The position numbers and the translations under genes were made by a program. From positions 124,001 through 188,000 of the forward strand of contig JAENYT010000002.1 in the NCBI GenBank assembly GCA_016841665.1: 64,000 nt of DNA, given 5' to 3'. This document shows, in pieces, positions 1 to 64,000 of the stretch. The notes beneath the pieces are model-generated. The model ran no database searches. It had not been told where the DNA came from and worked only from the letters and a program-made list of their open reading frames with translations. Origin of the DNA: Methanobacteriota archaeon. GTDB lineage: Archaea; Halobacteriota; Methanomicrobia; Methanomicrobiales; Methanomicrobiaceae. How positions within the stretch are numbered: the first letter of the stretch is position 1; every line of letters starts with the position of its first letter.

Positions 1-87
1 AGGCTCGCCAAACTTGTCGATAGCCCCAGCCTTCCCGAGGGCGAGGCGCCGTTCCTCGTGGAAGAGAGCGGCCTCAAATCGGTCTGA
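1..87 (+). CDS. C-terminal end of an unidentified protein (5' end outside window)
   Basis: Frame 1 is open from the window edge to a TGA at 85-87 and encodes a 28-residue tail ending GLKSV. The next gene starts 15 bp downstream on the same strand, so the two could share a transcript. The tail is too short for me to recognise a family. It could also be a chance open frame, although its position directly before the next gene favours a real gene end. Confidence 0.45.
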   Translation, partial: RLAKLVDSPSLPEGEAPFLVEESGLKSV

Positions 88-101
88 CACGGGATTGGCC
101 G

Positions 102-821
102 ATGTCTCCCCGCCCCACCTTTTCACCGAGCGGTCTGGTGTGCGATGTCGACGGCACCATCACCGATGAGCGCCGCCGGATCAATCTCGAGGCGGTGTGC
201 GTTTTGCGGACGCTCATCGATGCCGGGATTCCCGTAATCCTTGCAAGCGGCAACACGGTCTGCTCCATGGATATTCTCTGCAAGATGATCGGGACCGACG
301 GGACGATTATCTCCGAAAACGGTGGGGTTTACCGGGCGACGTACCAGGGCGAGCGGCATGTCTGCGCCGACCGGACGCTCGCATGGGATGCATATCATGC
401 CCTCGAGCGACATTTCGCGCAGGAGGGAGTGCCGCTTGAGCTCTATTCCCCAGAATACCGGTTTGCCGATGTCGCATTCGCCCGCAATGTGGATCTGGAG
501 GAGGTGCGCACGTTGCTGAACGACAGCCCTGTGCGGGTGCTGGATACGCAGTTTGCGGTCCACCTGCTGGCGAAAGACGTAAACAAAGGGACCGCTTTTC
601 GCCATCTTGCAGGGAAGATGGGCCGTTCGCCTGCCGAGTTTATGGCGATCGGGGACTCGGAAAATGATGTGGAGCTGATACGCGCCGCCGGGGTCGGCGT
701 AGCCGTCGGAAACGGGTGCCCTGCCACAAAGGCTGCGGCGGACTGGGTTGCGCAAAAAATGTATGGGGATGGCTTTGTAGAAGCGATACAGACCTTTTTT
801 CCCTATTTCTTTGAAAGGTAG
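102..821 (+). CDS. Phosphoglycolate phosphatase, HAD superfamily (archaeal type)
   Basis: Hydrolyses 2-phosphoglycolate to glycolate, a cytosolic detoxification reaction. The 239-residue protein has HAD motif I DVDGT at about residues 15-19 (two nucleophile/acid aspartates), motif II LASGN near 49, the lysine region KDVNKGTA near 152, and motif IV GDSENDVEL near 184. Length and the early DVDGT fit the archaeal Cof/IIB-cap type PGP family, related to sucrose-phosphate phosphatase-like HADs. The ATG at 102 leaves only 11 residues before motif I, which is normal. The 3' end overlaps the convergent PRC-barrel gene by about 19 bp. Substrate is inferred from family; other small sugar phosphates are possible. 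Confidence 0.85.
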   Translation: MSPRPTFSPSGLVCDVDGTITDERRRINLEAVCVLRTLIDAGIPVILASGNTVCSMDILCKMIGTDGTIISENGGVYRATYQGERHVCADRTLAWDAYHALERHFAQEGVPLELYSPEYRFADVAFARNVDLEEVRTLLNDSPVRVLDTQFAVHLLAKDVNKGTAFRHLAGKMGRSPAEFMAIGDSENDVELIRAAGVGVAVGNGCPATKAAADWVAQKMYGDGFVEAIQTFFPYFFER

Positions 822-1054
822 CGGTCGACCACGATATAGTCCTTGATGTCCTTGACGGCCTCAAAGGGAACGAACATCCGCTCTCCTTCTATCGCATATC
901 CTGCCGTTTCAAAGCTCTGGTCAGGCTTGACGACGAGATCGATAACCTGCCCCGTGTGCAGATCAAAGGTGATGTTTTTTATCGTTCCCATGACCATGCC
1001 GTCGGTACTCATAATCTGTTTTCGAGAGAGAGCACGAGCAAAGGTTTTTTTCAT
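803..1054 (-). CDS. PRC-barrel domain protein
   Basis: A small (about 83 residue) archaeal PRC-barrel protein: MKKTFARALSRKQIMS, then TDGMVMGTIKNITFD and the FVPFEAVKDIKDYIVVD strand pattern. PRC-barrels occur in RNA-processing (RimM) and photosynthetic reaction-centre proteins. The stand-alone archaeal forms have no settled role and may bind RNA or proteins. The ORF track starts 30 residues earlier at 1144, but family members begin close to the MKK, so I take ATG at 1052-1054. No clear Shine-Dalgarno precedes it, so it may be leaderless. Confidence 0.8.
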   Translation of the reverse strand: MKKTFARALSRKQIMSTDGMVMGTIKNITFDLHTGQVIDLVVKPDQSFETAGYAIEGERMFVPFEAVKDIKDYIVVDRYLSKK

Positions 1055-1194
1055 AAAAAAAAGGAGTTCATGATAGTATTTAAATTGTTCCAAATCCGTA
1101 AAAACCGATGTATCCCCTGAATTTCCCCCCGTTATTCCATGCATCCGGCGGGCAGTTTGGCAACCCCGCAGGCACGTTCGCCAGTGGGGCGATG

Positions 1195-2073
1195 TCAGAG
1201 CGAGGGGAACACGCGGATGATGTCGGATTGGGTGATGATACCGACCGGCTTTCCGTTTTCGATGATCACAAGCCGTCCGATTTCTCGCTCTTTGAACCTG
1301 CTGATAACCTCATAGAGTTTGATATGTGCCGGGGCGATAACCACGTCGCTGGTCATGACCTCCACGACGTGCGTCTCGGTGGAAAGCCCCTTATCGAGGG
1401 CCCGGGCGACATCGCTCAGCGTGATGATGCCCTGCAGCCGTTCATCTTCCACCACCGGTGCACCGTGGATGTGGTGTATGGAAAAAAGCCGTATCGCATC
1501 CGCAACCGCGTCATCGGGGCTGAGCGTGTACAGCGGGGTGCTCATGTAGTCCCTGATCGGTTTTTTGGGAAGGGACGTCATCTCCGAGATCGTGATGAGT
1601 AACGCCTGCTGCACCTCATCTTTCCCGTAGATCTCCCCTTTAATCACCAGTTTGTTGACCGGGGTCGGACCGACGGTGATCATCTCGCCAACCTCGAAGG
1701 ATTTGACGCTTCCGATAAGCTTTATCACTGCATGGCAGAGATCCGGGTGGCAGAGCGTGGTGAAGTCGATCTCCTGGACGCTGACTCCCTTCAACGGTCT
1801 CCCGTCCCTGCTGATAGGAACGACAGATTCATGCTCCGATATCGTCAGGTTGAGCTCATTATAGGCCTGGGCGGTGGGGTGGTACCCTCCCTTCGGGCCG
1901 GGAATGCCGTCGACGAGGCCGAGGGCTTTGAGGGCCTGCATCTGGTTGCGGACCGTCCCCGGGTTGCGCCGCAACACCTGGGCAATCTCCTCTCCCTTGA
2001 TGGCTTGGGAATGCTGGTGATAGAGGCTGATGAGGGTGATGAGGATATCTTTCTGGATGAGCGAGAGATCCAT
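1195..2073 (-). CDS. Transcriptional regulator with N-terminal HTH and C-terminal CBS pair
   Basis: A 292-residue archaeal regulator. Residues 1-65 form a winged-helix HTH (RNPGTVRNQMQALKALGLVDG reads as recognition helix plus wing). Residues 70-170 are an archaeal linker domain. From about 175 there are two CBS motifs (RDYMSTPLYTLSPDDAVADAIRLF, then VMTSDVVIAPAHIKLYEVI), each with a G(I/V)IT(L/Q)SD ending. CBS pairs usually bind adenine nucleotides, so DNA binding may respond to energy state; ligand and targets are unknown. The divergent gene starts 47 bp away, and a perfect 12-bp palindrome touches this start codon, which suggests autoregulation. Confidence 0.85.
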   Translation of the reverse strand: MDLSLIQKDILITLISLYHQHSQAIKGEEIAQVLRRNPGTVRNQMQALKALGLVDGIPGPKGGYHPTAQAYNELNLTISEHESVVPISRDGRPLKGVSVQEIDFTTLCHPDLCHAVIKLIGSVKSFEVGEMITVGPTPVNKLVIKGEIYGKDEVQQALLITISEMTSLPKKPIRDYMSTPLYTLSPDDAVADAIRLFSIHHIHGAPVVEDERLQGIITLSDVARALDKGLSTETHVVEVMTSDVVIAPAHIKLYEVISRFKEREIGRLVIIENGKPVGIITQSDIIRVFPSL

Positions 2074-2074
2074 A

Positions 2075-2086
2075 ATGATTAATCAT
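2075..2086. promoter_or_regulatory. 12-bp palindrome in divergent promoter (candidate operator)
   Basis: ATGATTAATCAT is its own reverse complement and sits 1 bp upstream of the HTH-CBS start codon, in a 47-bp divergent intergenic region. That is a typical place for an autoregulatory operator. Binding by the adjacent regulator is inference. Confidence 0.45.
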
Positions 2087-2088
2087 AA

Positions 2089-2105
2089 GGATTTAAATAA
2101 ATATA
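2089..2105 (+). promoter_or_regulatory. TATA box for the NOG1-type GTPase gene
   Basis: The AT-rich stretch ggatttaaataaatata lies about 22-30 bp before the GTG at 2121. With archaeal TATA-to-start spacing this would place transcription initiation at or next to the start codon, so the mRNA is probably leaderless. Confidence 0.5.
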
Positions 2106-2120
2106 TTTGGTTGTACAGAC

Positions 2121-3068
2121 GTGGAATTTGAAACAATACCAACCATTCCTACTGCGGACGAGATTATGGACCGATCGCTGAGAAGAGCGGCGAAGGCCAT
2201 GCGGGAGAAGAGGAACCGGGACCGTGCAAATGAGGAGTTCGTGCGTGCCATCGCCAGTTCAGTGTACGACAAGCTCAATGATCTGGTGACTAAATTCCCT
2301 TCATTCGATTCTCTGCCCCCTTTTTATCGTGAAACGGTGCAGATCCTCTTCAATGTCGACCGCATGAAGAAATCGCTCGGCGCACTCTCCTGGGCGGCAT
2401 CGCAGTCCCGCGAGGTGGGCTACGAGTACGCCCGTGAGATGCGGCATGCCCCTGATTCTGCGAGTATGCGCAAACAGGCCACCGCCAGGATCTCCTCGAT
2501 CGTCCACCAGGTTGATGGGGATTTGCGCTTCCTCAACGAAGCCCGCAATGTGCTGCGCAAATTGCCCCATATCGGCGATGAGTTTACGGTGGTGGTAGCA
2601 GGATATCCCAACGTCGGCAAATCCTCCTTTATCAGGCTCGCGTCCTCCGCCGAACCCGAGGTGGCCGGGTATCCCTTTACCACCAAGCAGATTGTGGTGG
2701 GCCACCGGGAGATCGAAAGAAGGGAGCGTATGCAGTTCGTTGATACGCCGGGAATTCTTGACCGCCCGGAGGAGGAGCGCAATCCCATCGAGCAGCAGGC
2801 AATTGCCGCCATCGTCAATGTCGCCGATGTGGTGCTCTTCATTATCGATGCGAGCGAGGCCTGTGGGTATATCCTGGCGGATCAGCTCTGCCTCCTTGAG
2901 GAGATCCGGGAAACAATGGCCTCGGTGCCGGTGGAGGTTGCCGTGAACAAGGCAGACCTCCAGTCTCTTGGGGGGTACGCGAATATGTCCACGGTAACAG
3001 GGGAGGGTGTTGAGGAGGTCGTCGCATGCCTTCTCAGACACCGGGAACCCAGCTCCACGCCCCGGTGA
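2121..3068 (+). CDS. NOG1-family GTP-binding protein
   Basis: A 315-residue GTPase of the Obg/NOG1 group, expected to act in large-ribosomal-subunit assembly. The N-terminal helical NOG1 domain (MEFETIPTIPTADEIMDRSL) spans about 1-155. The G domain follows: G1 GYPNVGKSSF near 162, G2 AGYPFTTKQ, G3 DTPGILDRP near 209, G4 NKAD near 275. The eukaryotic C-terminal extension is absent, as in other archaea. The start is GTG, supported by the NOG1 N-terminal sequence and by TATA spacing. The 3' end overlaps the convergent presenilin gene by 35 bp. Confidence 0.88.
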   Translation: MEFETIPTIPTADEIMDRSLRRAAKAMREKRNRDRANEEFVRAIASSVYDKLNDLVTKFPSFDSLPPFYRETVQILFNVDRMKKSLGALSWAASQSREVGYEYAREMRHAPDSASMRKQATARISSIVHQVDGDLRFLNEARNVLRKLPHIGDEFTVVVAGYPNVGKSSFIRLASSAEPEVAGYPFTTKQIVVGHREIERRERMQFVDTPGILDRPEEERNPIEQQAIAAIVNVADVVLFIIDASEACGYILADQLCLLEEIRETMASVPVEVAVNKADLQSLGGYANMSTVTGEGVEEVVACLLRHREPSSTPR

Positions 3069-3939
3069 GGGCACAGGCGATCAAAAATCCTGTTATCGCC
3101 CCTCCGTTGAGCGCAGGGAGCCCTGCCTGCGGATTGCCCCGGTTCACGAAGTACATGAGCACGCCGAGCCCACCGAAGGTCCCGATCATCGCGCCGAGAG
3201 CCGGAGCGCTTGCAAATCCTGCAATAAGGGGGGCTTCGATGAATGCATGGGCCGAAACCGCCAGAATGGTGGGCATGATCAGGTCACCGAGCCCCATCAC
3301 GAATGCGCCCCGCTCCCCGCCTTCCAGGGAGATTCCCTCCCTGATATAGGAGTAGGACCGTGTTTTCGGGATAATGACGAGGATGGGAGTCTTGAGTTCG
3401 ATGATGCCTTCTGCGAGGGAGATCATGTGTTTGGTCTTGTACACCGAGATCGCATCGTATATGGCGAGAAGAACGAGCAGGATGATCACCGGAATAATTT
3501 CAAGAGAGATGCCGAATATCGAGGCCACTCCTGCAGCGATCAGCACGCCGATGACATCGATGACGTACCATTCCGGGTACAGATAGAGGAATACGGTTGC
3601 GAGCACCGCGCCGGCGAGTGTTGCCCCAGCCGCGATGAGCGTGAACCCGAAGAGGTAGGAGCTGATCGCCGAAAAGATGTAGATCAGGCTGAAGAATATT
3701 GAAACGGCGATGATTGCCCCGATGAGGCGTTTGACCCCCCGCCTGATCAAAAAAAGCATAATAAGGGTGAATACGAGCAAAATCCCCAGGAAAATAATTG
3801 GATTTGCCGGGGACGAGGGGTCCTCGAATGCCGCCACTCCCGCCTCCTGCATCCGCGGGGAGAGGAGGATCGCCCCCACCTGAACGAGGAGCAGCATCAA
3901 CGGCATCCCGACGAATGGTGCGCTATTTCTGAGATCCAT
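3034..3939 (-). CDS. Presenilin/signal-peptide-peptidase-type intramembrane aspartyl protease (PSH)
   Basis: A 301-residue multi-pass membrane protease that cleaves peptide bonds within transmembrane helices. The family signature is complete: YD at 161-162 (AIYDAIS), GLGD at 216-219 (GAFVMGLGDLIMP), and the PAL motif at 275-277 (GLPALNGG). From memory, length and motif positions nearly coincide with the structurally characterised PSH of Methanoculleus marisnigri (catalytic D162 and D220), so this is very likely its orthologue. About nine hydrophobic segments can be counted. The gene faces the 104-residue membrane protein gene across a 57-bp promoter region and converges on the NOG1-type gene. 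Native substrates are unknown. Confidence 0.93.
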   Translation of the reverse strand: MDLRNSAPFVGMPLMLLLVQVGAILLSPRMQEAGVAAFEDPSSPANPIIFLGILLVFTLIMLFLIRRGVKRLIGAIIAVSIFFSLIYIFSAISSYLFGFTLIAAGATLAGAVLATVFLYLYPEWYVIDVIGVLIAAGVASIFGISLEIIPVIILLVLLAIYDAISVYKTKHMISLAEGIIELKTPILVIIPKTRSYSYIREGISLEGGERGAFVMGLGDLIMPTILAVSAHAFIEAPLIAGFASAPALGAMIGTFGGLGVLMYFVNRGNPQAGLPALNGGAITGFLIACALTGAWSWVPGV

Positions 3940-3996
3940 GATCGTTCTCCATGAATTATAGGTAGATTAATTAATGGTTCGTTATTATGTAAAAGC
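3940..3996. promoter_or_regulatory. Divergent promoter region between PSH and small membrane protein
   Basis: A 57-bp AT-rich spacer (tagattaattaatggttcgttattatg) separates two outward-facing genes and must hold both promoters. No individual TATA box or start site can be assigned confidently. Confidence 0.4.
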
Positions 3997-4311
3997 ATGG
4001 ATATTCGGGATTACCTGGTTGATATTATTCTTACCTTCGTTCTCGTGGTATCAACCCTCGTGCTGGTCATGCGGCTGTGGCAGGATTTGATCATTGCGTT
4101 TTCCGCAACGCTGATGATGCTTGCATTCGGCGGCCTGTTCATCTCCCTTGCCATAAAGATCCGGCATCTCGATGAGAGTGTCATTTCCCGCGAACATACG
4201 ATGCGGGTCAATCTGGAGGAAATTTCGAACCGGATGAGCCAGAAATACGACAAAACGGTTTTGCACATCGACGAAGTGGTCAATGAACTCTCCCGGCGGA
4301 TGTACCGCTGA
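3997..4311 (+). CDS. Small membrane protein with C-terminal coiled-coil-like helix, function unknown
   Basis: 104 residues. Two hydrophobic helices fill about residues 8-26 (VDIILTFVLVVSTLVLVMRL) and 31-53. A charged helical tail follows, with heptad-like spacing (NLEEISNRMSQKYDKTVLHIDEVVNELSRRM). I recognise no family. The ATG at 3997 fits the hydrophobic start. The layout, short membrane anchor plus cytoplasmic helix, suggests a scaffold or oligomerising role, but nothing in the neighbourhood fixes it. Confidence 0.65.
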   Translation: MDIRDYLVDIILTFVLVVSTLVLVMRLWQDLIIAFSATLMMLAFGGLFISLAIKIRHLDESVISREHTMRVNLEEISNRMSQKYDKTVLHIDEVVNELSRRMYR

Positions 4312-4430
4312 GGGTTCACCATCCCTGTTGCATTTTTAGTGCGTACCTCTCATATGCGACCGGTCGTAATCCTGTGCGAATGCCGGTCAAAAAACCTTTG
4401 TTCTCTGAATGATGTAATAGAGTGATCCGC

Positions 4431-5432
4431 ATGGGCGTTGCGATACGTGATATCCTGGCCGATTTCAAATCGACGGTGGAGTGGGAGTCGCTGACGGGTG
4501 TGGCGGCGGTCGATGCCCACAATGCCCTCTACCAGTTCCTGAGCATCATCCGCCAGCCCGACGGCACCCCGCTTATGGACCGGGAAGGCCGGGTGACATC
4601 CCACCTCTCCGGCCTTTTCTTCCGGACAGTCAATTTCATCGAGAAGGGTATTCGCCCGGTGTATATCTTCGACGGTGCACCGCCGGAGTTTAAGACCGCC
4701 ACCATCGAGCAACGAAGGGAATCAAGGCGTGTGGCCGGGGAAAAATGGCAGGAAGCGCTTGAAGCAGGCGATATCGAGGAAGCCTACAAGCAGGCCCGTT
4801 CATCGTCCCGCGTGGACTTGGCGGTGATCGAGAGCGCAAAATCCCTGCTCGATCTTATGGGCATTCCCGCCGTGGACGCACCGAGTGAAGGGGAGGCGCA
4901 GGCCGCGTTCATGGCAGCCCGCGGCGATGTCTCCTACCCGGTGTCACAGGATTATGATTCGCTGCTCTTCGGTGCTCCGGTGCTGGTACGGAACCTGACT
5001 GTGAGCGGAAAACGGAAGTTCCGGAACAGGACACTGACCATCAGGCCCGAGAGGGTCGTGCTCAAAGAGGTTCTCGAGGGACTCGAAATCTCGCGGGAAC
5101 AGCTCGTCGAGATCGGTATCCTGATCGGCACCGACTTCAACGAGGGCATCAGGGGGGTGGGTGCGAGGACCGCCCTGAAACTGGTGCAGCAGGATGCGTT
5201 CGCCGCAACCTTAGAAGAGAAGATGGCCGGCTTTGACGCCGCCCCGGTCAAGGAGTTCTTCCTTCACCCGCCGGTGACCACCGGGTACGATCTCACCTGG
5301 ACGCCTCCCGATGAGGAGGGCATCCTCGAGCTTTTGTGTGAGGGTTATGATTTCTCCCCCGATCGGGTCTCAGGCTCTCTGGCAAAGATCGTGACAAAGA
5401 GCGGCCAGAAGACGCTCGACCAGTGGTTCTGA
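4431..5432 (+). CDS. fen: Flap endonuclease 1 (structure-specific 5' nuclease)
   Basis: Removes 5' flaps during Okazaki-fragment maturation and base-excision repair. The 333-residue protein begins MGVAIRDIL, where the glycine after the initiator Met is characteristic of FEN1; I therefore use the ATG at 4431 and not the GTG at 4422. Acidic metal ligands are visible in AAVDAHN, YIFDGAPPEFK, PSEGEAQAAF, SQDYDSLLFG and IGTDFNEGIRG. The C-terminus QKTLDQWF is a PCNA-interacting PIP box. It is apparently monocistronic, with the decayed kinase gene immediately downstream. Function is certain at family level. Confidence 0.95.
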   Translation: MGVAIRDILADFKSTVEWESLTGVAAVDAHNALYQFLSIIRQPDGTPLMDREGRVTSHLSGLFFRTVNFIEKGIRPVYIFDGAPPEFKTATIEQRRESRRVAGEKWQEALEAGDIEEAYKQARSSSRVDLAVIESAKSLLDLMGIPAVDAPSEGEAQAAFMAARGDVSYPVSQDYDSLLFGAPVLVRNLTVSGKRKFRNRTLTIRPERVVLKEVLEGLEISREQLVEIGILIGTDFNEGIRGVGARTALKLVQQDAFAATLEEKMAGFDAAPVKEFFLHPPVTTGYDLTWTPPDEEGILELLCEGYDFSPDRVSGSLAKIVTKSGQKTLDQWF

Positions 5433-5447
5433 CCATCTTCGGCCGGG

Positions 5448-6034
5448 GTGATGGAGGTGCATCATGCACAGACCCGCGTCACGCTCATCGGGATCGCCGG
5501 GCCGAGCTGCGCCGTGAAGTCGACAGTTACTGAACACCATAGAAACCGTGTTTCCTTCTCTCTTGTCCCGCGGGACCATTTTTTCCGGAAAACTCCCGCG
5601 GGCTTCGCGCATGGCGTTGCCAACCGGGAGATCGCGGAAGCGCTGATGCTCGACCGGCTGGCAACGTGCCTTGCGGAGCTGAAGCGGGGCAAACCCGTGC
5701 TGATCTCGCGAGGCCCCCGAATCCGGGACTTTTCGCCGCTGGTGGAGGGATTTCTTCTCTTTGTCTGGATGAGATCAGCGTTCTCCTTGATTGCAGCGTG
5801 TTTCTCGCTATCACGGGGAGGAGCAGCTGCGAAGGCGATGTATGCGTGATCGGGATCCTGGCCCCGGGTATATCGAAAAGGTCGTGATACCCTCTTATCG
5901 ACGCTATCGCCCGTGTATCCTCCGCAACAGCGATGTAGTGATCGACGGGACGCGTCCCGCTCGAGGAGGTGGTGGACGCGGCGATATACGCGATAGGCGA
6001 GTGCACCCGCTCAGGTGCACCCGCCGGTCAATGA
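5448..6034 (+). pseudogene. Uridine-kinase-like P-loop kinase, disrupted by three frameshifts
   Basis: Homology is spread over three frames. Frame 0 carries the N-terminus (TRVTLIGIAGPSCAVKSTV, DHFFRKTPAGFAHG, EALMLDRLATCLAELKRGKP, VEGFLLF). Frame 2 carries DEISVLLDCSVFLAIT. Frame 1 carries RDRDPGPGYIEKVVIPSYRRYRPCILRNSDVVIDGT, and frame 2 again PLEEVVDAAIYAIGE, ending at TGA 6032-6034. Joined, these follow the order of a uridine-kinase/phosphoribulokinase-type enzyme. The P-loop is also altered: GPSCAVKS in place of the usual GxxxxGKS, with the key glycines lost. Multiple shifts plus a broken Walker A argue for a genuine pseudogene rather than one sequencing error. Its end overlaps the HEAT-repeat gene by 24 bp. 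Confidence 0.75.
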
Positions 6035-7276
6035 GCGAACGCGCTCCTGCTGCAATGAATCCTGTGCCGCACGCCTTGTTCGGTGATCTGCCGACGACGC
6101 CGCCCGCAGCACCGCATCCTTTGCCCCGGCGGTGCCGATCAGCAGGAGCGCCTCTGCGGCGCGATACCGCACATCGTCTTCCTGGTCTTCCCCGAGCACC
6201 CGTTCAAGCGCGGGAATCGCCGCGGGATCGCGTATGCGCCCCAGCGATCCTGCTGCGCGGATGCGGACATATTTGGCTTCGTCACCGAGCGCCTCGAGAA
6301 GATGACCGGTCACCGCATCGCTCCCCAGCCTTCCCAATGATTTTGCACCCTCCCCACGCACATAGGGATTTTCGTCATGCAGGAGGCGGACAAATTCGGG
6401 CGCCAGTTCCTCTCCTCCGATGATCCGCAGTGCGATCACCGCCCCCAGCCGCACGTGCCAGTCCTCATCGTCGAGATTGGCACGCAGCCGCGGCGTTGCC
6501 GGTGTGCCGATGCTGGCCAGCGCCTGGGACGCCGCCTCTCGGACCCGCCTGTTTTCATCTTTCAATGCCCCAATGAGGGGCTCTATTCCCCTGATATCCC
6601 CGATAGTGCCGAGTGTCCTCGCTGCCGCATCCCTCGTGATCGAACTCTCGTCGTTCAGCGTATCAATGAGCGGTTGGACCGCCGGTTCCCCGATTGCATT
6701 CAATACCTGCATTGCCCGCTCCCGTTCCTTGCTGTCCGGCGAATGGAATGCATTGATGATCCCGCGGATGTAGTCCCGCGATTTCTTGATGATCTGCTGT
6801 TCTCGGATCCTGGTTCCGTACGCAACTGCAACATCGCCCTGAGGACGGACATCGCAGACACCCACGGCGGCAGGGGGTGTTGCAATGCGCTTGTTCCCCA
6901 GTGCCATAGACGTGGCGGCGACCACCCAGAGGTACATGGCGGCGGTAAATGCGGACGAAACAAAATCGACGGCCACGCCGCTCATCGTAAAATAGGTCAT
7001 GAAGAGGAGGTAGACGGACATGATAAGGACCGAGAAGAGTAGCGTTCGACGGGGGTACCAGATGGTCATCAGCACGATAGGAATGTAGTAGAGGTGCGGG
7101 CTGAATGACGCCAGCGAGGGAAATGCCTCTTGGTTCGACGGTTCGAACGAGTAGATGGAAATGAGGAGGGAGACCACGAAAAATGCCGCGATCACCCAGA
7201 TTTTCACGATATCGCTCTCGTCGAACCTCGGAAGATGGCATGACGGAAGGTGCATCGAGGACGGCATTGGGATCAC
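6011..7276 (-). CDS. Membrane-anchored HEAT/PBS-lyase-repeat protein
   Basis: 421 residues. The first 140 contain about four hydrophobic helices (IVKIWVIAAFFVVSLLISIY, LYYIPIVLMTIWY, LLFSVLIMSVYLLFMTYF, AFTAAMYLWVVAATSMAL), resembling membrane sensory modules that precede signalling domains. From about 170 to the end there are seven or so short HEAT repeats of about 31 residues (AVQPLIDTLNDESSITRDAAARTLGTIGD and similar) that build a helical protein-binding solenoid. The repeats probably face the cytoplasm, so the protein may relay or scaffold an unknown signal. The start could also be the later Met in MHLPSCHLPRFDES. Partner unknown. Confidence 0.8.
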   Translation of the reverse strand: MIPMPSSMHLPSCHLPRFDESDIVKIWVIAAFFVVSLLISIYSFEPSNQEAFPSLASFSPHLYYIPIVLMTIWYPRRTLLFSVLIMSVYLLFMTYFTMSGVAVDFVSSAFTAAMYLWVVAATSMALGNKRIATPPAAVGVCDVRPQGDVAVAYGTRIREQQIIKKSRDYIRGIINAFHSPDSKERERAMQVLNAIGEPAVQPLIDTLNDESSITRDAAARTLGTIGDIRGIEPLIGALKDENRRVREAASQALASIGTPATPRLRANLDDEDWHVRLGAVIALRIIGGEELAPEFVRLLHDENPYVRGEGAKSLGRLGSDAVTGHLLEALGDEAKYVRIRAAGSLGRIRDPAAIPALERVLGEDQEDDVRYRAAEALLLIGTAGAKDAVLRAASSADHRTRRAAQDSLQQERVRSLTGGCT

Positions 7277-7426
7277 ACAACTTTCAATGCTTCACCCACT
7301 TATACCTTCCTTTCACCGCCCCGTTTTGCGCAGAATAGTCGAGAATTTCTTATATTTTTCGTTTATCCTTATTGTGACAACCCGTCATCAGAATGGATAC
7401 GATCGGCGTTTATTCCCGTGGGCTGC

Positions 7427-8050
7427 TCAGGGGCGTTCCTGCCCGGATTCGATCTCGTCGATATGCTTCCAGACGTAGATGAACCGCTGGATGGCGGTAT
7501 AATTCCCCAGTACCCCGAAAATCACCAGGAGCCACCCGAGGTACGGCATCCCCAGCACCCCGCCCGGGATGAGAACATCCAGCATGCCGCCGATAAGGAT
7601 CAGCAGCAGCCTGTCCGCCCGGCCCATGATCCCCCCGTAAAACCGTCCCACGCCCACCGCCTGCGCCTGTGTTCCCAGGTAGGAGGACATCAGGACGCCG
7701 ATGAGCGCAAAGACGCCCACCTCCCATGAGGCGGCGCCCCCGGCGAAGATGCCGGTGATAATGAAGATGTCCGCATAGCGGTCGAGCACATGGTCAAGAA
7801 AATCTCCCTTTTTACTGGCAATACCCAGTTCCCTGGCGATCGCTCCGTCAATTGCGTCAAATACCGCATTTGCCGCGACCAGCAGCACTCCGAGCAGGGT
7901 CTCGCCAAGATAGAAGGCAACCCCTGCACCAAGGGCTCCCACCAGCGAGATGACGGAACTGGCGTTGGGGGTCAGCCCCGCACGAAGGCAAACCCTGACA
8001 AGGGGCTGGAAGAGCTGTTTCGTGTGGGGGCGAAGCCGGTCGAGTGTCAT
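7427..8050 (-). CDS. CDP-alcohol phosphatidyltransferase family protein (archaeal lipid head-group enzyme)
   Basis: Integral membrane enzyme that transfers a phospho-alcohol from or to a CDP-activated lipid. The family signature D-x2-DG-x2-AR-x8-G-x3-D-x3-D is intact (DAIDGAIARELGIASKKGDFLDHVLD). The remaining 207 residues form about six hydrophobic helices. In euryarchaea this group includes archaetidylinositol-phosphate synthase, which is my best guess for the substrate, not proven here. The ATG at 8050 overlaps the upstream kinase stop as ATGA, so translation is probably coupled; the longer ORF start at 8077 is less likely. It is the last gene of the pyrG-guaAB-argD-hisC-kinase operon. Confidence 0.83.
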   Translation of the reverse strand: MTLDRLRPHTKQLFQPLVRVCLRAGLTPNASSVISLVGALGAGVAFYLGETLLGVLLVAANAVFDAIDGAIARELGIASKKGDFLDHVLDRYADIFIITGIFAGGAASWEVGVFALIGVLMSSYLGTQAQAVGVGRFYGGIMGRADRLLLILIGGMLDVLIPGGVLGMPYLGWLLVIFGVLGNYTAIQRFIYVWKHIDEIESGQERP

Positions 8051-8559
8051 ACCAGATGTTCCAGAAATTCTGACCAATCAATGGTTCCATGAGAGGGTGG
8101 AATTTTTTCGTGAATAAAATCCACGATCCGGTCCGCGATCTCCGAGACCGAGCGGTACGTGCTATCCAGTTCGAGAACATGGTCTGGGGGGTGCTCCTCG
8201 ATCGTCTCGATGAGAATGACGTCCAGCGCCTCGGCTTCGAGATTCTCACGGATTTTTGCTTCGGGGTAATGGCGTTTGCCGAGCCTCCGGGCAAGCACAT
8301 CAGGCCTGCACCGGAGCACCACCACCCGGTCACAGGGCAGGAGGTGTGCAAGGTGCCCTTCCACGAACCCCTCGAAAGGGGAAAATCCCGCAACCCACTG
8401 TTCTTCATCGATGATGGTTGTCTGTCGCGCGGGATCCTCTTCAATGGTGTAGGCCCCGGTCGTTTCGGAGAGGTGGAGGGTGGGGTAGCCACGAGCCGCC
8501 AGTTCACCCGCAACCGATGATTTTCCCGTGCCGGGCGTCCCCGTAATCCCCCACATCAT
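8047..8559 (-). CDS. Adenylate-kinase family protein, AK6/Fap7 type
   Basis: A 170-residue P-loop kinase. Walker A is GTPGTGKSS at residues 7-15, followed by a short lid region (RRLGKRHYPEAKIRENLEAEALDVI) typical of AK6/Fap7, a broad-specificity NMP kinase and ATPase linked to late small-ribosomal-subunit maturation in archaea and eukaryotes. The start overlaps the hisC stop and its own stop overlaps the next ATG, so it lies in the middle of a translationally coupled operon. Family call is firm; whether NMP kinase activity or ribosome assembly dominates cannot be read from sequence. Confidence 0.88.
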   Translation of the reverse strand: MMWGITGTPGTGKSSVAGELAARGYPTLHLSETTGAYTIEEDPARQTTIIDEEQWVAGFSPFEGFVEGHLAHLLPCDRVVVLRCRPDVLARRLGKRHYPEAKIRENLEAEALDVILIETIEEHPPDHVLELDSTYRSVSEIADRIVDFIHEKIPPSHGTIDWSEFLEHLV

Positions 8560-9611
8560 AGGCTGCCTGTCTCCTGTAAAAATCGCTCATTTTCCCAATC
8601 ATCACCTATACTTACCCTTATATAATGGTCGCCGAGCTGGGGGAACCCTGCCGCCGATCGCACCACCACCCCTCGCCGGGCCAGTGCCTCCACGGCTTCG
8701 TCTCCCTTCATAGGAGCGACGTCGATGAGCACGAAGTTGGCGTCGCTCGGCAGGACGGGGAAAGGGATCTCTTCGGCGAACCGCTTGCGCCATGCCGTCA
8801 CGTGGTCCACGATGCGACGGACGTGATCGGTGTCGGCAAGAGCGCCCATCGCAGCCGCCGCAGAGACGGCATTCAATGCAAAGGGTGTTTGCGCCCGCCG
8901 AAAGACGGGCTCAAACCACGCAGGCACGCACGCAAAGCCGACCCTGAGCCCGGCGAGTGCGTAGGCCTTGGAGAATGTCCGGCCGATGATGAGGTTGTCG
9001 AACCTGCGCACAAGCGGCATATAGTCAATCCCCGAAAATTCCACGTAGGCATTGTCCAGAAAGAGCATCCCTTCGATCTCTTCGCAAATTTCCTCGATCA
9101 CCCCGGGAGGCGTGGCGTTCCCGGTGGGATTGTTCGGTGTGCAGAGAAAGGTGATCTTTGCGTCGCGGCTTTCCTCGACGATCCGGCTGCCATCGATGGT
9201 AAAGTCGGCGTTTCTCGGTACGGGGTGCAGGATTCCCCCCTGGGCGCGCGTGGCGATGCCGTAAAATGAGAAGGTGGGCGTGCTGATCGCAACCCTATCC
9301 CCGTGATCGATGAGTGCCCGGATCACCGTTTCGATGATGCCGTCCATCCCTGCACCGGTGACGAAAGCGTAGTCGCCGAATGCTCCCTCCAGTGCTTCCA
9401 CCAGCGACCCCATGCGCTCGTCCGGATAGCGGTTTGCCGATGCGAGCGCTTCGGTCGCCCTGGCGAAGGCGAGGGGCGAGGGAGGGTAGGGATTTTCATT
9501 GCTGCCCAGGCGGGCCACGCGTTCCCACCCGCAGGCGCGGGCGATGTCGAAGGCACCGGTGGCAAACCGGTATCCTTCGCCCCGAAAGCAGCCCCTAACC
9601 AAGTGTTGCAT
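8556..9611 (-). CDS. hisC: Histidinol-phosphate aminotransferase
   Basis: PLP-dependent class I/II aminotransferase of histidine biosynthesis, converting imidazole-acetol phosphate and glutamate to histidinol phosphate. The 351-residue protein shows RLGSNENPYPPSP near the N-terminus, CTPNNPTGN, and the PLP lysine in GRTFSKAYALAGLRVGF. ATG 9611 is preferred over the ORF-track start at 9668 because MQHLVRGCFRGEGYRF is close to the expected N-terminus. It overlaps the argD stop by about 17 bp, and its stop overlaps the AK6 start. Related aminotransferases such as cobalamin CobD-type enzymes are an alternative, but the SNENP motif supports HisC. Confidence 0.87.
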   Translation of the reverse strand: MQHLVRGCFRGEGYRFATGAFDIARACGWERVARLGSNENPYPPSPLAFARATEALASANRYPDERMGSLVEALEGAFGDYAFVTGAGMDGIIETVIRALIDHGDRVAISTPTFSFYGIATRAQGGILHPVPRNADFTIDGSRIVEESRDAKITFLCTPNNPTGNATPPGVIEEICEEIEGMLFLDNAYVEFSGIDYMPLVRRFDNLIIGRTFSKAYALAGLRVGFACVPAWFEPVFRRAQTPFALNAVSAAAAMGALADTDHVRRIVDHVTAWRKRFAEEIPFPVLPSDANFVLIDVAPMKGDEAVEALARRGVVVRSAAGFPQLGDHYIRVSIGDDWENERFLQETGSL

Positions 9612-10725
9612 GGAGAACCTCGATTGCCCGGTCGATTTCCTCCTCGGTGATGGTGAGCGGCGGGACAAGCCTCAGGTTGCCGTGCGCTGCGCAGTTGACC
9701 AGCACCCCCTGGTCGGCACAGGCTTTCTGGACCTCCGGGCAGCGATCGCCTATCGTGATGCCGACCATCAGGCCGATGATACGGGGGTTGTATGCTGCAA
9801 GGCCTTCTGCAAATCGTTTCCCTTTTTCCGCGACATCGGGGAGCACCTCTTCAATCACCCCTATGGTGGCGAGGGCGGCCGCCGAGGCGAGGGGACCGCC
9901 TGCAAACGTGCTCCCGTGCTGGCCTGCGGTGAATGCAAGCCCTTCACGGGCGACGATGGCGCCGATGGGAAATCCGCTCGCCATCCCTTTGGCAAGACTG
10001 ACGATATCGGGCATCACCCCGTACTGGTGCATGGCGAGCCATGTGCCGGTTCTGCCCATTCCCGTCTGGACTTCGTCGGCTATCATGAGCGCTCCACACT
10101 CATCACAGATCTCCCGGACTTCCCGGAGGAATCCCTCGGGGGGCAGAATCACTCCCGCCTCACCCTGGACCGCCTCCACGAATATCCCCGCGGTGTTCTC
10201 ATCGACCGCATTTCGGAGCGCATCGGCATCTCCGTAGTCGACGAAGGTGCACTTCGGTTCGAGCGGCTCGAACGGCTCCCTGATGGCCGGTTTATGAGTG
10301 ACGGCCAGTGATCCCATGGTGCGCCCGTGGAAGCAGTCCCTGAAGGCAACAAAGTTCTTTCGTCCTGTGGCTATCCGCGCCAGCTTGATTGCCGCTTCGT
10401 TTGCTTCTGCACCTGAATTGACGAGGAATGCCCTGGAAAGTCCGGTGATCTCTACCAGTTTTCGGGCGAGTTCTGCCTGGTGGGGGACATAGTAGAGATT
10501 CGAGCAGTGGATGAGCTCCTGCGCCTGCTCGCAGATGGCTTTCACCACTGCCGGGTGGCAATGCCCCGTGCTGCAGACGGCAATTCCCGCCACACAGTCA
10601 ATATATTCGTTTCCCTCCGCGTCCCACACCTTCGTCCCGGCGCCTTTCACGATCTGCATCGTCCGGGAAAAGGCCGGCATATAGTACCGGGCATCAAGTT
10701 CCCGGTAATCTCCATCTTCCGCCAT
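9595..10725 (-). CDS. argD: Acetylornithine aminotransferase (class III)
   Basis: PLP enzyme of arginine biosynthesis that interconverts N-acetylglutamate semialdehyde and acetylornithine; some archaeal homologues also act in lysine synthesis. 376 residues. Visible features are the GNEYIDCVAGIAVCSTGH N-terminal region, FLVNSGAEANEAAIKLAR, the aspartate in LMIADEVQTGMGRTG and the PLP lysine in VSLAKGMASGFPIGAI. The start at 10725 (MAEDGDYRELDARYYMPAF) is preceded on its strand by aggaaaggaac, a good Shine-Dalgarno. It begins 19 bp after guaAB and overlaps hisC, inside a six-gene operon. Confidence 0.9.
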   Translation of the reverse strand: MAEDGDYRELDARYYMPAFSRTMQIVKGAGTKVWDAEGNEYIDCVAGIAVCSTGHCHPAVVKAICEQAQELIHCSNLYYVPHQAELARKLVEITGLSRAFLVNSGAEANEAAIKLARIATGRKNFVAFRDCFHGRTMGSLAVTHKPAIREPFEPLEPKCTFVDYGDADALRNAVDENTAGIFVEAVQGEAGVILPPEGFLREVREICDECGALMIADEVQTGMGRTGTWLAMHQYGVMPDIVSLAKGMASGFPIGAIVAREGLAFTAGQHGSTFAGGPLASAAALATIGVIEEVLPDVAEKGKRFAEGLAAYNPRIIGLMVGITIGDRCPEVQKACADQGVLVNCAAHGNLRLVPPLTITEEEIDRAIEVLHATLG

Positions 10726-10744
10726 ACGTTCCTTTCCTGAAAAC

Positions 10745-11662
10745 CTATTCGTATTCGATCGTTGCCGGGGGCTTGGGGGTGATGTCGTACACCACCCGGG
10801 CCACCCCGGGAATCTCCGCGGTGATCCGCGATGCGATTGCATGGAGGGTCTCCCAGGGAAGTTCGATCGGGTCTGCAGTCATGGCATCCCGGGAATGGAC
10901 CGCCCTCACCGCGATGATCCAGCCGTGGAGGCGCACATCGCCCTTCACCCCCGTCCCCAAGCCCAGCAGGGCGGCGAAGCACTGCCAGGGGCCGAACGCC
11001 TCGACCAGTTCCTCCTCGGCGATGGTGTTTGCTTCCCGGACGATGGCGATCTTTTCCGGGGTCACCTCCCCAAGGCAGCGTACGGCGAGGCCCGGCCCGG
11101 GGAAGGGCATTCTGTGCTGGATCTCGGGGGGCAGGTCCAGCCCGGCAGCAACCTGCCTCACCTCATCCTTGTAGAGATCCTCGAGGGGCTCGATGATAGT
11201 CTCGAACTCCATGTGGAGCGGCATGCCCCCCACGTTGTGGTGGCTTTTAATGCCCCCTTCGCTCTCGATACGATCGGGGTAGATCGTCCCCTGGAGCAGG
11301 TGTTTTGCGCCGGTCTTTTTCGCCTCACGCTCGAATATCCTGATGAACTTCTCGCCGATTACCTTGCGCTTCTCCTCGGGGTCGGTGTTCCCCTGGAGCG
11401 CCTCAAAGAACTCATCTGCGGCATCGACCATCGTGAGATTGTAGTGGCAGAAGAGCTCGCAGATCCGCTCGCTCTCCCCTTTTCGCATGAGCCCCGTATC
11501 CACGTAGATGGGCTTGAGGCGGTCGCCGATGGCCCGGTGGGCGAGTTCTGCACAGACCGAGCTGTCGACGCCGCCGGAGAGGGCCATGACCACGGCATCG
11601 TCACCTGCTTTTTCCTGTATACTCGCAATCGCTGTTTCAATAAACCGTTCAACATTCACCAT
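10745..11662 (-). CDS. guaAB: GMP synthase, ATP-pyrophosphatase subunit (subunit B)
   Basis: Catalyses the adenylation/amination half of XMP to GMP, using ammonia from a separate glutaminase subunit. The 305-residue protein lacks the GATase domain, which is the archaeal two-subunit arrangement. The PP-loop is [11 protein letters not shown] at about 27-37. The dimerisation domain with HHNVGGMP and [12 protein letters not shown] follows, and the C-terminal [12 protein letters not shown] is canonical. It sits 16 bp after pyrG and 19 bp before argD. The glutaminase subunit is not in this window. Confidence 0.95.
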
Positions 11663-11678
11663 TGTGTATCACCGAGAT

Positions 11679-13262
11679 CTAACTCTCTCTGTTTCTCTCC
11701 TCTCTGCATGCCGTCACGAAACCCATGTAGGGCGGCGAGGCCCTGGTGGGCCGCGAGGTGAACTCCGGATGGAACTGGGTGGCTAGGAAGAACGGGTGAT
11801 CGGACAGCTCGCACACCTCCATCCTGTTCCCGCACCTTCCTGAAAAGACCAGTCCTGCCTCCTCGAGGTCGGCGATCATCGCGGGGTTGACCTCGTAGCG
11901 ATGCCGGTGCCGCTCGGTGATTCCGTTGTGGCCATAGAGCCGTTCGATCAGGGTATTCTCCTTGAGATCGATGGCGCATTCTCCCAGCCGCATCGTGCCC
12001 CCCAGATCCTCAACCTCTTCCTGTTCGGGAAGGATGGCAATGACATGAAGGCCCGGCCCCATCTCTTCGCTCGTGGCGTCTGCCCATCGGAGTACATTTT
12101 TCGCGTACTCGATGACCGCAAGCTGGAACCCGAGGCAGAGACCCAGGTAAGGCTTTTTGTGCTCGCGGGCGAATTGAATTGCCTGCAGTTTTCCCTCAAT
12201 GCCCCGCTTGCCGAACCCTCCCGGGACAAGGATGCCATCGACGTCCGCCAGTTCCGCGGGATCGAAGGTCTCGGCATCCAGCCACCTGATATCGACTTCG
12301 GTGGAGAGTGCACGCCCGGCATGTTTCAGGGCTTCCTTGATGCTGATGTAGACATCCTCAATACCGTACTTGCTCACGATAGCGACCGTGACCCTGCTCG
12401 TGTACTCCCTGCTGACCAGGTGGTACCACTCAGTATCGGGGGTGCGTTTTTCAAGGTCGAGGTACTCCGAGACCACGTCGGCGAGCCCCTCTTTTTCCAT
12501 CTCCATTGGAACGTGGTAGATATCAGGTACGGTCGCCATGCTGATCACCGCTCTCGGGGGCACGTCGCAAAACGCGGATATCTTCTTCTTTGTTCCGCCC
12601 AAAATGACGCACTCGCTCCTCCCCACGATGATATCGGGATGCAGCCCCAGTTCGCGGAGCGCTTTGACCGAGTGCTGGGTGGGTTTCGTCTTGTGGTCTC
12701 CCATGTTGTCGACCGGCACAAGGGTTACGTGCACGAGCACCATGTCATGATCTTCCAGTTCCCCGTGCATCTGCCGCACTGCCTCCAGAAAAGGCATGCT
12801 TTCAATGTCGCCGACCGTGCCTCCCACTTCGACAAGGCAGACGTCGGCATGCGTGTTTTCTTCGAGTTCCTCCGCGGCAGCGTGCCGGATACATGCCTTG
12901 ATCTGGTCGGTGATATGGGGAATGATCTGGACGGTCCCGCCGAGGAAATCCCCGCGGCGTTCTTTTTCGATCACCGTTTGATAGACCTTTCCGGTGGTGA
13001 TATTGTGGTCCGAACTCAGGTTGATATCCAAAAATCGTTCGTAGTTCCCGAGGTCGAGATCAACCTCGCCTCCATCGCGGAGCACGAACACCTCCCCGTG
13101 CTGTGCCGGGTTCATTGTGCCGGCATCGATATTGAGATAGGGATCGATTTTCACGGCGGTGACACGGTACCCGCGGTTTTTCAGGAGCCGGCCGATGGAA
13201 GCGGTGGTGATCCCCTTCCCAAGACCGCTCATTACGCCTCCAGTGACAACAATAAACTTCAA
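11679..13262 (-). CDS. pyrG: CTP synthase
   Basis: Makes CTP from UTP, ATP and glutamine. At 527 residues it is full length. The N-terminal synthetase domain opens [22 protein letters not shown]. The C-terminal class I glutamine amidotransferase has the nucleophile in YLGLCLGFQ and the catalytic HPE in FHPEFTSRP. The gene is first in a six-gene minus-strand operon of nucleotide, amino-acid and lipid genes. A TATA-like tract (catattatatgta on the plus strand, 13302-13314) lies 40-50 bp upstream. Confidence 0.97.
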
Positions 13263-13301
13263 ATTGCCCTCTCCTGCTGCTGATCAGATTGTTCTGTTAT
13301 C

Positions 13302-13314
13302 CATATTATATGTA
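13302..13314 (-). promoter_or_regulatory. TATA-like element of the pyrG operon
   Basis: The sequence reads tacatataatatg on the minus strand, in the 138-bp gap between pyrG and the thioesterase gene. It is the only strong TATA-like tract near the pyrG start and implies a leader of about 15-25 nt. Confidence 0.45.
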
Positions 13315-13400
13315 CCACTCTAGCATTATCCTTGGGTCTTCGCAACGCCTGCAGGGCAGAGGATGCCGCACCCTGAGAAAGGGGGCCGGGTGCACCATCT

Positions 13401-13823
13401 TCAGGTGCTCCTGATGACCGCGAAGGATGCGGTGGTCTGGGTGAGGAGGGGAGCGTCCTCACCCTGCGCTCGCACCTCGCCCTCGGTGAAGGCGACACGC
13501 CGCCCTTTCCTGATCACCCGGCCCCGGGCGATGATGGTCCCCTCCCGTACGCCCCGGAGAAACGAGGTGGACTCCGAGATGGTGGCGATAGATTCCCCCT
13601 CCTCGAGGACGGTGCAGAGCGCAAGCGCCATGGCCTCATCGCAGAGGGCGGTAAAGACTCCTCCCTGCAGCCAGCCGTCACCGTTGAGCATATCGGGGTG
13701 TACCGTCATGGAGAGCTCGGCGCTCCCGTAGCCGTAGTCCCCCACATTGATATCCATCAGGCGAAAGAACGGGTTCGCGTCCCGGCCCCGCGTGCGGAGC
13801 TCCTCGAGATACCTGATCGTCAT
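13401..13823 (-). CDS. PaaI-type hotdog thioesterase
   Basis: 140-residue hotdog-fold protein, probably an acyl- or aryl-CoA thioesterase. The family core is visible: GWLQGGVFTALCDEAMALAL near 80-100 (central helix with the catalytic acidic residue), then SIATISESTSFLRGVREGTIIARG and RRVAFTEGEVRAQ strands. It is transcribed upstream of the pyrG operon on the same strand with a 138-bp gap, so probably as a separate unit. The substrate cannot be predicted. Confidence 0.83.
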   Translation of the reverse strand: MTIRYLEELRTRGRDANPFFRLMDINVGDYGYGSAELSMTVHPDMLNGDGWLQGGVFTALCDEAMALALCTVLEEGESIATISESTSFLRGVREGTIIARGRVIRKGRRVAFTEGEVRAQGEDAPLLTQTTASFAVIRST

Positions 13824-13945
13824 GCGATCAACGCATACGGGTCGCGGATAATTAGCCCTTGCGCCATCGAGGCGTCCTGGATGCGGACTCAGGGAACTCA
13901 GTCAAACCGAAAGAGCAATGGGCGCTCCTCTCCCCCAACTCTGGT

Positions 13946-14179
13946 ATGCATGCTGATGAAGAACTCCGGCAGATGCTCAGGGATCTCCTCTGGCTGAACT
14001 CGCTCATCGCCACCGAACTCATCCAGATCACCGAAAACACCTCGGCAATCCTCCGGGAAGGGAATATCCCCGAGAGCTGCCTTACGGAGCACGCACACCT
14101 CCGGGCCGTGGCGCTCGATATCGCCGACCGCTACCTGCCGGGAACGGAGCTCCGCAAGCACGTGGAGAAGCACGGATGA
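13946..14179 (+). CDS. Small helical hypothetical protein
   Basis: 77 residues from ATG 13946 (MHADEELRQMLRDLLWLNSLIATELIQITENTSAI). The ORF-track start at 13859 adds a low-complexity region that overlaps the likely promoter, so the later start is preferred. The sequence is acidic and strongly helical, with no membrane segment and no recognised motif. Codon use looks coding. Function unknown. Confidence 0.5.
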   Translation: MHADEELRQMLRDLLWLNSLIATELIQITENTSAILREGNIPESCLTEHAHLRAVALDIADRYLPGTELRKHVEKHG

Positions 14180-14283
14180 GGTAAGACCCAGCATCGCTCA
14201 CCCGTCATTCCGTGAGGATGAAACGGTGTCTCCAATATACCCGAATTGGTCTATGCCCTAGAAAAGGTGGAATGTGTCGGACC

Positions 14284-14323
14284 GCAGGCATGAATTCTCT
14301 CATTTCCGAGAGAAAAGACCTGC
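14284..14323 (-). other. Conserved 3' hairpin downstream of surface-protein copy 1
   Basis: TTCTCTC (14295-14301) pairs perfectly with GAGAGAA (14308-14314) around an ATTTCC loop. An outer stem GCAGG (14284-14288)/CCTGC (14319-14323) encloses it. The same two-tier hairpin, with the loop nearly unchanged, recurs 3' of the other two paralogous units, which supports a real RNA element such as a terminator or stability structure. It lies about 120-160 nt past the stop codon. Confidence 0.6.
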
Positions 14324-14438
14324 TGTCCGTTGTCGGAGCGTTTTTACGTTCGTTTTTATCTCCGTTTTGAACCTAAATGCATCCTCCATTCACCGGTCCA
14401 TCGGGCTCGCTGTTTCCATCTCCACGCATCTCCTTCTC

Positions 14439-17400
14439 CTATGGTGTCATATTTTCTGCAGGCGTCTCCCCCTCTTCCGGCGTCATCTCTTCAGCCTGTG
14501 TTTCCTCCTCTCCGGGGGTGATTTCTTCTTCGGGTGTCTCCTCTTCTTCCGCTGTCACATTCTCTTCGGGTGTCATCTCCTCTGTCGGTGTCTCTTCCTC
14601 CTCTATTGGAGGCCCTGTCCAGTATGCCACATCGGTGTCGGTCACCACGGTGCCCTCAGCATCCTGTGCGGTGACCGTGGCGGTGTTCATGTGCTCACCA
14701 TTCCCCGAATCGGGTTGCTCCACCATCGGCACCTCGTAATCCCATGTTTCTCCCGGACTCAGGACGCCGTCGCCATCGTCGTCGGTCGGGCCGGTCACCG
14801 TGAGATAGTCGTCGTTAAGCACGACGTTAGAGAGGACCGCGGAGCCGGTATTGGTGACGGTAAAGGTGTGAATAACCGCCGCATCATCTGTATCGAAAAC
14901 CACTCCCGGCGGCTGGTCCGCGTCCTCACCGTTGGCGTACTTCTCAAGATCGATGGCAGCCACTCCGGCCGGCTCCGGCCCTGTCAGCTCCGGCCCGGTC
15001 CAGTATGCCACATCGGTGTCGGTCACTATGGTGCCCTCAACATCCTGACCAGACGCATAGGCGCGGTCAGAATTTAATCCGGGCTCCGCTACTGGTGCAT
15101 CCTCCGGCGGCAGGCGGTAATTCCACGTTTCTCCCGGACTCAGGATGCCGTCGCCATCGTCGCCGGTTGGATCGGTGACCCGTTGATAGTCCTCAAGCCA
15201 CACCTCAACGAGTGCAAGGGCGCCCGTGTTGGTCACGGTGTAGGTGATGTTGACTTTTTCATAAGCATTTTCGAGGATGACCCCCGGTGGCTCGTCTGCA
15301 TCCTCACCGTTGACGTACTTCTCCAGATCGATGGCGGCACACGGAACGGGAGTATAGTATACCGAGTCGAAGTCGGTCACCTCATTGCCTTCCGGGTCCT
15401 GTGCGGTGACCCGGTCCGTAATTCCTCTCGGTTCGGTGCCACAACCGGGATCGGGTTCATCTTGCGCAGGCATGTCGTATTCCCATGTCTCTCCCGGACT
15501 CAGGATGCCATCATTTCCAATGTCTCCTGTGGGGCCGCAATCGTCCGGGGTGCCAGCGTACGGAGCACAAATATCGACGAGACCTTCGATTTCCACATTG
15601 ATGAGGTCAACGTCGCCGGTGTTGGTCACGGTGTAGGTGAGATCCATCTCTGCGTCAGCGCTGTCGAAGATGACCCCCGGCGGTGTGTCCGCATCATCCC
15701 CGTTGAGGTAATTATTCAGTTCGATGGCAGCTGGTCCACCCGGTCCCGGCCCTGTCCAGTATGCCACATCAGTGTCGTTTACATCGAAGCTGCCGGTAGA
15801 ATACCAACTTCCCTGTGCGGTCACCGTAGCGGTGTTCATGTGCTCACCGGTCCCCGCTGTCGGTTCATCTCCCGGCCGCACGCGGTAACTCCATGTTTCA
15901 ACTTCTCCCAGTATGCCATCGCCATCATCATCGAGGGGGCCCTCGACGGTAACCATGGGATCGGTGAGTACTACATTCTCGAGTGGAGCGACGCCCGTGT
16001 TTTCCACGGTATAGGTGATGTTGACCGTGTCATTCGCATTTTCGAAGATGAAACCCGGCGGTTCGTCCGCATCCACACCGTTTACATACTTCTCCAGATC
16101 GATGGCTCCACACGCAACCAGGGTGTAGTATGCCACATCGGTGTCGGTGACCTCATTGCCTGCCGGGTCCTGTGCGGTTACATTGGATGTGAACGAATGC
16201 AATCTATCTTCCTGTTGACATAAAGCAGCAAGTTCCTCAGGAAACGTGTAGTCCCATTTTTCTCCCGGACTCAGGATTCTATCATTTCCGATGTCTCCAG
16301 AGGGGGCACCACACACCTCATGATTGGGATTATATACACAATAATCGACGATATCGTCGATTCCCACATTAATGAGGTCAACGTTGCCGGTGTTGGTCAC
16401 GGAATAGGCCAGGCTGATTCCCGCGTCCTCATTCTCGAATACGACTCCCGGGGGGTCGTCGGCTTCGATATAGCTGTGGGACGCAGGGTCATACATGTAC
16501 ATTTCAAGCTCTATCCTCGCCTCGAATGCCCCGGTGCCGTTGTAGTGGCTCGGGTCCGAGTCCTCCACTTGTGCCGTGGAGAAGGTGCCGCTCGCCGTGG
16601 CGAGGTTTTCGTAACCCCCCGCTTCGGCGGTGCCGTTGGCCTCGTAGACCCACGTCTCTCCCGATTCGAGAACGCCGTCGGCGTCATCACCCATCGACGG
16701 CCCGCTAACGGCACCGAGTATGTCATCGTTCAGGGTGACCTCGAAGAGCGGGACGGACCCGGTGTTGGTGACATTGTAGGTCCAGTTCACCGTGGCATTG
16801 ACGGGAATCGACGGTCCGGGCGCCTCGTCGGCATCCTCACCGTTCGTCGCCTTCTCCACGTCGATCCCGATGGTCGAGATATTCACCAGGCCCGCGTCCC
16901 AATTGGGGTCCTTCTCGTTCTCGGCGAGATCGATGGGTCCTGCATTCCCTGTGTCGATGTTCGCGTCGCTGTCGAGGGCCGGGTTTGTGCCCTGCTCCTC
17001 GAGCGTGAACACGTACCCTTCCGGTCGGACGAACCGGAGCGAATAGGTGCCCGCTTTCAGGCTGCAGAAGCAGTAGTGGCCCTCAGAATCCGTGGTTCTC
17101 GACCTGAGCTGGACCCCCTCGCTGTCGTAGAGGATGACTTTGACCCCCTTGATACCGGGCTCTCCGCTATCCTGGATACCGTTGCCGTTGCGGTCCTCCC
17201 ATACCCTGTCACCGATCTTGGCCTTGGGAATTGGTTTTGGCACCGGCGTGGGTTTGGGCGTCGGTACAGGCGCAGGTCCGGGCGCAGGCGAGGGTGCCGG
17301 TTCGATCACCTCGTCCAGCCTGACCGCCCAAGCATCCGGGTAAGGCGGCTGCTCCTCGGGCGTCACATTGAACACGCCGGCGAAGACATAGGACGTCTCG

Positions 17401-18518
17401 GAGATCCGAATGATCGATTGGGCGAGATCCTGCAACGGCCCTCCCAGTGCACCGTTCCACTCCTCTTCGCCGCTCGCATCAAGTTTGATCAGCCAGGCGT
17501 CGACATTGCCCGACCCGTAGTCCTCGATGCTCCCTGCCACCAGGCGGCCTCCGTCGGGCGTCTCCACTGCCGAGTGTGCCGTGGCATTGACATCAGCCCC
17601 TCCATAGGTTACTTCCAGCAGGGGCGCTCCTGTGGCATTGAACCGCAGGTACCATGCATCGGTGTCGGTGCGGTTCTCGCCGGTGATGAAGGTGGTCGTG
17701 CCGACAAACGAGAAGTTCTGCGCATTCTCCTCGAATATGTCCCGTGCCGTGTCATTTCCTGCCCCGCCGAAGGTAGCATTCCAGAGTTCAAGACCATCAT
17801 TGTCGGTCTTCACGACCCAGCCATCGGCTTCTTCGGCCTCGAACGACTCCGTGGAGCCGGCAAACAGGAAATTCCCCTCTTCGTCTTCGATCACCGAATA
17901 GGCGGACTCGTTTTGGTCCCCGCCGAATCGGCTGTTCCACTCCTCCTCGCCGGAGGCATTGATCTTCACCAACCACGCGTCGGTGTTTCCGGATGCGTAT
18001 CCCTCGGTGCTCCCCGCGACGAGGTACCCGCCGTCGGTGGTCTGGATGATCGAGTACGCCGAGGCATTGACCTCGGGCCCGCCGAAGGTCCGGTTCAGCT
18101 CCTCATCTCCTGTGGCGTTGATCCCGACTACCCATGCATCGGCGTGATACAGGTCTTCCTCGAGTGGAAGCGTGATGGTGCCCGCAAAGACTATCCCGCC
18201 GTCATCTGCCTGGATAACGTCAAATGCGGTGTCATTCAGTAGCGTTCCATACGCCGCGTCCGAGAGAAGCGCGCCGTCCTCTTCGTCGAGCAGCACCAGC
18301 CAGGCGTCCGCAAACCCGGCGCCTTTTGCGTCCGTATCCCCCGCAAAGATCAGGCTCGCATTCTCCATTTGAATGATTGAGTACGCCGATTCGCTTGTCT
18401 CCACACCGCCGTAGGTATTGTTCCATACGACCGAGAGTTCGAATGCCGAGGCCGTCCCTGCGCCGAGACAAAACAGGGCAAGGACGACGAGACACATCCC
18501 CTTCATTATTCGTTGCAT
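14439..18518 (-). CDS. Large secreted surface protein: propeller repeats, SdrD-B domain, six DUF11-like repeats
   Basis: About 1,359 residues. A signal peptide ([25 protein letters not shown]) leads into six or seven propeller-type repeats of about 55 residues ([34 protein letters not shown]) to about residue 395. A Pro-rich linker of the type [22 protein letters not shown] follows, then an SdrD-B-like domain ([35 protein letters not shown]), then six DUF11-like modules of about 120 residues ([17 protein letters not shown]... TYTVTNTG). The C-terminal tail is repetitive Glu-Thr-Pro. I see no C-terminal membrane anchor or PGF-CTERM, so attachment is unclear. Start chosen by alignment with the two downstream paralogues. 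Likely cell-surface or matrix adhesin; ligand unknown. Confidence 0.85.
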   Translation of the reverse strand: [1359 protein letters not shown]

Positions 18519-18530
18519 TACTTCATACAC

Positions 18531-18740
18531 CCCTCATAGTCTGTGCACCCCCCTTTCGCCTCGAATGTGCTGGTTGCAGTAATAGGTGTGTGCCCTAGCG
18601 CAGCTGACTCCTTCAGGCCAAATGGTGGTGATATCGGCTGCAATGCATGGACCCGGGTCACCGGTGCGACGTTTTCCGGTTTATCTCTGGTGAATGGGGA
18701 CAGGGGGAGATTACCTGCATATGAATATAAATATATTTGT
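18531..18740 (-). promoter_or_regulatory. Long conserved leader and promoter of copy 1
   Basis: No gene is evident in this interval. On the minus strand it runs from a TATA-like AAATATATTTATA (about 18722-18738) through CCCCCTGTCCCCATTCACC and GCATTGCAGCCGATATCACC to the start codon. Both blocks recur, in the same order and at similar spacing, before copies 2 and 3, implying a 5' untranslated leader of roughly 180 nt. Confidence 0.5.
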
Positions 18741-18896
18741 TGTGTAATACAACAAATCTCTTAAGAAATTTCCGGTTATTCAATAGTTTGGCACCATGAT
18801 CTTCTCCTATTCCCGGGATAATTGGAAACGCGTTCCTGTACCACAATACCGCGGTTACGTTCTATACCAGCGGAAAAATCGATATGTTGTATCGGA

Positions 18897-18939
18897 CAGC
18901 AGGCATGGATCCCTCTCATTTCCGAGAGAAGACCTGCTG
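18897..18939 (-). other. Conserved 3' hairpin downstream of truncated copy 2
   Basis: The outer stem CAGCAGG (18897-18903)/CCTGCTG (18933-18939) is perfect. The inner stem CTCTC (18913-18917)/GAGAG (18924-18928) has loop ATTTCC. It is the best-formed of the three homologous 3' hairpins. Confidence 0.65.
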
Positions 18940-19081
18940 AACGTCATCGGAGCCTTTCACGTTTGATTTTCTCTCCCTTTTTTGTTTACGGTATTCCTCC
19001 CCCGAATCCGCTACCCTTGATCTTGAGGATCCCCCGCTGTCATAGAGGATGACCCTGAAGCTCTTGATGCTCGGTTCCCCT
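18916..19081 (-). pseudogene. Remnant of SdrD-B domain, out of frame with copy 2
   Basis: Past the stop of copy 2, another minus-strand frame encodes DEGEPSIKSFRVILYDSGG and RSRVADSGEEYR. This matches the [19 protein letters not shown] and [11 protein letters not shown] of the SdrD-B domain in copies 1 and 3. Homology then passes directly into the conserved 3' untranslated sequence. The DUF11-like repeats have been deleted and the remaining domain is separated by a frameshift. Confidence 0.65.
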
Positions 19082-20413
19082 TCATCCAAGGAGAGCGCGA
19101 CGGTTATTATTGTCCTCCCGGCTGAGATTGTCCCCTTCACTGATATTGTCTCCTTCGCTGAGATTGTCCCCTTCGCTGATATTGTCTCCTTCGCTAATGT
19201 TTTCCACGTCCAGCCTGACCACCCAGGCATCCCAGAAGGGCGGCTGCTCTTTCTGCGTTGCATCGAACACGCCGGCAAACACGTAGGACGTCTCGGAGAT
19301 GCGGATGATTGATCGGGCAACGTCATCAGACACACCTCCCAGGATACCGTTCCACTCCATCTCGGTGTTCGTGTCCAGTTTGATCAGCCACGCGTCGCTG
19401 TTGCCCGATCCGTAGTCCTCGATGCTCCCTGCGATCAGGCGGCCCCCGTCGGGAGTATCCACAGCGGAGTGTGCAGTGGCGTTGACGTCAGCCCCACCGA
19501 AGGTTTTCTCCAGCAGTTGGGCTCCGGTGGCATTGAACCGAAGGTACCAGGCGTCAGTGTCGATCCTGTCCTCGTCGGTAATAAAGGTGGTCGTTCCTAC
19601 AAAGGCAAAATTCTGCTCATTTTCCTGGAATAGCTCCCATGCCGTGTCGTTTCCTGCCCCGCCGAAGGTCGCATTCCAGAGTTCGAGGCCCTCGCTGTCC
19701 GTCTTCACGACCCAGCCATCCGTTTCTTCGGCCTCGAACGACTCCGTGTAGCCGGCAAACAGGAAATCACCCTCTGTATCTTCGATCACCGAATAGGCGG
19801 ACTCGTTCTGTTCCCCGCCGAAGCGGCCGCTCCACTGCTCGTCTCCGGTGGCATTGATCTTCACCATCAATGCATCGGTGTTTTCGGATGCGTAGCTCTC
19901 GATGCTGCCCACGAAGAGGTACCCGCCGTCGGTGGTCTGGATGATCGAGTTGGCGGTCGCATTCACCTCTGGCCCGCCGAAGGTCTGGTTCAGCTCCTCC
20001 TCGCCTGAGGCGTTGGTTTTTACCACCCATGCATCGGAATGATACTGATCTGCTTCGAGCGGCAGGGCTATGCTGCCCGCAAAAACAATCCCGCCGTCAT
20101 TGGCCTGGATGACATCAAATGCCGTGTCATTGAACGCGGATCCATATGTTGTATCTGAGAGAAGGGCTCCCTCTTCTTCATTGAGAAGCACGAGCCATGC
20201 GTCGGCCAATCCGGCACCCTGTGCGTCAGTCTCCCCTGCGAAGATCAGGCTTGCATTCTCCGTTTGAATGATCGAATACGCCGATTCGTTTGTCTCCACA
20301 CCGCCGTAGGTGTTGTTCCAGACGATCGAGAGATCGAATGCCGTTGCGGTCCCTGCTCCGAGACACAACAGGGCAAGGGTGATGAAGCATAACAGTCGTA
20401 ATGTTCGTTGCAT
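19082..20413 (-). CDS. Truncated paralogue of the secreted propeller protein (copy 2)
   Basis: 443 residues. Signal peptide [25 protein letters not shown], then the same propeller-type repeats as copies 1 and 3 (about 25-395). In place of the Pro-rich linker there are tandem [12 protein letters not shown] hexapeptides, and the frame ends in [14 protein letters not shown]. The SdrD-B and DUF11-like parts are missing apart from the frameshifted remnant downstream. The propeller part looks intact, so a shorter secreted protein could still be made. Leader and 3' hairpin are retained. Either a decaying copy or a naturally short form. Confidence 0.75.
   Translation of the reverse strand: [443 protein letters not shown]
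19120..19198 (-). repeat. 18-nt tandem repeat encoding [12 protein letters not shown]
   Basis: About four to five in-phase copies of an 18-bp unit (plus strand: gctgagattgtccccttc alternating with gctgatattgtctccttc). The array sits where the other paralogues have their Pro-rich linker, next to the point where the frame is lost. Slippage here is a plausible cause of the frameshift. Confidence 0.75.
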
Positions 20414-20640
20414 TCCTCAAAATACCTCCTATAATCCGTTCAATCCCTGTTCGCACAGTAAATTGGCAGTCTACGGCGATATCCATGCGCTTATGTGTGC
20501 AACTAGCTCAATAGCATCTGATTATGGCGATATCCGGGCTGCGATGCGAAGTGTCTGATCGTCTATGCATCGCGATCTCATTGGTTCTGGCGAATGGGAC
20601 TGGAGGACGAGATTACTATTCGAAGATATATATATTTATC
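20414..20640 (-). promoter_or_regulatory. Conserved leader and promoter of copy 2
   Basis: No gene is evident. The blocks ggcgatatccgggctgcgat (20526-20545) and ctggcgaatgggactggagg (about 20587-20606), read on the plus strand, correspond to those before copies 1 and 3. The TATA-like stretch atatatatatttatc follows at about 20626-20640. Transcription would run leftward. Confidence 0.5.
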
Positions 20641-20892
20641 TCAGCATATTTTTGGGTGTGGCAGCTATCTCGGAGGAGGACTGGTTCGTTACTCCGCTCC
20701 TCCCCAATGCCCGGGATAATTGGGGGTGGAGTAGCATAACCTCGATCGGGAAGGAGGCTGCGAAACCATGTGGAGGAATATGGATACTTGAACACCTGCA
20801 CTATTCATCAGTCAAATTCAAAGGGTGAGGGAATGCTCACGCTACAAACGTATTGTTCCATGCTCGTGAAAAAATCAGTGGAAATTGTCGAG

Positions 20893-20932
20893 CAGCAGGC
20901 ATGAAGTCTCTCATTTCTGAGAGAAAATCTGC
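20893..20932 (-). other. Conserved 3' hairpin downstream of copy 3
   Basis: Inner stem TCTCTC (20907-20912)/GAGAGA (20919-20924) with loop ATTTCT. CAGCAGG is conserved on the left, but the right outer arm is degraded to CTGCAGC, so the outer stem is weaker than in the other two units. Confidence 0.55.
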
Positions 20933-20980
20933 AGCGGGCATCAAAGACTTCCACATTCGATTTTCTTTCCGTTTTTATGC

Positions 20981-23791
20981 CTACACCATCTCTCCATTTA
21001 CCTGATCAACAGCCTCCCCGTTACCATCTCCGGGTGTCTCCTCCTCTTCCGGTGTCATTTCTTCTTCAGGGGTCATCTCCTCTGTCGGGGTTTCCTCTGC
21101 CACCACCCCGGTATAGTAGAACGTCACGCTGTCACTCACCTCATTGCCTTCCGAATCCAATGCGGTTGCTATGGCGTCGATCTGCTGTTCCCCTTCGAGT
21201 GCCTCGATCGAGGTCTCGTATCCCCACGTTTCACCGGCATCGAGGACATCGTTCCCATCATCACCCTCGCCGGTGCCCGAAGCAACGAAGCCGTCAGCGC
21301 TGAGTGCCACATTGGTGAGGGGGACCTCGCCGGTATTCGTGACATAGAAGAACAGTGAAACCGGCCCGCCTGCTGGCACACCCGGCCCTGGCGGTGCAGG
21401 ATCAGTTTCGTTTTCAACCTGGACTTGGAGCTCGAGTGCGGCAGCCCCATCCGCGGGCCTCGACTGGTAGTACGCGGTGACACTGGCGGTCACCAGGTTG
21501 CCCTCGGGATCCTCGGCGGTCACTGTTGCGGTATTGTCACGCAGTCCTGGCATCGCTTCCACGGGATCCAGGTCGCTATAGGCCCACGTCTCACCCGGAT
21601 CGAGGATGCTGTTGCCGTCATCCCCGCTGTTCGGTGCGTCCAGCTCCACCCCCAGATCCTCATCGGTGACCGACACATTCGAAAGTGGTGCATCGCCGGC
21701 GTTGGTGACGTTCAGGGTGTATTCAATACTGGAGCCCACCTCCACCTCAACCGGTGCGGATGGCTCCTGCCCAAGCTCACCGTTGATCCGTTTTTCAATC
21801 TCGATCATCGCCGCAATTTCCGCGGTGCCATTGTAGTGGCTACGGTCCGAGTCCTTCACCACGACCGTGGAGAAGGTGGCGCTCACCGTGGCGTTGTTTG
21901 CGTACTGCCCCGCTTCGGCGGTGTCGTTTGCCTCGTACACCCACATCTCTCCCGGTTGGAGGATACCATCGGTGTCATCGCCGCTCGCCGGCCCGCTGAC
22001 GGCACCGAGTATGTCATCGATCAGGGTGACCTCGAAGAGCGGGATGAGCCCGGTATTGGTGACATTATAGGTCCAGTTCACCGTCGCACCGGCAGGTATC
22101 GACGGGCCGGGCGGGTTGTCGGCATCCGCCCCGTTCGTCGCCTTCTCCACGTCAATCCCGATGGTCGAGGCGTTCACCAGGCCTGCATCCCATGTGCGGT
22201 CCTTTTCGTTCTCGGCGATATCGATCGGTCCGGCACGTCCGGTGGTGATGGCCGCGTCGCTGTCAAGCGCCGGATCGCCCTGCTTCTCGAGCGTGAACAC
22301 ATATCCCTCCGGTCGGATGAATCGAAGCGAATAGGTGCCCGGTTTCAGGTTACAGAAGCAGTAGTGCCCCGTCGAATCCGTATACCTCGACCTGAGCTGG
22401 ACTCCCTCGCTGTCGTAGAGAATGACTTTGACATCTTCTATGCCGGGTTCTCCTTCATCCTGGATGCCGTTGCCGTTCAGGTCCTCCCAGACAAAGTCGC
22501 CGATCTTGCCCTTGGGAATTGGTTTCGGCACGGGTTTTGGGGGCGTTGGTCCGGGCGCAGGCGAGGGTGCCGGTTCGATCACCTCATCCAGCCTGACCGC
22601 CCAGGCGTCCGGGTAGGGCGGCTGCTCCTCGGGCGTTATATTGAACATGCCGGCGAACACGTAGGACGTCTCGGAGATGCGGATGACCGATCGGGCGAGA
22701 TCCTGATACGGGCCTCCCAGTGCCCCGTTCCACTCCTCTTCGCCGCTGGTGTCAAGTTTGATCAGCCACGCGTCGACATTGCCTGACCCGTAGTCCTCGA
22801 TGCTCCCCGCGACCAGGCGGCCCCCGTCCGGTGTCTCCACAGCGGAGTGAGCCGTGGCATTGACGTCAGCCCCGCCGTAGGTCTCCTCCCGCAGGGAGGC
22901 TCCCGTGGCATTGAACCGCTGGTACCATGCATCGGTGTCGGTGCGGTTCTCGCCGCTGAAGAAGGTGGTCGTGCCGACAAACGAGAAGTTCTGGGCATTT
23001 TCCTGGAAGACCTCCCGTGCCGTGTCGTTTCCTTCCCCGCCGAAGGTCGCGTTCCAGAGTTCCGTGCCCGTGCTGTTCGTCTTCACGACCCAGCCATCGG
23101 CTTCCTCGGCCTCGAACGACTCTGTGGAGCCGGCAAACAGGAAATTACCCTCTTCATCTTCGATTACCGAATAGGCGGACTCGTTCCGCTCCCCGCCGAA
23201 GCGGCTATTCCACTCCTCTTCGCCGGAGGCATTGGTCTTCACCATCCACGCATCGGTGTTTTCGGATGCATAGCCCTCGATGCTTCCCGCGAAGAGATAC
23301 CCGCCGTCGGTGGTCTGGATGATCGAGTATGCCGTCGCATTCACCTCGGGCCCGCCGAAGGTCTGGTTCAGCACCTCCTCTCCTGTGGCGTTGATCCCGA
23401 CGACCCATGCATCAGTGTGATACAGGTCTTCCTCGAGCGGCAGGACTGTGCTTCCTACGAAGACGATGGTACCGTCATCGCTCTGGATTACGTCAAATGC
23501 GGTGTCATTCAGTAGAGTTCCATATGCCGCATCCGAGAGAAGCGTCCCCTCTTCTTCATCGAGCAGCACCAGCCATGCATCCGCAAACCCGGCGCCTTTT
23601 GCGTCCGAATCCCCCGCAAAGATCAGGCTCGCATTCTCTGTTTGAATGATCGAATAGGCCGATTCATTTGTCTCTTCATCGCCGTAGGTGGTGTTCCAGG
23701 CGATCGAGAGATCGAACGCCGCAGCGGTACCCGCTCCGAGGCACATCACCGCGAGGATCATGAGGATAATTCCTCTCGTTGACCGTTGCAT
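20981..23791 (-). CDS. Secreted surface protein: propeller repeats, SdrD-B domain, three DUF11-like repeats (copy 3)
   Basis: 936 residues. Signal peptide [25 protein letters not shown]; propeller-type repeats to about 395; a shorter Pro-rich linker; SdrD-B domain ([36 protein letters not shown]). Then three DUF11-like modules ([41 protein letters not shown]) and a Glu-Thr-Pro tail ending VDQVNGEMV. Compared with copy 1 it lacks three of the middle modules, so the family varies by module number. No membrane anchor is seen at the C-terminus. Likely exported and surface- or matrix-associated. Confidence 0.85.
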   Translation of the reverse strand: [936 protein letters not shown]

Positions 23792-24020
23792 CCTTGCATC
23801 TTCCCCCTGTAAATTTTACAATCCCTTTCGCGCAGCAGGTGTGTGCCCGGTGGCATCGCCGCATCCATGGATACGGCAAGCTCAGAAGTACGGGCATGGC
23901 GATATCGGCCTGCGATGCACGAATGTGATGGATGCTGTGCATCACAGCCTCGTGGTCTCAGGCGAATGGGGACTGGGGGCGTAGTATTAATATACCGGCT
24001 TAAATATTTTTGTATTAATA
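23792..24020 (-). promoter_or_regulatory. Conserved leader and promoter of copy 3
   Basis: No gene is evident. Plus-strand blocks ggcgatatcggcctgcgatg (23898-23917) and tcaggcgaatggggactggg (about 23958-23977) match the leaders of copies 1 and 2, and an AT-rich TATA region (taatataccggcttaaatat) follows. The leader is about 180 nt. Confidence 0.5.
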
Positions 24021-24129
24021 TATAATTTGATCAGGAATGCATGATCCCGGAGTGACGTCCTGCCCCCTTCTTCTCTGGTGCCCCGGATAAGAGCGGTAGA
24101 GTTTTTGTACCCTGCATCCACACTGTTGC

Positions 24130-24645
24130 ATGAAACTGCTGCTGGTCATCGCGCCGGAGAACTTCAGGGACGAGGAACTGGAAGTGCCTCGTTCCGTATT
24201 TGACCGCCACGGGATCGCGTACGATATCGCGTCCAACAAGACCGGGACCTGTTCGGGGATGCTGGGCGCAACCGCCGAAGCCACTCTTGCACTGGACGAC
24301 GTGGTGCCGGAGGAGTATGTGGGCATTGTGATCGTGGGGGGCATAGGAGCGCAGGACCATCTCTGGGGCAACGCCAGGTTGCAGGACCTGGTCAGGACCT
24401 TCTTTGAATCCGGTTGCGTGGTCGCTGCGATCTGCCTCTCCCCGGTTGTACTCGCAAGGGCCGGAGTGCTCAGGGGGCGGGAGGCGACGGTGTTTCGGAG
24501 TCCTGCCTCCGTGCAGGAAATGGAGAAGGGCGGCGCAGTGCTCGTCGACATTCCGGTGGTTGCCGACATGGACCTGATTACCGCAGCGGGACCTTCGGTT
24601 GCAGAAGCGTTTGCTGAAGAGATCGTGGACAAACTGGTCTGCTGA
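24130..24645 (+). CDS. DJ-1/PfpI family protein
   Basis: 171 residues with the class I glutaminase-like fold. The nucleophile elbow is VAAICLSPVVLA, with the cysteine near residue 102, after IVIVGGIGAQDHLW. Members act as intracellular peptidases, glyoxalases or deglycases; no specific activity can be chosen. It stands between the surface-protein cluster and a glycosyltransferase on the same strand (21-bp gap), possibly in one transcript. Confidence 0.82.
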   Translation: MKLLLVIAPENFRDEELEVPRSVFDRHGIAYDIASNKTGTCSGMLGATAEATLALDDVVPEEYVGIVIVGGIGAQDHLWGNARLQDLVRTFFESGCVVAAICLSPVVLARAGVLRGREATVFRSPASVQEMEKGGAVLVDIPVVADMDLITAAGPSVAEAFAEEIVDKLVC

Positions 24646-24666
24646 ACGTCTGGGTAAGGAGCGTCC

Positions 24667-25374
24667 GTGGCCAGTTGGGATCAGTGCACCATCGTCGTCC
24701 CCGCCTACAATGAAGCGGAGCGTATCGACCGTCTCCTGAAAGATCTGGGAGATTTCAAAGGGTATCTCGTGTTTGTTTGCGATGGGAACGATGCCACCGC
24801 CGAAAAAATCCGCAGGTTCGCCGATCGCCATCCCGGACTCTCTCTTCGCTGCATGGAGTTCGGGCATCGTCTTGGAAAGGGCGGGGGCGTTCTGGAAGGC
24901 ATGAAAGCGGCGGACACTCCGTTCGTGGGGTTCATGGATGCCGACGGCTCAACGCCGCTTCAGGAGATGATGAAGCTCTTTGCCCGGCTCGACGGGGCGG
25001 ACGGGGCCATCGGTTCACGCTGGCTGGAAGGCTCGGAGATCGTGATCGCCCAGGGGTGGTGGCGGCGCCTGCAGAGCAGGATGTTCAACACGCTCGTGAG
25101 GGTGCTCTTCGGGCTGCGTTTCCGGGACACCCAGTGCGGGGCGAAAGCGTTTCGCAAAGGTGCCCTCGATGAGGTTCTTCCTTCCATGGTCTCAAGAGGT
25201 TTTGAATTCGATGTGGAACTCCTCTGGCGCCTGCAGAATGCAGGCTGCAGGATCGAGGAGGTGCCCATTCGGTGGATAAACCGGGGCGAGTCGCGTGTGG
25301 GGGGTGCCGATGGCCTTGGCATGTTCATTGCGCTCGTCCGCCTGCGATACGGCCGATCAAGCGTTTCGGGGTAA
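24667..25374 (+). CDS. Family 2 glycosyltransferase (dolichol-phosphate sugar transferase-like)
   Basis: 235 residues, GTG start. GT-A fold: CTIVVPAYNEAERI near the N-terminus, VFVCDGNDAT, and the metal-binding DxD-type FMDADGS near residue 88. Then GSRW, the FRDTQCGAKAF motif typical of DPM1/DPG-synthase-like enzymes, and RGFEFDVELLWRLQ. No C-terminal membrane helices, so it would act on a membrane lipid acceptor from the cytoplasm, perhaps making dolichyl-phosphate sugars for glycosylation of exported proteins like those next door. Donor sugar unknown. Its TAA overlaps the ATG of the following HD gene. Confidence 0.82.
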   Translation: MASWDQCTIVVPAYNEAERIDRLLKDLGDFKGYLVFVCDGNDATAEKIRRFADRHPGLSLRCMEFGHRLGKGGGVLEGMKAADTPFVGFMDADGSTPLQEMMKLFARLDGADGAIGSRWLEGSEIVIAQGWWRRLQSRMFNTLVRVLFGLRFRDTQCGAKAFRKGALDEVLPSMVSRGFEFDVELLWRLQNAGCRIEEVPIRWINRGESRVGGADGLGMFIALVRLRYGRSSVSG

Positions 25375-25880
25375 TGCCAGGATGGAAAAACCGGCAGCAA
25401 GATTCAAGGACCACCATTCCCGCGGGGCCTCGACGAACACATCCTGGAGGTCACACGGTTCGCCTGCGCCTACGCCGATCACGTGCCCTCGCCGGGCCTC
25501 GACCGGGACATCAAGCTCGCCGGCGCTCTCCTCCACGACATCGGGAAAACGCTCGGCTTCAAATCTGCCGGTCCCGGATTTTCCAGCACCCCCGAGTACA
25601 GCCTGATAGGCCAGATCTCGCCCGGGCTTGCCCAGCTCTCCGCCTACCGCGGCGCACTCCCCCTTGAGTGCCACCTCAACCTCGTGTACATTATCCAGTC
25701 GCACCACGGCCCCCACGGGCAGATCCTCCCCCATACCGCAGAGGCGTGGGCAATCCACTCTGCCGACTTGGCGAGCGCCCGGCTGCGCATGGAGGCGACG
25801 ATGTGCAGAAGTGCAGTCCGGGTGAGATGCCGAAAAAAGGGGCGAGAACCGGGATTCCGGTATACCGGTTCCCGGAGTAA
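25374..25880 (+). pseudogene. HD-domain phosphohydrolase with two apparent, mutually compensating frameshifts
   Basis: The conserved HD core is in frame 1: GLDEHILEVTRF, AGALLHDIGKTLGF, then IIQSHHGPHGQ and HSADLASARL, resembling YhaM-like HDIG hydrolases. That frame has no ATG between the upstream stop and the core. An ATG at 25374 overlapping the glycosyltransferase TAA is in frame 0 (MPGWKNRQQDSRTTIPAG). After RLRME, frame 0 again gives a protein-like end, GDDVQKC to TGIPVYRFPE, with a stop at 25878-25880. A +1 and a -1 change would restore one gene of about 168 residues. The long ORF 25483..26268 in the track merely runs on into antisense hisD. Decayed gene or two base-call errors. Confidence 0.5.
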
Positions 25881-25894
25881 TCTGTTACTCCGGG
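25871..25894. terminator. Perfect inverted repeat spanning two convergent stop codons
   Basis: CCCGGAGTAA-TCTG-TTACTCCGGG: a 10-bp perfect stem with a 4-nt loop. The left arm ends with the stop of the HD gene and the right arm begins with the stop of hisD on the other strand, so both proteins end in Pro-Glu. It would form a hairpin in both transcripts and looks like a bidirectional terminator or 3'-end stabiliser. Confidence 0.6.
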
Positions 25895-27141
25895 TAATTG
25901 CGTCTGATGCGCACCGATTCGGCATGGGCGTGCAGCCCCTCCGCTTCGGCGAGCGCCTCGACCACATCGCCGATGGCCTCAAGCCCGGTTCTGTCGATGA
26001 TCTGGACGGTCGATGTTTTGCAGAAGTGGCGCACATCAAGCCCCGAGTAGAGCGCGGCGTAGCCGGCGGTGGGAAGGACGTGGTTGGTCCCCGATGCATA
26101 GTCGCCGCAGGCCACCGGCGCGAACGGGCCGACGAAGATCGATCCCGCATTGCGCACCCTGGTCAGGACGCCGAGGGTCTCTGCCACCTGAATGGAGAGG
26201 TGTTCGGGGGCGATGCGGTCGATCGCCTCCACGCCGGCGTCGAGATCGTCCACGACAACATATCCTGAATTGCCCAGCGCCTGGTCGATGATCTCCCTTC
26301 TTGGTGCACCTTCGCTGAGCCTTGCTACCTCGCCTCCCACCGCCGCGGCGAGATCGGCGTCGGTGGTGACCAGGACGCAGGCGGCATGGGGGTCATGTTC
26401 CGCCTGGGCGAGAATGTCCGCGGCGATAAAGGTGGGGTTGGCGCTCTTGTCGGCGATAATGCCGATCTCGCTCGGCCCTGCCGGGAAATCGATCTCCGCA
26501 TGGTCACGCAGGAGCATCTTTGCGGCCGTGACATAGACGTTTCCCGGACCTACGATCTTCTGCACGCGGGCGATGCTCTCCGTGCCCAGCGCCATGGCGG
26601 CGATCGCCTGTGCACCGCCCACCCGGTAGATCTCGTCGACGCCGGCGATGTCAAGGGCGAGGATGGTGAGGGGGTGTATGGGCGGCGGGGAACAGCAGCA
26701 GATTTCGGCGACGCCGGCCACACGCGCGGGAACGGCGGTCATCAGTGCGGTCGAGGGGTACGCTGCACGCCCTCCCGGAACATAGCACCCGATCCGGTGC
26801 AGGGGGGTGGTCTTCACCCCGAGGGTGATGCCCGGCTCCACCTCCTGCAGCCAGAGATCGTCCGGCTTCTGCAGCTCGTGGAACCGGGTGATGCGGGCCT
26901 CCGCCTCGATGAGGCTCTCGGTGAGGCGGTAATCGACATCCTCGAATGCCTGCTCGCGCTCTTCTTCGGTGACCCGGAGTTGATCGAGGTCGATGCCGTC
27001 AAACTCCCTGGTGTAGGCGAACAGTGCCGCGTCGCCCTCCCTGCCTATCCTGCCGATGATCTCCTCCACGGCAGGCCGTACTTCATCGAGGCTCGACCGC
27101 CGGGTGGCTGTCCAGTCATCGATCTCCAGCGCCTTCCACAT
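25885..27141 (-). CDS. hisD: Histidinol dehydrogenase
   Basis: Zn-dependent NAD enzyme catalysing the last two steps of histidine synthesis. 418 residues from ATG 27141 (MWKALEIDDWTATRRSS), matching the family length; the 614-residue ORF of the track includes about 196 residues of untranslated upstream sequence. Signature regions: YVPGGRAAYPSTALM, VGGAQAIAAMALGTESI, KIVGPGNVYVTAAK, PAGPSEIGIIAD and the Zn/catalytic histidines in QAEHDPHA and RIAPEHLSIQ. Separate from hisC at 9 kb, so his genes are dispersed here. Confidence 0.95.
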   Translation of the reverse strand: MWKALEIDDWTATRRSSLDEVRPAVEEIIGRIGREGDAALFAYTREFDGIDLDQLRVTEEEREQAFEDVDYRLTESLIEAEARITRFHELQKPDDLWLQEVEPGITLGVKTTPLHRIGCYVPGGRAAYPSTALMTAVPARVAGVAEICCCSPPPIHPLTILALDIAGVDEIYRVGGAQAIAAMALGTESIARVQKIVGPGNVYVTAAKMLLRDHAEIDFPAGPSEIGIIADKSANPTFIAADILAQAEHDPHAACVLVTTDADLAAAVGGEVARLSEGAPRREIIDQALGNSGYVVVDDLDAGVEAIDRIAPEHLSIQVAETLGVLTRVRNAGSIFVGPFAPVACGDYASGTNHVLPTAGYAALYSGLDVRHFCKTSTVQIIDRTGLEAIGDVVEALAEAEGLHAHAESVRIRRNYPE

Positions 27142-27383
27142 AGCGGGAAAAAAGTGGGTGTATGAGGGATTATGGGTTTCGGCATCACCGCTCCGACATG
27201 CGCCACTCCTCTCCTGCATCGATACCCGCGGCGGCTGCCCGGAATCCCTGTGATGCATGTCCCTCCCTCGTGTGGGATGGTGCCGGGAAATTGCGCCACC
27301 ATGTGGGCGCTTGCGGGTATGTCGTTCAATTAACCAGAATATGGGAGATATAATATATCCTGGATAATACATCTCTCCCCTGT
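27142..27383. promoter_or_regulatory. Divergent promoter region between hisD and tupA
   Basis: A 242-bp intergenic region with no credible gene. For tupA the likely TATA box is gagatataatatatcc at about 27347-27362, which has partial dyad symmetry and lies 22-37 bp before the ATG. No clear hisD promoter can be picked out. Confidence 0.45.
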
Positions 27384-28367
27384 ATGTCAAGCGGTACGAA
27401 ACTCCTGACACTGTCGCTCGCGGCCATCCTCGCACTCGGCATCTGCCTTGCGGGATGCACCGGGACAGAAACCCCGGATGGCCAGGCGATACCGAATGAA
27501 ACAGCAACCGAAACGGCAGCGCCTCCCTCCGGCGGGGCGGTACTGAGGATCGCCACGACGACAAGCCTGTACGATACCGGGCTTTTAGATATGATCGAGG
27601 ACACGTATGAAGCAGAGACCGGTGTGGATCTCCTGATCTCCTCGCAGGGAACCGGGAAAGCGATTGAACTGGCGACACGCTGTGATGTGGATATCCTCTT
27701 AGTGCACTCTCCCTCCCAGGAGCAGGCATTTATGGATGCGGGCTACGGGGTCAACCACCGGTGCATCGCCTACAACTTCTTCCAGATTGTAGGCCCCGAG
27801 GCCGACCCGGCAGGCATCGCCGGCATGGACCCGGTTGAGGGATTCAGGGTGCTCTATGAGAAAGGCACGGCCGGCGAGCCGGGTGTGCTGTTCGTCTCCC
27901 GCGGCGACAATTCGGGCACGCACTCCAAGGAGAAAACCCTCTGGGATATGGCCGGCTACGACTACGAGACCGAGGTGCAGGGATCCGGCGAATGGTATAT
28001 CGAAGCCGGCAAGGGCATGGGTGAGACGCTCGTGCTCGCAAGCGAAAAAGACGCCTATACACTGACCGATGAAGGCACGTTCCTTGCGTTCCAGACCGAT
28101 CTGGTGCTCACCCCTATCATCGACCAGGGTGATGCGCTGCTGAACCGCTACAGTATCATCGCGGTGAATCCTGAACAATGCCCCAGTGTCAACATCGAGG
28201 AGGCCAACAACTTCATCGACTGGATCATCTCAGACGAGGGAAAGGGCCTGATCGGTTCATTTGGCGTGGAGGATTACGGAAAAGCGCTCTTCACTCCGCT
28301 CTACCCCCCGGAGTGTACGGCATCCCCGTTCAACTGCACCTGTGCGGAATCGGTATCCAAGGCGTAA
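27384..28367 (+). CDS. tupA: Tungstate ABC transporter, substrate-binding lipoprotein TupA
   Basis: 327 residues. Lipoprotein signal with lipobox CLAGC (Cys near 25), then a Thr/Pro/Glu-rich linker that tethers the domain outside the membrane. The mature domain opens RIATTTSLYDTGLLD, the TTTS oxyanion-binding motif typical of TupA. VLFVSRGDNSGTHSKE follows further on, also a TupA hallmark (second oxyanion contact). It captures tungstate for TupBC encoded just downstream. First gene of the Mo/W island, with its own TATA box. Specificity for tungstate over molybdate is from family. Confidence 0.9.
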   Translation: MSSGTKLLTLSLAAILALGICLAGCTGTETPDGQAIPNETATETAAPPSGGAVLRIATTTSLYDTGLLDMIEDTYEAETGVDLLISSQGTGKAIELATRCDVDILLVHSPSQEQAFMDAGYGVNHRCIAYNFFQIVGPEADPAGIAGMDPVEGFRVLYEKGTAGEPGVLFVSRGDNSGTHSKEKTLWDMAGYDYETEVQGSGEWYIEAGKGMGETLVLASEKDAYTLTDEGTFLAFQTDLVLTPIIDQGDALLNRYSIIAVNPEQCPSVNIEEANNFIDWIISDEGKGLIGSFGVEDYGKALFTPLYPPECTASPFNCTCAESVSKA

Positions 28368-28445
28368 CCGGCCTCACCTGCAACAATTGGCGAGAGGCGA
28401 TGGCGATGAAGAGAGGACATTCCGGCGGGAACCCCGGTATCAGGT

Positions 28446-29132
28446 ATGAATGAGATAGTTCAGGGATTCATCGAAGCGATCGAACTCATCTTATCCCTCG
28501 ATCCCGATGTGATAGAGATCACCGTACGGTCACTCTACGTCTCCCTCTCCGCCACCTTTTTTGCCTCCCTCGTTGCCCTTCCTCTGGGTGCATATATCTA
28601 TTTCAATGAGTTCCGGGGAAAGCGGGCGGTCATCAACCTTCTCCAGACGCTCTACGCACTCCCCACGGTGATCGTCGGTCTGGCCGTCTTCCTGATGCTC
28701 TCCCGTTCAGGTCCCTTCGGGTTTCTGGGGATGCTCTTCACACCCCAGGGCATGATCGTCGCCCAGACAATCCTTATCATTCCGCTCATCACCGGGCTCA
28801 CCGTTTCCGCGCTGAGCGGCATCGACCGGGAGATGCGCTACACCATCATTTCTCTGGGATCGAGCCAGCTGCAGTCGATCATCACCATTCTCAGGGAGGC
28901 GAGATTTGCCATACTGGCGGCGGTACTCCTGGGATTCGGCCGCGCCATCGCCGAGGTGGGAACGGTGATGCTGATCGGCGGCAACATCAGGGGTTTCACG
29001 CGTGTACTCACCACCGCCATCGCCCTCAACACCTCCATGGGGAATTTTTCCTTCTCGATCGCTCTCGGGATCATCCTGCTCGGGGTGGCGCTGGTGGTCA
29101 ATGTCGTTCTCAATCTCGTCCAGGAGCGGTAG
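28446..29132 (+). CDS. tupB: Tungstate ABC transporter permease TupB
   Basis: 228-residue permease with five or six hydrophobic helices. The cytoplasmic coupling loop carries the binding-protein-dependent transport signature (RFAILAAVLLGFGRAIAEVGTVMLIGG; EAA-type loop). It starts 78 bp after tupA and ends 3 bp before tupC, so it is co-transcribed and expected to form a homodimeric channel. Confidence 0.9.
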   Translation: MNEIVQGFIEAIELILSLDPDVIEITVRSLYVSLSATFFASLVALPLGAYIYFNEFRGKRAVINLLQTLYALPTVIVGLAVFLMLSRSGPFGFLGMLFTPQGMIVAQTILIIPLITGLTVSALSGIDREMRYTIISLGSSQLQSIITILREARFAILAAVLLGFGRAIAEVGTVMLIGGNIRGFTRVLTTAIALNTSMGNFSFSIALGIILLGVALVVNVVLNLVQER

Positions 29133-29135
29133 TCG

Positions 29136-30230
29136 ATGATCGAAGCGCAAAACATCACGAAAATCTATGGTGAGATGGAAGTCCTCCACGGCGTCGATCT
29201 CTCGGTCGGAGAGGGGGACATTATGGGGATCATCGGGCCGAGCGGATCAGGAAAAAGCACGTTTTTGCGCATCCTCGACCTTATCGAACCGCCGGACTCA
29301 GGAGACCTCTCTCTCTTCGATGTTAATGTGGTGAAGGAGCGGGACCGCGTGGTCGAGGTGCGGCGGCGGATGGGAATGCTCTTTCAAAAGCCCATCGTCT
29401 TCAACACATCTGTCTACGAAAACGTCGCCCTCGGGTTGAAGTACCGGCATGTAGGCAAGAATGAGATCGACCGGAGCGTGAAGGAGCTGCTGGAGGAGGT
29501 CGGTCTCGCCCGCTACCTCCATAGCAATGCGAGAAATCTATCGGGCGGCGAGCAGCAACGCGTGTCCCTCGCACGAGTGCTCGTTACCGATCCCGAGATC
29601 CTCTTTCTGGACGAACCCACGGCAAATCTGGATCCAAAATCTTCGAAGACTATCGAACGGTTGGTCACGCGCATGAACCGGGACCGGGGGATGACCGTGG
29701 TGATGAACACCCACGATATGCTCCAGGGACAGCGCGTTGCGCAACGCATCGGGGTGATGATCGGGGGCGATATCCTCCAGGTTGGCAGTCCCCGGGAGAT
29801 ATTCTACGCCCCCGAAAGCACGAAAATAGCCAATTTCGTGGGAGTCGACAACATCCACGACGGGAAAGTCCTGAGGAGGGAACACCAGATCACCGCAGTC
29901 GAGGTGGCCGGGACCATCCTCTATGTCGGGGAGTCCCCCCCGGAACAAAGTGACCGTGTCAAGGTCATCTTCAGGGGTGAGGATGTAACCCTCGGTATCG
30001 GAAAAACCGCGCAGACGAGTGCCCGGAACATCCTCAACGGCACCATCGCTGAGATTTCAGATATTGCCCCCTTCGTGCATATAAAGGTCGACTGCGGATT
30101 TCCGGTGAGTGCGCTGGTCACCGTGCGTTCGGCGGAGGAAATGGATCTTTCAGAGGGCAAGCCGGCCTGGGTGTCCATCAAAGCAAGTGCGCTGCACTTG
30201 ATTGCCGAATCGGAGGAGAGCGAGGGATAA
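29136..30230 (+). CDS. tupC: Tungstate ABC transporter ATPase TupC
   Basis: 364 residues. The NBD has Walker A GPSGSGKST near 34, signature LSGGEQQRVSLARVL, and Walker B ILFLDEPTANLD. The C-terminal 130 residues resemble the oxyanion-binding TOBE regulatory domain of ModC-type ATPases (VIFRGEDVTLG, then SARNILNGTIAEI and ALHLI). The TOBE region suggests trans-inhibition by intracellular oxyanion. Third gene of tupABC. Confidence 0.9.
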   Translation: MIEAQNITKIYGEMEVLHGVDLSVGEGDIMGIIGPSGSGKSTFLRILDLIEPPDSGDLSLFDVNVVKERDRVVEVRRRMGMLFQKPIVFNTSVYENVALGLKYRHVGKNEIDRSVKELLEEVGLARYLHSNARNLSGGEQQRVSLARVLVTDPEILFLDEPTANLDPKSSKTIERLVTRMNRDRGMTVVMNTHDMLQGQRVAQRIGVMIGGDILQVGSPREIFYAPESTKIANFVGVDNIHDGKVLRREHQITAVEVAGTILYVGESPPEQSDRVKVIFRGEDVTLGIGKTAQTSARNILNGTIAEISDIAPFVHIKVDCGFPVSALVTVRSAEEMDLSEGKPAWVSIKASALHLIAESEESEG

Positions 30231-30279
30231 ACAACCATACTCTTTTCTTGCATAGGGGTATTGTAGGGAGATGGGTAAC

Positions 30280-31086
30280 ATGACTCACAGGCGAGATCTC
30301 GATTCAAAACTCAAGGGCGAATCACTGGTGAGGAAGGGGCTCCTGAAACGATACATGGGCCGGGCTCAGCTGAGGATCGCTCCTGATCTCAATATCATCA
30401 AGATTGGGGGCCACGGGATTATCGATTACGGCGCGCCCGTCGTCAAACCGCTTGCCGAAGAGATCGGTACACTTTCGAAGGAGTACAAAATGCTGGTGGT
30501 GACCGGCGGCGGGGTGAGGGTCCGGCATATCCTGGATATCGGCCTCGACCTTGATATGCCGACCGGGGTTCTCGCCGAACTTGCCGGAAAGATCAGCGAG
30601 CAGAATGCAATCATGATAGCGGTCCTCCTCTCGAAGTACGGCGGCATGCGGATCCATACCGCTGACCTGCTCGACATCCCCATGCTGCTGCGGATGGGGC
30701 TCCTTCCGGTCACCCACGGAACACCCCCCTACGGGCTCTACGAGTACCCCCCCGAGATAGGGATGATCCCTCCCCACCGCACCGACACCGGTGCGTTTCT
30801 CGCCGCAGAGGTGCTGGGCGCACGGTCCTGCATCCTCGTCAAGAACGTGGACGGGCTGTTTACGGAAAACCCCATTGAGAATCCCGATGCGGAACTGATC
30901 CGGGATATCAAGGCGCAGGAGCTCCTCGACATGAATCTGGAGGATATGGTGCTGGAGGACAAGGTAGTGGAGCTCCTCCGTGATGCAAAGAACGTCACCG
31001 AGGTCAGGATCATCAACGGTCACAAGCCGGGGATGCTCGAGAAAGGGCTGAAAGGGGAAAATCCCGGGACGATAATACGGAAATAG
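30280..31086 (+). CDS. Amino-acid-kinase-fold protein related to molybdenum storage protein (MosA/MosB-like)
   Basis: About 268 residues (ATG 30280, 10 nt after gggag; ATG 30271 is the alternative). It has the UMP-kinase-like fold: NIIKIGGHGIIDYGA near the N-terminus, LVVTGGGVRVRHILDIGLDLDMP, SEQNAIMIAVLL, IPPHRTDTGAFLAAEVLGA and ILVKNVDGLFTENP. From memory these blocks match the subunits of the Azotobacter molybdenum storage protein (GAGVRARHVFSVGLDLGLP, IPPHRADTGAFLLADAFGA, ENVDGIYTADP) much better than bacterial PyrH. It lies between tupABC and wtpABC, so storage or buffering of tungstate/molybdate clusters with ATP hydrolysis is a strong inference. A housekeeping UMP kinase is the alternative. 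Confidence 0.8.
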   Translation: MTHRRDLDSKLKGESLVRKGLLKRYMGRAQLRIAPDLNIIKIGGHGIIDYGAPVVKPLAEEIGTLSKEYKMLVVTGGGVRVRHILDIGLDLDMPTGVLAELAGKISEQNAIMIAVLLSKYGGMRIHTADLLDIPMLLRMGLLPVTHGTPPYGLYEYPPEIGMIPPHRTDTGAFLAAEVLGARSCILVKNVDGLFTENPIENPDAELIRDIKAQELLDMNLEDMVLEDKVVELLRDAKNVTEVRIINGHKPGMLEKGLKGENPGTIIRK

Positions 31087-31200
31087 GCAGCATTGACTTT
31101 TTCGAGCGTCCTTCTCCCCTGAATAGCCGCTTTGTCATCAGATTCTTGTTTCGGGGCTGAGGTAGCGAATGGACATCAGGCTTGTAAATTACATTAAATT

Positions 31201-31214
31201 AACTTATTTAAGTT
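31201..31214. promoter_or_regulatory. Inverted repeat upstream of wtpA (candidate operator)
   Basis: AACTTA-TT-TAAGTT: 6-bp perfect arms, 50 bp before the wtpA start, embedded in AT-rich promoter sequence. Similar AACTTA/TTAAG elements occur at about 40070-40085. A role in oxyanion-responsive control is a guess. Confidence 0.35.
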
Positions 31215-31264
31215 GTTAAGGACCGAAAATAAAGCCTTATGTAGGTTGACATAAATCTTTTTTC

Positions 31265-32332
31265 ATGAACCGTACGCATACTGTTCTTGTGCTTATCGCG
31301 ATGCTCTGCACCGCAGTGTTTTTATGCGGCTGCACGGGCACAGAGCCCGATCAGGGGCAGCAGACCCCTGCAGCGACTGCAACGCCGACATCTGCGCCAG
31401 CGGAGCCGGCCACCCTTGTGGTCTTCCATGCCGGCAGCCTTGCCAGCCCCTTCGAGGCGCTGGAGGTGGAGTTTGAGGCTGCCTACCCGAATGTCGATGT
31501 GCAGCTCCATCCCGGCGGCAGCACGGCGATAGTCAAGGAGATCGTCGAGCTCGACAAGCATGCCGACGTCCTCGCCTCAGCGGATTACGCGCTCATCCCC
31601 ACTCTCATGGTGCCTGATGATGCGACCTGGTATGTCACCTTCGCCAAGAATACCATGGTCCTGACCTACACCGACCAGAGTCTGTATGCCGACGAGATCA
31701 ATGCCGACAATTGGTACGAGATACTCGCCCGTGACAATGTGCGATGGGCGTTCTCCGACCCGAACATCGATCCCTGTGGCTACCGGACCCCTATGGTCAT
31801 CCAGCTCGCGGAACTCCACTATGGTGACGACCAGATCTTTGAGAACACCATCGGCGAGAACAGCAACATCACAGTGACCGAGCAGGATGGCGAGTACCTG
31901 ATCAACTCCAATAACCCTGAGCCCAACGGACAGCTTTCCATCCGGCCTAAGAGTGTGGAGCTCGTGCAGATGGTGCAGTCCGGCGGTCTGGACTACGCGT
32001 GGGAGTACCGCAGCGTGGCCGTCCAGAACGACCTGAAATTCGTGGAGCTTCCCGAAGCGATCGACCTCTCTTCGATCGAGTATGCCGACACCTATGCACT
32101 GGTAAAGGAGGACTGTGGCGGCGGCATCAAGACTGCGAGCCCCATCGTCTACGGCGTTACCGTGCCCACGAACGCCGACAATCCCGACCTCGGTCTGGCA
32201 TTTGTGGAGATGCTGATCGGCGAGACGGGACAGGGGATCATGGACGAGCAGGGCCAGCCCCCCATCATTCCTGCGGGAGGGTACCTCGAGGTTCCTGAAG
32301 ACCTCAGCTCCCTTGTCGAACAGAAATCCTAA
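31265..32332 (+). CDS. wtpA: Tungstate/molybdate ABC transporter, substrate-binding lipoprotein WtpA
   Basis: 355 residues. Lipobox FLCGC (Cys near 22), then a Thr/Ala/Pro linker to about 50. The WtpA domain starts LVVFHAGSLASPFEAL and continues LHPGGSTAIVKEI, DVLASADYALIP, WAFSDPNIDPCGYR, GGLDYAWEYRSVA and SPIVYGVTVP, the archaeal high-affinity tungstate/molybdate group with octahedral oxyanion coordination by carboxylates. It is followed after 108 bp by wtpB. It has its own AT-rich promoter, separate from tupABC. Confidence 0.93.
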   Translation: MNRTHTVLVLIAMLCTAVFLCGCTGTEPDQGQQTPAATATPTSAPAEPATLVVFHAGSLASPFEALEVEFEAAYPNVDVQLHPGGSTAIVKEIVELDKHADVLASADYALIPTLMVPDDATWYVTFAKNTMVLTYTDQSLYADEINADNWYEILARDNVRWAFSDPNIDPCGYRTPMVIQLAELHYGDDQIFENTIGENSNITVTEQDGEYLINSNNPEPNGQLSIRPKSVELVQMVQSGGLDYAWEYRSVAVQNDLKFVELPEAIDLSSIEYADTYALVKEDCGGGIKTASPIVYGVTVPTNADNPDLGLAFVEMLIGETGQGIMDEQGQPPIIPAGGYLEVPEDLSSLVEQKS

Positions 32333-32333
32333 C

Positions 32334-32355
32334 TTTTTTCCGACTTCCCGGTCGG
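32334..32355 (+). terminator. T-run and hairpin between wtpA and wtpB
   Basis: TTTTTT directly after the wtpA stop, then CCGAC-TTCCCG-GTCGG (32340-32355). This could be a partial terminator or processing site in the 108-bp wtpA-wtpB gap, allowing more binding protein than permease. The stem is short and the call is tentative. Confidence 0.3.
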
Positions 32356-32440
32356 CGTGGAGACAGGATTGTCTGCCGGGCTGGGTATCGCCCGATTCGT
32401 ATGGAAACAGTAACAATCCGATAACATTCAGAGATATACT

Positions 32441-33253
32441 ATGCGCACCAAGCACCGTCTTCCTGATCCCTGTCTGATCTCATTTTCCCTGATCGGCGGA
32501 CTGATCGTCGGGCTGACCGTGCTTGCCCTTCTCAATTTGGCGGTCAAAGAGCTCTCCGATATCCCGTTTCTCATCTCCACGGCATCGGACAGCGACGTGA
32601 TCAATGCAATTGTGGTGACCATGGGGGCGGGGTTAAACGCAGTACTCATTCTCCTCATCATCGGCACCCCGCTCGCCTACGTCCTTGCACGCACCGATTT
32701 TCGGGGAAAAGGCGTGGTGGAGAGTCTTGTGGACATCCCCATCATGTTGCCCCACACCATCGCCGGCATCCTCGTCTACCTCCTGTTCATGCGAAGAGGG
32801 CTCCTCGGGGCGCCGCTCTACGCGGCGGGGTTCACCTTTGAGGATGCCTATCCGGGCATCGTGATCGCCATGCTCTTTGTTTCGGCGCCGTACTACATCA
32901 ATTCGGTGCGGGAGGGATTTGAAAAGGTTCCCGTCCATCTGGAGAATGTGGCACGCACTCTGGGGGCGACCCGGTTCCAGACCTTCATGCGGGTCGTGCT
33001 GCCCCTGAGTGTCCGGCACATCTTCAACGGGAGCATCCTCGCCTGGGGGCGGGCGATCGGTGAGTTTGCCGCTATCATCATGATCGCCTACTACCCCTTT
33101 GTGATCTCGACCCTCATCTACTACACCTTCACCACCAGCGGGATCAAGGCGAGCAGTGCTGTCGCTTTCGTGATGATCCTCGCCTGTTTTGCGGCGTTCA
33201 TAATCTTGCGCCTTCTCACGCGCTACACGGGGAGGTACGATGATCGAGTTTGA
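32441..33253 (+). CDS. wtpB: Tungstate/molybdate ABC transporter permease WtpB
   Basis: 270-residue permease with six predicted helices. The coupling loop is ARTLGATRFQTFMRVVLPLS, followed by SILAWGRAIGEFAAIIMIAY. The first 25 residues before helix 1 are polar (MRTKHRLPDPCLISFS). It overlaps wtpC by 14 bp, implying coupled translation. Receives oxyanion from WtpA. Confidence 0.92.
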   Translation: MRTKHRLPDPCLISFSLIGGLIVGLTVLALLNLAVKELSDIPFLISTASDSDVINAIVVTMGAGLNAVLILLIIGTPLAYVLARTDFRGKGVVESLVDIPIMLPHTIAGILVYLLFMRRGLLGAPLYAAGFTFEDAYPGIVIAMLFVSAPYYINSVREGFEKVPVHLENVARTLGATRFQTFMRVVLPLSVRHIFNGSILAWGRAIGEFAAIIMIAYYPFVISTLIYYTFTTSGIKASSAVAFVMILACFAAFIILRLLTRYTGRYDDRV

Positions 33254-34319
33254 CCACGTCTCGCTGAGTCTGGGCACCTTCGCTCTCAGGGACGTCTGCC
33301 TGAAGATCCGAAAAGGTGACTTCTACTTCATCCTCGGGCCTTCGGGTGCTGGAAAAACGGTGCTTCTCGAGGGTATCGCTGGTCTTCATTCGCCGCAGTC
33401 CGGGCATGTCCTTCTCCGCGGCGAGGATGTCACCGGCATTCCCCCCGAACGAAGGCAAATCGCTCTGGTCTACCAGGACTATTCCCTGTTTCCTCACATG
33501 AACGTTGCCAAGAATATCGCCTTCGGGCTGAAGATGCAAAAGGCCGACCGCCATACCATTGAAAGGCGGGTAGAAGAACTCCTCCGGGCCTTCGATATCG
33601 GCGGGCTCCGTGATCGCTGTCCCCTCACGCTCTCCGGCGGAGAGCAGCAGCGCGTGGCGATCGCCCGCGCTCTTGCCGTGGAACCCGACATCCTTCTTCT
33701 GGACGAGCCTTTTTCTGCCCTCGATCCGGTGAGCAAAGAGAAATTAATCGAAGATCTGCGGGAGATACACCGGACACGCGATCTCACCATCGTCCAGGTC
33801 ACGCACGCCCGCGAGGAAGCGATGCGCCTTGCCACGCGGGTAGCGGTGATCATTGACGGTGTGCTTGTCGCTGAGGATGGTGCGGAGGAGATCTTCAACG
33901 CACCGGAGACCTGCGAACTGGCACGGTTTGTAGGCATTGAAAATATCCTTGAAGGCAGGATCGTGTCCAGCAGCGATCACGTTGTGAGGGTGGATACGGG
34001 AGCTGCAACGATTATTGCTGTCTCAGACCTTTCTAAGGGAGAGGAGGTTGCCGCCTGCTTCCGGGCGGAAGATGTGACCCTTTCACTTCCCGGAAGCTCG
34101 CGATCAAGTGCCCGGAATACATTTGAGGGCACCATTACCGGGTTCACGCCGATGGGACCACTGATGAGGGTCTCGATAGACTGCGGATTTTCCCTCGAGG
34201 CCACGGTTCTCAGGGACACTGTGAAAGAGATGGGGCTCTCTCCCGGGTCGCGGGTCAGCGCTTCGGTCAAAGCGAGCATCATCCATATGACGGTGAGAAC
34301 ACGGGTGATAGGAGATTAG
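33240..34319 (+). CDS. wtpC: Tungstate/molybdate ABC transporter ATPase WtpC with regulatory domain
   Basis: 359 residues. Walker A GPSGAGKTVLLEG, Q-loop VYQDYSLFPHM, signature LSGGEQQRVAIARAL, Walker B ILLLDEPFSALD, switch histidine VTHAREEA. The C-terminal TOBE-like region (about 235-355; EVAACFRAEDVTLSL, NTFEGTITGF) probably senses cytoplasmic Mo/W and shuts the transporter down. The start lies inside wtpB. Confidence 0.92.
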   Translation: MIEFDHVSLSLGTFALRDVCLKIRKGDFYFILGPSGAGKTVLLEGIAGLHSPQSGHVLLRGEDVTGIPPERRQIALVYQDYSLFPHMNVAKNIAFGLKMQKADRHTIERRVEELLRAFDIGGLRDRCPLTLSGGEQQRVAIARALAVEPDILLLDEPFSALDPVSKEKLIEDLREIHRTRDLTIVQVTHAREEAMRLATRVAVIIDGVLVAEDGAEEIFNAPETCELARFVGIENILEGRIVSSSDHVVRVDTGAATIIAVSDLSKGEEVAACFRAEDVTLSLPGSSRSSARNTFEGTITGFTPMGPLMRVSIDCGFSLEATVLRDTVKEMGLSPGSRVSASVKASIIHMTVRTRVIGD

Positions 34320-34399
34320 TTAACAAAGTTTAGTTAATTATTTTGATTTGTAAACTTCAAATATAAACACTTAATTTGCGCGACTTTGAATGCTGGATT
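34320..34399 (+). promoter_or_regulatory. Promoter of modA-1 with direct TTAGTTAA repeats
   Basis: An 80-bp AT-rich gap. TTAGTTAA occurs twice (ttagttaacaaagtttagttaatta). A TATA-like aaatataaac at about 34360-34369 precedes the ATG at 34400 by about 30 bp, which fits a leaderless or very short-leader mRNA. Confidence 0.45.
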
Positions 34400-35248
34400 A
34401 TGAAGAGGTTACTTTCCATTGTCTTCATCGGATTGATGGTGTGTACGGCGCTCTTTGCCTGCGGATGCACCGAATCGCAACCGTCCGCCCCCGCCACCCC
34501 GGTGGGAACACAGACGCCCTCCACAACCGCGACACCGGTCGCAGACACCGGCGAATCCCTCCTGGTATACTGCGGTGCGGGACTGCGGGAGCCCATGGAC
34601 GAGATCGCTGAAGTATTCAGGGCGCAGGAGGGGATCACCATTGAGTATACCTATGGCGGTTCCGCCCAGCTCCTGAGCCAGATCGAGCTCTACCAGAACG
34701 GTGATGCCTACATGCCCGGGGCGAAATCGTACATCGATTCGGCCATCGAGAAGGGCTTCGTGGACAAGACCGAGAAGGTGGTCTACCACGTGCTGACTAT
34801 GGTGGTGCCCAAGGGCAACCCGGCTAATATCCAGACGGTAAAAGATCTCGCCAAATCCGGTGTCCGCGTGGCTATCGGTGAGCCCAGCGGCCCTGCCGTC
34901 GGCCAGGCGGCTAAAAAGATGCTTGAGCAGGATGGCCTGTGGGAGGCGGTCGATGCGAACTGTGTGGTGAAGTCGGGAACGGTCAACGAGCTTTTAGTCT
35001 ACATCTCCATGAACCAGGCGGATGCCGCCATTATCTGGGAGGATCTCTACAACGAGGAGAGCATGGAACTGGTCGACATCCCCATGGAAGAGGGCTTTGT
35101 CAAAGTCATCCCCATCGGGACGCTCACCTTCTCCGAGAACCCTGAAAATGCCGAGAAATTCATGCATTTCGTGGCTTCGGATGAAGGAAAGGCGATCTTC
35201 GAGAAGCACGGCTTCACCACCTACCCTGATGACGTGTACGGCATGTAA
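34400..35248 (+). CDS. modA: Molybdate-binding lipoprotein, ModA type (copy 1)
   Basis: 282 residues from ATG 34400 (MKRLLSIVFIGLMVCTALFACGC, lipobox FACGC). The track start at 34376 precedes the TATA-to-start spacing, so the later Met is preferred. After a Thr/Pro linker the domain shows LLVYCGAGLREPMDEIAEVF, IEYTYGGSAQLLSQIE, ADAAIIWEDL and FTTYPDDVYGM. YCGAG and GGSAQL are the usual oxyanion-binding loops of the ModA fold. It is close in sequence to the next gene, so the pair arose by duplication. Confidence 0.87.
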   Translation: MKRLLSIVFIGLMVCTALFACGCTESQPSAPATPVGTQTPSTTATPVADTGESLLVYCGAGLREPMDEIAEVFRAQEGITIEYTYGGSAQLLSQIELYQNGDAYMPGAKSYIDSAIEKGFVDKTEKVVYHVLTMVVPKGNPANIQTVKDLAKSGVRVAIGEPSGPAVGQAAKKMLEQDGLWEAVDANCVVKSGTVNELLVYISMNQADAAIIWEDLYNEESMELVDIPMEEGFVKVIPIGTLTFSENPENAEKFMHFVASDEGKAIFEKHGFTTYPDDVYGM

Positions 35249-35386
35249 GAGGCCGGTGCATTCCATTTTTTCCATTTTCTGTGTCGAATTGCCCCTTCTG
35301 GACGCGCTGTAAATGTAATCTGATTAACATTATACTCATATCGCAGAATAAGATAAACACTGTTAATTATTATCGAATATCAAGGT
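35249..35386 (+). promoter_or_regulatory. Promoter region of modA-2
   Basis: 138 bp without a gene. AT-rich elements gattaacattatactcatat and cactgttaattattatcg resemble the promoter of modA-1 in GTTAA/TTAAC content, so the two ModA copies may be controlled separately but by related signals. Confidence 0.4.
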
Positions 35387-36220
35387 ATGGTGATGAAACG
35401 TACATTCATTGGCATTTTTACTATCCTTGTTCTCTGCGCTGCATTTTTTGCGGTCGGATGCACCACCGCCCAGAACAGCGTAGGAACCGCGAACGCGGCC
35501 GGGCAGACCGCAGAAGAAGCCCATTCGATCATGATCTATTGCGGTGCCGGAATGCGCGAACCCATGGAGGATATTGCAACGCTCTACGAGGAGCGGTACG
35601 GTGTCCGGGTGAACTACAACTTCGCCGGGTCGGCCAACCTGCTCTCCCAGATGGAGCTGACCGGCATGGGTGATGTCTATATGCCCGGTGCCACCTACTA
35701 CTTCGATGCGGCGCGCGAGAAGGGCTTTGTGAGCGAGGAACGTCTTGTTGCCTACCACGTACCCCTCATCGCCGTGCCGAAGGGCAATCCTGCGGGTATC
35801 ACCTGCCTTGCCGATCTGACCAACCCCGGCGTTGAGGTCGAACTCGGCGACCCGGATGCCTGCGCCATCGGGAAGCTCTCGAACTCGCTGCTGGAGAAGA
35901 ACGGTATCAAGGAAGAGGTGTTTGCGAATGTGCAGTCCCGCAGTGCCACGGTAAACGAACTTCTCGTGCACGTGTCCATGGGGGTCGCCGATGCTGCCAT
36001 CATCTGGGAGGACCTTTTCGAGGACGAGAAGATGGACGCCATCGCCATTCCAAAGGAGCAGAACATCGTCAAGGTTGTCCCCATCGGCGTGCTCACCTTT
36101 TCTGAGCACCCCGAAGACGCCCTTCATTTCGTCGAACTCGTGACTTCCGAGGAGGGCAAGGCAGTCTTCGAGCAGCACGGGTTTACCACCTATCCAAACG
36201 AGTACTACGAAACTACCTGA
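35387..36220 (+). CDS. modA: Molybdate-binding lipoprotein, ModA type (copy 2)
   Basis: 277 residues (ATG 35393, MKRTFIGIF, is an equally good start). Lipobox FAVGC. The binding domain parallels copy 1: IMIYCGAGMREPMEDIATLY, VNYNFAGSANLLSQME, GDVYMPGATYYFDAA, ADAAIIWEDLFEDEK and FTTYPNEYYETT. Loop differences (AGSANLL against GGSAQLL) could alter affinity or ligand. It is followed by trmO-like and modB/modC, so it is probably the direct partner of that permease. Confidence 0.87.
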   Translation: MVMKRTFIGIFTILVLCAAFFAVGCTTAQNSVGTANAAGQTAEEAHSIMIYCGAGMREPMEDIATLYEERYGVRVNYNFAGSANLLSQMELTGMGDVYMPGATYYFDAAREKGFVSEERLVAYHVPLIAVPKGNPAGITCLADLTNPGVEVELGDPDACAIGKLSNSLLEKNGIKEEVFANVQSRSATVNELLVHVSMGVADAAIIWEDLFEDEKMDAIAIPKEQNIVKVVPIGVLTFSEHPEDALHFVELVTSEEGKAVFEQHGFTTYPNEYYETT

Positions 36221-36292
36221 ACAGGGAACCCCGGAGCGCATATCATGAACGAATACACTAAAGGAATTTCGCCTGAAGGAGGCTCGGAAATT

Positions 36293-36790
36293 ATGTACCG
36301 CCCCATCGGGGTGATACACTCCGAGTATACCGAACAAGAGGAGACACCCATTCAGGGGATCTTCAACCCCTCCATGGGCGAAATCGAGGTATTTCCCGAG
36401 TTCGCGGCAGGCCTCGCCGATATCGAGTCGTTCTCGCACCTCTACCTTTTGTACTACTTCCACCGGGCGACCAGTGCGAAGCTCACCCAGAAGCCGTTCC
36501 TCGATGGGGAGAAGGAGCGGGGCATCTTTGCCATTCGCCACTTCAACCGTCCCAACCCGATCGGGCTTTCCATCGTGGAGCTGGTGGAGGTGAGGGGTAA
36601 CATCCTGGTTATCCGTGGCGTCGATATCCTCGACGGCACCCCGCTGCTGGACATCAAGCCCTACGTGCGCCAGTTCGATCACCGCGACGAGGTGAAGAGC
36701 GGCTGGGTGGATAACCAGCATACCGACGACATCGCCGTATGGAATGCCTCACCGCGGGGCCTGCGGGACCGGGGGAGGACAAACCTGTGA
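36293..36790 (+). CDS. TrmO-like (TsaA/UPF0066) S-adenosylmethionine-dependent methyltransferase
   Basis: 165 residues from ATG 36293, preceded by a strong Shine-Dalgarno (gaaggaggc, 10 nt upstream); ATG 36245 is the alternative. The single-sheet barrel family motifs are present: YRPIGVIHSEYTEQEETPIQG, IESFSHLYLLYYFHRA, GIFAIRHFNRPNPIGLSIVEL and LLDIKPYV. Bacterial TrmO methylates t6A37 in tRNA-Thr. It lies between modA-2 and modB and its TGA overlaps the modB GTG, so it belongs to the molybdate operon. Either a passenger or a Mo/W-linked SAM enzyme. Confidence 0.83.
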   Translation: MYRPIGVIHSEYTEQEETPIQGIFNPSMGEIEVFPEFAAGLADIESFSHLYLLYYFHRATSAKLTQKPFLDGEKERGIFAIRHFNRPNPIGLSIVELVEVRGNILVIRGVDILDGTPLLDIKPYVRQFDHRDEVKSGWVDNQHTDDIAVWNASPRGLRDRGRTNL

Positions 36791-37581
36791 ATGTTTTCCG
36801 GCATCCCCCCCTGAAAGTGGGGACCATCGCCGCAGGCATGATCCTCAGCGCATTTATTCTGGTGCTGCTCTTTCTCATCGTGAGCCACCCCTCGCCGGAA
36901 AATCTTATCTCGTCCATGTTTTCACCGGAGATCCGGTTTGCCATCTACCTGAGCCTGCTCACCTCGGTGGTGTCGACCGCGCTGTGCATCATCATCGCCG
37001 TCCCGGCCGCCTATGGTCTCGCGCGCTATGATTTTCTTGGGAAAAGCATTGTCAATACCACGCTCGACATGCCCCTCGCCCTGCCGCCCCTTGTTGCGGG
37101 TGTAGGGCTGTTGCTCTTCTTCGGAACAAGCCCGTTTGGAAAGGCGCTTGCAGAGGCGGGTCTGGTGTTCGTCTTCACCCCGCTGGGCATCATCATCGCT
37201 CAGTTCTTCGTGAACATGCCGTTCATGATCCGCATTATGCGCTCGACCTTCGAGAGCATCAGCCCTCGCTACGAGTATGTGGCAAAGACGCTGGGGTGCA
37301 CGGATACCCAGGCTGTGTGGCGGGTCACGCTCCCCATGGCGGCGAGCGGATTTTTCGCGGGAGCGGTGATCACGTGGGCGAAGGGGATTGGCGAGTTCGG
37401 TGCCGCCCTGCTCCTTGCCGGTGCGACGCGCATGGTGACGGAGACCCTGCCCATCTCGCTCTTCCTGAACATGTCCTGCGGCAAGCTGAACCTGGCGATC
37501 TCCGCAGCCACCATCCTGATCGCCATCTCCATCATTTCCCTGTACGTGTTCGAACGCTACGGGGGGAGTGCCCGCTTCTAG
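36787..37581 (+). CDS. modB: Molybdate ABC transporter permease ModB
   Basis: 264 residues from GTG 36787 (VNVFRHPPLKVG), overlapping the upstream stop as GTGA. Six helices. The coupling loop is AKTLGCTDTQAVWRVTLPMA, followed by AVITWAKGIGEFGAALLLAGATRM. The family covers molybdate, tungstate and sulfate permeases; the context of ModA and ModC supports molybdate/tungstate. Twelve bp separate it from modC. Confidence 0.9.
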   Translation: MNVFRHPPLKVGTIAAGMILSAFILVLLFLIVSHPSPENLISSMFSPEIRFAIYLSLLTSVVSTALCIIIAVPAAYGLARYDFLGKSIVNTTLDMPLALPPLVAGVGLLLFFGTSPFGKALAEAGLVFVFTPLGIIIAQFFVNMPFMIRIMRSTFESISPRYEYVAKTLGCTDTQAVWRVTLPMAASGFFAGAVITWAKGIGEFGAALLLAGATRMVTETLPISLFLNMSCGKLNLAISAATILIAISIISLYVFERYGGSARF

Positions 37582-37593
37582 GAGGCCCCGTTT

Positions 37594-38640
37594 ATGCTGC
37601 ATATTGAACACGTATCCAAGGACATGGGAGAGTTTACGCTCAAGGACATCTCTTTGGAAGTGCCGCAGGGTGAGTATGTGGTCATTATCGGTCCCACCGG
37701 AGCGGGCAAGACCATCCTCCTGGAAACCGTGGCCGGCATCTATCAGCCTGAAAGCGGCAGGGTATGTCTCAGGGGGCGGGATATCACCCACGAAGAGCCA
37801 AGGAACCGCAACATCTGCATGGTGTACCAGGACTACATGCTCTTTCCCCATCTCTCCGTACACGACAACATTTCGTTCGGGCTCCGGAACCGGAAGTTGG
37901 AAAAACCAGAGATTGAACGGCGGGTCGAGGAGAGCGCAGCACTTCTCGGGATATCTCATCTCCTCCACCGCTGCCCCGATACCCTCTCCGGCGGGGAGCA
38001 GCAGCGCGCCGCCATTGCCCGTGCCATCGTCATGGAACCCTCGGTGCTCCTGCTCGACGAACCGCTCAGCGCACTCGACGGTCGGACCCGCGAAGCCCTC
38101 AGGAAAGAACTGCAACGCCTGCATGACGCGATGGATATCACCGTGCTCCACATCACGCATAATTTTGAGGAGGTCTTCTCGCTTGCAGACCGTGTGGCGG
38201 TCATGAACCATGGAGAGATCGTCCAGGTGGGTGCGCCGGACGAGGTGTTTCGAAAACCGAACTGCGAATTCATTGCCGATTTCGTGGGAGTGGAAAACCT
38301 CTTCAAAGGGATGTGCAGACTGGACAACGGCAATGCCGTCATCGAAACCGAAGCCCTTTGTCTTGTCTCGACAACCTGTTCCAGGGACGGAGAGGTGTTT
38401 GTCTCCATTCGGCCGGAGGATATCATGGTCTCGAGAGCAAAGCCGGAAATCAGTGCGCAGAATGTATTTTCAGGGAAGGTCACAGAGAGTGTTGATGCAG
38501 GGATGGTGATGCGGGTGGTGGTCGATGCGGGTCTTCCCTTCGTGGTCACTCTCACCCGTCAGGCGTATCAAGATCTGGACATAAAGGAGGGAGATCCCGT
38601 CTATATCCTCTTCAAAGCAGCATCAGTGCATGTATTCTAA
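37594..38640 (+). CDS. modC: Molybdate ABC transporter ATPase ModC with TOBE domain
   Basis: 348 residues. Walker A GPTGAGKTILLET, Q-loop VYQDYMLFPHL, signature LSGGEQQRAAIARAI, Walker B VLLLDEPLSALDG, switch histidine ITHNFEEV. The C-terminal TOBE-type region (VFVSIRPEDIMVSR, NVFSGKVTESV, LFKAASVHVF) should bind oxyanion and inhibit the complex. End of the modA2-trmO-modB-modC set. Confidence 0.92.
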   Translation: MLHIEHVSKDMGEFTLKDISLEVPQGEYVVIIGPTGAGKTILLETVAGIYQPESGRVCLRGRDITHEEPRNRNICMVYQDYMLFPHLSVHDNISFGLRNRKLEKPEIERRVEESAALLGISHLLHRCPDTLSGGEQQRAAIARAIVMEPSVLLLDEPLSALDGRTREALRKELQRLHDAMDITVLHITHNFEEVFSLADRVAVMNHGEIVQVGAPDEVFRKPNCEFIADFVGVENLFKGMCRLDNGNAVIETEALCLVSTTCSRDGEVFVSIRPEDIMVSRAKPEISAQNVFSGKVTESVDAGMVMRVVVDAGLPFVVTLTRQAYQDLDIKEGDPVYILFKAASVHVF

Positions 38641-38685
38641 GCGAAGAACAATGAACAGTTCATCAAAAAGTGCGAGGGCTGCTCG

Positions 38686-39795
38686 ATGACAGGAATCCCT
38701 GCACTGCGCCTGCACCCCGAGGAGATCGCAGGCTCAGTGGGTAATTTTGGGACCGTACTGCCCATCGTCTTTGGCGTGGCTGCCGTATCTGACATCAACC
38801 TCGGCACCGTCCTCCTCTTCTTTGCCCTGTGGTACGCGGTGATCGGGATCGTCTACGGCATCCCTGTTCCCGTGGAGCCCCTGAAGGTGGTGGGTGCAGT
38901 GGTTATCGCCGAAGGCCTCTCTTCGGGCGATATCATGGCGGCGGGGATGCTCACCGGCCTGATATTCCTGTTTCTCGGGCTCATCAAAGGGATGCGCTAT
39001 ATCAGGGAAAAGATCCCCATAAGCGTGATCCGGGGGATCCAGCTGGGGCTCGCATTGGTACTGTTGAACACCTCTCTCCGGTTCATCAGCCAGGATCCCG
39101 CCTTTGCGCTGGGGGCGATAGGGCTTATCGTCCTCTTTTTTATCGCCAGCACCCGGTGGACCGTTCCGGACGTATCGGCGCTGATGGTCATCATCGCAGG
39201 GATTGCAGTCGGCGTAGCAGCCTACGGGATACCTCCGCTGCAATTGCCCCCGGTTCCCGGCATCATCATACCCGATATGCAGAACATCATCACGGCGCTG
39301 GTGCGGCTCGTGCCGCCGCAGTTTCCCCTGACCCTCACCAACGCCATCCTCGCCACCTCAGTGCTCGCCCACGATCTCTACAAACGCGATATTGAGCCCG
39401 ATCGGCTTTCCATCACCATCGGGCTCATGAATATCCTTTCTGTGCCCTTCGGCGCGTTTCCCATGTGCCATGGAGCGGGTGGGCTCGCTGCGCATTACCG
39501 CTTCGGGGGAAGAACAGCCCTCTCCAATATCATCGGCGGCATGATCCTGCTCGGGTTTGCGCTCTTCTTTGCAGATCCCGATACGCTCAGCATTCTCCCT
39601 GCGGGAATGTTCGGCGCCCTGCTGGTTTTCGTGGGAATCGAGCTGGCAAAACACGGCATTAAAACCGATGATCGCCTCATTTCTGGAATTATGGCCTTTG
39701 TGGCGCTTATCGGCGGGATGACCCTGGCATTCGTAGTAGGCCTTATCCTTGCGGAAATACGCCGTCGTATGCATGTCCGGTCGGATTCGGGCTAA
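38686..39795 (+). CDS. MOT1-like molybdate/sulfate permease
   Basis: 369 residues with about ten to twelve membrane segments. It resembles the MOT1/SulP-like molybdate transporter family: EIAGSVGNFGTVLPIVFG near the N-terminus, VPVEPLKVVGAVVIAEG, and FPMCHGAGGLAAHYRFGGRT in the second half, which are the paired family motifs. Unlike the neighbouring systems it is a secondary carrier. It begins 45 bp after modC on the same strand and is probably co-regulated. Substrate is inferred from family and place. Confidence 0.85.
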   Translation: MTGIPALRLHPEEIAGSVGNFGTVLPIVFGVAAVSDINLGTVLLFFALWYAVIGIVYGIPVPVEPLKVVGAVVIAEGLSSGDIMAAGMLTGLIFLFLGLIKGMRYIREKIPISVIRGIQLGLALVLLNTSLRFISQDPAFALGAIGLIVLFFIASTRWTVPDVSALMVIIAGIAVGVAAYGIPPLQLPPVPGIIIPDMQNIITALVRLVPPQFPLTLTNAILATSVLAHDLYKRDIEPDRLSITIGLMNILSVPFGAFPMCHGAGGLAAHYRFGGRTALSNIIGGMILLGFALFFADPDTLSILPAGMFGALLVFVGIELAKHGIKTDDRLISGIMAFVALIGGMTLAFVVGLILAEIRRRMHVRSDSG

Positions 39796-40177
39796 AAAAA
39801 TGGTGGTGCCAAAAATTGCCGGTGATCCCAAAGGTTCCCGCCATTGCTGCCGCAATCGCGGATGCGTGGTAGTTCGATGTGAGTGACAGGTCAGCAACGT
39901 TCCTTAAGTCTCGTTTCAACCCCGCACTACGGTGAATCTGGCATATTGTGTGTGGTTCTGGCATTATGCGGCAATCAGGACGAAGGCCCTTCCGTGCATA
40001 GGCGCCATGATCCACCTTTGTGCGGTCGACCGGATCACCAGGTACTAGTTAACGATACACCATTATTAAGTTTCTTAAGTTAAGTCGAATGGGTTGATAA
40101 ATCGTATCCCGGGGATTTGCTCCCCGGGGTATGCTGAAATGGGAAATAGGAAAAAGATGAGATATTGTGGTGATCCT
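39796..40177. other. Intergenic region with a GC-rich hairpin
   Basis: 382 bp without a convincing gene; the two overlapping ORFs in the track look like chance frames. It contains CCCGGGGA-TTTGC-TCCCCGGG at 40108-40128 (8-bp perfect stem, 5-nt loop), preceded by AT-rich promoter-like sequence (cattattaagtttcttaagttaag, about 40062-40085). This arrangement could belong to a short RNA or a 3' end of the Mo/W island. Confidence 0.4.
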
Positions 40178-40438
40178 TCAAATAACCCCGGAAGTTCTCA
40201 ATTCTGTGGAAATCATCTCTCGAAGAAGCGGATGGAGGTTCGAGGTGCGTGAGAGGTAATGGAGCGCCTCCATGGCTTCAAAATTTCTATTTCGGGTCAA
40301 CGTGCCGAGATGAAGAACAGCTTCCCTCTGGATATCATTTATCATGGGTTCCATTTCAGTGCGTACAGACAGATATAAGGCAAAGATGTTCTGATCACTG
40401 AATTCCATACAGGGATCACCACAGGCTATGTTAACCAT
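40178..40438 (-). CDS. Small helical hypothetical protein
   Basis: 86 residues (MVNIACGDPCMEFSDQNIFALYL). The sequence after residue 30 looks like two or three amphipathic helices (PMINDIQREAVLHLGTLTRNRNFEAMEALHYLSRTSNLHPLLREMI), a HEAT-like pattern. The ATG sits inside an inverted repeat GTTAA-N13-TTAAC (40430-40452) that could be an operator. No recognised family. Confidence 0.5.
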   Translation of the reverse strand: MVNIACGDPCMEFSDQNIFALYLSVRTEMEPMINDIQREAVLHLGTLTRNRNFEAMEALHYLSRTSNLHPLLREMISTELRTSGVI

Positions 40439-40553
40439 AATTTGTTATTAACCTTACGAAATCAATGTAAAAAAGTTTACAAACACTCGCAGGAATTCCC
40501 GCAATGCCGTAGCTCCTTGATATGCCGCAGGAAAAATGGGAAAAATGAGAAAG

Positions 40554-40787
40554 TCAGGCTTGTGCTTCCATCATCGCGCCGCGTTCTTCTTCAGGCATTA
40601 CCTCGAGGTACACAACCTCGGCACCCAGGTCCTTTGCGATCTGTTCAAGTTCGGTTTTCCTGAAGTGCACGGCTTCAATCTTGGAGTGCGTCGTTCCCTC
40701 CCCTACCACAGCAACAACCCGAAAGCGCGGCTGGTGCACACCGGTGCCGACTTTCTGCCGTTCTCGTACATAGATCTTCATGCTCAT
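40554..40787 (-). CDS. Conserved small protein, function unknown
   Basis: 77 residues from ATG 40787 (MSMKIYVRERQKVGTGVHQPRFRVVAVVGEG); ATG 40781 is possible. The ORF-track start at 40934 adds 49 residues across the AT-rich promoter and is unlikely. The pattern beta-rich N-terminus then RKTELEQIAKDLGAEVVYLEVM suggests a small alpha/beta fold. Sequence and codon use look conserved and coding, but I cannot name the family. Confidence 0.65.
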   Translation of the reverse strand: MSMKIYVRERQKVGTGVHQPRFRVVAVVGEGTTHSKIEAVHFRKTELEQIAKDLGAEVVYLEVMPEEERGAMMEAQA

Positions 40788-41061
40788 GGTTTTCACGTCC
40801 TCGGACCGTTCCCCTTGGAAGGTCGGTCTCTGAATCGATACCTGATGCTTTATATATAAAAAATAATCCCTCCTGAAGGTCGATTGCGGACTGGAGAGGG
40901 GATTGTTAATCACATGCCCTTTACTTTTTTCCATTGATGCCCTCTTTTTATACTTCCACGCCCAATAGAGTTATCTGGAATCAGGTGAAGCACCGGTGCT
41001 TTGCCCATTCTCAGTGTGTATCCAGTGTAACATGCCAAACCGAGATTCAGCGGGGACCATT

Positions 41062-41760
41062 ATGACGCTCTACCTTTCCATTGACGATACTGACGACCCG
41101 GTTTCCCCCGGAACAGGGAACCTGGCGAGGAGAATTGCAGATCACATTACGACCGACTACCGGGTGCTCGGCGTGACCCGGCACCAGCTCTTCACCCACC
41201 CGGATATCCCCATGACCTCACACAACAGCTGTGCAGTAATCCATATAGAAAACGGACGCTCCGGGGCTGCTCTCGACATTTACTCCCGTGCGCGGGAGAT
41301 GGTTCTTGAATCTTGCGCGCCCGGAAGCAACCCTGGTATCGCCCTCACTGTGGGTGACCGTATATCCCCGGAGATCACCGCCTTCGGGCTTGCGGCGAAG
41401 GACTCGATCCTCACCATCGCCGGAGCGCGGGCTCTTGCCGCCACTGCTGGGATTCTCGCAGAAGGGTTTGGCGATACGGGAGGCGGCATCATCGGATCGA
41501 TCGCCGGTATAGGGCTTGCAGGCCTGCAAAACGACGGGAGGTTTGTACAGAAAGGGGATCTGAGGAGTATGCGGGGGAGGCAGCCGGTTTCGACCCTGCT
41601 TCGCTCCGGGATCGACAGGGTTGTCACCCGTGATGGGATCCCTCTCACACAAGGACTGGTTGCCCTGCAGAAGTTTCCCCGCCCCGCGTGTGTCAACGGC
41701 GAGGCTGTGCTCTTTGTCGAGCAGTCAGGTGAGGAATTCATCGACCTCAAGCTCGGGTGA
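41062..41760 (+). CDS. TiaS-like protein (N-terminal IDDTD domain, short form)
   Basis: 232 residues from ATG 41062. The N-terminus LYLSIDDTDDPVSPGTGNLARRIAD carries the IDDTD motif of TiaS, which makes agmatidine at C34 of tRNA-Ile2 in archaea. The FLD-like region with GGGIIGSIAGIGLAGLQNDGRF follows. It stops before the OB and zinc-ribbon domains of full TiaS (usually over 400 residues), so it is a short paralogue found in methanogens and not the complete enzyme. It probably binds nucleotide or RNA. No operon partner. Confidence 0.7.
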   Translation: MTLYLSIDDTDDPVSPGTGNLARRIADHITTDYRVLGVTRHQLFTHPDIPMTSHNSCAVIHIENGRSGAALDIYSRAREMVLESCAPGSNPGIALTVGDRISPEITAFGLAAKDSILTIAGARALAATAGILAEGFGDTGGGIIGSIAGIGLAGLQNDGRFVQKGDLRSMRGRQPVSTLLRSGIDRVVTRDGIPLTQGLVALQKFPRPACVNGEAVLFVEQSGEEFIDLKLG

Positions 41761-42111
41761 ATATGTTCCTGAGCACTCCGCCTGCCGCCCTGTACATCCC
41801 GTGCATATCTCCGGCCCCTTGAAGCGGGTGTATCCCTGTGCAGGTGGCGGAAATCCCATCTCTCTTTTCTATCCACGACGATACGCGGTGCGGGGTTCAT
41901 TCCCTCCGATTATGAGACCCGGATGAATACGCCCGGTTGCTCGTTGCCGGAGCTGTTGATTGTGAATTGACCGCATTCTGCCACCAATTGTTCAGCCTGA
42001 GGTGTGTTTCGTCCAGCTGTCCGCTCTTCACCGGAGCGATGGGGGATTCTCTCCTCGCATGCGTTTCAATATCTATATGGCATGGCGGCCCAAATGTCCA
42101 TATATCGCCTA
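41761..42111. other. Intergenic region, no gene seen
   Basis: About 350 bp. The overlapping ORFs in the track have no protein-like features. A TATA-like tatctatatgg at about 42069-42079 probably serves the small membrane-protein gene at 42112. Confidence 0.4.
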
Positions 42112-42291
42112 ATGATGTACGATCTTCTCATATACGGGGTAATAGGCGTTCTGACCTTTGCAATCGGCCTGCTCGCCGGCTACGTCGGTACATCCGAATA
42201 TTATCGGCGACGTTTTTTCATGGTTGCAGAGGGGTGCAGGGATGCCGATTCCATCGAGCCGCTTATCGATGAACTTGAGAGGGAGTCGTGA
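42112..42291 (+). CDS. Small single-pass membrane protein (family member 1)
   Basis: 59 residues: MMYDLLIYGVIGVLTFAIGLLAGYVGTSEYYRRRFFMVAEGCRDADSIEPLIDELERES. One transmembrane helix is followed by a basic stretch, a cysteine, and an acidic end. The next gene encodes a protein of the same size and layout (RCVNTGTIAPVLVELEE), and a third relative occurs at 48.8 kb. The start fits TATA spacing; longer starts exist upstream. Function unknown. Confidence 0.6.
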   Translation: MMYDLLIYGVIGVLTFAIGLLAGYVGTSEYYRRRFFMVAEGCRDADSIEPLIDELERES

Positions 42292-42310
42292 AACCTATGG
42301 AGGGGACCAG

Positions 42311-42493
42311 ATGATGATCGATCCGCTGAACTACCTGCTCATCAGCATCACCACGTTCTGCTTCGGCCTTCTGGTGAGTTTTCAGATATCCCATATCTTC
42401 TACTGCAGGAAACTCACCAAACTCGCCAAGCGTTGCGTCAATACCGGGACAATCGCCCCGGTTCTGGTGGAGCTGGAAGAGACAGGGAAGTAA
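42311..42493 (+). CDS. Small single-pass membrane protein (family member 2)
   Basis: 60 residues. ATG 42311 has a strong Shine-Dalgarno (ggagggg) 5-6 nt upstream. Layout: short polar N-terminus, one TM helix (YLLISITTFCFGLLVSFQIS), basic segment CRKLTKLAKRC, and SIEPLIDELE-like end TIAPVLVELEETGK. It is a tandem duplicate of the preceding gene (19-bp gap). The conserved Cys next to the basic segment faces the cytoplasm if the positive-inside rule holds. Confidence 0.7.
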   Translation: MMIDPLNYLLISITTFCFGLLVSFQISHIFYCRKLTKLAKRCVNTGTIAPVLVELEETGK

Positions 42494-42554
42494 TTGCCTT
42501 GTTCCTGGTTCATTCGGGTGCTGTTATATGGAGTGAGGAGGTACCAATAGGGGG

Positions 42555-43340
42555 ATGAATGTTCGCGTCCTCGCCAGCGGCAGCAAAGGAAACTGCATCT
42601 ATATCGAAGGAGATCACGGCGCTCTTCTCGTTGATGCGGGGCTGAGTGCACGGGAAATCCTGAAAAGGGTGGAGACGGCGGGCGGCACCGCTGACCGAAT
42701 CGAGGCGGTACTCGTCACCCACGAACACACGGACCATATCCGGGGGGTTGACGTGCTTGCCCGCAGGCTGGGCATTCCGGTGATCGCAACGAGGGGGACG
42801 CTCTCCGAATATCTCGACCACCGCCGCGTCTCACGAAAACCGGTGGAATCCATGGCGTGCCGATACAGCGAACCTCTCTTTCTTGGTGATTTCGTGATCG
42901 AGCCGTTTCCCACGTCCCATGACGCCGTAGAGCCCTGCGGGTTCTGCATCCGTGAATATGATCTCGAGGTGGGCTGCTGTACCGACACCGGTCAGATATC
43001 TCCTGCCATGCTCGAGCGCCTGAAGCGGTGCGACGCCCTCGTCCTCGAGAGCAACCACTGCCCGGATATGCTGGAAAAAGGCCCCTACCCGGCATACCTG
43101 AAGCGGCGTATACGCGATGCAAAGCGCGGGCATCTCTCCAACATCGCCTGCGCAGCCTGCCTCAAGTCCCTCGCGGACGACCTTCATGCCGTCACGCTTG
43201 CCCACCTGAGCGAGGTGAACAATCGCCCCGAAATCGCGCTTGCCACTGCCACCGGTGACGGAGGGCTGGGCCTTTTTGCAGGTAGCATTCCTGTCCGGGT
43301 GGCCCTGCAGCATGTTGTCACCGAGAGCATGCAGGTATAG
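42555..43340 (+). CDS. MBL-fold metallohydrolase (YycJ/WalJ-like)
   Basis: 261 residues. LASGSKGNCIYIEGDHGALLVDAG near the N-terminus and the metal motif THEHTDHIRG at about 56-65, followed by TSHDAVEPCGF, CCTDTGQIS and LESNHCPDML, place it in the YycJ group of metallo-beta-lactamase hydrolases. Bacterial YycJ has been linked to exonuclease activity in mismatch repair; the archaeal role is not established. DNA ligase follows after 48 bp on the same strand, compatible with a repair role. Confidence 0.82.
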   Translation: MNVRVLASGSKGNCIYIEGDHGALLVDAGLSAREILKRVETAGGTADRIEAVLVTHEHTDHIRGVDVLARRLGIPVIATRGTLSEYLDHRRVSRKPVESMACRYSEPLFLGDFVIEPFPTSHDAVEPCGFCIREYDLEVGCCTDTGQISPAMLERLKRCDALVLESNHCPDMLEKGPYPAYLKRRIRDAKRGHLSNIACAACLKSLADDLHAVTLAHLSEVNNRPEIALATATGDGGLGLFAGSIPVRVALQHVVTESMQV

Positions 43341-43388
43341 GAGTCAAAGAGCATGTCCGGAAACACACAAGGGATGTAACGGTGAGGC

Positions 43389-45026
43389 ATGGATTTTATC
43401 GATTTTTCAAGGCTCTGTGAACGTATCGAAGGAATATCCGGCAGGCTCGAGATGATCGATATCGTCAGCAGGGCCATACCCCCGCTCAGCGAGGAGGAGC
43501 TTCCGGTATTTGTGCGGTTTTTGATGGGACGGATCTTCCCCGACTGGAGTCCGCTTAAAGCGGGCATCGGACCCAACCTCCTCTTTGAGGCGGTGGCCTA
43601 CGTTGCAGGGAAGAAGAAGGGCGAGGTCATCGACGAGATCAACAGGGTGGGGGACGCGGGAATCGCAATCGAGCACCTGCTCTCTTCCAAGGAACAGACC
43701 TCGTTTTTTTCAAGTCCGCTCGATCTGCTGGAGGTCTTCCGCGATTTTGAGTACCTCGCCCGCATCGAGGGAACGCGCACGCAGCGAGAGAAATTGAAGG
43801 TGATACGAAAACTCTTCGCCGATGCGCAGCCCCTCGAGGGACGCTACATCGCCCGCCTCCTGCTCGGCGAACTCAGGATCGGGATGGGCGAGGGCAATGT
43901 GCGGGATGCGATCGCCAAAGGATTCGGGGTTGACGCCGATCTTGTGGAACATGCCCATCAGTTGACCAACGATCTCGGCGAGGTTGCGCTGCTGGCAAAG
44001 ATTGGCCCGGATGCGCTCCGCAACGTCTTCATCGAACCGTTCCGCCCCGTCAAAATGATGCTCGCCCAGCAGGGGACCATCGAGGAGATGATGTCGGATC
44101 ACGGAAAAATCGCTGCCGAGTTCAAATACGACGGATCGAGGTTTCAGTTCCATAAAAAGGGGGACAAATGCCGCATCTACTCCCGCAAACTGGAGGACGT
44201 CACCAATGCACTCCCCGATATCGTGCAGCAATTATCAGGAGCGACCGACCATGATGTCATCCTCGACGGTGAGGCTCTGGCGGTCAGGGACGGGCGGACC
44301 CTGCCTTTCCAGTATGTGTTGCGCCGTTTCCGCAGAAAACACGACATCGACGCGCATATGGAGCAGATCGAGATGATACCCATGGTATTTGATCTGCTTT
44401 ACCTGGACGGAAAGACACTGCTGGACGAGCCCCTTCATGCACGGCGCACGCTGCTTGAAAAGACCATTCGCGGTCATATCGCCCCCCAGGTGACAAGCGG
44501 CGATCTGGATGCAGTCGAGTCGTTCTACCGCACCGCGCTGGAGAAGGGCCACGAGGGCATCATGGTCAAGGCACTTGATTCCCTCTACACTCCCGGCGTC
44601 CGCGGCAGGCAGTGGGTGAAGATCAAGCCCGCGGTGGACACCATGGACCTTGCGGTCGTCGGTGCGGAGTGGGGTGAAGGCAGGCGGGCTGGGCTATTTG
44701 GTTCGTTCCTGCTCGCCTGCCAGTACCAGGGTGAGCTTCTACCCGTGGGAAAGGTTGCGACAGGCTTTTCGGACGAGATGCTCGCTGAGATCTATTCCCT
44801 GCTCAAGGACTCCGTGATTGCACATTCCGGCAAGGAGGTCACGTTTGAACCCGGCGCGGTATTTGAGGTGGGGTATGCTGAAATTCAGAAGAGCCCCAAT
44901 TATCGCAGCGGGTTCGCGCTTCGCTTCCCGCGTTTTATCCGTCTGCGTGACGATAAGAGCGTCGACGAGATAGAGACGCTGGAGCAGGTGAAAGAGAGGT
45001 TCAAAAAAAGGATTACACCTGCATGA
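43389..45026 (+). CDS. lig: ATP-dependent DNA ligase (archaeal type I)
   Basis: 545 residues. The N-terminal DNA-binding domain spans about 1-215. The adenylation motif I is [11 protein letters not shown] (lysine near 246), with motif [12 protein letters not shown], motif [11 protein letters not shown] and motif [19 protein letters not shown]. The C-terminal OB domain ends RFKKRITPA. It joins Okazaki fragments and repair nicks, functionally paired with FEN1 at 4.4 kb. It overlaps the convergent membrane-protein gene by 14 bp. Full length and intact. Confidence 0.95.
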
Positions 45027-45792
45027 CCCTGAACATCTCCCTGTTCTCGTCTCCTTCGACAAGGGCCTGCCAATCACTGGCATAGCCTTCTACATTTTCA
45101 AAACGCACTTCACCGTTGAAATCGGTGAATTTCGTGTGGAAGGTGATCCCCTCGCGCTTTTTGAGTATCACCTTGACATCAGGAACAGGTTTTCCATTCT
45201 CCTTTTTCAGCACTCTGAACCGCAGATTAGGGTTAGTCGGTCTGAGATTCTCCTGGAATTCGGTGCCCTTCAAGATTGCGCCGCTGCCTGTGGGCATGGC
45301 GCTCATCTCTGAAAGGGAATTTCCGTGAAGCAAAATGAGCGTATAAAACCCGATAAGGAAGATAAGAAAACCCGAAGAACCAGCAATGATGACGCCGAAG
45401 ACGACATCTTCGATGAAGTAGGAGAAGAAATGATATGCACTGACAAAGGCGTTAATGTCCGTGGATATGGTAACCAGCACCAGGGTGACGAAGATTACGA
45501 GCACACTGCCGAGAGCGATGAACACAAAGGCGAGAAGTGAAAGCATGACGTGCACGAACCGCGAGAGCTCTTTTTTGGGTGACTGGTGCCTGGCTATCTT
45601 GATAAACAGGACGAAAAAGACATTCAGAATGATGAGTGCTGCGACGAAGATGTTGAAGTAGTCGCCTGAATCGAGGGCGACTGAATTGGTGGACGCCCCC
45701 GCAAGTCCGAATAGAGGCCCTGCCTGAACGCATGGGATGAGGGCGGCGAGAAGCGCGATAAGGACGAAGCCCGATACAAGTTTTCCTCTCAT
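45013..45792 (-). CDS. Membrane protein with C-terminal Ig-like extramembrane domain, unknown function
   Basis: 259 residues from ATG 45792 ([25 protein letters not shown], signal-like); ATG 45825 is the alternative. Four hydrophobic helices ([38 protein letters not shown], the [26 protein letters not shown] pair) are followed by a soluble domain of about 80 residues ([38 protein letters not shown]), a carboxypeptidase-regulatory/Ig-like fold. Such folds usually bind proteins or carbohydrate outside the cell. Downstream of nreA in the same operon, without an obvious functional link. Confidence 0.7.
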
Positions 45793-45825
45793 TACCAGTG
45801 CTGTACCTTTCGGAAATATAATCAT

Positions 45826-46983
45826 TTATAATTTTAACGAAAAGTCAAAGAGCGTTTTTTGCGTCCGGATTTCCTGGATCAGGGTGCTATGCTGGAGCCA
45901 TTGTCGGGACCCCATGATCTGGCAGGTACGTTCAATCCCTGCATCGAGACTCTCGAAGTTCTCCGGCTGCCCGTGCATCGCCCCGCGGACAGCCTCCCTG
46001 ATCACCCAGGTACCGAGTGGTGCCCAGTAATCGCTGCGTATGCGGCGGATAACGAGAACACGTGCGCTGCGGCCGATCTGTGCGAGGTATTCCGCGATCC
46101 CGAGGCGGGCCGAGTAGTATGCTCCGGCGATGGGTGAGTAGCCGCGTTTTGCGCCCTTCTCGCCGTCAACAATGATGGTCTCGGCCTCAGGTGACCAGAT
46201 GCTCTGCTTCTCCCACTGTTCGATCATCTCGAACCTCCACTCTCCGGGAATGAGGAGGGCGATGATCCGGTTTGAAAAGAGCTCGGCGGTGAACAGCTGG
46301 ATGATATCCAGGGGCGGCGCACAAGAGATCTGCGCCCTCAACCCCACTCCGAGCATGTCGTCGACCGCGGTAATTGCCCAGCGGGTCGGTACTGCATGCC
46401 GAGTTACCCCGAGCAAGCCCGCAGAGAGCAGCTGGGTGATGCGGTGCTCGTCTATTCCCTCACTATAGAGAACACGGACCGCGTCCGCTGCCCGCAAATC
46501 GTTGTCCGAGGTGACTCGGTCCACAGGGCGCTCTGTTTTCGCATTGTCGAGCACCGCAATATCTTTCAGTGACCCCTTCATGCCGACAGGAGCCAGTGTC
46601 CCGTCGAAGGAGAGATCGAAGCGGACCGGCCTGTTAAAGCGGGCCTCCACATCGACCGGGACCGAGGAGAGGGCGACTTCATGGATCGCGTCCTGCACTG
46701 ATGCGAGATCACCGCTCCCCCTGATGGTGCGTGCACGCACGCCCACGATGTCGTCGATGGAGTACCTCCTGCGCAGCCATTCTTTCGGGCTGTCGGGTTC
46801 GCCGGTGAGAAGCGGGCCTGCGCTCATTCTTGGAAACCCCCTGCTTCCCACGAACACCGATGGTGCTTCTCCCATGTAGGTGTCCGCGGCTCTGATTGAG
46901 CGCGACGCATGGAACCGGCTTACGATGGGACACTTCGGCCGCCCGCACAGCCCTTTCCCCTTGCACTCCGCGCAGCGGCTCAT
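45826..46983 (-). CDS. nreA: NreA-type archaeal DNA repair protein
   Basis: 385 residues from ATG 46983. An N-terminal zinc-finger-like CAECKGKGLCGRPKCP is followed by the Nre core (PSVFVGSRGFPRMSAGPLL, VPVDVEARFNRPVRFDLSFDGTLAPVG, GVTRHAVPTRWAITAVDD, SPIAGAYYSARLG). The extreme C-terminus QKTLFDFSLKL is a PIP box for PCNA. In haloarchaea Nre proteins are reported to function in DNA-damage repair with PCNA. The start overlaps the preceding gene's stop as ATGA; the track start at 47061 is not needed. Confidence 0.9.
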   Translation of the reverse strand: MSRCAECKGKGLCGRPKCPIVSRFHASRSIRAADTYMGEAPSVFVGSRGFPRMSAGPLLTGEPDSPKEWLRRRYSIDDIVGVRARTIRGSGDLASVQDAIHEVALSSVPVDVEARFNRPVRFDLSFDGTLAPVGMKGSLKDIAVLDNAKTERPVDRVTSDNDLRAADAVRVLYSEGIDEHRITQLLSAGLLGVTRHAVPTRWAITAVDDMLGVGLRAQISCAPPLDIIQLFTAELFSNRIIALLIPGEWRFEMIEQWEKQSIWSPEAETIIVDGEKGAKRGYSPIAGAYYSARLGIAEYLAQIGRSARVLVIRRIRSDYWAPLGTWVIREAVRGAMHGQPENFESLDAGIERTCQIMGSRQWLQHSTLIQEIRTQKTLFDFSLKL

Positions 46984-48026
46984 GCATGCTTCCTTGTATC
47001 GACCACCACGCGCGCTCGCCCCATCAATTGCCGCAGCATCTTCCCTGTCCATGGGTACCATTCATGCGGCATTGCGTCCAGGCTTCCGGCGATCTCGACA
47101 CCCAGTTCGTCATCGCGTTCTTCAATGGCCTCCACCACCACTGATCCCGGAGCGTACGCCGCTTCGATGATCCCGTCACAATCACCGTCAACGACGCCGA
47201 ATACCGGGATCCCCCGGTGGGCACAGATATGTGCACAGACTGCGGTGGTATCGTCGCCGATACTGAGCACGCCACATACCTCCGCATCAAGCCTGCGATA
47301 GAGCTCGTGCCCGCAGTGGTCGATGACCAGAATGCGCCCCTTTCTTAGGCCTCCCGCGGCATGCCGCGCACACGACGCACGCAGGATTCCGCTCTTGCAC
47401 CAGGCTTTCGCAAGATCAAGCGGACCCCTGCGGTGGAGTTTTTCGAGACCGTGCGCCTTCGGCTCGATGCCAGCAACGCACTCGAGCATGCCGCCCGGGG
47501 CACGGAAGATCACCGATGGTGCCATGGCCTTCCCCACCACGATGCCGTTCACAAAAACCGGTTCTCCGGGGATGCATCCCCTGACGGTTCTCGTTGCGGC
47601 CTCTGTCTTCAGGTTGCTTTGTGCGTTCCTGAGCATATAGCCTGTTCTTTGTGCCAGCCGTTCCGCTAGTCCCGGGTCGCCTCCGTTCCACACCCACACC
47701 GTCTCGCACGAGCACTCGATATGGATGAGGCCGCGTGCGGGATCCATCCTCCCGGCGACGATGTCGCCGAAGACGTATCCCGACTCCTCTGACCGACCGC
47801 GGTTGACCAGAAATACATCTCCCTGTTCACGTGAAAGAATCGTGGATGGCGGTTCCGGGCAGAATTCGACCGCAAGATTTGATTCCTCCGCGGCGGTTCG
47901 GGCAATGACGCCCGCGACGACGGATCTCGAGGGTTGTATGGTTCCCATCAGCCACCCGGCCTCGCCGCTGTCGAAGACTGCCGGGCCGTGCAGGACCATG
48001 GTGAGTTCCGGGGTATTCATGTGCAT
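46980..48026 (-). CDS. Methanogen conserved protein (DUF2117-like)
   Basis: 348 residues from ATG 48026, preceded on its strand by ggagga at 6 nt; ATG 48020 is equally possible. N-terminal LTMVLHGPAVFDSGEAGWLMGTI, a middle region with GGDPGLAERLAQRTGYMLRN, and a C-terminal half with LVIDHCGHELYRRLDAEVCGVLSIGDDTTAVCAHICAHRGIPVFGVVDGDCDGI. The HGPxxxDSGEA and GDDTT features match my recollection of DUF2117, restricted to methanogens, but that name is not certain. Translationally coupled to nreA, which hints at a nucleic-acid or damage-related role. Confidence 0.65.
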   Translation of the reverse strand: MHMNTPELTMVLHGPAVFDSGEAGWLMGTIQPSRSVVAGVIARTAAEESNLAVEFCPEPPSTILSREQGDVFLVNRGRSEESGYVFGDIVAGRMDPARGLIHIECSCETVWVWNGGDPGLAERLAQRTGYMLRNAQSNLKTEAATRTVRGCIPGEPVFVNGIVVGKAMAPSVIFRAPGGMLECVAGIEPKAHGLEKLHRRGPLDLAKAWCKSGILRASCARHAAGGLRKGRILVIDHCGHELYRRLDAEVCGVLSIGDDTTAVCAHICAHRGIPVFGVVDGDCDGIIEAAYAPGSVVVEAIEERDDELGVEIAGSLDAMPHEWYPWTGKMLRQLMGRARVVVDTRKHA

Positions 48027-48093
48027 GGGGTTCCTCCAGGGATGGTAGAGCGAAATCTCTCTCTCCCCCATCCGCAGGTTCATGGTATCCGGA

Positions 48094-48780
48094 TCAATCA
48101 CCCGACGTGTTCTGGGGAAGGTAGGGAATGAGAGAGGAGGCGAGTTTTGCAATGTCGAGGGACTGCATGATGACTTTCCCGGGGCCCCTGAGTGTCGTCA
48201 GGAAGAGCCCCTCACCCCCGAAGAGCACCGTTTTCGCTCCGCCGGCAAAGGCGATGTCATAAGAGACGGTGCTCTCGAACCCCACCACGAGCCCGGTCTC
48301 GATCTTCACGACCTCGTCCGGCCCGAGTTCCATCTCAAACACATCACCGCCGCAGTGCAGGAATGCCTTCCCCTCCCCGCTGAGCCTCTGGAGGATGAAT
48401 CCTTCTCCCCCGAAAAAGCCGGATCTGATACGTTTCGTGAAGGCGACCTCAAGGTGGATCCCCTCTTCAGAACAGAGGAACGCATCTTTCTGGGCGATAA
48501 ACTCGTTGCCGTTCAGGGTGATGGGAATAATCTTGCCGGGAACATTTCCGGCGAAGGATACAAACCCGTTGCCGGCATCGGTGGTGAATTCGGTTAAAAA
48601 AAGGCTTTCCCCGGTAACAACCCTCTTCAGGCCGCCCAGAAGTCCGCCTTTCATATTGGTGTGCATCTGCATATTGCCGCTCATATTCACCATGGCGCCT
48701 GCCTCCGCACAGATGCGTTCGCCATCGTCCAGAGATATGGTGACCATCTGGAGATTATCCCCTACGATAGTGTACTGCAT
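48094..48780 (-). CDS. AIM24/TIGR00266-family protein
   Basis: 228 residues of the double-psi or jelly-roll AIM24 type. Features: MQYTIVGDNLQMVTISLDDGERICAEAGAMVNMSGNMQM, a Gly-rich GGLLGGLKRVVTGESLFLTEF, GNGFVSFAGNVPGKIIPI and a repeated GFFGGEGFILQRLSGEGKAFLHCGG. The biochemical function is unknown; the mitochondrial homologue affects inner-membrane organisation. First gene of the AIM24-DUF2117-nreA-membrane protein operon, divergent from the small membrane-protein gene. A TATA-like tgtatatcac at about 48806-48815 (minus) suggests a leaderless mRNA. Confidence 0.85.
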   Translation of the reverse strand: MQYTIVGDNLQMVTISLDDGERICAEAGAMVNMSGNMQMHTNMKGGLLGGLKRVVTGESLFLTEFTTDAGNGFVSFAGNVPGKIIPITLNGNEFIAQKDAFLCSEEGIHLEVAFTKRIRSGFFGGEGFILQRLSGEGKAFLHCGGDVFEMELGPDEVVKIETGLVVGFESTVSYDIAFAGGAKTVLFGGEGLFLTTLRGPGKVIMQSLDIAKLASSLIPYLPQNTSGD

Positions 48781-48791
48781 GATGTCTCATT

Positions 48792-49019
48792 ATGGAGTTG
48801 TCGTATCCTGTGATATACAATGTGTTCGGGGAGGTCGGAGGTGTGATCGGCATAACTATAAATATTATAGTGGGATTATTATTCTTCATTCCGTATAAAA
48901 ACAAGGTACGACAGATTAACAGAACTGCTCAACGTTGCATGAAAAATACTTGCGTTCTGGAACATCGTCGCCCCAACGCAAATGCCGGGAGATACTACGG
49001 AGGAGAGATGAATGGTTGA
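48792..49019 (+). CDS. Small single-pass membrane protein (family member 3), coupled to cysteine-protein gene
   Basis: 75 residues. A TM helix (GGVIGITINIIVGLLFFIPY) is followed by a basic segment with cysteines (KNKVRQINRTAQRCMKNTCVLEHRR), the layout of the 42.1-42.5 kb pair. A GTG at about 48841 is an alternative start. Its TGA lies within the next gene (8-bp overlap, with ggaggag for the downstream ATG), so the two are translated together. It may anchor or regulate the cysteine protein at the membrane. Confidence 0.6.
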   Translation: MELSYPVIYNVFGEVGGVIGITINIIVGLLFFIPYKNKVRQINRTAQRCMKNTCVLEHRRPNANAGRYYGGEMNG

Positions 49020-49506
49020 TATTAGCCGAATACCGATTGAAATCAGGTGGAGGATAGCAACGCGCATGTTAACGTTTCTTCCGATTGCATATAACCGGGA
49101 ATTCAATGATTTCCTGGGAGAAAACTATGCGACGCTTGAGTACCCGATTTTTGAAGAAGCAGCGAAGGACATTCGCGCCATTGCCTCAGCATTCCAGTTG
49201 CCCAACCACAACGCGTACGGACTCGCCCGTACCATGGATGTCATATCGAGTGTCTTTTTCGGCCCTGGTTTTCAGGGTGAGACCCTTGAGGTATCGAATG
49301 ACAAGGCCTTGATACGGTTGACTACGTGCCCCCTCCTGAACATGGCCGAGGAGATTGGGGTGACTGCAGGACGCATACACCAGGCCTGCACCACCTGCGC
49401 GAAAGAAGCGGTTGAGTGCCTGAACCCGGAGTATACCGTCAACAGCTCTCGTTCTATGTGTCTGGGGGGGGCGTTCTGTGAAATGACAATCGAGCGGAAG
49501 GTGTAA
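49012..49506 (+). CDS. Cysteine-containing cytosolic protein, ATC-hydrolase/methanogen output-domain-like (paralogue 1)
   Basis: 164 residues. IPIEIRWRIATRMLTFLPIAYN opens the chain, FGPGFQGETLEVSNDKALIRLTTCPLLNMAEEIG lies in the middle, and CTTCAKEAVECLNP and GGAFCEMTIERKV close it. Conserved cysteines (TCP, CTTC, FCEMTIE) suggest metal or small-ligand binding. The fold resembles small methanogen sensor or output domains and L-2-amino-thiazoline-4-carboxylate-hydrolase-like proteins; the assignment is tentative. A 165-residue paralogue lies on the other side of the ECF transporter genes at 52.8 kb. Confidence 0.6.
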   Translation: MVDISRIPIEIRWRIATRMLTFLPIAYNREFNDFLGENYATLEYPIFEEAAKDIRAIASAFQLPNHNAYGLARTMDVISSVFFGPGFQGETLEVSNDKALIRLTTCPLLNMAEEIGVTAGRIHQACTTCAKEAVECLNPEYTVNSSRSMCLGGAFCEMTIERKV

Positions 49507-49800
49507 GAGCAATACCTCACTTTTTCCCTTCAGTACGCCCGCCAGCATAAAAAGCGGTGCAAATCGCACCTCGAAACCAGAACCCCGGGTATTATATTAT
49601 ATACTTTGATGTACACAAATATACATTAATGTGTGCAAGTGTCTTATATGGCCCGACGCGTCAGTTGAATACGCCATCTCCTCTTCTTCATAAAATTGTG
49701 GTCTGCTGGCAGCAGCGAATGCGTTGCCCCGCTCGTGCGACCGCCGCACCATCCTGAATCGCCCTTGAACAATCGATAATTGCCAATATATGCGATCACT
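49507..49800 (+). promoter_or_regulatory. Promoter region of the ECF transporter with paired TGTACA-like boxes
   Basis: 294 bp without a gene. TATA-like attatattatatac lies at 49591-49604. TGTACA (49610-49615) and TGTGCA (49632-49637) follow, 22 bp apart (two helical turns), forming an imperfect dyad. TGTACA is the reported TRP box recognised by TrpY in Methanothermobacter, and the gene downstream has a TrpP-like domain. The box link is inference. Confidence 0.45.
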
Positions 49801-51825
49801 ATGAAATCCCAGGATATTCCTATCATCGGTATTCTTCTCGCTATCGGCGCGATCGTGAGGTATCTTTCGCTCATGATCCCGGGCCCCATCGTGTCCAACC
49901 TGGTCATTGCATTTTACTGCCTTGCCGTCATCCTCGTGATCCCGACGTTCAAAGAAGCGCTCGGCATCGGGATCGTGGCAGGGATCATCTGTGCGATGGT
50001 CAGTCATTCCATATTTCCCCCCGGCAATCTCATCAGTGAACCGGTGGGCGCCCTTGTCTGTCTTCTGACCTTCCTGCTGCTGAGAAACCATATCGCGATC
50101 TCTCCGGGAATCGCCACCTTCCTCGGAACGCTTGCCAGTGGGTGCACATTTGTTGCCGTGGCAATGCTTATGATGGCACCGGCGATTGCGTCGAATTATG
50201 GGACGATGGCGGCCTTCACCGCCACCATCATCCCGATCGTCGTCCTCACCGCTGTTGCGAACGGCATCATCGCGCAGATACTCTTTATCCCTGCCTCAAG
50301 AGCGCTCCAGCGTTTCAGGAGCGGGGATGCGGATGGCCGTGTGCGCACCCCTTCTGCGACCGTGCTCTCGTCTGCTGACGACGGGACGATTCTTGCAGCA
50401 AGAGACTTCTCCTATACCTACGAGGGAGAGGAGCGGCCGGCGCTCAGGCACGTTGATACAGCCCTGAGACGCGGCGAGGTGCTTCTCATCACCGGGCCCA
50501 CCGCGGCCGGAAAAACCACGCTCTGCCTTGCGTTTGCGGGGGTACTCCATCATGAATCCGGCGGCTCGATTTCCGGGGAGATCTCTCTGCTTGGCAGAGA
50601 ACTCGGTGAGTTCAATGGAATCGGCGAGGTAAGCCGGCATATCGGGATGATGTTTGATGATGCAGATGCCCAGCTCATCTTCACCTCGGTCGAGGAGGAG
50701 ATGCAGTCAGGGCTGGAGAACCGGGGGCTTGACCCGGAGACGATCGAGGCCAGGATTACGTCGGTCATGGAGCGTTGCGGGATAGGCGATCTGCGCATCC
50801 GGGCTCCCCACACGCTTTCCGGCGGTCAGAAGCAGCGTGTCGCGCTCGCGGTAACACTCGCCCTCGACCCGGAAATCATCATCCTGGATGAGTCCATGTC
50901 GGAGCTTGACGAGACTGCGCGGGGGCTTGTCATCTCCCTGCTCGGGGAACTGAAATCCGCCGGCAAGACCATCATCGTGGTGGATCATAGCATCGATGAT
51001 CTCTGCGCCATTGCCGACCGGGTGATCGTACTTGGAGACGGTGCAATCACGCTTCAGGGTACCCCTGAAACGATCCGGCAGCACATCACCGCGAAGAAGT
51101 CTGTACCCCGAGAACAAGTATTGGCTCCAGCACACGGCACGGCGCGCGCTCCTGTCCTCTCGGTAAAGGATCTTTGCCAGTATTATGGGTCGATTCGCGC
51201 GCTCGACGCGGTGAGTTTTGATATTTACCCCGGTGAATTTGTGGCAATTGTTGGTGAAAACGGTTCGGGGAAGACGACGCTGGTCAAGCATTTCAACGGG
51301 CTTCTCCGCCCAAAATCCGGGTCGGTAACCGTGAGCGGTTGCAATGCGGGTGCTGCGGCGGTGACCGATCTGGTCTCCCATGCGGGGCTCGTGTTCCAGA
51401 ATCCGGATACGATGCTCTTTGAAAATTCCGTCTCAGATGAGGTGGGATTCGGCGTCATGAATGTGGGAATCGAGGACGCGCAGGAACGCATCACGCAGGC
51501 ACTCGATCTCGTGCACCTCGCCGATAAAAGGTCGGTCTATCCTCGCCACCTGAGCCGGGGTGAGCGCCAGCGACTTGCGGTTGCATGCGTGCTTGCGATG
51601 CAGCCGGAGGTGATCATTCTCGATGAACCGACAACAGGACTCGATGAGGGAGAATCGAGCTATATGATGGCCCTCATGAAAGACCTGCAGCAGCGGGGAC
51701 ATACCATCGTAATGGTGACGCACAACATGCAGATCGTGGAAGCATATGCCGAACGGATCATCAGGATGCAGGGAGGACAGATTCTCAGTGACGGTCCTGT
51801 GGCACGAGGAGGTGCGTGCATATGA
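49801..51825 (+). CDS. Fused ECF transporter: S component (TrpP-like) plus two ATPase domains
   Basis: 674 residues from ATG 49801 (track start is a TTG at 49780). Residues 1-175 form a six-helix S component resembling TrpP (RYLSLMIPGPIVSNLV, MVSHSIFPPGNLISEPVGALVC). About 200-420 is NBD1: Walker A GPTAAGKTTL, signature LSGGQKQRVALA, Walker B IIILDESMSELD. About 445-670 is NBD2: VGENGSGKTTL, signature LSRGERQRLAVA (Arg for Gly, less usual) and VIILDEPTTGLDEG. All parts of an ECF transporter except T are in one chain; T is the next gene, overlapping. Tryptophan or a related vitamin-like solute is the guess. Separate S and A subunits are the norm. Confidence 0.8.
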   Translation: MKSQDIPIIGILLAIGAIVRYLSLMIPGPIVSNLVIAFYCLAVILVIPTFKEALGIGIVAGIICAMVSHSIFPPGNLISEPVGALVCLLTFLLLRNHIAISPGIATFLGTLASGCTFVAVAMLMMAPAIASNYGTMAAFTATIIPIVVLTAVANGIIAQILFIPASRALQRFRSGDADGRVRTPSATVLSSADDGTILAARDFSYTYEGEERPALRHVDTALRRGEVLLITGPTAAGKTTLCLAFAGVLHHESGGSISGEISLLGRELGEFNGIGEVSRHIGMMFDDADAQLIFTSVEEEMQSGLENRGLDPETIEARITSVMERCGIGDLRIRAPHTLSGGQKQRVALAVTLALDPEIIILDESMSELDETARGLVISLLGELKSAGKTIIVVDHSIDDLCAIADRVIVLGDGAITLQGTPETIRQHITAKKSVPREQVLAPAHGTARAPVLSVKDLCQYYGSIRALDAVSFDIYPGEFVAIVGENGSGKTTLVKHFNGLLRPKSGSVTVSGCNAGAAAVTDLVSHAGLVFQNPDTMLFENSVSDEVGFGVMNVGIEDAQERITQALDLVHLADKRSVYPRHLSRGERQRLAVACVLAMQPEVIILDEPTTGLDEGESSYMMALMKDLQQRGHTIVMVTHNMQIVEAYAERIIRMQGGQILSDGPVARGGACI

Positions 51826-52511
51826 GTGAGATAATGAGTTACGTCCCCGCGGGAAGTTTTCTGCACCGGATGCCGGTATTGCTTAAAATCGCTGCGATCA
51901 CAGGTATCGTCATCGCCAGTGTACTCACCCACAGCGTGGCGGTGCTTGGGACAATGGTGCTCGTCATCGGGGTTGCCGCAGGAGTTGCCGGACTGCACAG
52001 GGAACTGGTCAGGCAATTGCCCCTCCTGTTCTTTTTAAGCGTGTTCCTTCTCCTTCTCACGGTGGTGACGCTACAAAGCGGCGATACGCTCTTCCTTCTC
52101 ATTCCACCGGGCATGGGAGGATCGGCGGGAGCAATCCCCGTCACTTTGGGTGCGGTGGATTTTACTGCGGTGCTCTCGCTGCGCTTTTTTGCCATGCTCT
52201 TCGCCTTCCAGCTGCTCATCATGTCCACGAAGCCGACCGAACTCACAAACGCCCTGATCGCACTGCATCTGCCCATCGATTACGTATTGATGTTCATCAT
52301 TGCCCTGAGGTTTATTCCCAGCCTCCAGCTCGAAGGACAGCGCATCCATGAAGCCCAGATGGCCCGCGGCTATAATCCGGGGAATGGAATGCTGGGAAAG
52401 ATCCGGAGCCTTCGTCCGCTTCTCATTCCCCTCGTCTCCAATTCGCTCGCAAAAACCCGTGTGCTTGGGTTAACCATAGATATGCGGGGGTACAGGACAA
52501 GGGTGCGCTGA
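51822..52511 (+). CDS. ECF transporter transmembrane coupling subunit EcfT (CbiQ family)
   Basis: 229 residues from ATG 51822, which overlaps the upstream TGA (ATGA) and follows gaggaggtg, an excellent Shine-Dalgarno. Five hydrophobic helices. The cytoplasmic coupling helices with EAQMARGYNPGN and DMRGYRTR provide the two Ala-Arg-Gly-type motifs that contact the ATPases. Completes the transporter with the S-A-A' fusion. Confidence 0.9.
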   Translation: MSEIMSYVPAGSFLHRMPVLLKIAAITGIVIASVLTHSVAVLGTMVLVIGVAAGVAGLHRELVRQLPLLFFLSVFLLLLTVVTLQSGDTLFLLIPPGMGGSAGAIPVTLGAVDFTAVLSLRFFAMLFAFQLLIMSTKPTELTNALIALHLPIDYVLMFIIALRFIPSLQLEGQRIHEAQMARGYNPGNGMLGKIRSLRPLLIPLVSNSLAKTRVLGLTIDMRGYRTRVR

Positions 52512-52808
52512 GCTCAACCACGATTGCCGCATTCGCAAGGGAGGTTCGTCTCTCCCTTCCCGAGACTTTTTTCCAACAGGCACGTATTTTTCCAGCAACC
52601 ATACGGTATTGTGCAATGATCCCCCGATCAGTGCGTATGGATGTATGGTATAGAAAGTATATTGCCATATATATTTCAAATACTATATTTATCTGGGTGC
52701 TGCGGATTCCTCATTCAACGGGGGTGTTCGTGTGCACGGGCCCCGTATTGCGTGTGCCACCTCGCACGCATCGGTCGGTGCACCAGTACAATGGAGGAAC
52801 TTGTCGCA
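52512..52808 (+). promoter_or_regulatory. Intergenic region with promoter of paralogue 2
   Basis: 297 bp; the long N-terminal extension of the track ORF (52641) looks non-coding. TATA-like catatatatttc and actatatttatc occur at about 52667-52693. ggagg lies 11 nt before ATG 52809. Confidence 0.4.
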
Positions 52809-53306
52809 ATGGATACTGCTGACCCGATACCAGTTGAGATGCGCTGGCGCCTCACTGCGCGCACACTGACCTATTTGCCCTTTGCCTACGAAAGGGCCCT
52901 CGGAGATGCTGTGGGAGAGGGGTATAACACAAAGGTCGGGCAGATTTTTCGGAATCTTGGACAGGAAATGTCATCGGTGGCTTTGGCATTTCGCCTTCCG
53001 ACAGGGAATGCAGCTGATCTCGCCATGGCGGTTGAGGTGCTGGTCACGGTTTTGTTCGGTCCGGGTTTCGAGGGGGAGCCGTTGGAAGCAACCGATGAAA
53101 GGGCGGTATTGCGTGTTACTCACTGCCCGTTTGTTGCCATGGCCAGAGAACTGGGAGTCAATCCCGGACATGCATACCTCGTCTGCAATGCATTCAAAAC
53201 CGCACTCGTTGAAGGCCTCAATGAAGATTACCGAGCATCGGTGCTCTGGGCACGCTGCTTCGGAAACGCCATCTGCGAAATGACAATTGAGCGAAAAGAG
53301 GAGTAG
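52809..53306 (+). CDS. Cysteine-containing cytosolic protein (paralogue 2)
   Basis: 165 residues from ATG 52809 (MDTADPIPVEMRWRLTARTLTYLPFAYE). This start aligns residue for residue with paralogue 1 (MVDISRIPIEIRWR), so the longer ORF start is rejected. Conserved features: FGPGFEGEPLEATDERAVLRVTHCPF, CNAFKTALVEGLNEDY and CFGNAICEMTIERKEE. The CTTC pair of paralogue 1 is reduced to a single Cys here (VCNAF), so metal coordination, if any, differs. Follows ecfT after 297 bp with its own promoter. Confidence 0.6.
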   Translation: MDTADPIPVEMRWRLTARTLTYLPFAYERALGDAVGEGYNTKVGQIFRNLGQEMSSVALAFRLPTGNAADLAMAVEVLVTVLFGPGFEGEPLEATDERAVLRVTHCPFVAMARELGVNPGHAYLVCNAFKTALVEGLNEDYRASVLWARCFGNAICEMTIERKEE

Positions 53307-53409
53307 GCTACAGGGGCCTCTTCTCTTGCCACAGGAAATCCGATGCAGATGGACCAAAAGAGGGCATTCGGATTGCCTGTTCCCATCCAAAACACCGGTG
53401 AGGATCCTG

Positions 53410-54732
53410 TCAGGATCCCTGTGCCGGTAGGGAGAATATCCCCTTGAAAAATGAAACCAGCGCTGAACGGACTTCAAGGAAGATACCGGATGCACCGGAC
53501 TGCCCGGAGACAGGGGGGAGATCGGCTCCGCCATCTCCCCCGGGTCCCCTGTCGGCGAGTTTCGATTCTTTGACCGGCGGCTCGAGCGGCTGGGTCGTGG
53601 TGTGATCCGGTGCCGGCGTGGACGTGGGCGTTACGGAGGGTGTGGCATTTTCCTCTTCTGCGGCCGTTGCCTCGCGTTCAAGCGTGAAGGCATACACATT
53701 GTGCGCATCGGCAGCCACTCCGATGTTTTCCTCTTCATTCAGGCATACGAATTTGACAGGTTCGCTGGTATCGATCTCCTTGCACAGATTTCCTGCCCTA
53801 TCAAACACAAACACTTTCTTTTCGAGCGATCCTGCGGCGATATAGTTGCCTGAAGGTGTGATATCGATAGCATATATCCAGAATCCACACTGTTTTTTCC
53901 ATTTCTGCTGACCATTGCTGTCAAGCAGGTAGACGAAATTGTCGATAGAATTTTGGGTCGCATCCTTCGTGCCCACGGCGATCAGGTACTCCCCGTTTTC
54001 CACATCGGATACATCCATGGAGAGCACCTCACCATCGATCCTGCACTCCCAGCTCTCCTCGCGCTCACCTGTCTCGCCATGCAGGGCACCGATCTCGTAG
54101 ATTCTGTTCCCTGCGCCGTATATCGCATATGCGCCGTCTTCGGTCATCACGGCCATTTCGCCGCGGGCAGCATTTTCCCACCGTCCGCTTCCTGAACGGG
54201 CATTGTAGCAGTGAAGACCGTCATCTTCGACGGCAAGGATGCGGGCAGTGTTCCAGTTCAAGAGCACACTGGATGGGTGGGCCATATGTTCGATCCTCTC
54301 TTCGAGCAATTCTTCTCCTTCCCGGGCATACACGCTGCAATCTGAGCCGAGCACGAAGTAGTCTTTGCCGTCATCGGATATGGCGACTATATCAGATATC
54401 AGGACATCCTCGGTGATCTCTTCTCTCCAGGACAGTTTTCCTTCCAAGTCGATGAAATGGAGGAAATTATTGCGCAGGCCGACAATGATTGAGCCGTCTT
54501 TGATGAACTGCAGATCATCCCCCGAATGTTCATGCCACAGCAGGGTTCCTTCCCGGTCCATGCAGTAGATGCGTTCGCCGCCCGCAACGACATAGGAGCC
54601 ATCGGGAGAGAGTTCGAGGCAGCTGATTTCGTGCTCAGTGGTGCACTTCCAGAGTGCGTCGTCTGCATCCGCCGCGACAATGAGAGAAAAACACAGAACC
54701 AGGATGACCATACCGGTTTTCAAAGAGATCAT
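53410..54732 (-). CDS. Secreted WD40/PQQ-like beta-propeller protein with low-complexity C-terminus
   Basis: 440 residues. Signal peptide MISLKTGMVILVLCFSLIVAADA. Propeller blades repeat a pattern such as EISCLELSPDGSYVVAGG, IYCMDREGTLLWH and ITPSGNYIAAGSLEKKVFVFDRAGN to about 355. A Thr/Pro-rich stalk (TPSVTPTSTPAPDHTTTQP) follows. The C-terminal 25 residues (FLEVRSALVSFFKGIFSLPAQGS) form an amphipathic or weakly hydrophobic helix that may contact the membrane or be processed. Role unknown; likely extracellular. Confidence 0.75.
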   Translation of the reverse strand: MISLKTGMVILVLCFSLIVAADADDALWKCTTEHEISCLELSPDGSYVVAGGERIYCMDREGTLLWHEHSGDDLQFIKDGSIIVGLRNNFLHFIDLEGKLSWREEITEDVLISDIVAISDDGKDYFVLGSDCSVYAREGEELLEERIEHMAHPSSVLLNWNTARILAVEDDGLHCYNARSGSGRWENAARGEMAVMTEDGAYAIYGAGNRIYEIGALHGETGEREESWECRIDGEVLSMDVSDVENGEYLIAVGTKDATQNSIDNFVYLLDSNGQQKWKKQCGFWIYAIDITPSGNYIAAGSLEKKVFVFDRAGNLCKEIDTSEPVKFVCLNEEENIGVAADAHNVYAFTLEREATAAEEENATPSVTPTSTPAPDHTTTQPLEPPVKESKLADRGPGGDGGADLPPVSGQSGASGIFLEVRSALVSFFKGIFSLPAQGS

Positions 54733-54885
54733 AGGGCATCAAGTATTTTGTTAATAATATAATTAAAACATAAATATTTTTCCGACCTGGTATCGCGCTT
54801 CGTGTATACGTTTCCAAAAAATCACTTCAGGAATCGGAGGACAAAATCGAAGGGACTATCGGACCTCGTTTTATACCTTTGGGTG

Positions 54886-55341
54886 ATGGACATCCATTTT
54901 TGCCGATACTATGCCAGCGATGGATACCCGCCTTCAAACCGGTACTGCAGGGAATGTCCTCACTCGTGGCGCGGGTGTGATGCACTCTGGGAACGGGTGA
55001 TCACGCTGGCTGGTTCGAGCGGAGGAAATCCTCTCTCTCTGCCTGGCACCCAGGCAGTCCTCTCTCCCCATCCCACCTCACCGCATTTTGTCAGACTGAG
55101 GGTGAATACGGTGTGGAACCTGCCCCGGGAGGATTTCCTTCACTTTATTGCGACAGGGCATGCAGGAATGGGCAGGAAAGGTGACCGGCACAATCCTCGC
55201 AGTGCTCCGAGCATGACACGGCAGGAGCCCTATGTGGGAGCCATCGTGGAACTGCTGGGAGGGTGGCAGTGTGACGAGATAGCACTCGTCAGGATGATTC
55301 AGGGAAGAGACGCCTCCGATGCGGATGCATACCGGAGTTAA
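54886..55341 (+). CDS. Hypothetical protein with N-terminal CxxC-type cysteine cluster
   Basis: 151 residues from ATG 54886 (MDIHFCRYYASDGYPPSNRYCRECPHSWRGC). Five cysteines in the first 31 residues, in the pattern C-x14-C-x2-C-x6-C, suggest a small zinc site. The rest (LRVNTVWNLPREDFLHFIATGHAGMGRKGDRH, GAIVELLGGWQCDEIALVRMI) looks globular. No family recognised. The track start at 54802 lies within the likely promoter. Confidence 0.5.
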   Translation: MDIHFCRYYASDGYPPSNRYCRECPHSWRGCDALWERVITLAGSSGGNPLSLPGTQAVLSPHPTSPHFVRLRVNTVWNLPREDFLHFIATGHAGMGRKGDRHNPRSAPSMTRQEPYVGAIVELLGGWQCDEIALVRMIQGRDASDADAYRS

Positions 55342-55743
55342 ACAGGTACCAATACCTTTCCCGGGCTCGTGGGCCCCTCGTTCATATATTTCCGGAGAGG
55401 CCGCTGTATCGGCATCTGCATCTCCTGGTCTGCTCCCTCGTCGCGACAGAGGACACACCTGCCTGTGGGATGGGATGAAGGATATTTCCGGTCCTCCGGA
55501 ATGCGGCGAATCTTCAGATACCTGCATGGGCAGGTGAAATAATGATTTAATGCTGCTATTTTCCTTATTTAAGGTTGAATCGAGTATATTTCATGGATGG
55601 GAAAACTCTGCGTTGGAATATGAATGAAAAATATATATATTATATTATATAATATGCGAAATGTTCCACGATTATCCTGCAATAAATGGCAATGTGCAGT
55701 ACATCGGGAAAGCAGAAGAGTAAAATTCACCAGAGGTGATACA
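55342..55743 (+). promoter_or_regulatory. Intergenic region with AT-rich promoter of the small secreted protein
   Basis: About 400 bp without a convincing gene. aatatatatattatattatataatatg at 55629-55655 is a very AT-rich TATA region, about 90-115 bp before the ATG at 55744, and gaggtgat lies just before it, so a leader of about 65 nt and high expression are plausible. Confidence 0.45.
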
Positions 55744-56184
55744 ATGAAACTATGGATAATATCAGGTCTGGCACTCATCGCAGTGCTGCTCCTTGTCATG
55801 CCCGCGGTTGCCTGTGACTTTCCTGACGAGCCGTTGACACAGGGATACTGGAAAAATCATCCCGAAGATTGGCCTTATTTAGAAAAATTTGACTATGAAA
55901 ACTTCTACAAGAGTGGTGACTGTTACATGGAGGTGCTGAAAACCACGACCAAGGGCAATGCGTACTACATCCTCGCTCACCAGTTCATCGCTGCCCGTCT
56001 CAACGGAGCTCCATGGACCAGTCCGGATTCAGTGGACAAGGCGTGGTGGGATGCATGGCAGCTGTTCTGTACCTATTCCCCCGATGAAGTCGCGTCATGG
56101 AAAGGGAACGATGGTGATCGACAAAAGTTCATCTGTCTCGCAGATATTCTTGACAAGTACAACAACGGTTGTTATTCCTCATAG
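55744..56184 (+). CDS. Small secreted protein with TQGYWKNH motif
   Basis: 146 residues from ATG 55744 with the Shine-Dalgarno gaggtgat; the 186-residue ORF start is in the leader. Signal peptide MKLWIISGLALIAVLLLVMPAVA. The mature part starts CDFPDEPLTQGYWKNHPEDWP, a GYWKNH motif seen in many secreted archaeal and bacterial surface proteins. It continues with AYYILAHQFIAARLNGA, DKAWWDAWQLFCTYSPDE and ends in LADILDKYNNGCYSS. Four cysteines could form disulphides. Function unknown. Confidence 0.7.
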   Translation: MKLWIISGLALIAVLLLVMPAVACDFPDEPLTQGYWKNHPEDWPYLEKFDYENFYKSGDCYMEVLKTTTKGNAYYILAHQFIAARLNGAPWTSPDSVDKAWWDAWQLFCTYSPDEVASWKGNDGDRQKFICLADILDKYNNGCYSS

Positions 56185-56317
56185 AGTATAAGGAATAATA
56201 TCTCTTCTTTTTTCGAACACTATGCAAATAAGGATTCATTATTCTCTTATATACCGGGAAATGAGAGGAATGAATCCCCAAATCATCAGAAAAACGCACG
56301 AAATTTCATGAGAAAAG

Positions 56318-56391
56318 TGGGCTCGTTGAGATTCGAACTCAAGACCTCCGCCGTGTCAAGGCGACGTCATAACCAGCTAGACCACGAGCCC
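56318..56391 (-). tRNA. tRNA-Val (GAC anticodon)
   Basis: On the minus strand the acceptor stem GGGCTCG pairs with CGAGCCC, and the discriminator is A. The D arm is GTCTAGCTGGTTATGAC and the anticodon stem-loop is TCGCC-TTGACAC-GGCGG with anticodon GAC. The T arm is TTGAG-TTCGAAT-CTCAA. 74 nt, no intron and no encoded CCA. It lies alone between the secreted-protein gene and serA. Confidence 0.95.
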
Positions 56392-56576
56392 ATCGGTTGC
56401 GTCTTGGCGCTCTACAATATGGGACGCCGATCTATAAAAGAATTCCCTTTTCATTGCCGATAATAAGCCCGATTGCGTGCAAATGCGCTGATTCTGCACA
56501 AATGGGCTATCGTTTCGAGCAGTACGCTGCCTGAGGATTGCCACCAAAAAAGGGGAACTGTGCTGATGGGAATATT

Positions 56577-58163
56577 TTAGATATGTGCGTATTTTGCCGT
56601 AAATACGCCCTCTGATTTCCTCATCTCCTCGATGGCTTCGTTCGGGACTTCGCTGTCCACATTGAGCACCATGATGGCCTCTTCGCCAGGCTTGTTGCGG
56701 CCGACCTGCATGCCGGCGATATTTACGTTGTGGCGGCCGATGATGGTGGCGAACCGCCCGATAACCCCAGGAACATCGTGGTGGCGGGAGATAACCACGT
56801 GGCCGCCAGGCGTCATGTCGGTCATATACTCCCCGATGCAGACGATGCGCTGTTTATCCTTGCCCGCAACATTGCCGCTTACCGACTCGATCATCTTGTC
56901 GGTTTTTGCGGTGATGGTGACAATATTGGTAAAGCCCCTGGACTCCTCGGTGACAGTTTCGCTCACCTTGATGCCGCGTTCCAGGGCAATAAACTCTGCA
57001 TTGACAATATTGACCGGGTTCTGGAGAATGGGGTCGAGAAGCCCCTTCAGTGCCATCCTGGTGATGAATTTCGTATTCTGTCCGAAATCGGCGGCTTTTC
57101 CGCCGTATTCGATCTCCACTGCCTGAAGTCTGCCCTCGACGAGCTGGATGAGAAGTTTGCCCATCTTTCCGGCAAGAGTCGCGTAGGGCTCGATGAGTTC
57201 CTGCTGTTCTGCCGGAATCATGGGCGCATTGACAACAAATTTTGCCGTCCCTCCCTTCAGGACTTCAATGCACTGTTTCGCCACGGAGACCGCTACATTC
57301 TGTTGCGCCTCAACGGTGCTTGCCCCGAGGTGCGGCGTGGTGATCACCTGCGGGAGTTGGAGCAGGGGAGAGCCGAACGGAGGCTCTTCCTCAAAGACAT
57401 CGAGGGCGGCTCCCGCAACCTTGCCGGCCCTGATGGCCCTGTTGAGCGCTTCCTCGTCGATGATACCGCCGCGTGCGCAATTGACGATACGGACGCCGTC
57501 TTTCATCATGGCGATAGTCCTGTCATTGATGACATGCCTCGTTTCCTTAACGAGGGGTGTGTGGATGGTGATGAAGTCGGCAGCGGCAAAGATGTCCTCT
57601 AGCGACATCACCTCTACTCCCAGCTGCTTTGCCCGTTCGATATTGATGTAGGGGTCGTAGGCAATGCACTTCATGTCCAGGGCGATGGCACGGCGGGCAA
57701 CTTCCTGCCCGATTCGTCCGAATCCGACAATACCCAGAACTTTTTCGTTTAATTCCACGCCCATGAATTTCGATCTCTTCCATTCGCCTGCTTTCAGAGA
57801 GGCATTGGCCTGCGGGATATTTCGGGCGAGCGCCGCCATCATGGCAAGCGTATGCTCCGTTGCGGCGAGCGTGTTTCCTCCAGGAGCGTTTGCAACGATA
57901 ATTCCCTTGCGTGTCGCAGCATCGAGGTCGATGTTGTCCACGCCGGCGCCCGCACGCCCGATATATTTGAGCTTGCCGGCCGCTTCGATGACGCGTGCGG
58001 TCACCTGAGTGCCGCTCCGGACCAAAAGACCGTCATACTGTCCGATGATATCGACGAGGTCGTCTTCTGAAAAATCGGTCTTGACGTCCACATCGCAAAA
58101 ATCCCTGAGAATATCTATTCCTTCTTCCGCCAGTGGATCACTGACCAGGACTCTATATTTCAC
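56577..58163 (-). CDS. serA: D-3-phosphoglycerate dehydrogenase
   Basis: First step of serine synthesis from 3-phosphoglycerate (NAD). 528 residues from GTG 58163 (VKYRVLVSDPLAEEGIDIL). The 571-residue track ORF includes 43 upstream residues that are not family-like. NAD-binding GIVGFGRIGQEVARRA, catalytic RGGIIDEEAL and TPHLGASTVEAQ are present. An intervening domain and a C-terminal ACT domain (VISRHHDVPGVIGRFATIIGRHNVNIAGMQVGR) for serine feedback follow. Divergent from ppsA across 167 bp. Confidence 0.94.
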   Translation of the reverse strand: MKYRVLVSDPLAEEGIDILRDFCDVDVKTDFSEDDLVDIIGQYDGLLVRSGTQVTARVIEAAGKLKYIGRAGAGVDNIDLDAATRKGIIVANAPGGNTLAATEHTLAMMAALARNIPQANASLKAGEWKRSKFMGVELNEKVLGIVGFGRIGQEVARRAIALDMKCIAYDPYINIERAKQLGVEVMSLEDIFAAADFITIHTPLVKETRHVINDRTIAMMKDGVRIVNCARGGIIDEEALNRAIRAGKVAGAALDVFEEEPPFGSPLLQLPQVITTPHLGASTVEAQQNVAVSVAKQCIEVLKGGTAKFVVNAPMIPAEQQELIEPYATLAGKMGKLLIQLVEGRLQAVEIEYGGKAADFGQNTKFITRMALKGLLDPILQNPVNIVNAEFIALERGIKVSETVTEESRGFTNIVTITAKTDKMIESVSGNVAGKDKQRIVCIGEYMTDMTPGGHVVISRHHDVPGVIGRFATIIGRHNVNIAGMQVGRNKPGEEAIMVLNVDSEVPNEAIEEMRKSEGVFTAKYAHI

Positions 58164-58330
58164 GTTGAAACCCCATATTGAATCTCCCTGCACCGTATTC
58201 ATGCTTTTCATCTGACTGGCGAGCACGCTGGGAAAGATCTGTATTGCGGCAGTATACCGCGAATACCTGAAGGAGATAAAAACACAAAACATGTATTAAT
58301 AATCCCGGTAAGTTATTAGATGGTGCGAGC
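58164..58330. promoter_or_regulatory. Divergent promoter region serA/ppsA
   Basis: 167 bp. acatgtattaataatcccgg at about 58290-58309 is a plausible TATA region for ppsA, 22-35 bp before its ATG. No distinct serA TATA box was identified. Confidence 0.4.
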
Positions 58331-60601
58331 ATGAACGAACAGCCCAATATTCTGTGGCTTGAAGAGATAAAAAAGGATGATATCGTCTCTGTTGGAGGAA
58401 AAGGTGCATCTCTGGGAGAAATGACCTCAATAGGTCTCCCCGTGCCGAAAGCTTTCGTTGTTACTGCACACGCATTCCGAAGGTTTCTCGTCGAAACGGG
58501 CATCGAAGAGGCCCTCTTCAACAAGCTGTACAACCTTGATGTTGATGATCCCCAGCGACTCGAAACAGCTGCAAATGAGGCAAAAGAACTTGTACTCAGC
58601 GTACCCATGCCTGAAGATATAAAGGAGGATATTGCTGATTCATATGAGAAAATCGGGCATGATCTGGTCGTTGCCGTTCGCTCGAGTGCTACTGCTGAAG
58701 ACCTTCCTGACGCAAGTTTTGCCGGTCAGCAGGAGACATATCTCAATATCAAGGGAGTCGATGATCTCCTCGAAGCGGTGCAGAAATGCTGGGCTTCACT
58801 TTACGGGGGGCGTGCGATCTACTACCGGTCAAAGCAGGGTTTCGACGACCGGAGCGTGAATATTGCCGTCGTCATACAGGAACTGGTGTATTCCGAGAAA
58901 GCCGGGGTGTTATTCTCTTCCCACCCCGTTACCGGGGAGCCGACGACCATCATCGAGGGATCATGGGGGCTTGGTGAAGCAGTGGTTTCGGGCAGCGTCT
59001 CTCCTGATAAATACGTATATGATCACCGGATGGAGGCTGTGGTGGACCGATATATCGCCCATAAGGAAGTGGAAATCATTCCTGACGGCGACCACGGTAC
59101 AATCGAGGTCGAGATAGATAAGGAACGGCAGAACGCCGCGGTGCTCAGCGATGAAGAGATCAAGCAACTGGCAAAGTTCGGGAAAATCTCAGAGGACCAC
59201 TATGGTATTCCCCAGGATATGGAATGGGGGATTGTGGACGAAGAGATCTATGTGCTCCAGTCCCGACCCATCACCACCATCGCGTCCGGAAAAGCAAAAC
59301 CTGCCGAGAAGGGTGGTGAAGCGGAGGCCAGGATCATTCTTGAGGGACAGGGAGCATCCCCGGGAATTGCAAGCGGCAAGGTAGTCATTATCAGGGATAT
59401 CAAGGATGCGGGGAAGGTCAAAGAGGGGGATATCCTTGTAGCAAAGATGACCAATCCTGATATGGTTCCGGCAATGCGCAGAGTGGCTGCAATCATCACT
59501 GACGAAGGCGGAATGACCTGCCATGCGGCAATCGTGAGTCGTGAGCTGGGGACCCCTGCCGTGGTGGGCACAAAGACCGCCACGTCCAAGCTTAAGAACG
59601 GACAGGTCGTCACCATCGATGGCGAAAAAGGCCTCGTCTACGAGGGTTCGCTTGAAAAGCCGAAAGAGGAGGAGGCGAAACCTGTTATCGCCACCGCTCC
59701 CATGGTGACGGCCACCGCCATCAAGGTGAACGTCTCCCTCCCGGAAGCCGCAAAGCGTGCGGCCGACACCGGTGCCGATGGTGTGGGGCTGCTCCGCATT
59801 GAACATCTTATTCTTGGGTTGAACCGCACTCCCGGCTGGTTTATCAAGAACGGCAGGGAGGAGGAGTTCATCGACGAGCTCTACAAGGGCATCAAGGTCG
59901 TGCTCGACGCCTTTTCCGGCAAGTCCGTATGGGTTCGGACCCTTGACGCACCCACCGACGAGTTTCGGAACATGGAAGGGGGAGAAGATGAGCCGGACGA
60001 ACACAATCCCATGCTCGGGTGGCGGGGTATCCGGAGGGATCTCCAAACCCCCAAGCAGTTCCGGCTTCAGGTCGAGGCCTTCAAACGCCTCTGGGACCAG
60101 GGATATGACAACCTCGGCCTCATGTTCCCCCTGGTCAGCTCGCCGGAAGAGTTCGTGCAGGCTCGTGAAATGCTTCGCTCGTGGGGCGTGGATGTGGAGA
60201 ACCGGACACTCGGCATCATGATCGAGATCCCCAGCAGTGCCCTTCTCATCGAAGACTTCATCCGTGCCGGCATCAAATTTGCCTCGTTCGGCACCAACGA
60301 TCTCATCCAGTACACGCTTGCAATCGACCGGAACAACCAGAATGTGGCCGGTATGTACTACCCCAAGCACCCTGCGGTGCTCAAGCTCATTGACGATGCC
60401 ATCCAATCCTGTCGAACTCATGGCGTGGAGTGCTCCATCTGCGGGCAGGCGGGGTCAGACCCGGCGATGGTGGAGTGGCTGATCCGTCACGGCATCACCA
60501 GCGTATCCGCAAACATCGACGCGGTTGCAAAGATCCGCGAGACCGCGTCCCGCACGGAACAGCGCATGGTCCTCGATTTTGTGAGAAGCAACAATGCGTA
60601 A
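58331..60601 (+). CDS. ppsA: Phosphoenolpyruvate synthase
   Basis: Converts pyruvate and ATP to PEP, AMP and phosphate, the entry to gluconeogenesis in methanogens. 756 residues. N-terminal ATP-binding domain (VAVRSSATAEDLPDASFAGQQ, GEAVVSGSVSPDKY), swivelling phosphohistidine domain GGMTCHAAIVSRELGTPAV with His near 398, and C-terminal PEP/pyruvate barrel (FVSLFGTND-equivalent FASFGTNDLIQYTLAIDRNN, SICGQAGSDP). The stop overlaps the mfnA start by 8 bp. Confidence 0.96.
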   Translation: MNEQPNILWLEEIKKDDIVSVGGKGASLGEMTSIGLPVPKAFVVTAHAFRRFLVETGIEEALFNKLYNLDVDDPQRLETAANEAKELVLSVPMPEDIKEDIADSYEKIGHDLVVAVRSSATAEDLPDASFAGQQETYLNIKGVDDLLEAVQKCWASLYGGRAIYYRSKQGFDDRSVNIAVVIQELVYSEKAGVLFSSHPVTGEPTTIIEGSWGLGEAVVSGSVSPDKYVYDHRMEAVVDRYIAHKEVEIIPDGDHGTIEVEIDKERQNAAVLSDEEIKQLAKFGKISEDHYGIPQDMEWGIVDEEIYVLQSRPITTIASGKAKPAEKGGEAEARIILEGQGASPGIASGKVVIIRDIKDAGKVKEGDILVAKMTNPDMVPAMRRVAAIITDEGGMTCHAAIVSRELGTPAVVGTKTATSKLKNGQVVTIDGEKGLVYEGSLEKPKEEEAKPVIATAPMVTATAIKVNVSLPEAAKRAADTGADGVGLLRIEHLILGLNRTPGWFIKNGREEEFIDELYKGIKVVLDAFSGKSVWVRTLDAPTDEFRNMEGGEDEPDEHNPMLGWRGIRRDLQTPKQFRLQVEAFKRLWDQGYDNLGLMFPLVSSPEEFVQAREMLRSWGVDVENRTLGIMIEIPSSALLIEDFIRAGIKFASFGTNDLIQYTLAIDRNNQNVAGMYYPKHPAVLKLIDDAIQSCRTHGVECSICGQAGSDPAMVEWLIRHGITSVSANIDAVAKIRETASRTEQRMVLDFVRSNNA

Positions 60602-61691
60602 TGCCGGCTGCCTGGAAGAAGAACTCTTCTCTTTTCTTGCCTCCAAAAAAGACGAAGACCTTGGATACCTTAAGGTCCTCAGCTCCATGTGCACACATCC
60701 TCACCCCGTCGCGGTGCGTGCGCACCAGATGTTTATCGAGTCAAACCTCGGAGATCCCGGGTTGTTTGCAGGATCTGCATCGCTCGAGCGTCTTCTCATC
60801 GAATGTGTCGGATCACTATTCCACCACCCGGAGGCGGGGGGCTACGCAACCGCGGGGGGGACCGAATCCAACATCCAGGCGCTGAGGATCGCGAAAAAGA
60901 TGGTTTCCGCACGATCGCCGAATATTGTCATTCCTGAATCCGCCCACTTTTCCTTTGAAAAAGCATGCGATATCCTTTCCCTTGAGATGCGGACCGTTCC
61001 CTGTGATCCTGGGTTCTGTATGGATGTGGAGCAGATTGAGGATTATATCGACTCGAACACGGTATTTCTTGGCGGAATTGCCGGTTCCACCGAGTATGGC
61101 ACGGTCGACCCGCTCACGCGCCTCTCTGAGATCGCGGAAGACCGGGACATCTTTTTCCATGTCGATGCGGCGTTCGGCGGGTTTGTGCTGCCGTTCCTTG
61201 AATCTGAAATTCCGTTTGATTTTTCCCTTCCCGGCGTGAGCAGTATTTCGGCGGATCCCCACAAGATGGGGTTCTCCACCATCCCCGTCGGCTGCCTCCT
61301 CGTCCGTGACGAACAAATGCTCCGCTGTCTTCACGTCGATACACCATATCTGACGGTAAAACAGGCATACACGCTCAATGGCACGCGTTCTGGAGGGGCG
61401 GTGGCCGGAGCACTGGCAGTGCTGGAATACTTCGGAAAGGAAGGGATGCGGGCGATCATGCGTGGGTGCATGGAGAACACACAACGCCTGATCGACGGGA
61501 TGGCGACCTGGGGCTATCCTGCACCGGTAAGGCCCGAGGTGAATGTGGCCACATTTTCCTGCCCCGCGGTTCCCGAAGGCTGGCGTGTTTCGAGAACACG
61601 AAAAGGATATATGCGGATCGTGTGCATGCCGCATGTGCACCGCGATGTGATCGAGGCCTTTTTACATGATATTGGTGAGATGCATGCTTGA
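60594..61691 (+). CDS. mfnA: L-tyrosine/L-aspartate decarboxylase
   Basis: PLP decarboxylase giving tyramine for methanofuran and, in many archaea, beta-alanine for coenzyme A. 365 residues. [29 protein letters not shown] (aspartate that contacts PLP) and PLP lysine in [15 protein letters not shown] fit group II decarboxylases of the MfnA type. Overlaps both ppsA and hpt, so it is in a continuous operon. Which amino acid is preferred cannot be read from sequence. Confidence 0.92.
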
Positions 61692-62235
61692 ACGACTGAA
61701 ACAATCACTGGAAGAATGTCCCGTGGTGAGACGGGGTGAGTACCACTATTTCATCCACCCCATCACCGACGGCATCCCGAATATTGATCCTGCCCTGTTG
61801 AGGGAGGTTGCCTGTGCGATGCTCAGGATCATGAACCTCGACGGGGTGGACAAGATCGTGACCGCTGAGGCGATGGGCATCCATATCGGCACCTCGCTTT
61901 CCCTGATGACCGACATCCCCCTCAACGTCATGCGGAAGCGGTCGTATTCGCTCCCCGGGGAGATTGCGGTGCACCAGTCGACGGGCTACTCGAAGGGCGA
62001 GCTCTACCTCAACGGGATAGCCCCCGGTGACCGTGTCGTGATCGTCGACGATGTCTGCAGCACCGGCGGAACGATGGTCGCCCTCATCGACGCCCTCAAT
62101 CAGGCCGGGGCTGAGGTGACTGATACCTGCGTGGCCATCAACCGCTGTGATCCACGGGAATCCTGCCCGTACAAATCGCTCGTGAGCATCGATGTCACTG
62201 AATCTGGCGTTCACATCACCGGAAGCCATTTCTGA
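61684..62235 (+). CDS. hpt: Purine (hypoxanthine/adenine) phosphoribosyltransferase
   Basis: 183 residues from ATG 61684, inside the mfnA end. PRPP-binding motif [14 protein letters not shown] near 118-131, preceded by [27 protein letters not shown], which marks the archaeal Hpt group. It salvages hypoxanthine, guanine or adenine with PRPP. Track start at 61666 is less likely. Dph2 begins within its last 44 bp. Confidence 0.9.
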
Positions 62236-63160
62236 CCTTGTCAGGAAGATCCGGGACCGCAATGCACAAAGAGTAGCCCTCCAGTTTCCTGAGGGACTCA
62301 AACGGAAGGCCGCGGGTGTCGCGCGCCCCCTCGATGCGGCGGGGATCGGGGTCGTTATCAGCGGAGATCCCTGTTACGGGGCCTGCGATTTGGATCTCGA
62401 CCTGCTCGACGAGGTGGATCTGCTCGTCCATTTCGGGCATGCGCCGGTCGATGAACGGGAGGGTGTGCTGTACGTCTACGTCCATTACGACTTTGATGTG
62501 GCTGTCCTTGACGCGGTCATTCCCCTCATCGAGGGAAAGGAGATCGGGCTGGTGACCACGGTCCAGCACGCCCACCTTGTCGATGCCGCGGCCTCGTACC
62601 TGCGGGACCGGGGAATTTCCTGTGCGGTAGCGCGGGGCAGTGCGAGGACGCCGCTTCCGGGGCAGATTCTCGGTTGTTCGTTTGAGGCGGCGAGGGCTAC
62701 CGGTGCCCGCGAAATTCTCTACGTGGGAACAGGGGTGTTCCACGCACTGGGCGTGCAGCTGGCGACGGGTGCGCGGGTGGTGGCACTGGACCCCTATCGC
62801 GGCAGTGCGGAGGTGGTCGACGCCTCCAGGCTCCTGAGAAAACGGTATGTGCTCATCGAAAAGGCCCGGGAGGCAGAGAGCATCGGCATTCTTCTCTCCA
62901 AAAAAAGCGGCCAGAAGCGGAGCGCACTCGCCACACGCCTCGCCGCACTCTCCGGTGTAGCTTTCATCGTTGCCCTGCAGGAGATCACTCCCGACGCACT
63001 CCTCAATCTGGGGTTCGACTGTTATGTAAACACCGCCTGCCCGCGCATTGCCTATGACGACCAGGTGCGGTTTCCTGCCCCCGTCCTGAGCCCTCCGGAG
63101 TTTGAGATAGCCTGCGGTGTGCGGTCCTGGGAAGACTATACCATCGACGAGATAGTGTGA
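62192..63160 (+). CDS. dph2: Diphthamide biosynthesis protein Dph2 (radical SAM-like 4Fe-4S enzyme)
   Basis: Attaches the 3-amino-3-carboxypropyl group of SAM to the diphthamide histidine of elongation factor 2. 322 residues. Three cluster cysteines are visible: GDPCYGACD near 58-62, LGCSFEAA near 160, and [11 protein letters not shown] near 280. ATG 62192 overlaps hpt by 44 bp and the next gene starts 1 bp after its stop. Complete and conserved. Confidence 0.94.
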
Positions 63161-63161
63161 G

Positions 63162-63776
63162 ATGAAACTGAAAGCTTTGGAGATGCGCCTGGAACGCATC
63201 GCAGGGTTTGATCGGCCCCGCGTTGATCTCGAGCAGTACGTGACACCTGCCGAGGTTGCCGCAAGGCTCCTTTATCATGCCTATCTGCGGGGCGACATCG
63301 AGGGAAAACGGGTATGTGATCTGGGATGCGGTACAGGGATACTCTGCTGCGGTGCGTCCCTTCTGGGTGCATCGGCGGCGGCAGGCATCGACATCGATCC
63401 GGCATCGGTCGCCGCGACAGAGCGGAATGCCGCAATGCTGGGGGTTTCTGTCCATGCCGTGGTAGGGGATATCCGGGATCCGACTGCACTCGGCTCGATC
63501 TGCCCCTGCGACACGGTGGTGATGAATCCTCCGTTCGGCGCACAGAAACGGCATGCCGATCGTCCCTTCATCGATGCAGCGCTTTCCTGTGCCAACGTGG
63601 TCTACGGCATCTTCAATGAAGGCTCCCGTGCGTTCCTTTCGGGCTATATCAAGGGCCGGGGGGAGATCGACGAGGTCGCCGCATGCGCATTTCCCATGAG
63701 ACGAACCTTTGCCCACCATACAAAGGATCGTGTGGAGATCCCGGTCGAAGTTGTGAGAATACTCCGGGTGGACTGA
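63162..63776 (+). CDS. METTL5-like RNA N6-adenine methyltransferase
   Basis: 204 residues. An N-terminal helical segment with LEQYVTPAEVAARLLYHAY is followed by SAM motif I VCDLGCGTGILCCGA and the catalytic MNPPFGAQKRHADRPFIDAAL (NPPF motif of N6-adenine methyltransferases). Human METTL5 methylates 18S rRNA m6A1832; an archaeal small-subunit rRNA target is likely but inferred. Last complete gene of the mfnA operon. Confidence 0.88.
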   Translation: MKLKALEMRLERIAGFDRPRVDLEQYVTPAEVAARLLYHAYLRGDIEGKRVCDLGCGTGILCCGASLLGASAAAGIDIDPASVAATERNAAMLGVSVHAVVGDIRDPTALGSICPCDTVVMNPPFGAQKRHADRPFIDAALSCANVVYGIFNEGSRAFLSGYIKGRGEIDEVAACAFPMRRTFAHHTKDRVEIPVEVVRILRVD

Positions 63777-63780
63777 ACGC

Positions 63781-64000
63781 ATGACACGAAGCCGTGCGAT
63801 TTTCGGCCTCTCGGCAGCACACCTGATCACCGATCTCTACAGCCCGGTTCTCCCGGCAATTCTCCCCCTGCTCATCCTCGAACACGGGTATTCCTACCTC
63901 ACGGCGGGAATCATCGTCACCGTCTTCCAGCTCACCTCATCCTTTACGCAGCCCATCGTGGGATGGCTGTACGACAGAAAAGGGATCGCAATCCATATCA
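63781..64000 (+). CDS. MFS transporter, fosmidomycin-resistance-like (3' end outside window)
   Basis: 73 residues are visible. GLSAAHLITDLYSPVLPAILPLLI and TVFQLTSSFTQPIVGWLYDRKG, the latter the loop 2-3 MFS signature, match the Fsr/fosmidomycin-efflux group. ATG 63781 is 4 bp after the methyltransferase stop. Truncated by the window edge; substrate unknown. Confidence 0.85.
   Translation, partial: MTRSRAIFGLSAAHLITDLYSPVLPAILPLLILEHGYSYLTAGIIVTVFQLTSSFTQPIVGWLYDRKGIAIHI

Follow-up and report, generated by a model that had tools for sequence, protein, structure and literature searches.

An archaeal, single-subunit member of the molybdenum storage protein family encoded among tungstate and molybdate uptake genes

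The closest described relatives of the protein reported here are MosA and MosB, the products of two genes in Azotobacter vinelandii and Azospirillum, which make up the (αβ)3 heterohexamer of the molybdenum storage protein (MoSto). MosA residues Glu129 and His156 covalently bind an octamolybdate cluster (PMC4504029), and the histidine ligand of the three-fold tungsten cluster in MosA is likely to be His140. Structures of Azotobacter MoSto filled with polyoxotungstates (PDB 2ogx and 7zse) show that the MoSto scaffold can hold tungsten. The Tub/Mop TOBE-domain proteins have also been proposed as an intracellular tungsten/molybdenum buffer, in anaerobes that contain tungstoenzymes, but their fold is unrelated to that of MoSto, and Tub of Eubacterium limosum binds eight single oxyanions per hexamer (PMC11980592), unlike the MoSto family, which uses ATP and builds clusters. 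No archaeal form of MoSto is apparent in the titles and abstract openings that make up most of the searched literature mentioning the protein; the subscription papers of the structural group lay outside that search, and an earlier notice is possible.

We analyzed a 64,000-nucleotide stretch of the genome of an archaeon of the order Methanomicrobiales (here called the window). An earlier note, made from its letters alone, had placed a gene for a MoSto-like protein at 30280-31086, between tupABC and wtpABC, and had proposed a link to tungstate/molybdate uptake. We found an intact open reading frame at 30280-31086 (+), which encodes 268 amino acids when started at ATG 30280. The mechanically called start is ATG 30271, but the start chosen in the note is the better one, because the homologues begin at the residue that ATG 30280 encodes, and ~9 bases upstream of this codon is the purine-rich sequence GGGAG. 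Both motifs quoted in the note are present in the protein. TupABC-like genes do lie upstream and WtpABC genes downstream, with the TupA and TupB matches below their equivalog cut-offs, and these flanking genes support the proposed link to uptake. The features of the locus are as follows, with protein residues numbered from ATG 30280.

27384..28367 (+), TupA-like tungstate-binding protein with a TTTS motif (NF041772, 216 bits, below the equivalog cut-off of 400)
28446..29132 (+), TupB-like permease (its tungstate-transporter model match ranks after a general permease subfamily model and is below the equivalog cut-off)
29136..30230 (+), TupC-like ATPase with a TOBE domain
30280..31086 (+), MoSto-family gene, single-subunit archaeal form, 268 aa; the protein has the MosB-type active-site lysines K41 and K188, RxRH at 80-83, the PPY loop at 149-151 and the N-terminal arm at about 1-38
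31265..32332 (+), WtpA tungstate/molybdate-binding protein (above both NCBIfam cut-offs)
32441..33253 (+), WtpB permease
33240..34319 (+), WtpC ATPase with a TOBE domain
34376..35248 (+), ModA-type binding protein 1 (TIGR01256, 99.4 bits, above cut-off)
35387..36220 (+), ModA-type binding protein 2 (50% identity to ModA-type protein 1)
36245..36790 (+), TrmO-like (TsaA) protein within the mod cluster
36739..37581 (+), ModB-type permease (TIGR01581, above cut-off)
37594..38640 (+), ModC/WtpC-type ATPase with a TOBE domain (NF040840, above cut-off)
38686..39795 (+), MOT1-family molybdate transporter (PF16983, 174 bits)
41062..41760 (+), stand-alone protein corresponding to the ATP-using domain of TiaS, a recurrent MoSto neighbor in archaea and bacteria

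Four tungstate/molybdate uptake systems therefore form one co-directional array: the TupABC-like genes (27384-30230) come first and WtpABC (31265-34319) second, followed by a Mod-type system that has two binding-protein genes (34376-38640) and, last, MOT1 (38686-39795). The MoSto gene lies 178 bases upstream of wtpA and 49 bases downstream of the end of the TupC-like gene (30230), and because this second gap is so short, the TupC-like and MoSto genes are likely to be cotranscribed. A search upstream of the MoSto gene found no riboswitch, the single match being to a long noncoding RNA family, below threshold and attributable to chance, and promoter and terminator scans, which apply bacterial consensus sequences to an archaeal host, gave nothing that clearly exceeded shuffled expectation. 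The TrmO/TsaA-like gene at 36245-36790 (+) inside the mod cluster has counterparts in the mod clusters of many relatives.

The claim of the note that the protein resembles MoSto more closely than UMP kinase was borne out when it was compared with all PDB chains by phmmer, the matches being to MosB (2ogx_B, E = 2.4e-57), MosA (2ogx_A, E = 3e-45) and, at best among UMP kinases, E = 1.3e-10. Full-length identity to MosB is ~41%. An AlphaFold model made with 55 aligned homologues as input (pLDDT 93.1, pTM 0.90) gave the same answer in Foldseek, where MoSto chains took the first 15 places among the PDB matches (highest TM 0.92, lowest E 1e-28) and UMP kinases came next (TM 0.70, E about 1e-15). In an alignment with MosA, MosB and PyrH, the protein shares the RxRH motif with MoSto and has two further features of that family, both also seen in the AlphaFold model and Foldseek matches: the N-terminal arm, ~38 residues that precede the first strand, and the PPY loop (HGTPPYGLYEYPPEIGMIPPHRTD), an insertion at a site that in PyrH is no more than a short turn. 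In a maximum-likelihood tree, of the kind the note had called for, the MoSto family (the window protein, methanogen and Desulfobacterota homologues, MosA and MosB) was separated from nine PyrH proteins with split support of 100/99, placing the window protein apart from archaeal PyrH. Distant amino-acid kinases as a root led to long-branch problems and PyrH was kept as the sole outgroup; as a consequence, the order of groups inside the MoSto family is not firm. MosA and MosB are thus nearer to the protein than UMP kinase and other amino-acid kinases are, and chance can be excluded, given that the majority of the genomes of the order (152/232) carry a full-length homologue. We concluded that the gene encodes an archaeal member of the molybdenum storage protein family, in single-subunit form.

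The protein does share the amino-acid-kinase superfamily (PF00696, 90 bits) with archaeal PyrH, at a TM of about 0.70, and its Azospirillum relatives are publicly annotated as uridine kinase, as might be expected of an additional UMP kinase or of a paralogue among the nucleotide kinases. However, the curated model for archaeal PyrH gave it only 62.8 bits, far short of the cut-off (158). A second pyrH, sought at the suggestion of the note, was found as a strong separate match elsewhere in the same genome (G000:C42:7580-8242, 265.8 bits against the same cut-off), which is the true pyrH of this organism, and all 14 of the genomes tested had a separate pyrH match. The arm and the PPY loop are MoSto specific and, like RxRH, are missing from PyrH, which forms a clade of its own; furthermore, none of the characterized recurrent neighbors is a pyrimidine gene. 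On the low PyrH score, the presence of pyrH elsewhere and the tree split, we rejected identity as UMP kinase, and the paralogue reading is so strongly disfavored that we give it next to no weight.

K41 corresponds to K42 of MosB, the position mutated in PDB 6ris (title: Kb42S variant), and K188 corresponds to K189 of MosB, which is replaced by Glu190 in MosA. K41, R80, R82, H83, T148, P149, E155, R167, D169 and K188 were each invariant in 38/38 archaeal-type rows of the alignment (the Geobacter copy discussed below included). Because both lysines of the MosB-type ATP site are identical in all 38 rows, every subunit looks MosB-like and catalytic. The MosA cluster ligands Glu129, His140 and His156 were missing from the window protein in the alignment. 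They are likewise missing from MosB and the Desulfobacterota homologues, implying that these residues mark the MosA subtype and not the whole family, and since they are not conserved, the cluster chemistry of Azotobacter cannot be transferred to the archaeal protein. Position 148, which is equivalent to Met149 of MosB, is Thr in 38/38 archaeal-type rows; a 2019 PNAS study is said to have proposed Met149 of MosB as a gate for pushing molybdate through.

Homologues (E ≤ 1e-20) were found in 152/232 genomes of the order and in 96/135 of those of high quality, so that about one-third of the genomes of the order, some of them incomplete, had no match. Among genomes sampled evenly across the phylum, 67/394 had a homologue (9 of the 67 lay outside the order), as did 26/395 genomes of the phylum to which a matching Geobacter genome belongs. 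A single match was present in 141 of the 152 homologue-bearing genomes of the order, which makes a homohexamer plausible. As the gene is single here as well, with no two-gene (αβ)3 arrangement, we filed it as a variant of the family and not as a MosA/MosB-type MoSto.

Within the order, tandem copies occurred only in one genus-level group of methanogens (loci L103 and L106, in genomes G085 and G088), where they lie ~1.1 to 1.4 kb apart and both keep the catalytic lysines; such a pair is a possible archaeal two-subunit store. Some Desulfobacterota genomes also carry pairs, and at two loci in that phylum (L079 and L083, in genomes G904 and G600) one copy of each pair has Gly at the K41 position, which by its sequence would be a second, independent-looking pairing of an active with an inactive subunit beside MosA/MosB. 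Such pairs point to more than one origin of two-subunit stores, although the order of groups in the tree is not firm.

To examine genomic context, we fetched ~9 kb of flanking sequence around 42 archaeal loci and 26 bacterial ones, with contig ends cutting some of them short. A gene for molybdenum/tungsten transport, regulation, cofactor synthesis or a dependent enzyme was found nearby at 39/42 archaeal and 14/26 bacterial loci, and a molybdenum/tungsten-binding protein or MOT1 was found at 37/42 and 12/26, respectively. By comparison, such genes were present in 0/14 control stretches around pyrH and 0/6 at fixed positions (for the archaeal loci, which are not independent of one another, Fisher p = 2e-13). 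The neighbors included MOT1, ModE-type and HTH-PBP_like regulators, the alpha subunit of formate dehydrogenase and MoeA. The arrangement of the nearest transporter fell into about 20 classes, and because it varies in this way among loci, the linkage has survived, or been re-established, across many rearrangements. Thus, linkage to genes for the uptake and regulation of these metals and for enzymes that use them is conserved, as are the catalytic residues, whereas the mosA and mosB genes of Azospirillum, whose plasmids served together with the PDB sequences as the MosA/MosB references, have no adjoining tungstate/molybdate transporters.

In Geobacter sp. UBA5735, the gene order is tupAABC-moeA-moaC-mogA-MoSto, a tungsten aldehyde oxidoreductase gene adjoins MoSto, and other neighbors are porin-like and ribonuclease-like genes. 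We considered whether this copy lies on a contaminating methanogen contig and think it unlikely; since the neighbors look bacterial, the gene is probably within the bacterial genome, and it may have been acquired by transfer.

The reading that we favor, and think probable, is that the protein is a six-copy, ATP-driven storage cage for tungstate/molybdate that feeds tungsto/molybdopterin enzymes. We infer the homohexameric assembly, the ATP-driven loading, the storage as clusters and the metal preference. Six copies would form a hexameric cage like that of UMP kinase, in which each subunit, through its MosB-type lysines K41 and K188, would spend ATP on activating a tungstate or molybdate ion as it arrives; the activated ion would be driven across the wall of the cage close to the PPY loop, the metal would be kept inside as polyoxo-clusters, and it would later be released to tungsto/molybdopterin synthesis, for example, for formylmethanofuran dehydrogenase and formate dehydrogenase. 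The missing MosA cluster ligands, the Thr at the Met149 position and the third of the order that has no homologue all count against a storage cage, and the strongest doubt is that the neighborhood alone does not separate storage from another ATP-dependent oxyanion function, such as transient activation for cofactor insertion.

A protein of this latter kind would be an oxyanion-activating kinase that transiently phosphorylates or otherwise activates tungstate or molybdate and hands it to MoeA-type insertion without building large clusters. The invariance of both active-site lysines, the loss of the cluster-holding residues of MosA and the presence of moeA, mogA or moaC near some copies would all be consistent with such an activity. 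However, the MoSto-specific N-terminal arm is complete and the PPY loop is kept, the fold is far nearer to MoSto than to any kinase, and MoeA-type genes are found near only 5/42 archaeal copies versus 37/42 for uptake genes, so we consider an activating kinase unlikely.

A predicted winged-helix protein of ~118 amino acids, which belongs to no Pfam family, is encoded near the MoSto gene at 32/42 archaeal loci, usually divergently (for example, L009:10850-11203 on the minus strand), and is possibly a regulator of the MoSto gene. It could also be the effector of a sensor or regulator built on a MoSto-like scaffold, which would report the tungstate/molybdate status of the cell to the adjoining transporters; the very tight linkage to transporters speaks for this reading as well. 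Nevertheless, full conservation of the catalytic lysines is unexpected in a pure sensor, some loci already have dedicated regulators (ModE, HTH-PBP_like), and in the genus of the window no such winged-helix gene was detected. A sensory role is accordingly, in our view, still less likely than the kinase activity just described, and the storage cage remains the reading that we prefer.

We also asked whether the gene accompanies nitrogen fixation. Above the cut-off, nifD was present in only 5/20 tested homologue-bearing genomes, and the 15 without it, in which these hosts differ from those of MosA/MosB, include several at ≥98% completeness. The system is therefore not tied to nitrogen fixation, and a role in that process is not supported. 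Methanogen nifH matches were near or below the cut-off and are probably the related CfbC. A demand for the metals is apparent in the window's genome, which encodes two formylmethanofuran dehydrogenase B subunits above the cut-off and has two weaker molybdopterin-oxidoreductase matches on contig C34.

MoSto-type storage is thus probably much wider than the nitrogen-fixing bacteria. A broader proposal, for and against which we find the case evenly balanced, is that MoSto is not mainly a specialty of nitrogen fixation; rather, a single-subunit, homohexameric, uptake-linked tungsten/molybdenum store would be found widely among hydrogenotrophic methanogens and in some Desulfobacterota and may have come first, with two-subunit stores (MosA/MosB, the tandem methanogen pairs and the Desulfobacterota pairs with one lysine-less copy) derived from it several times. 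The first step of CO2 reduction in methanogens depends on tungsten or molybdenum. If the storage reading is right, ATP-driven polyoxometalate storage would be common in these organisms and would account for their buffering of a metal in short supply, a probably homomeric and hence simpler protein would be available for studying the loading and release of MoSto clusters, and the UMP/uridine kinase labels on relatives would be corrected. In public plasmid records of Azospirillum, MosB genes labeled uridine kinase or uridine monophosphate kinase (L043, 7983-8795; L045, 8028-8840) adjoin correctly named MosA genes.

The stand-alone TiaS-domain protein encoded at 41062-41760 was modeled by AlphaFold with a pLDDT of 91.9, and its best nine Foldseek matches were all TiaS (TM 0.46 to 0.55). 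A gene for such a protein lies within ~9 kb of MoSto at 10/42 archaeal and 12/26 Desulfobacterota loci, against 1/14 control stretches, making its product a candidate partner in tungsten/molybdenum handling. At three loci from relatives of the window's family (L100, L101 and L107), the MoSto gene lies just upstream of a conserved five-gene block, which, from reading the sequences, resembles the methyl-coenzyme M reductase operon.
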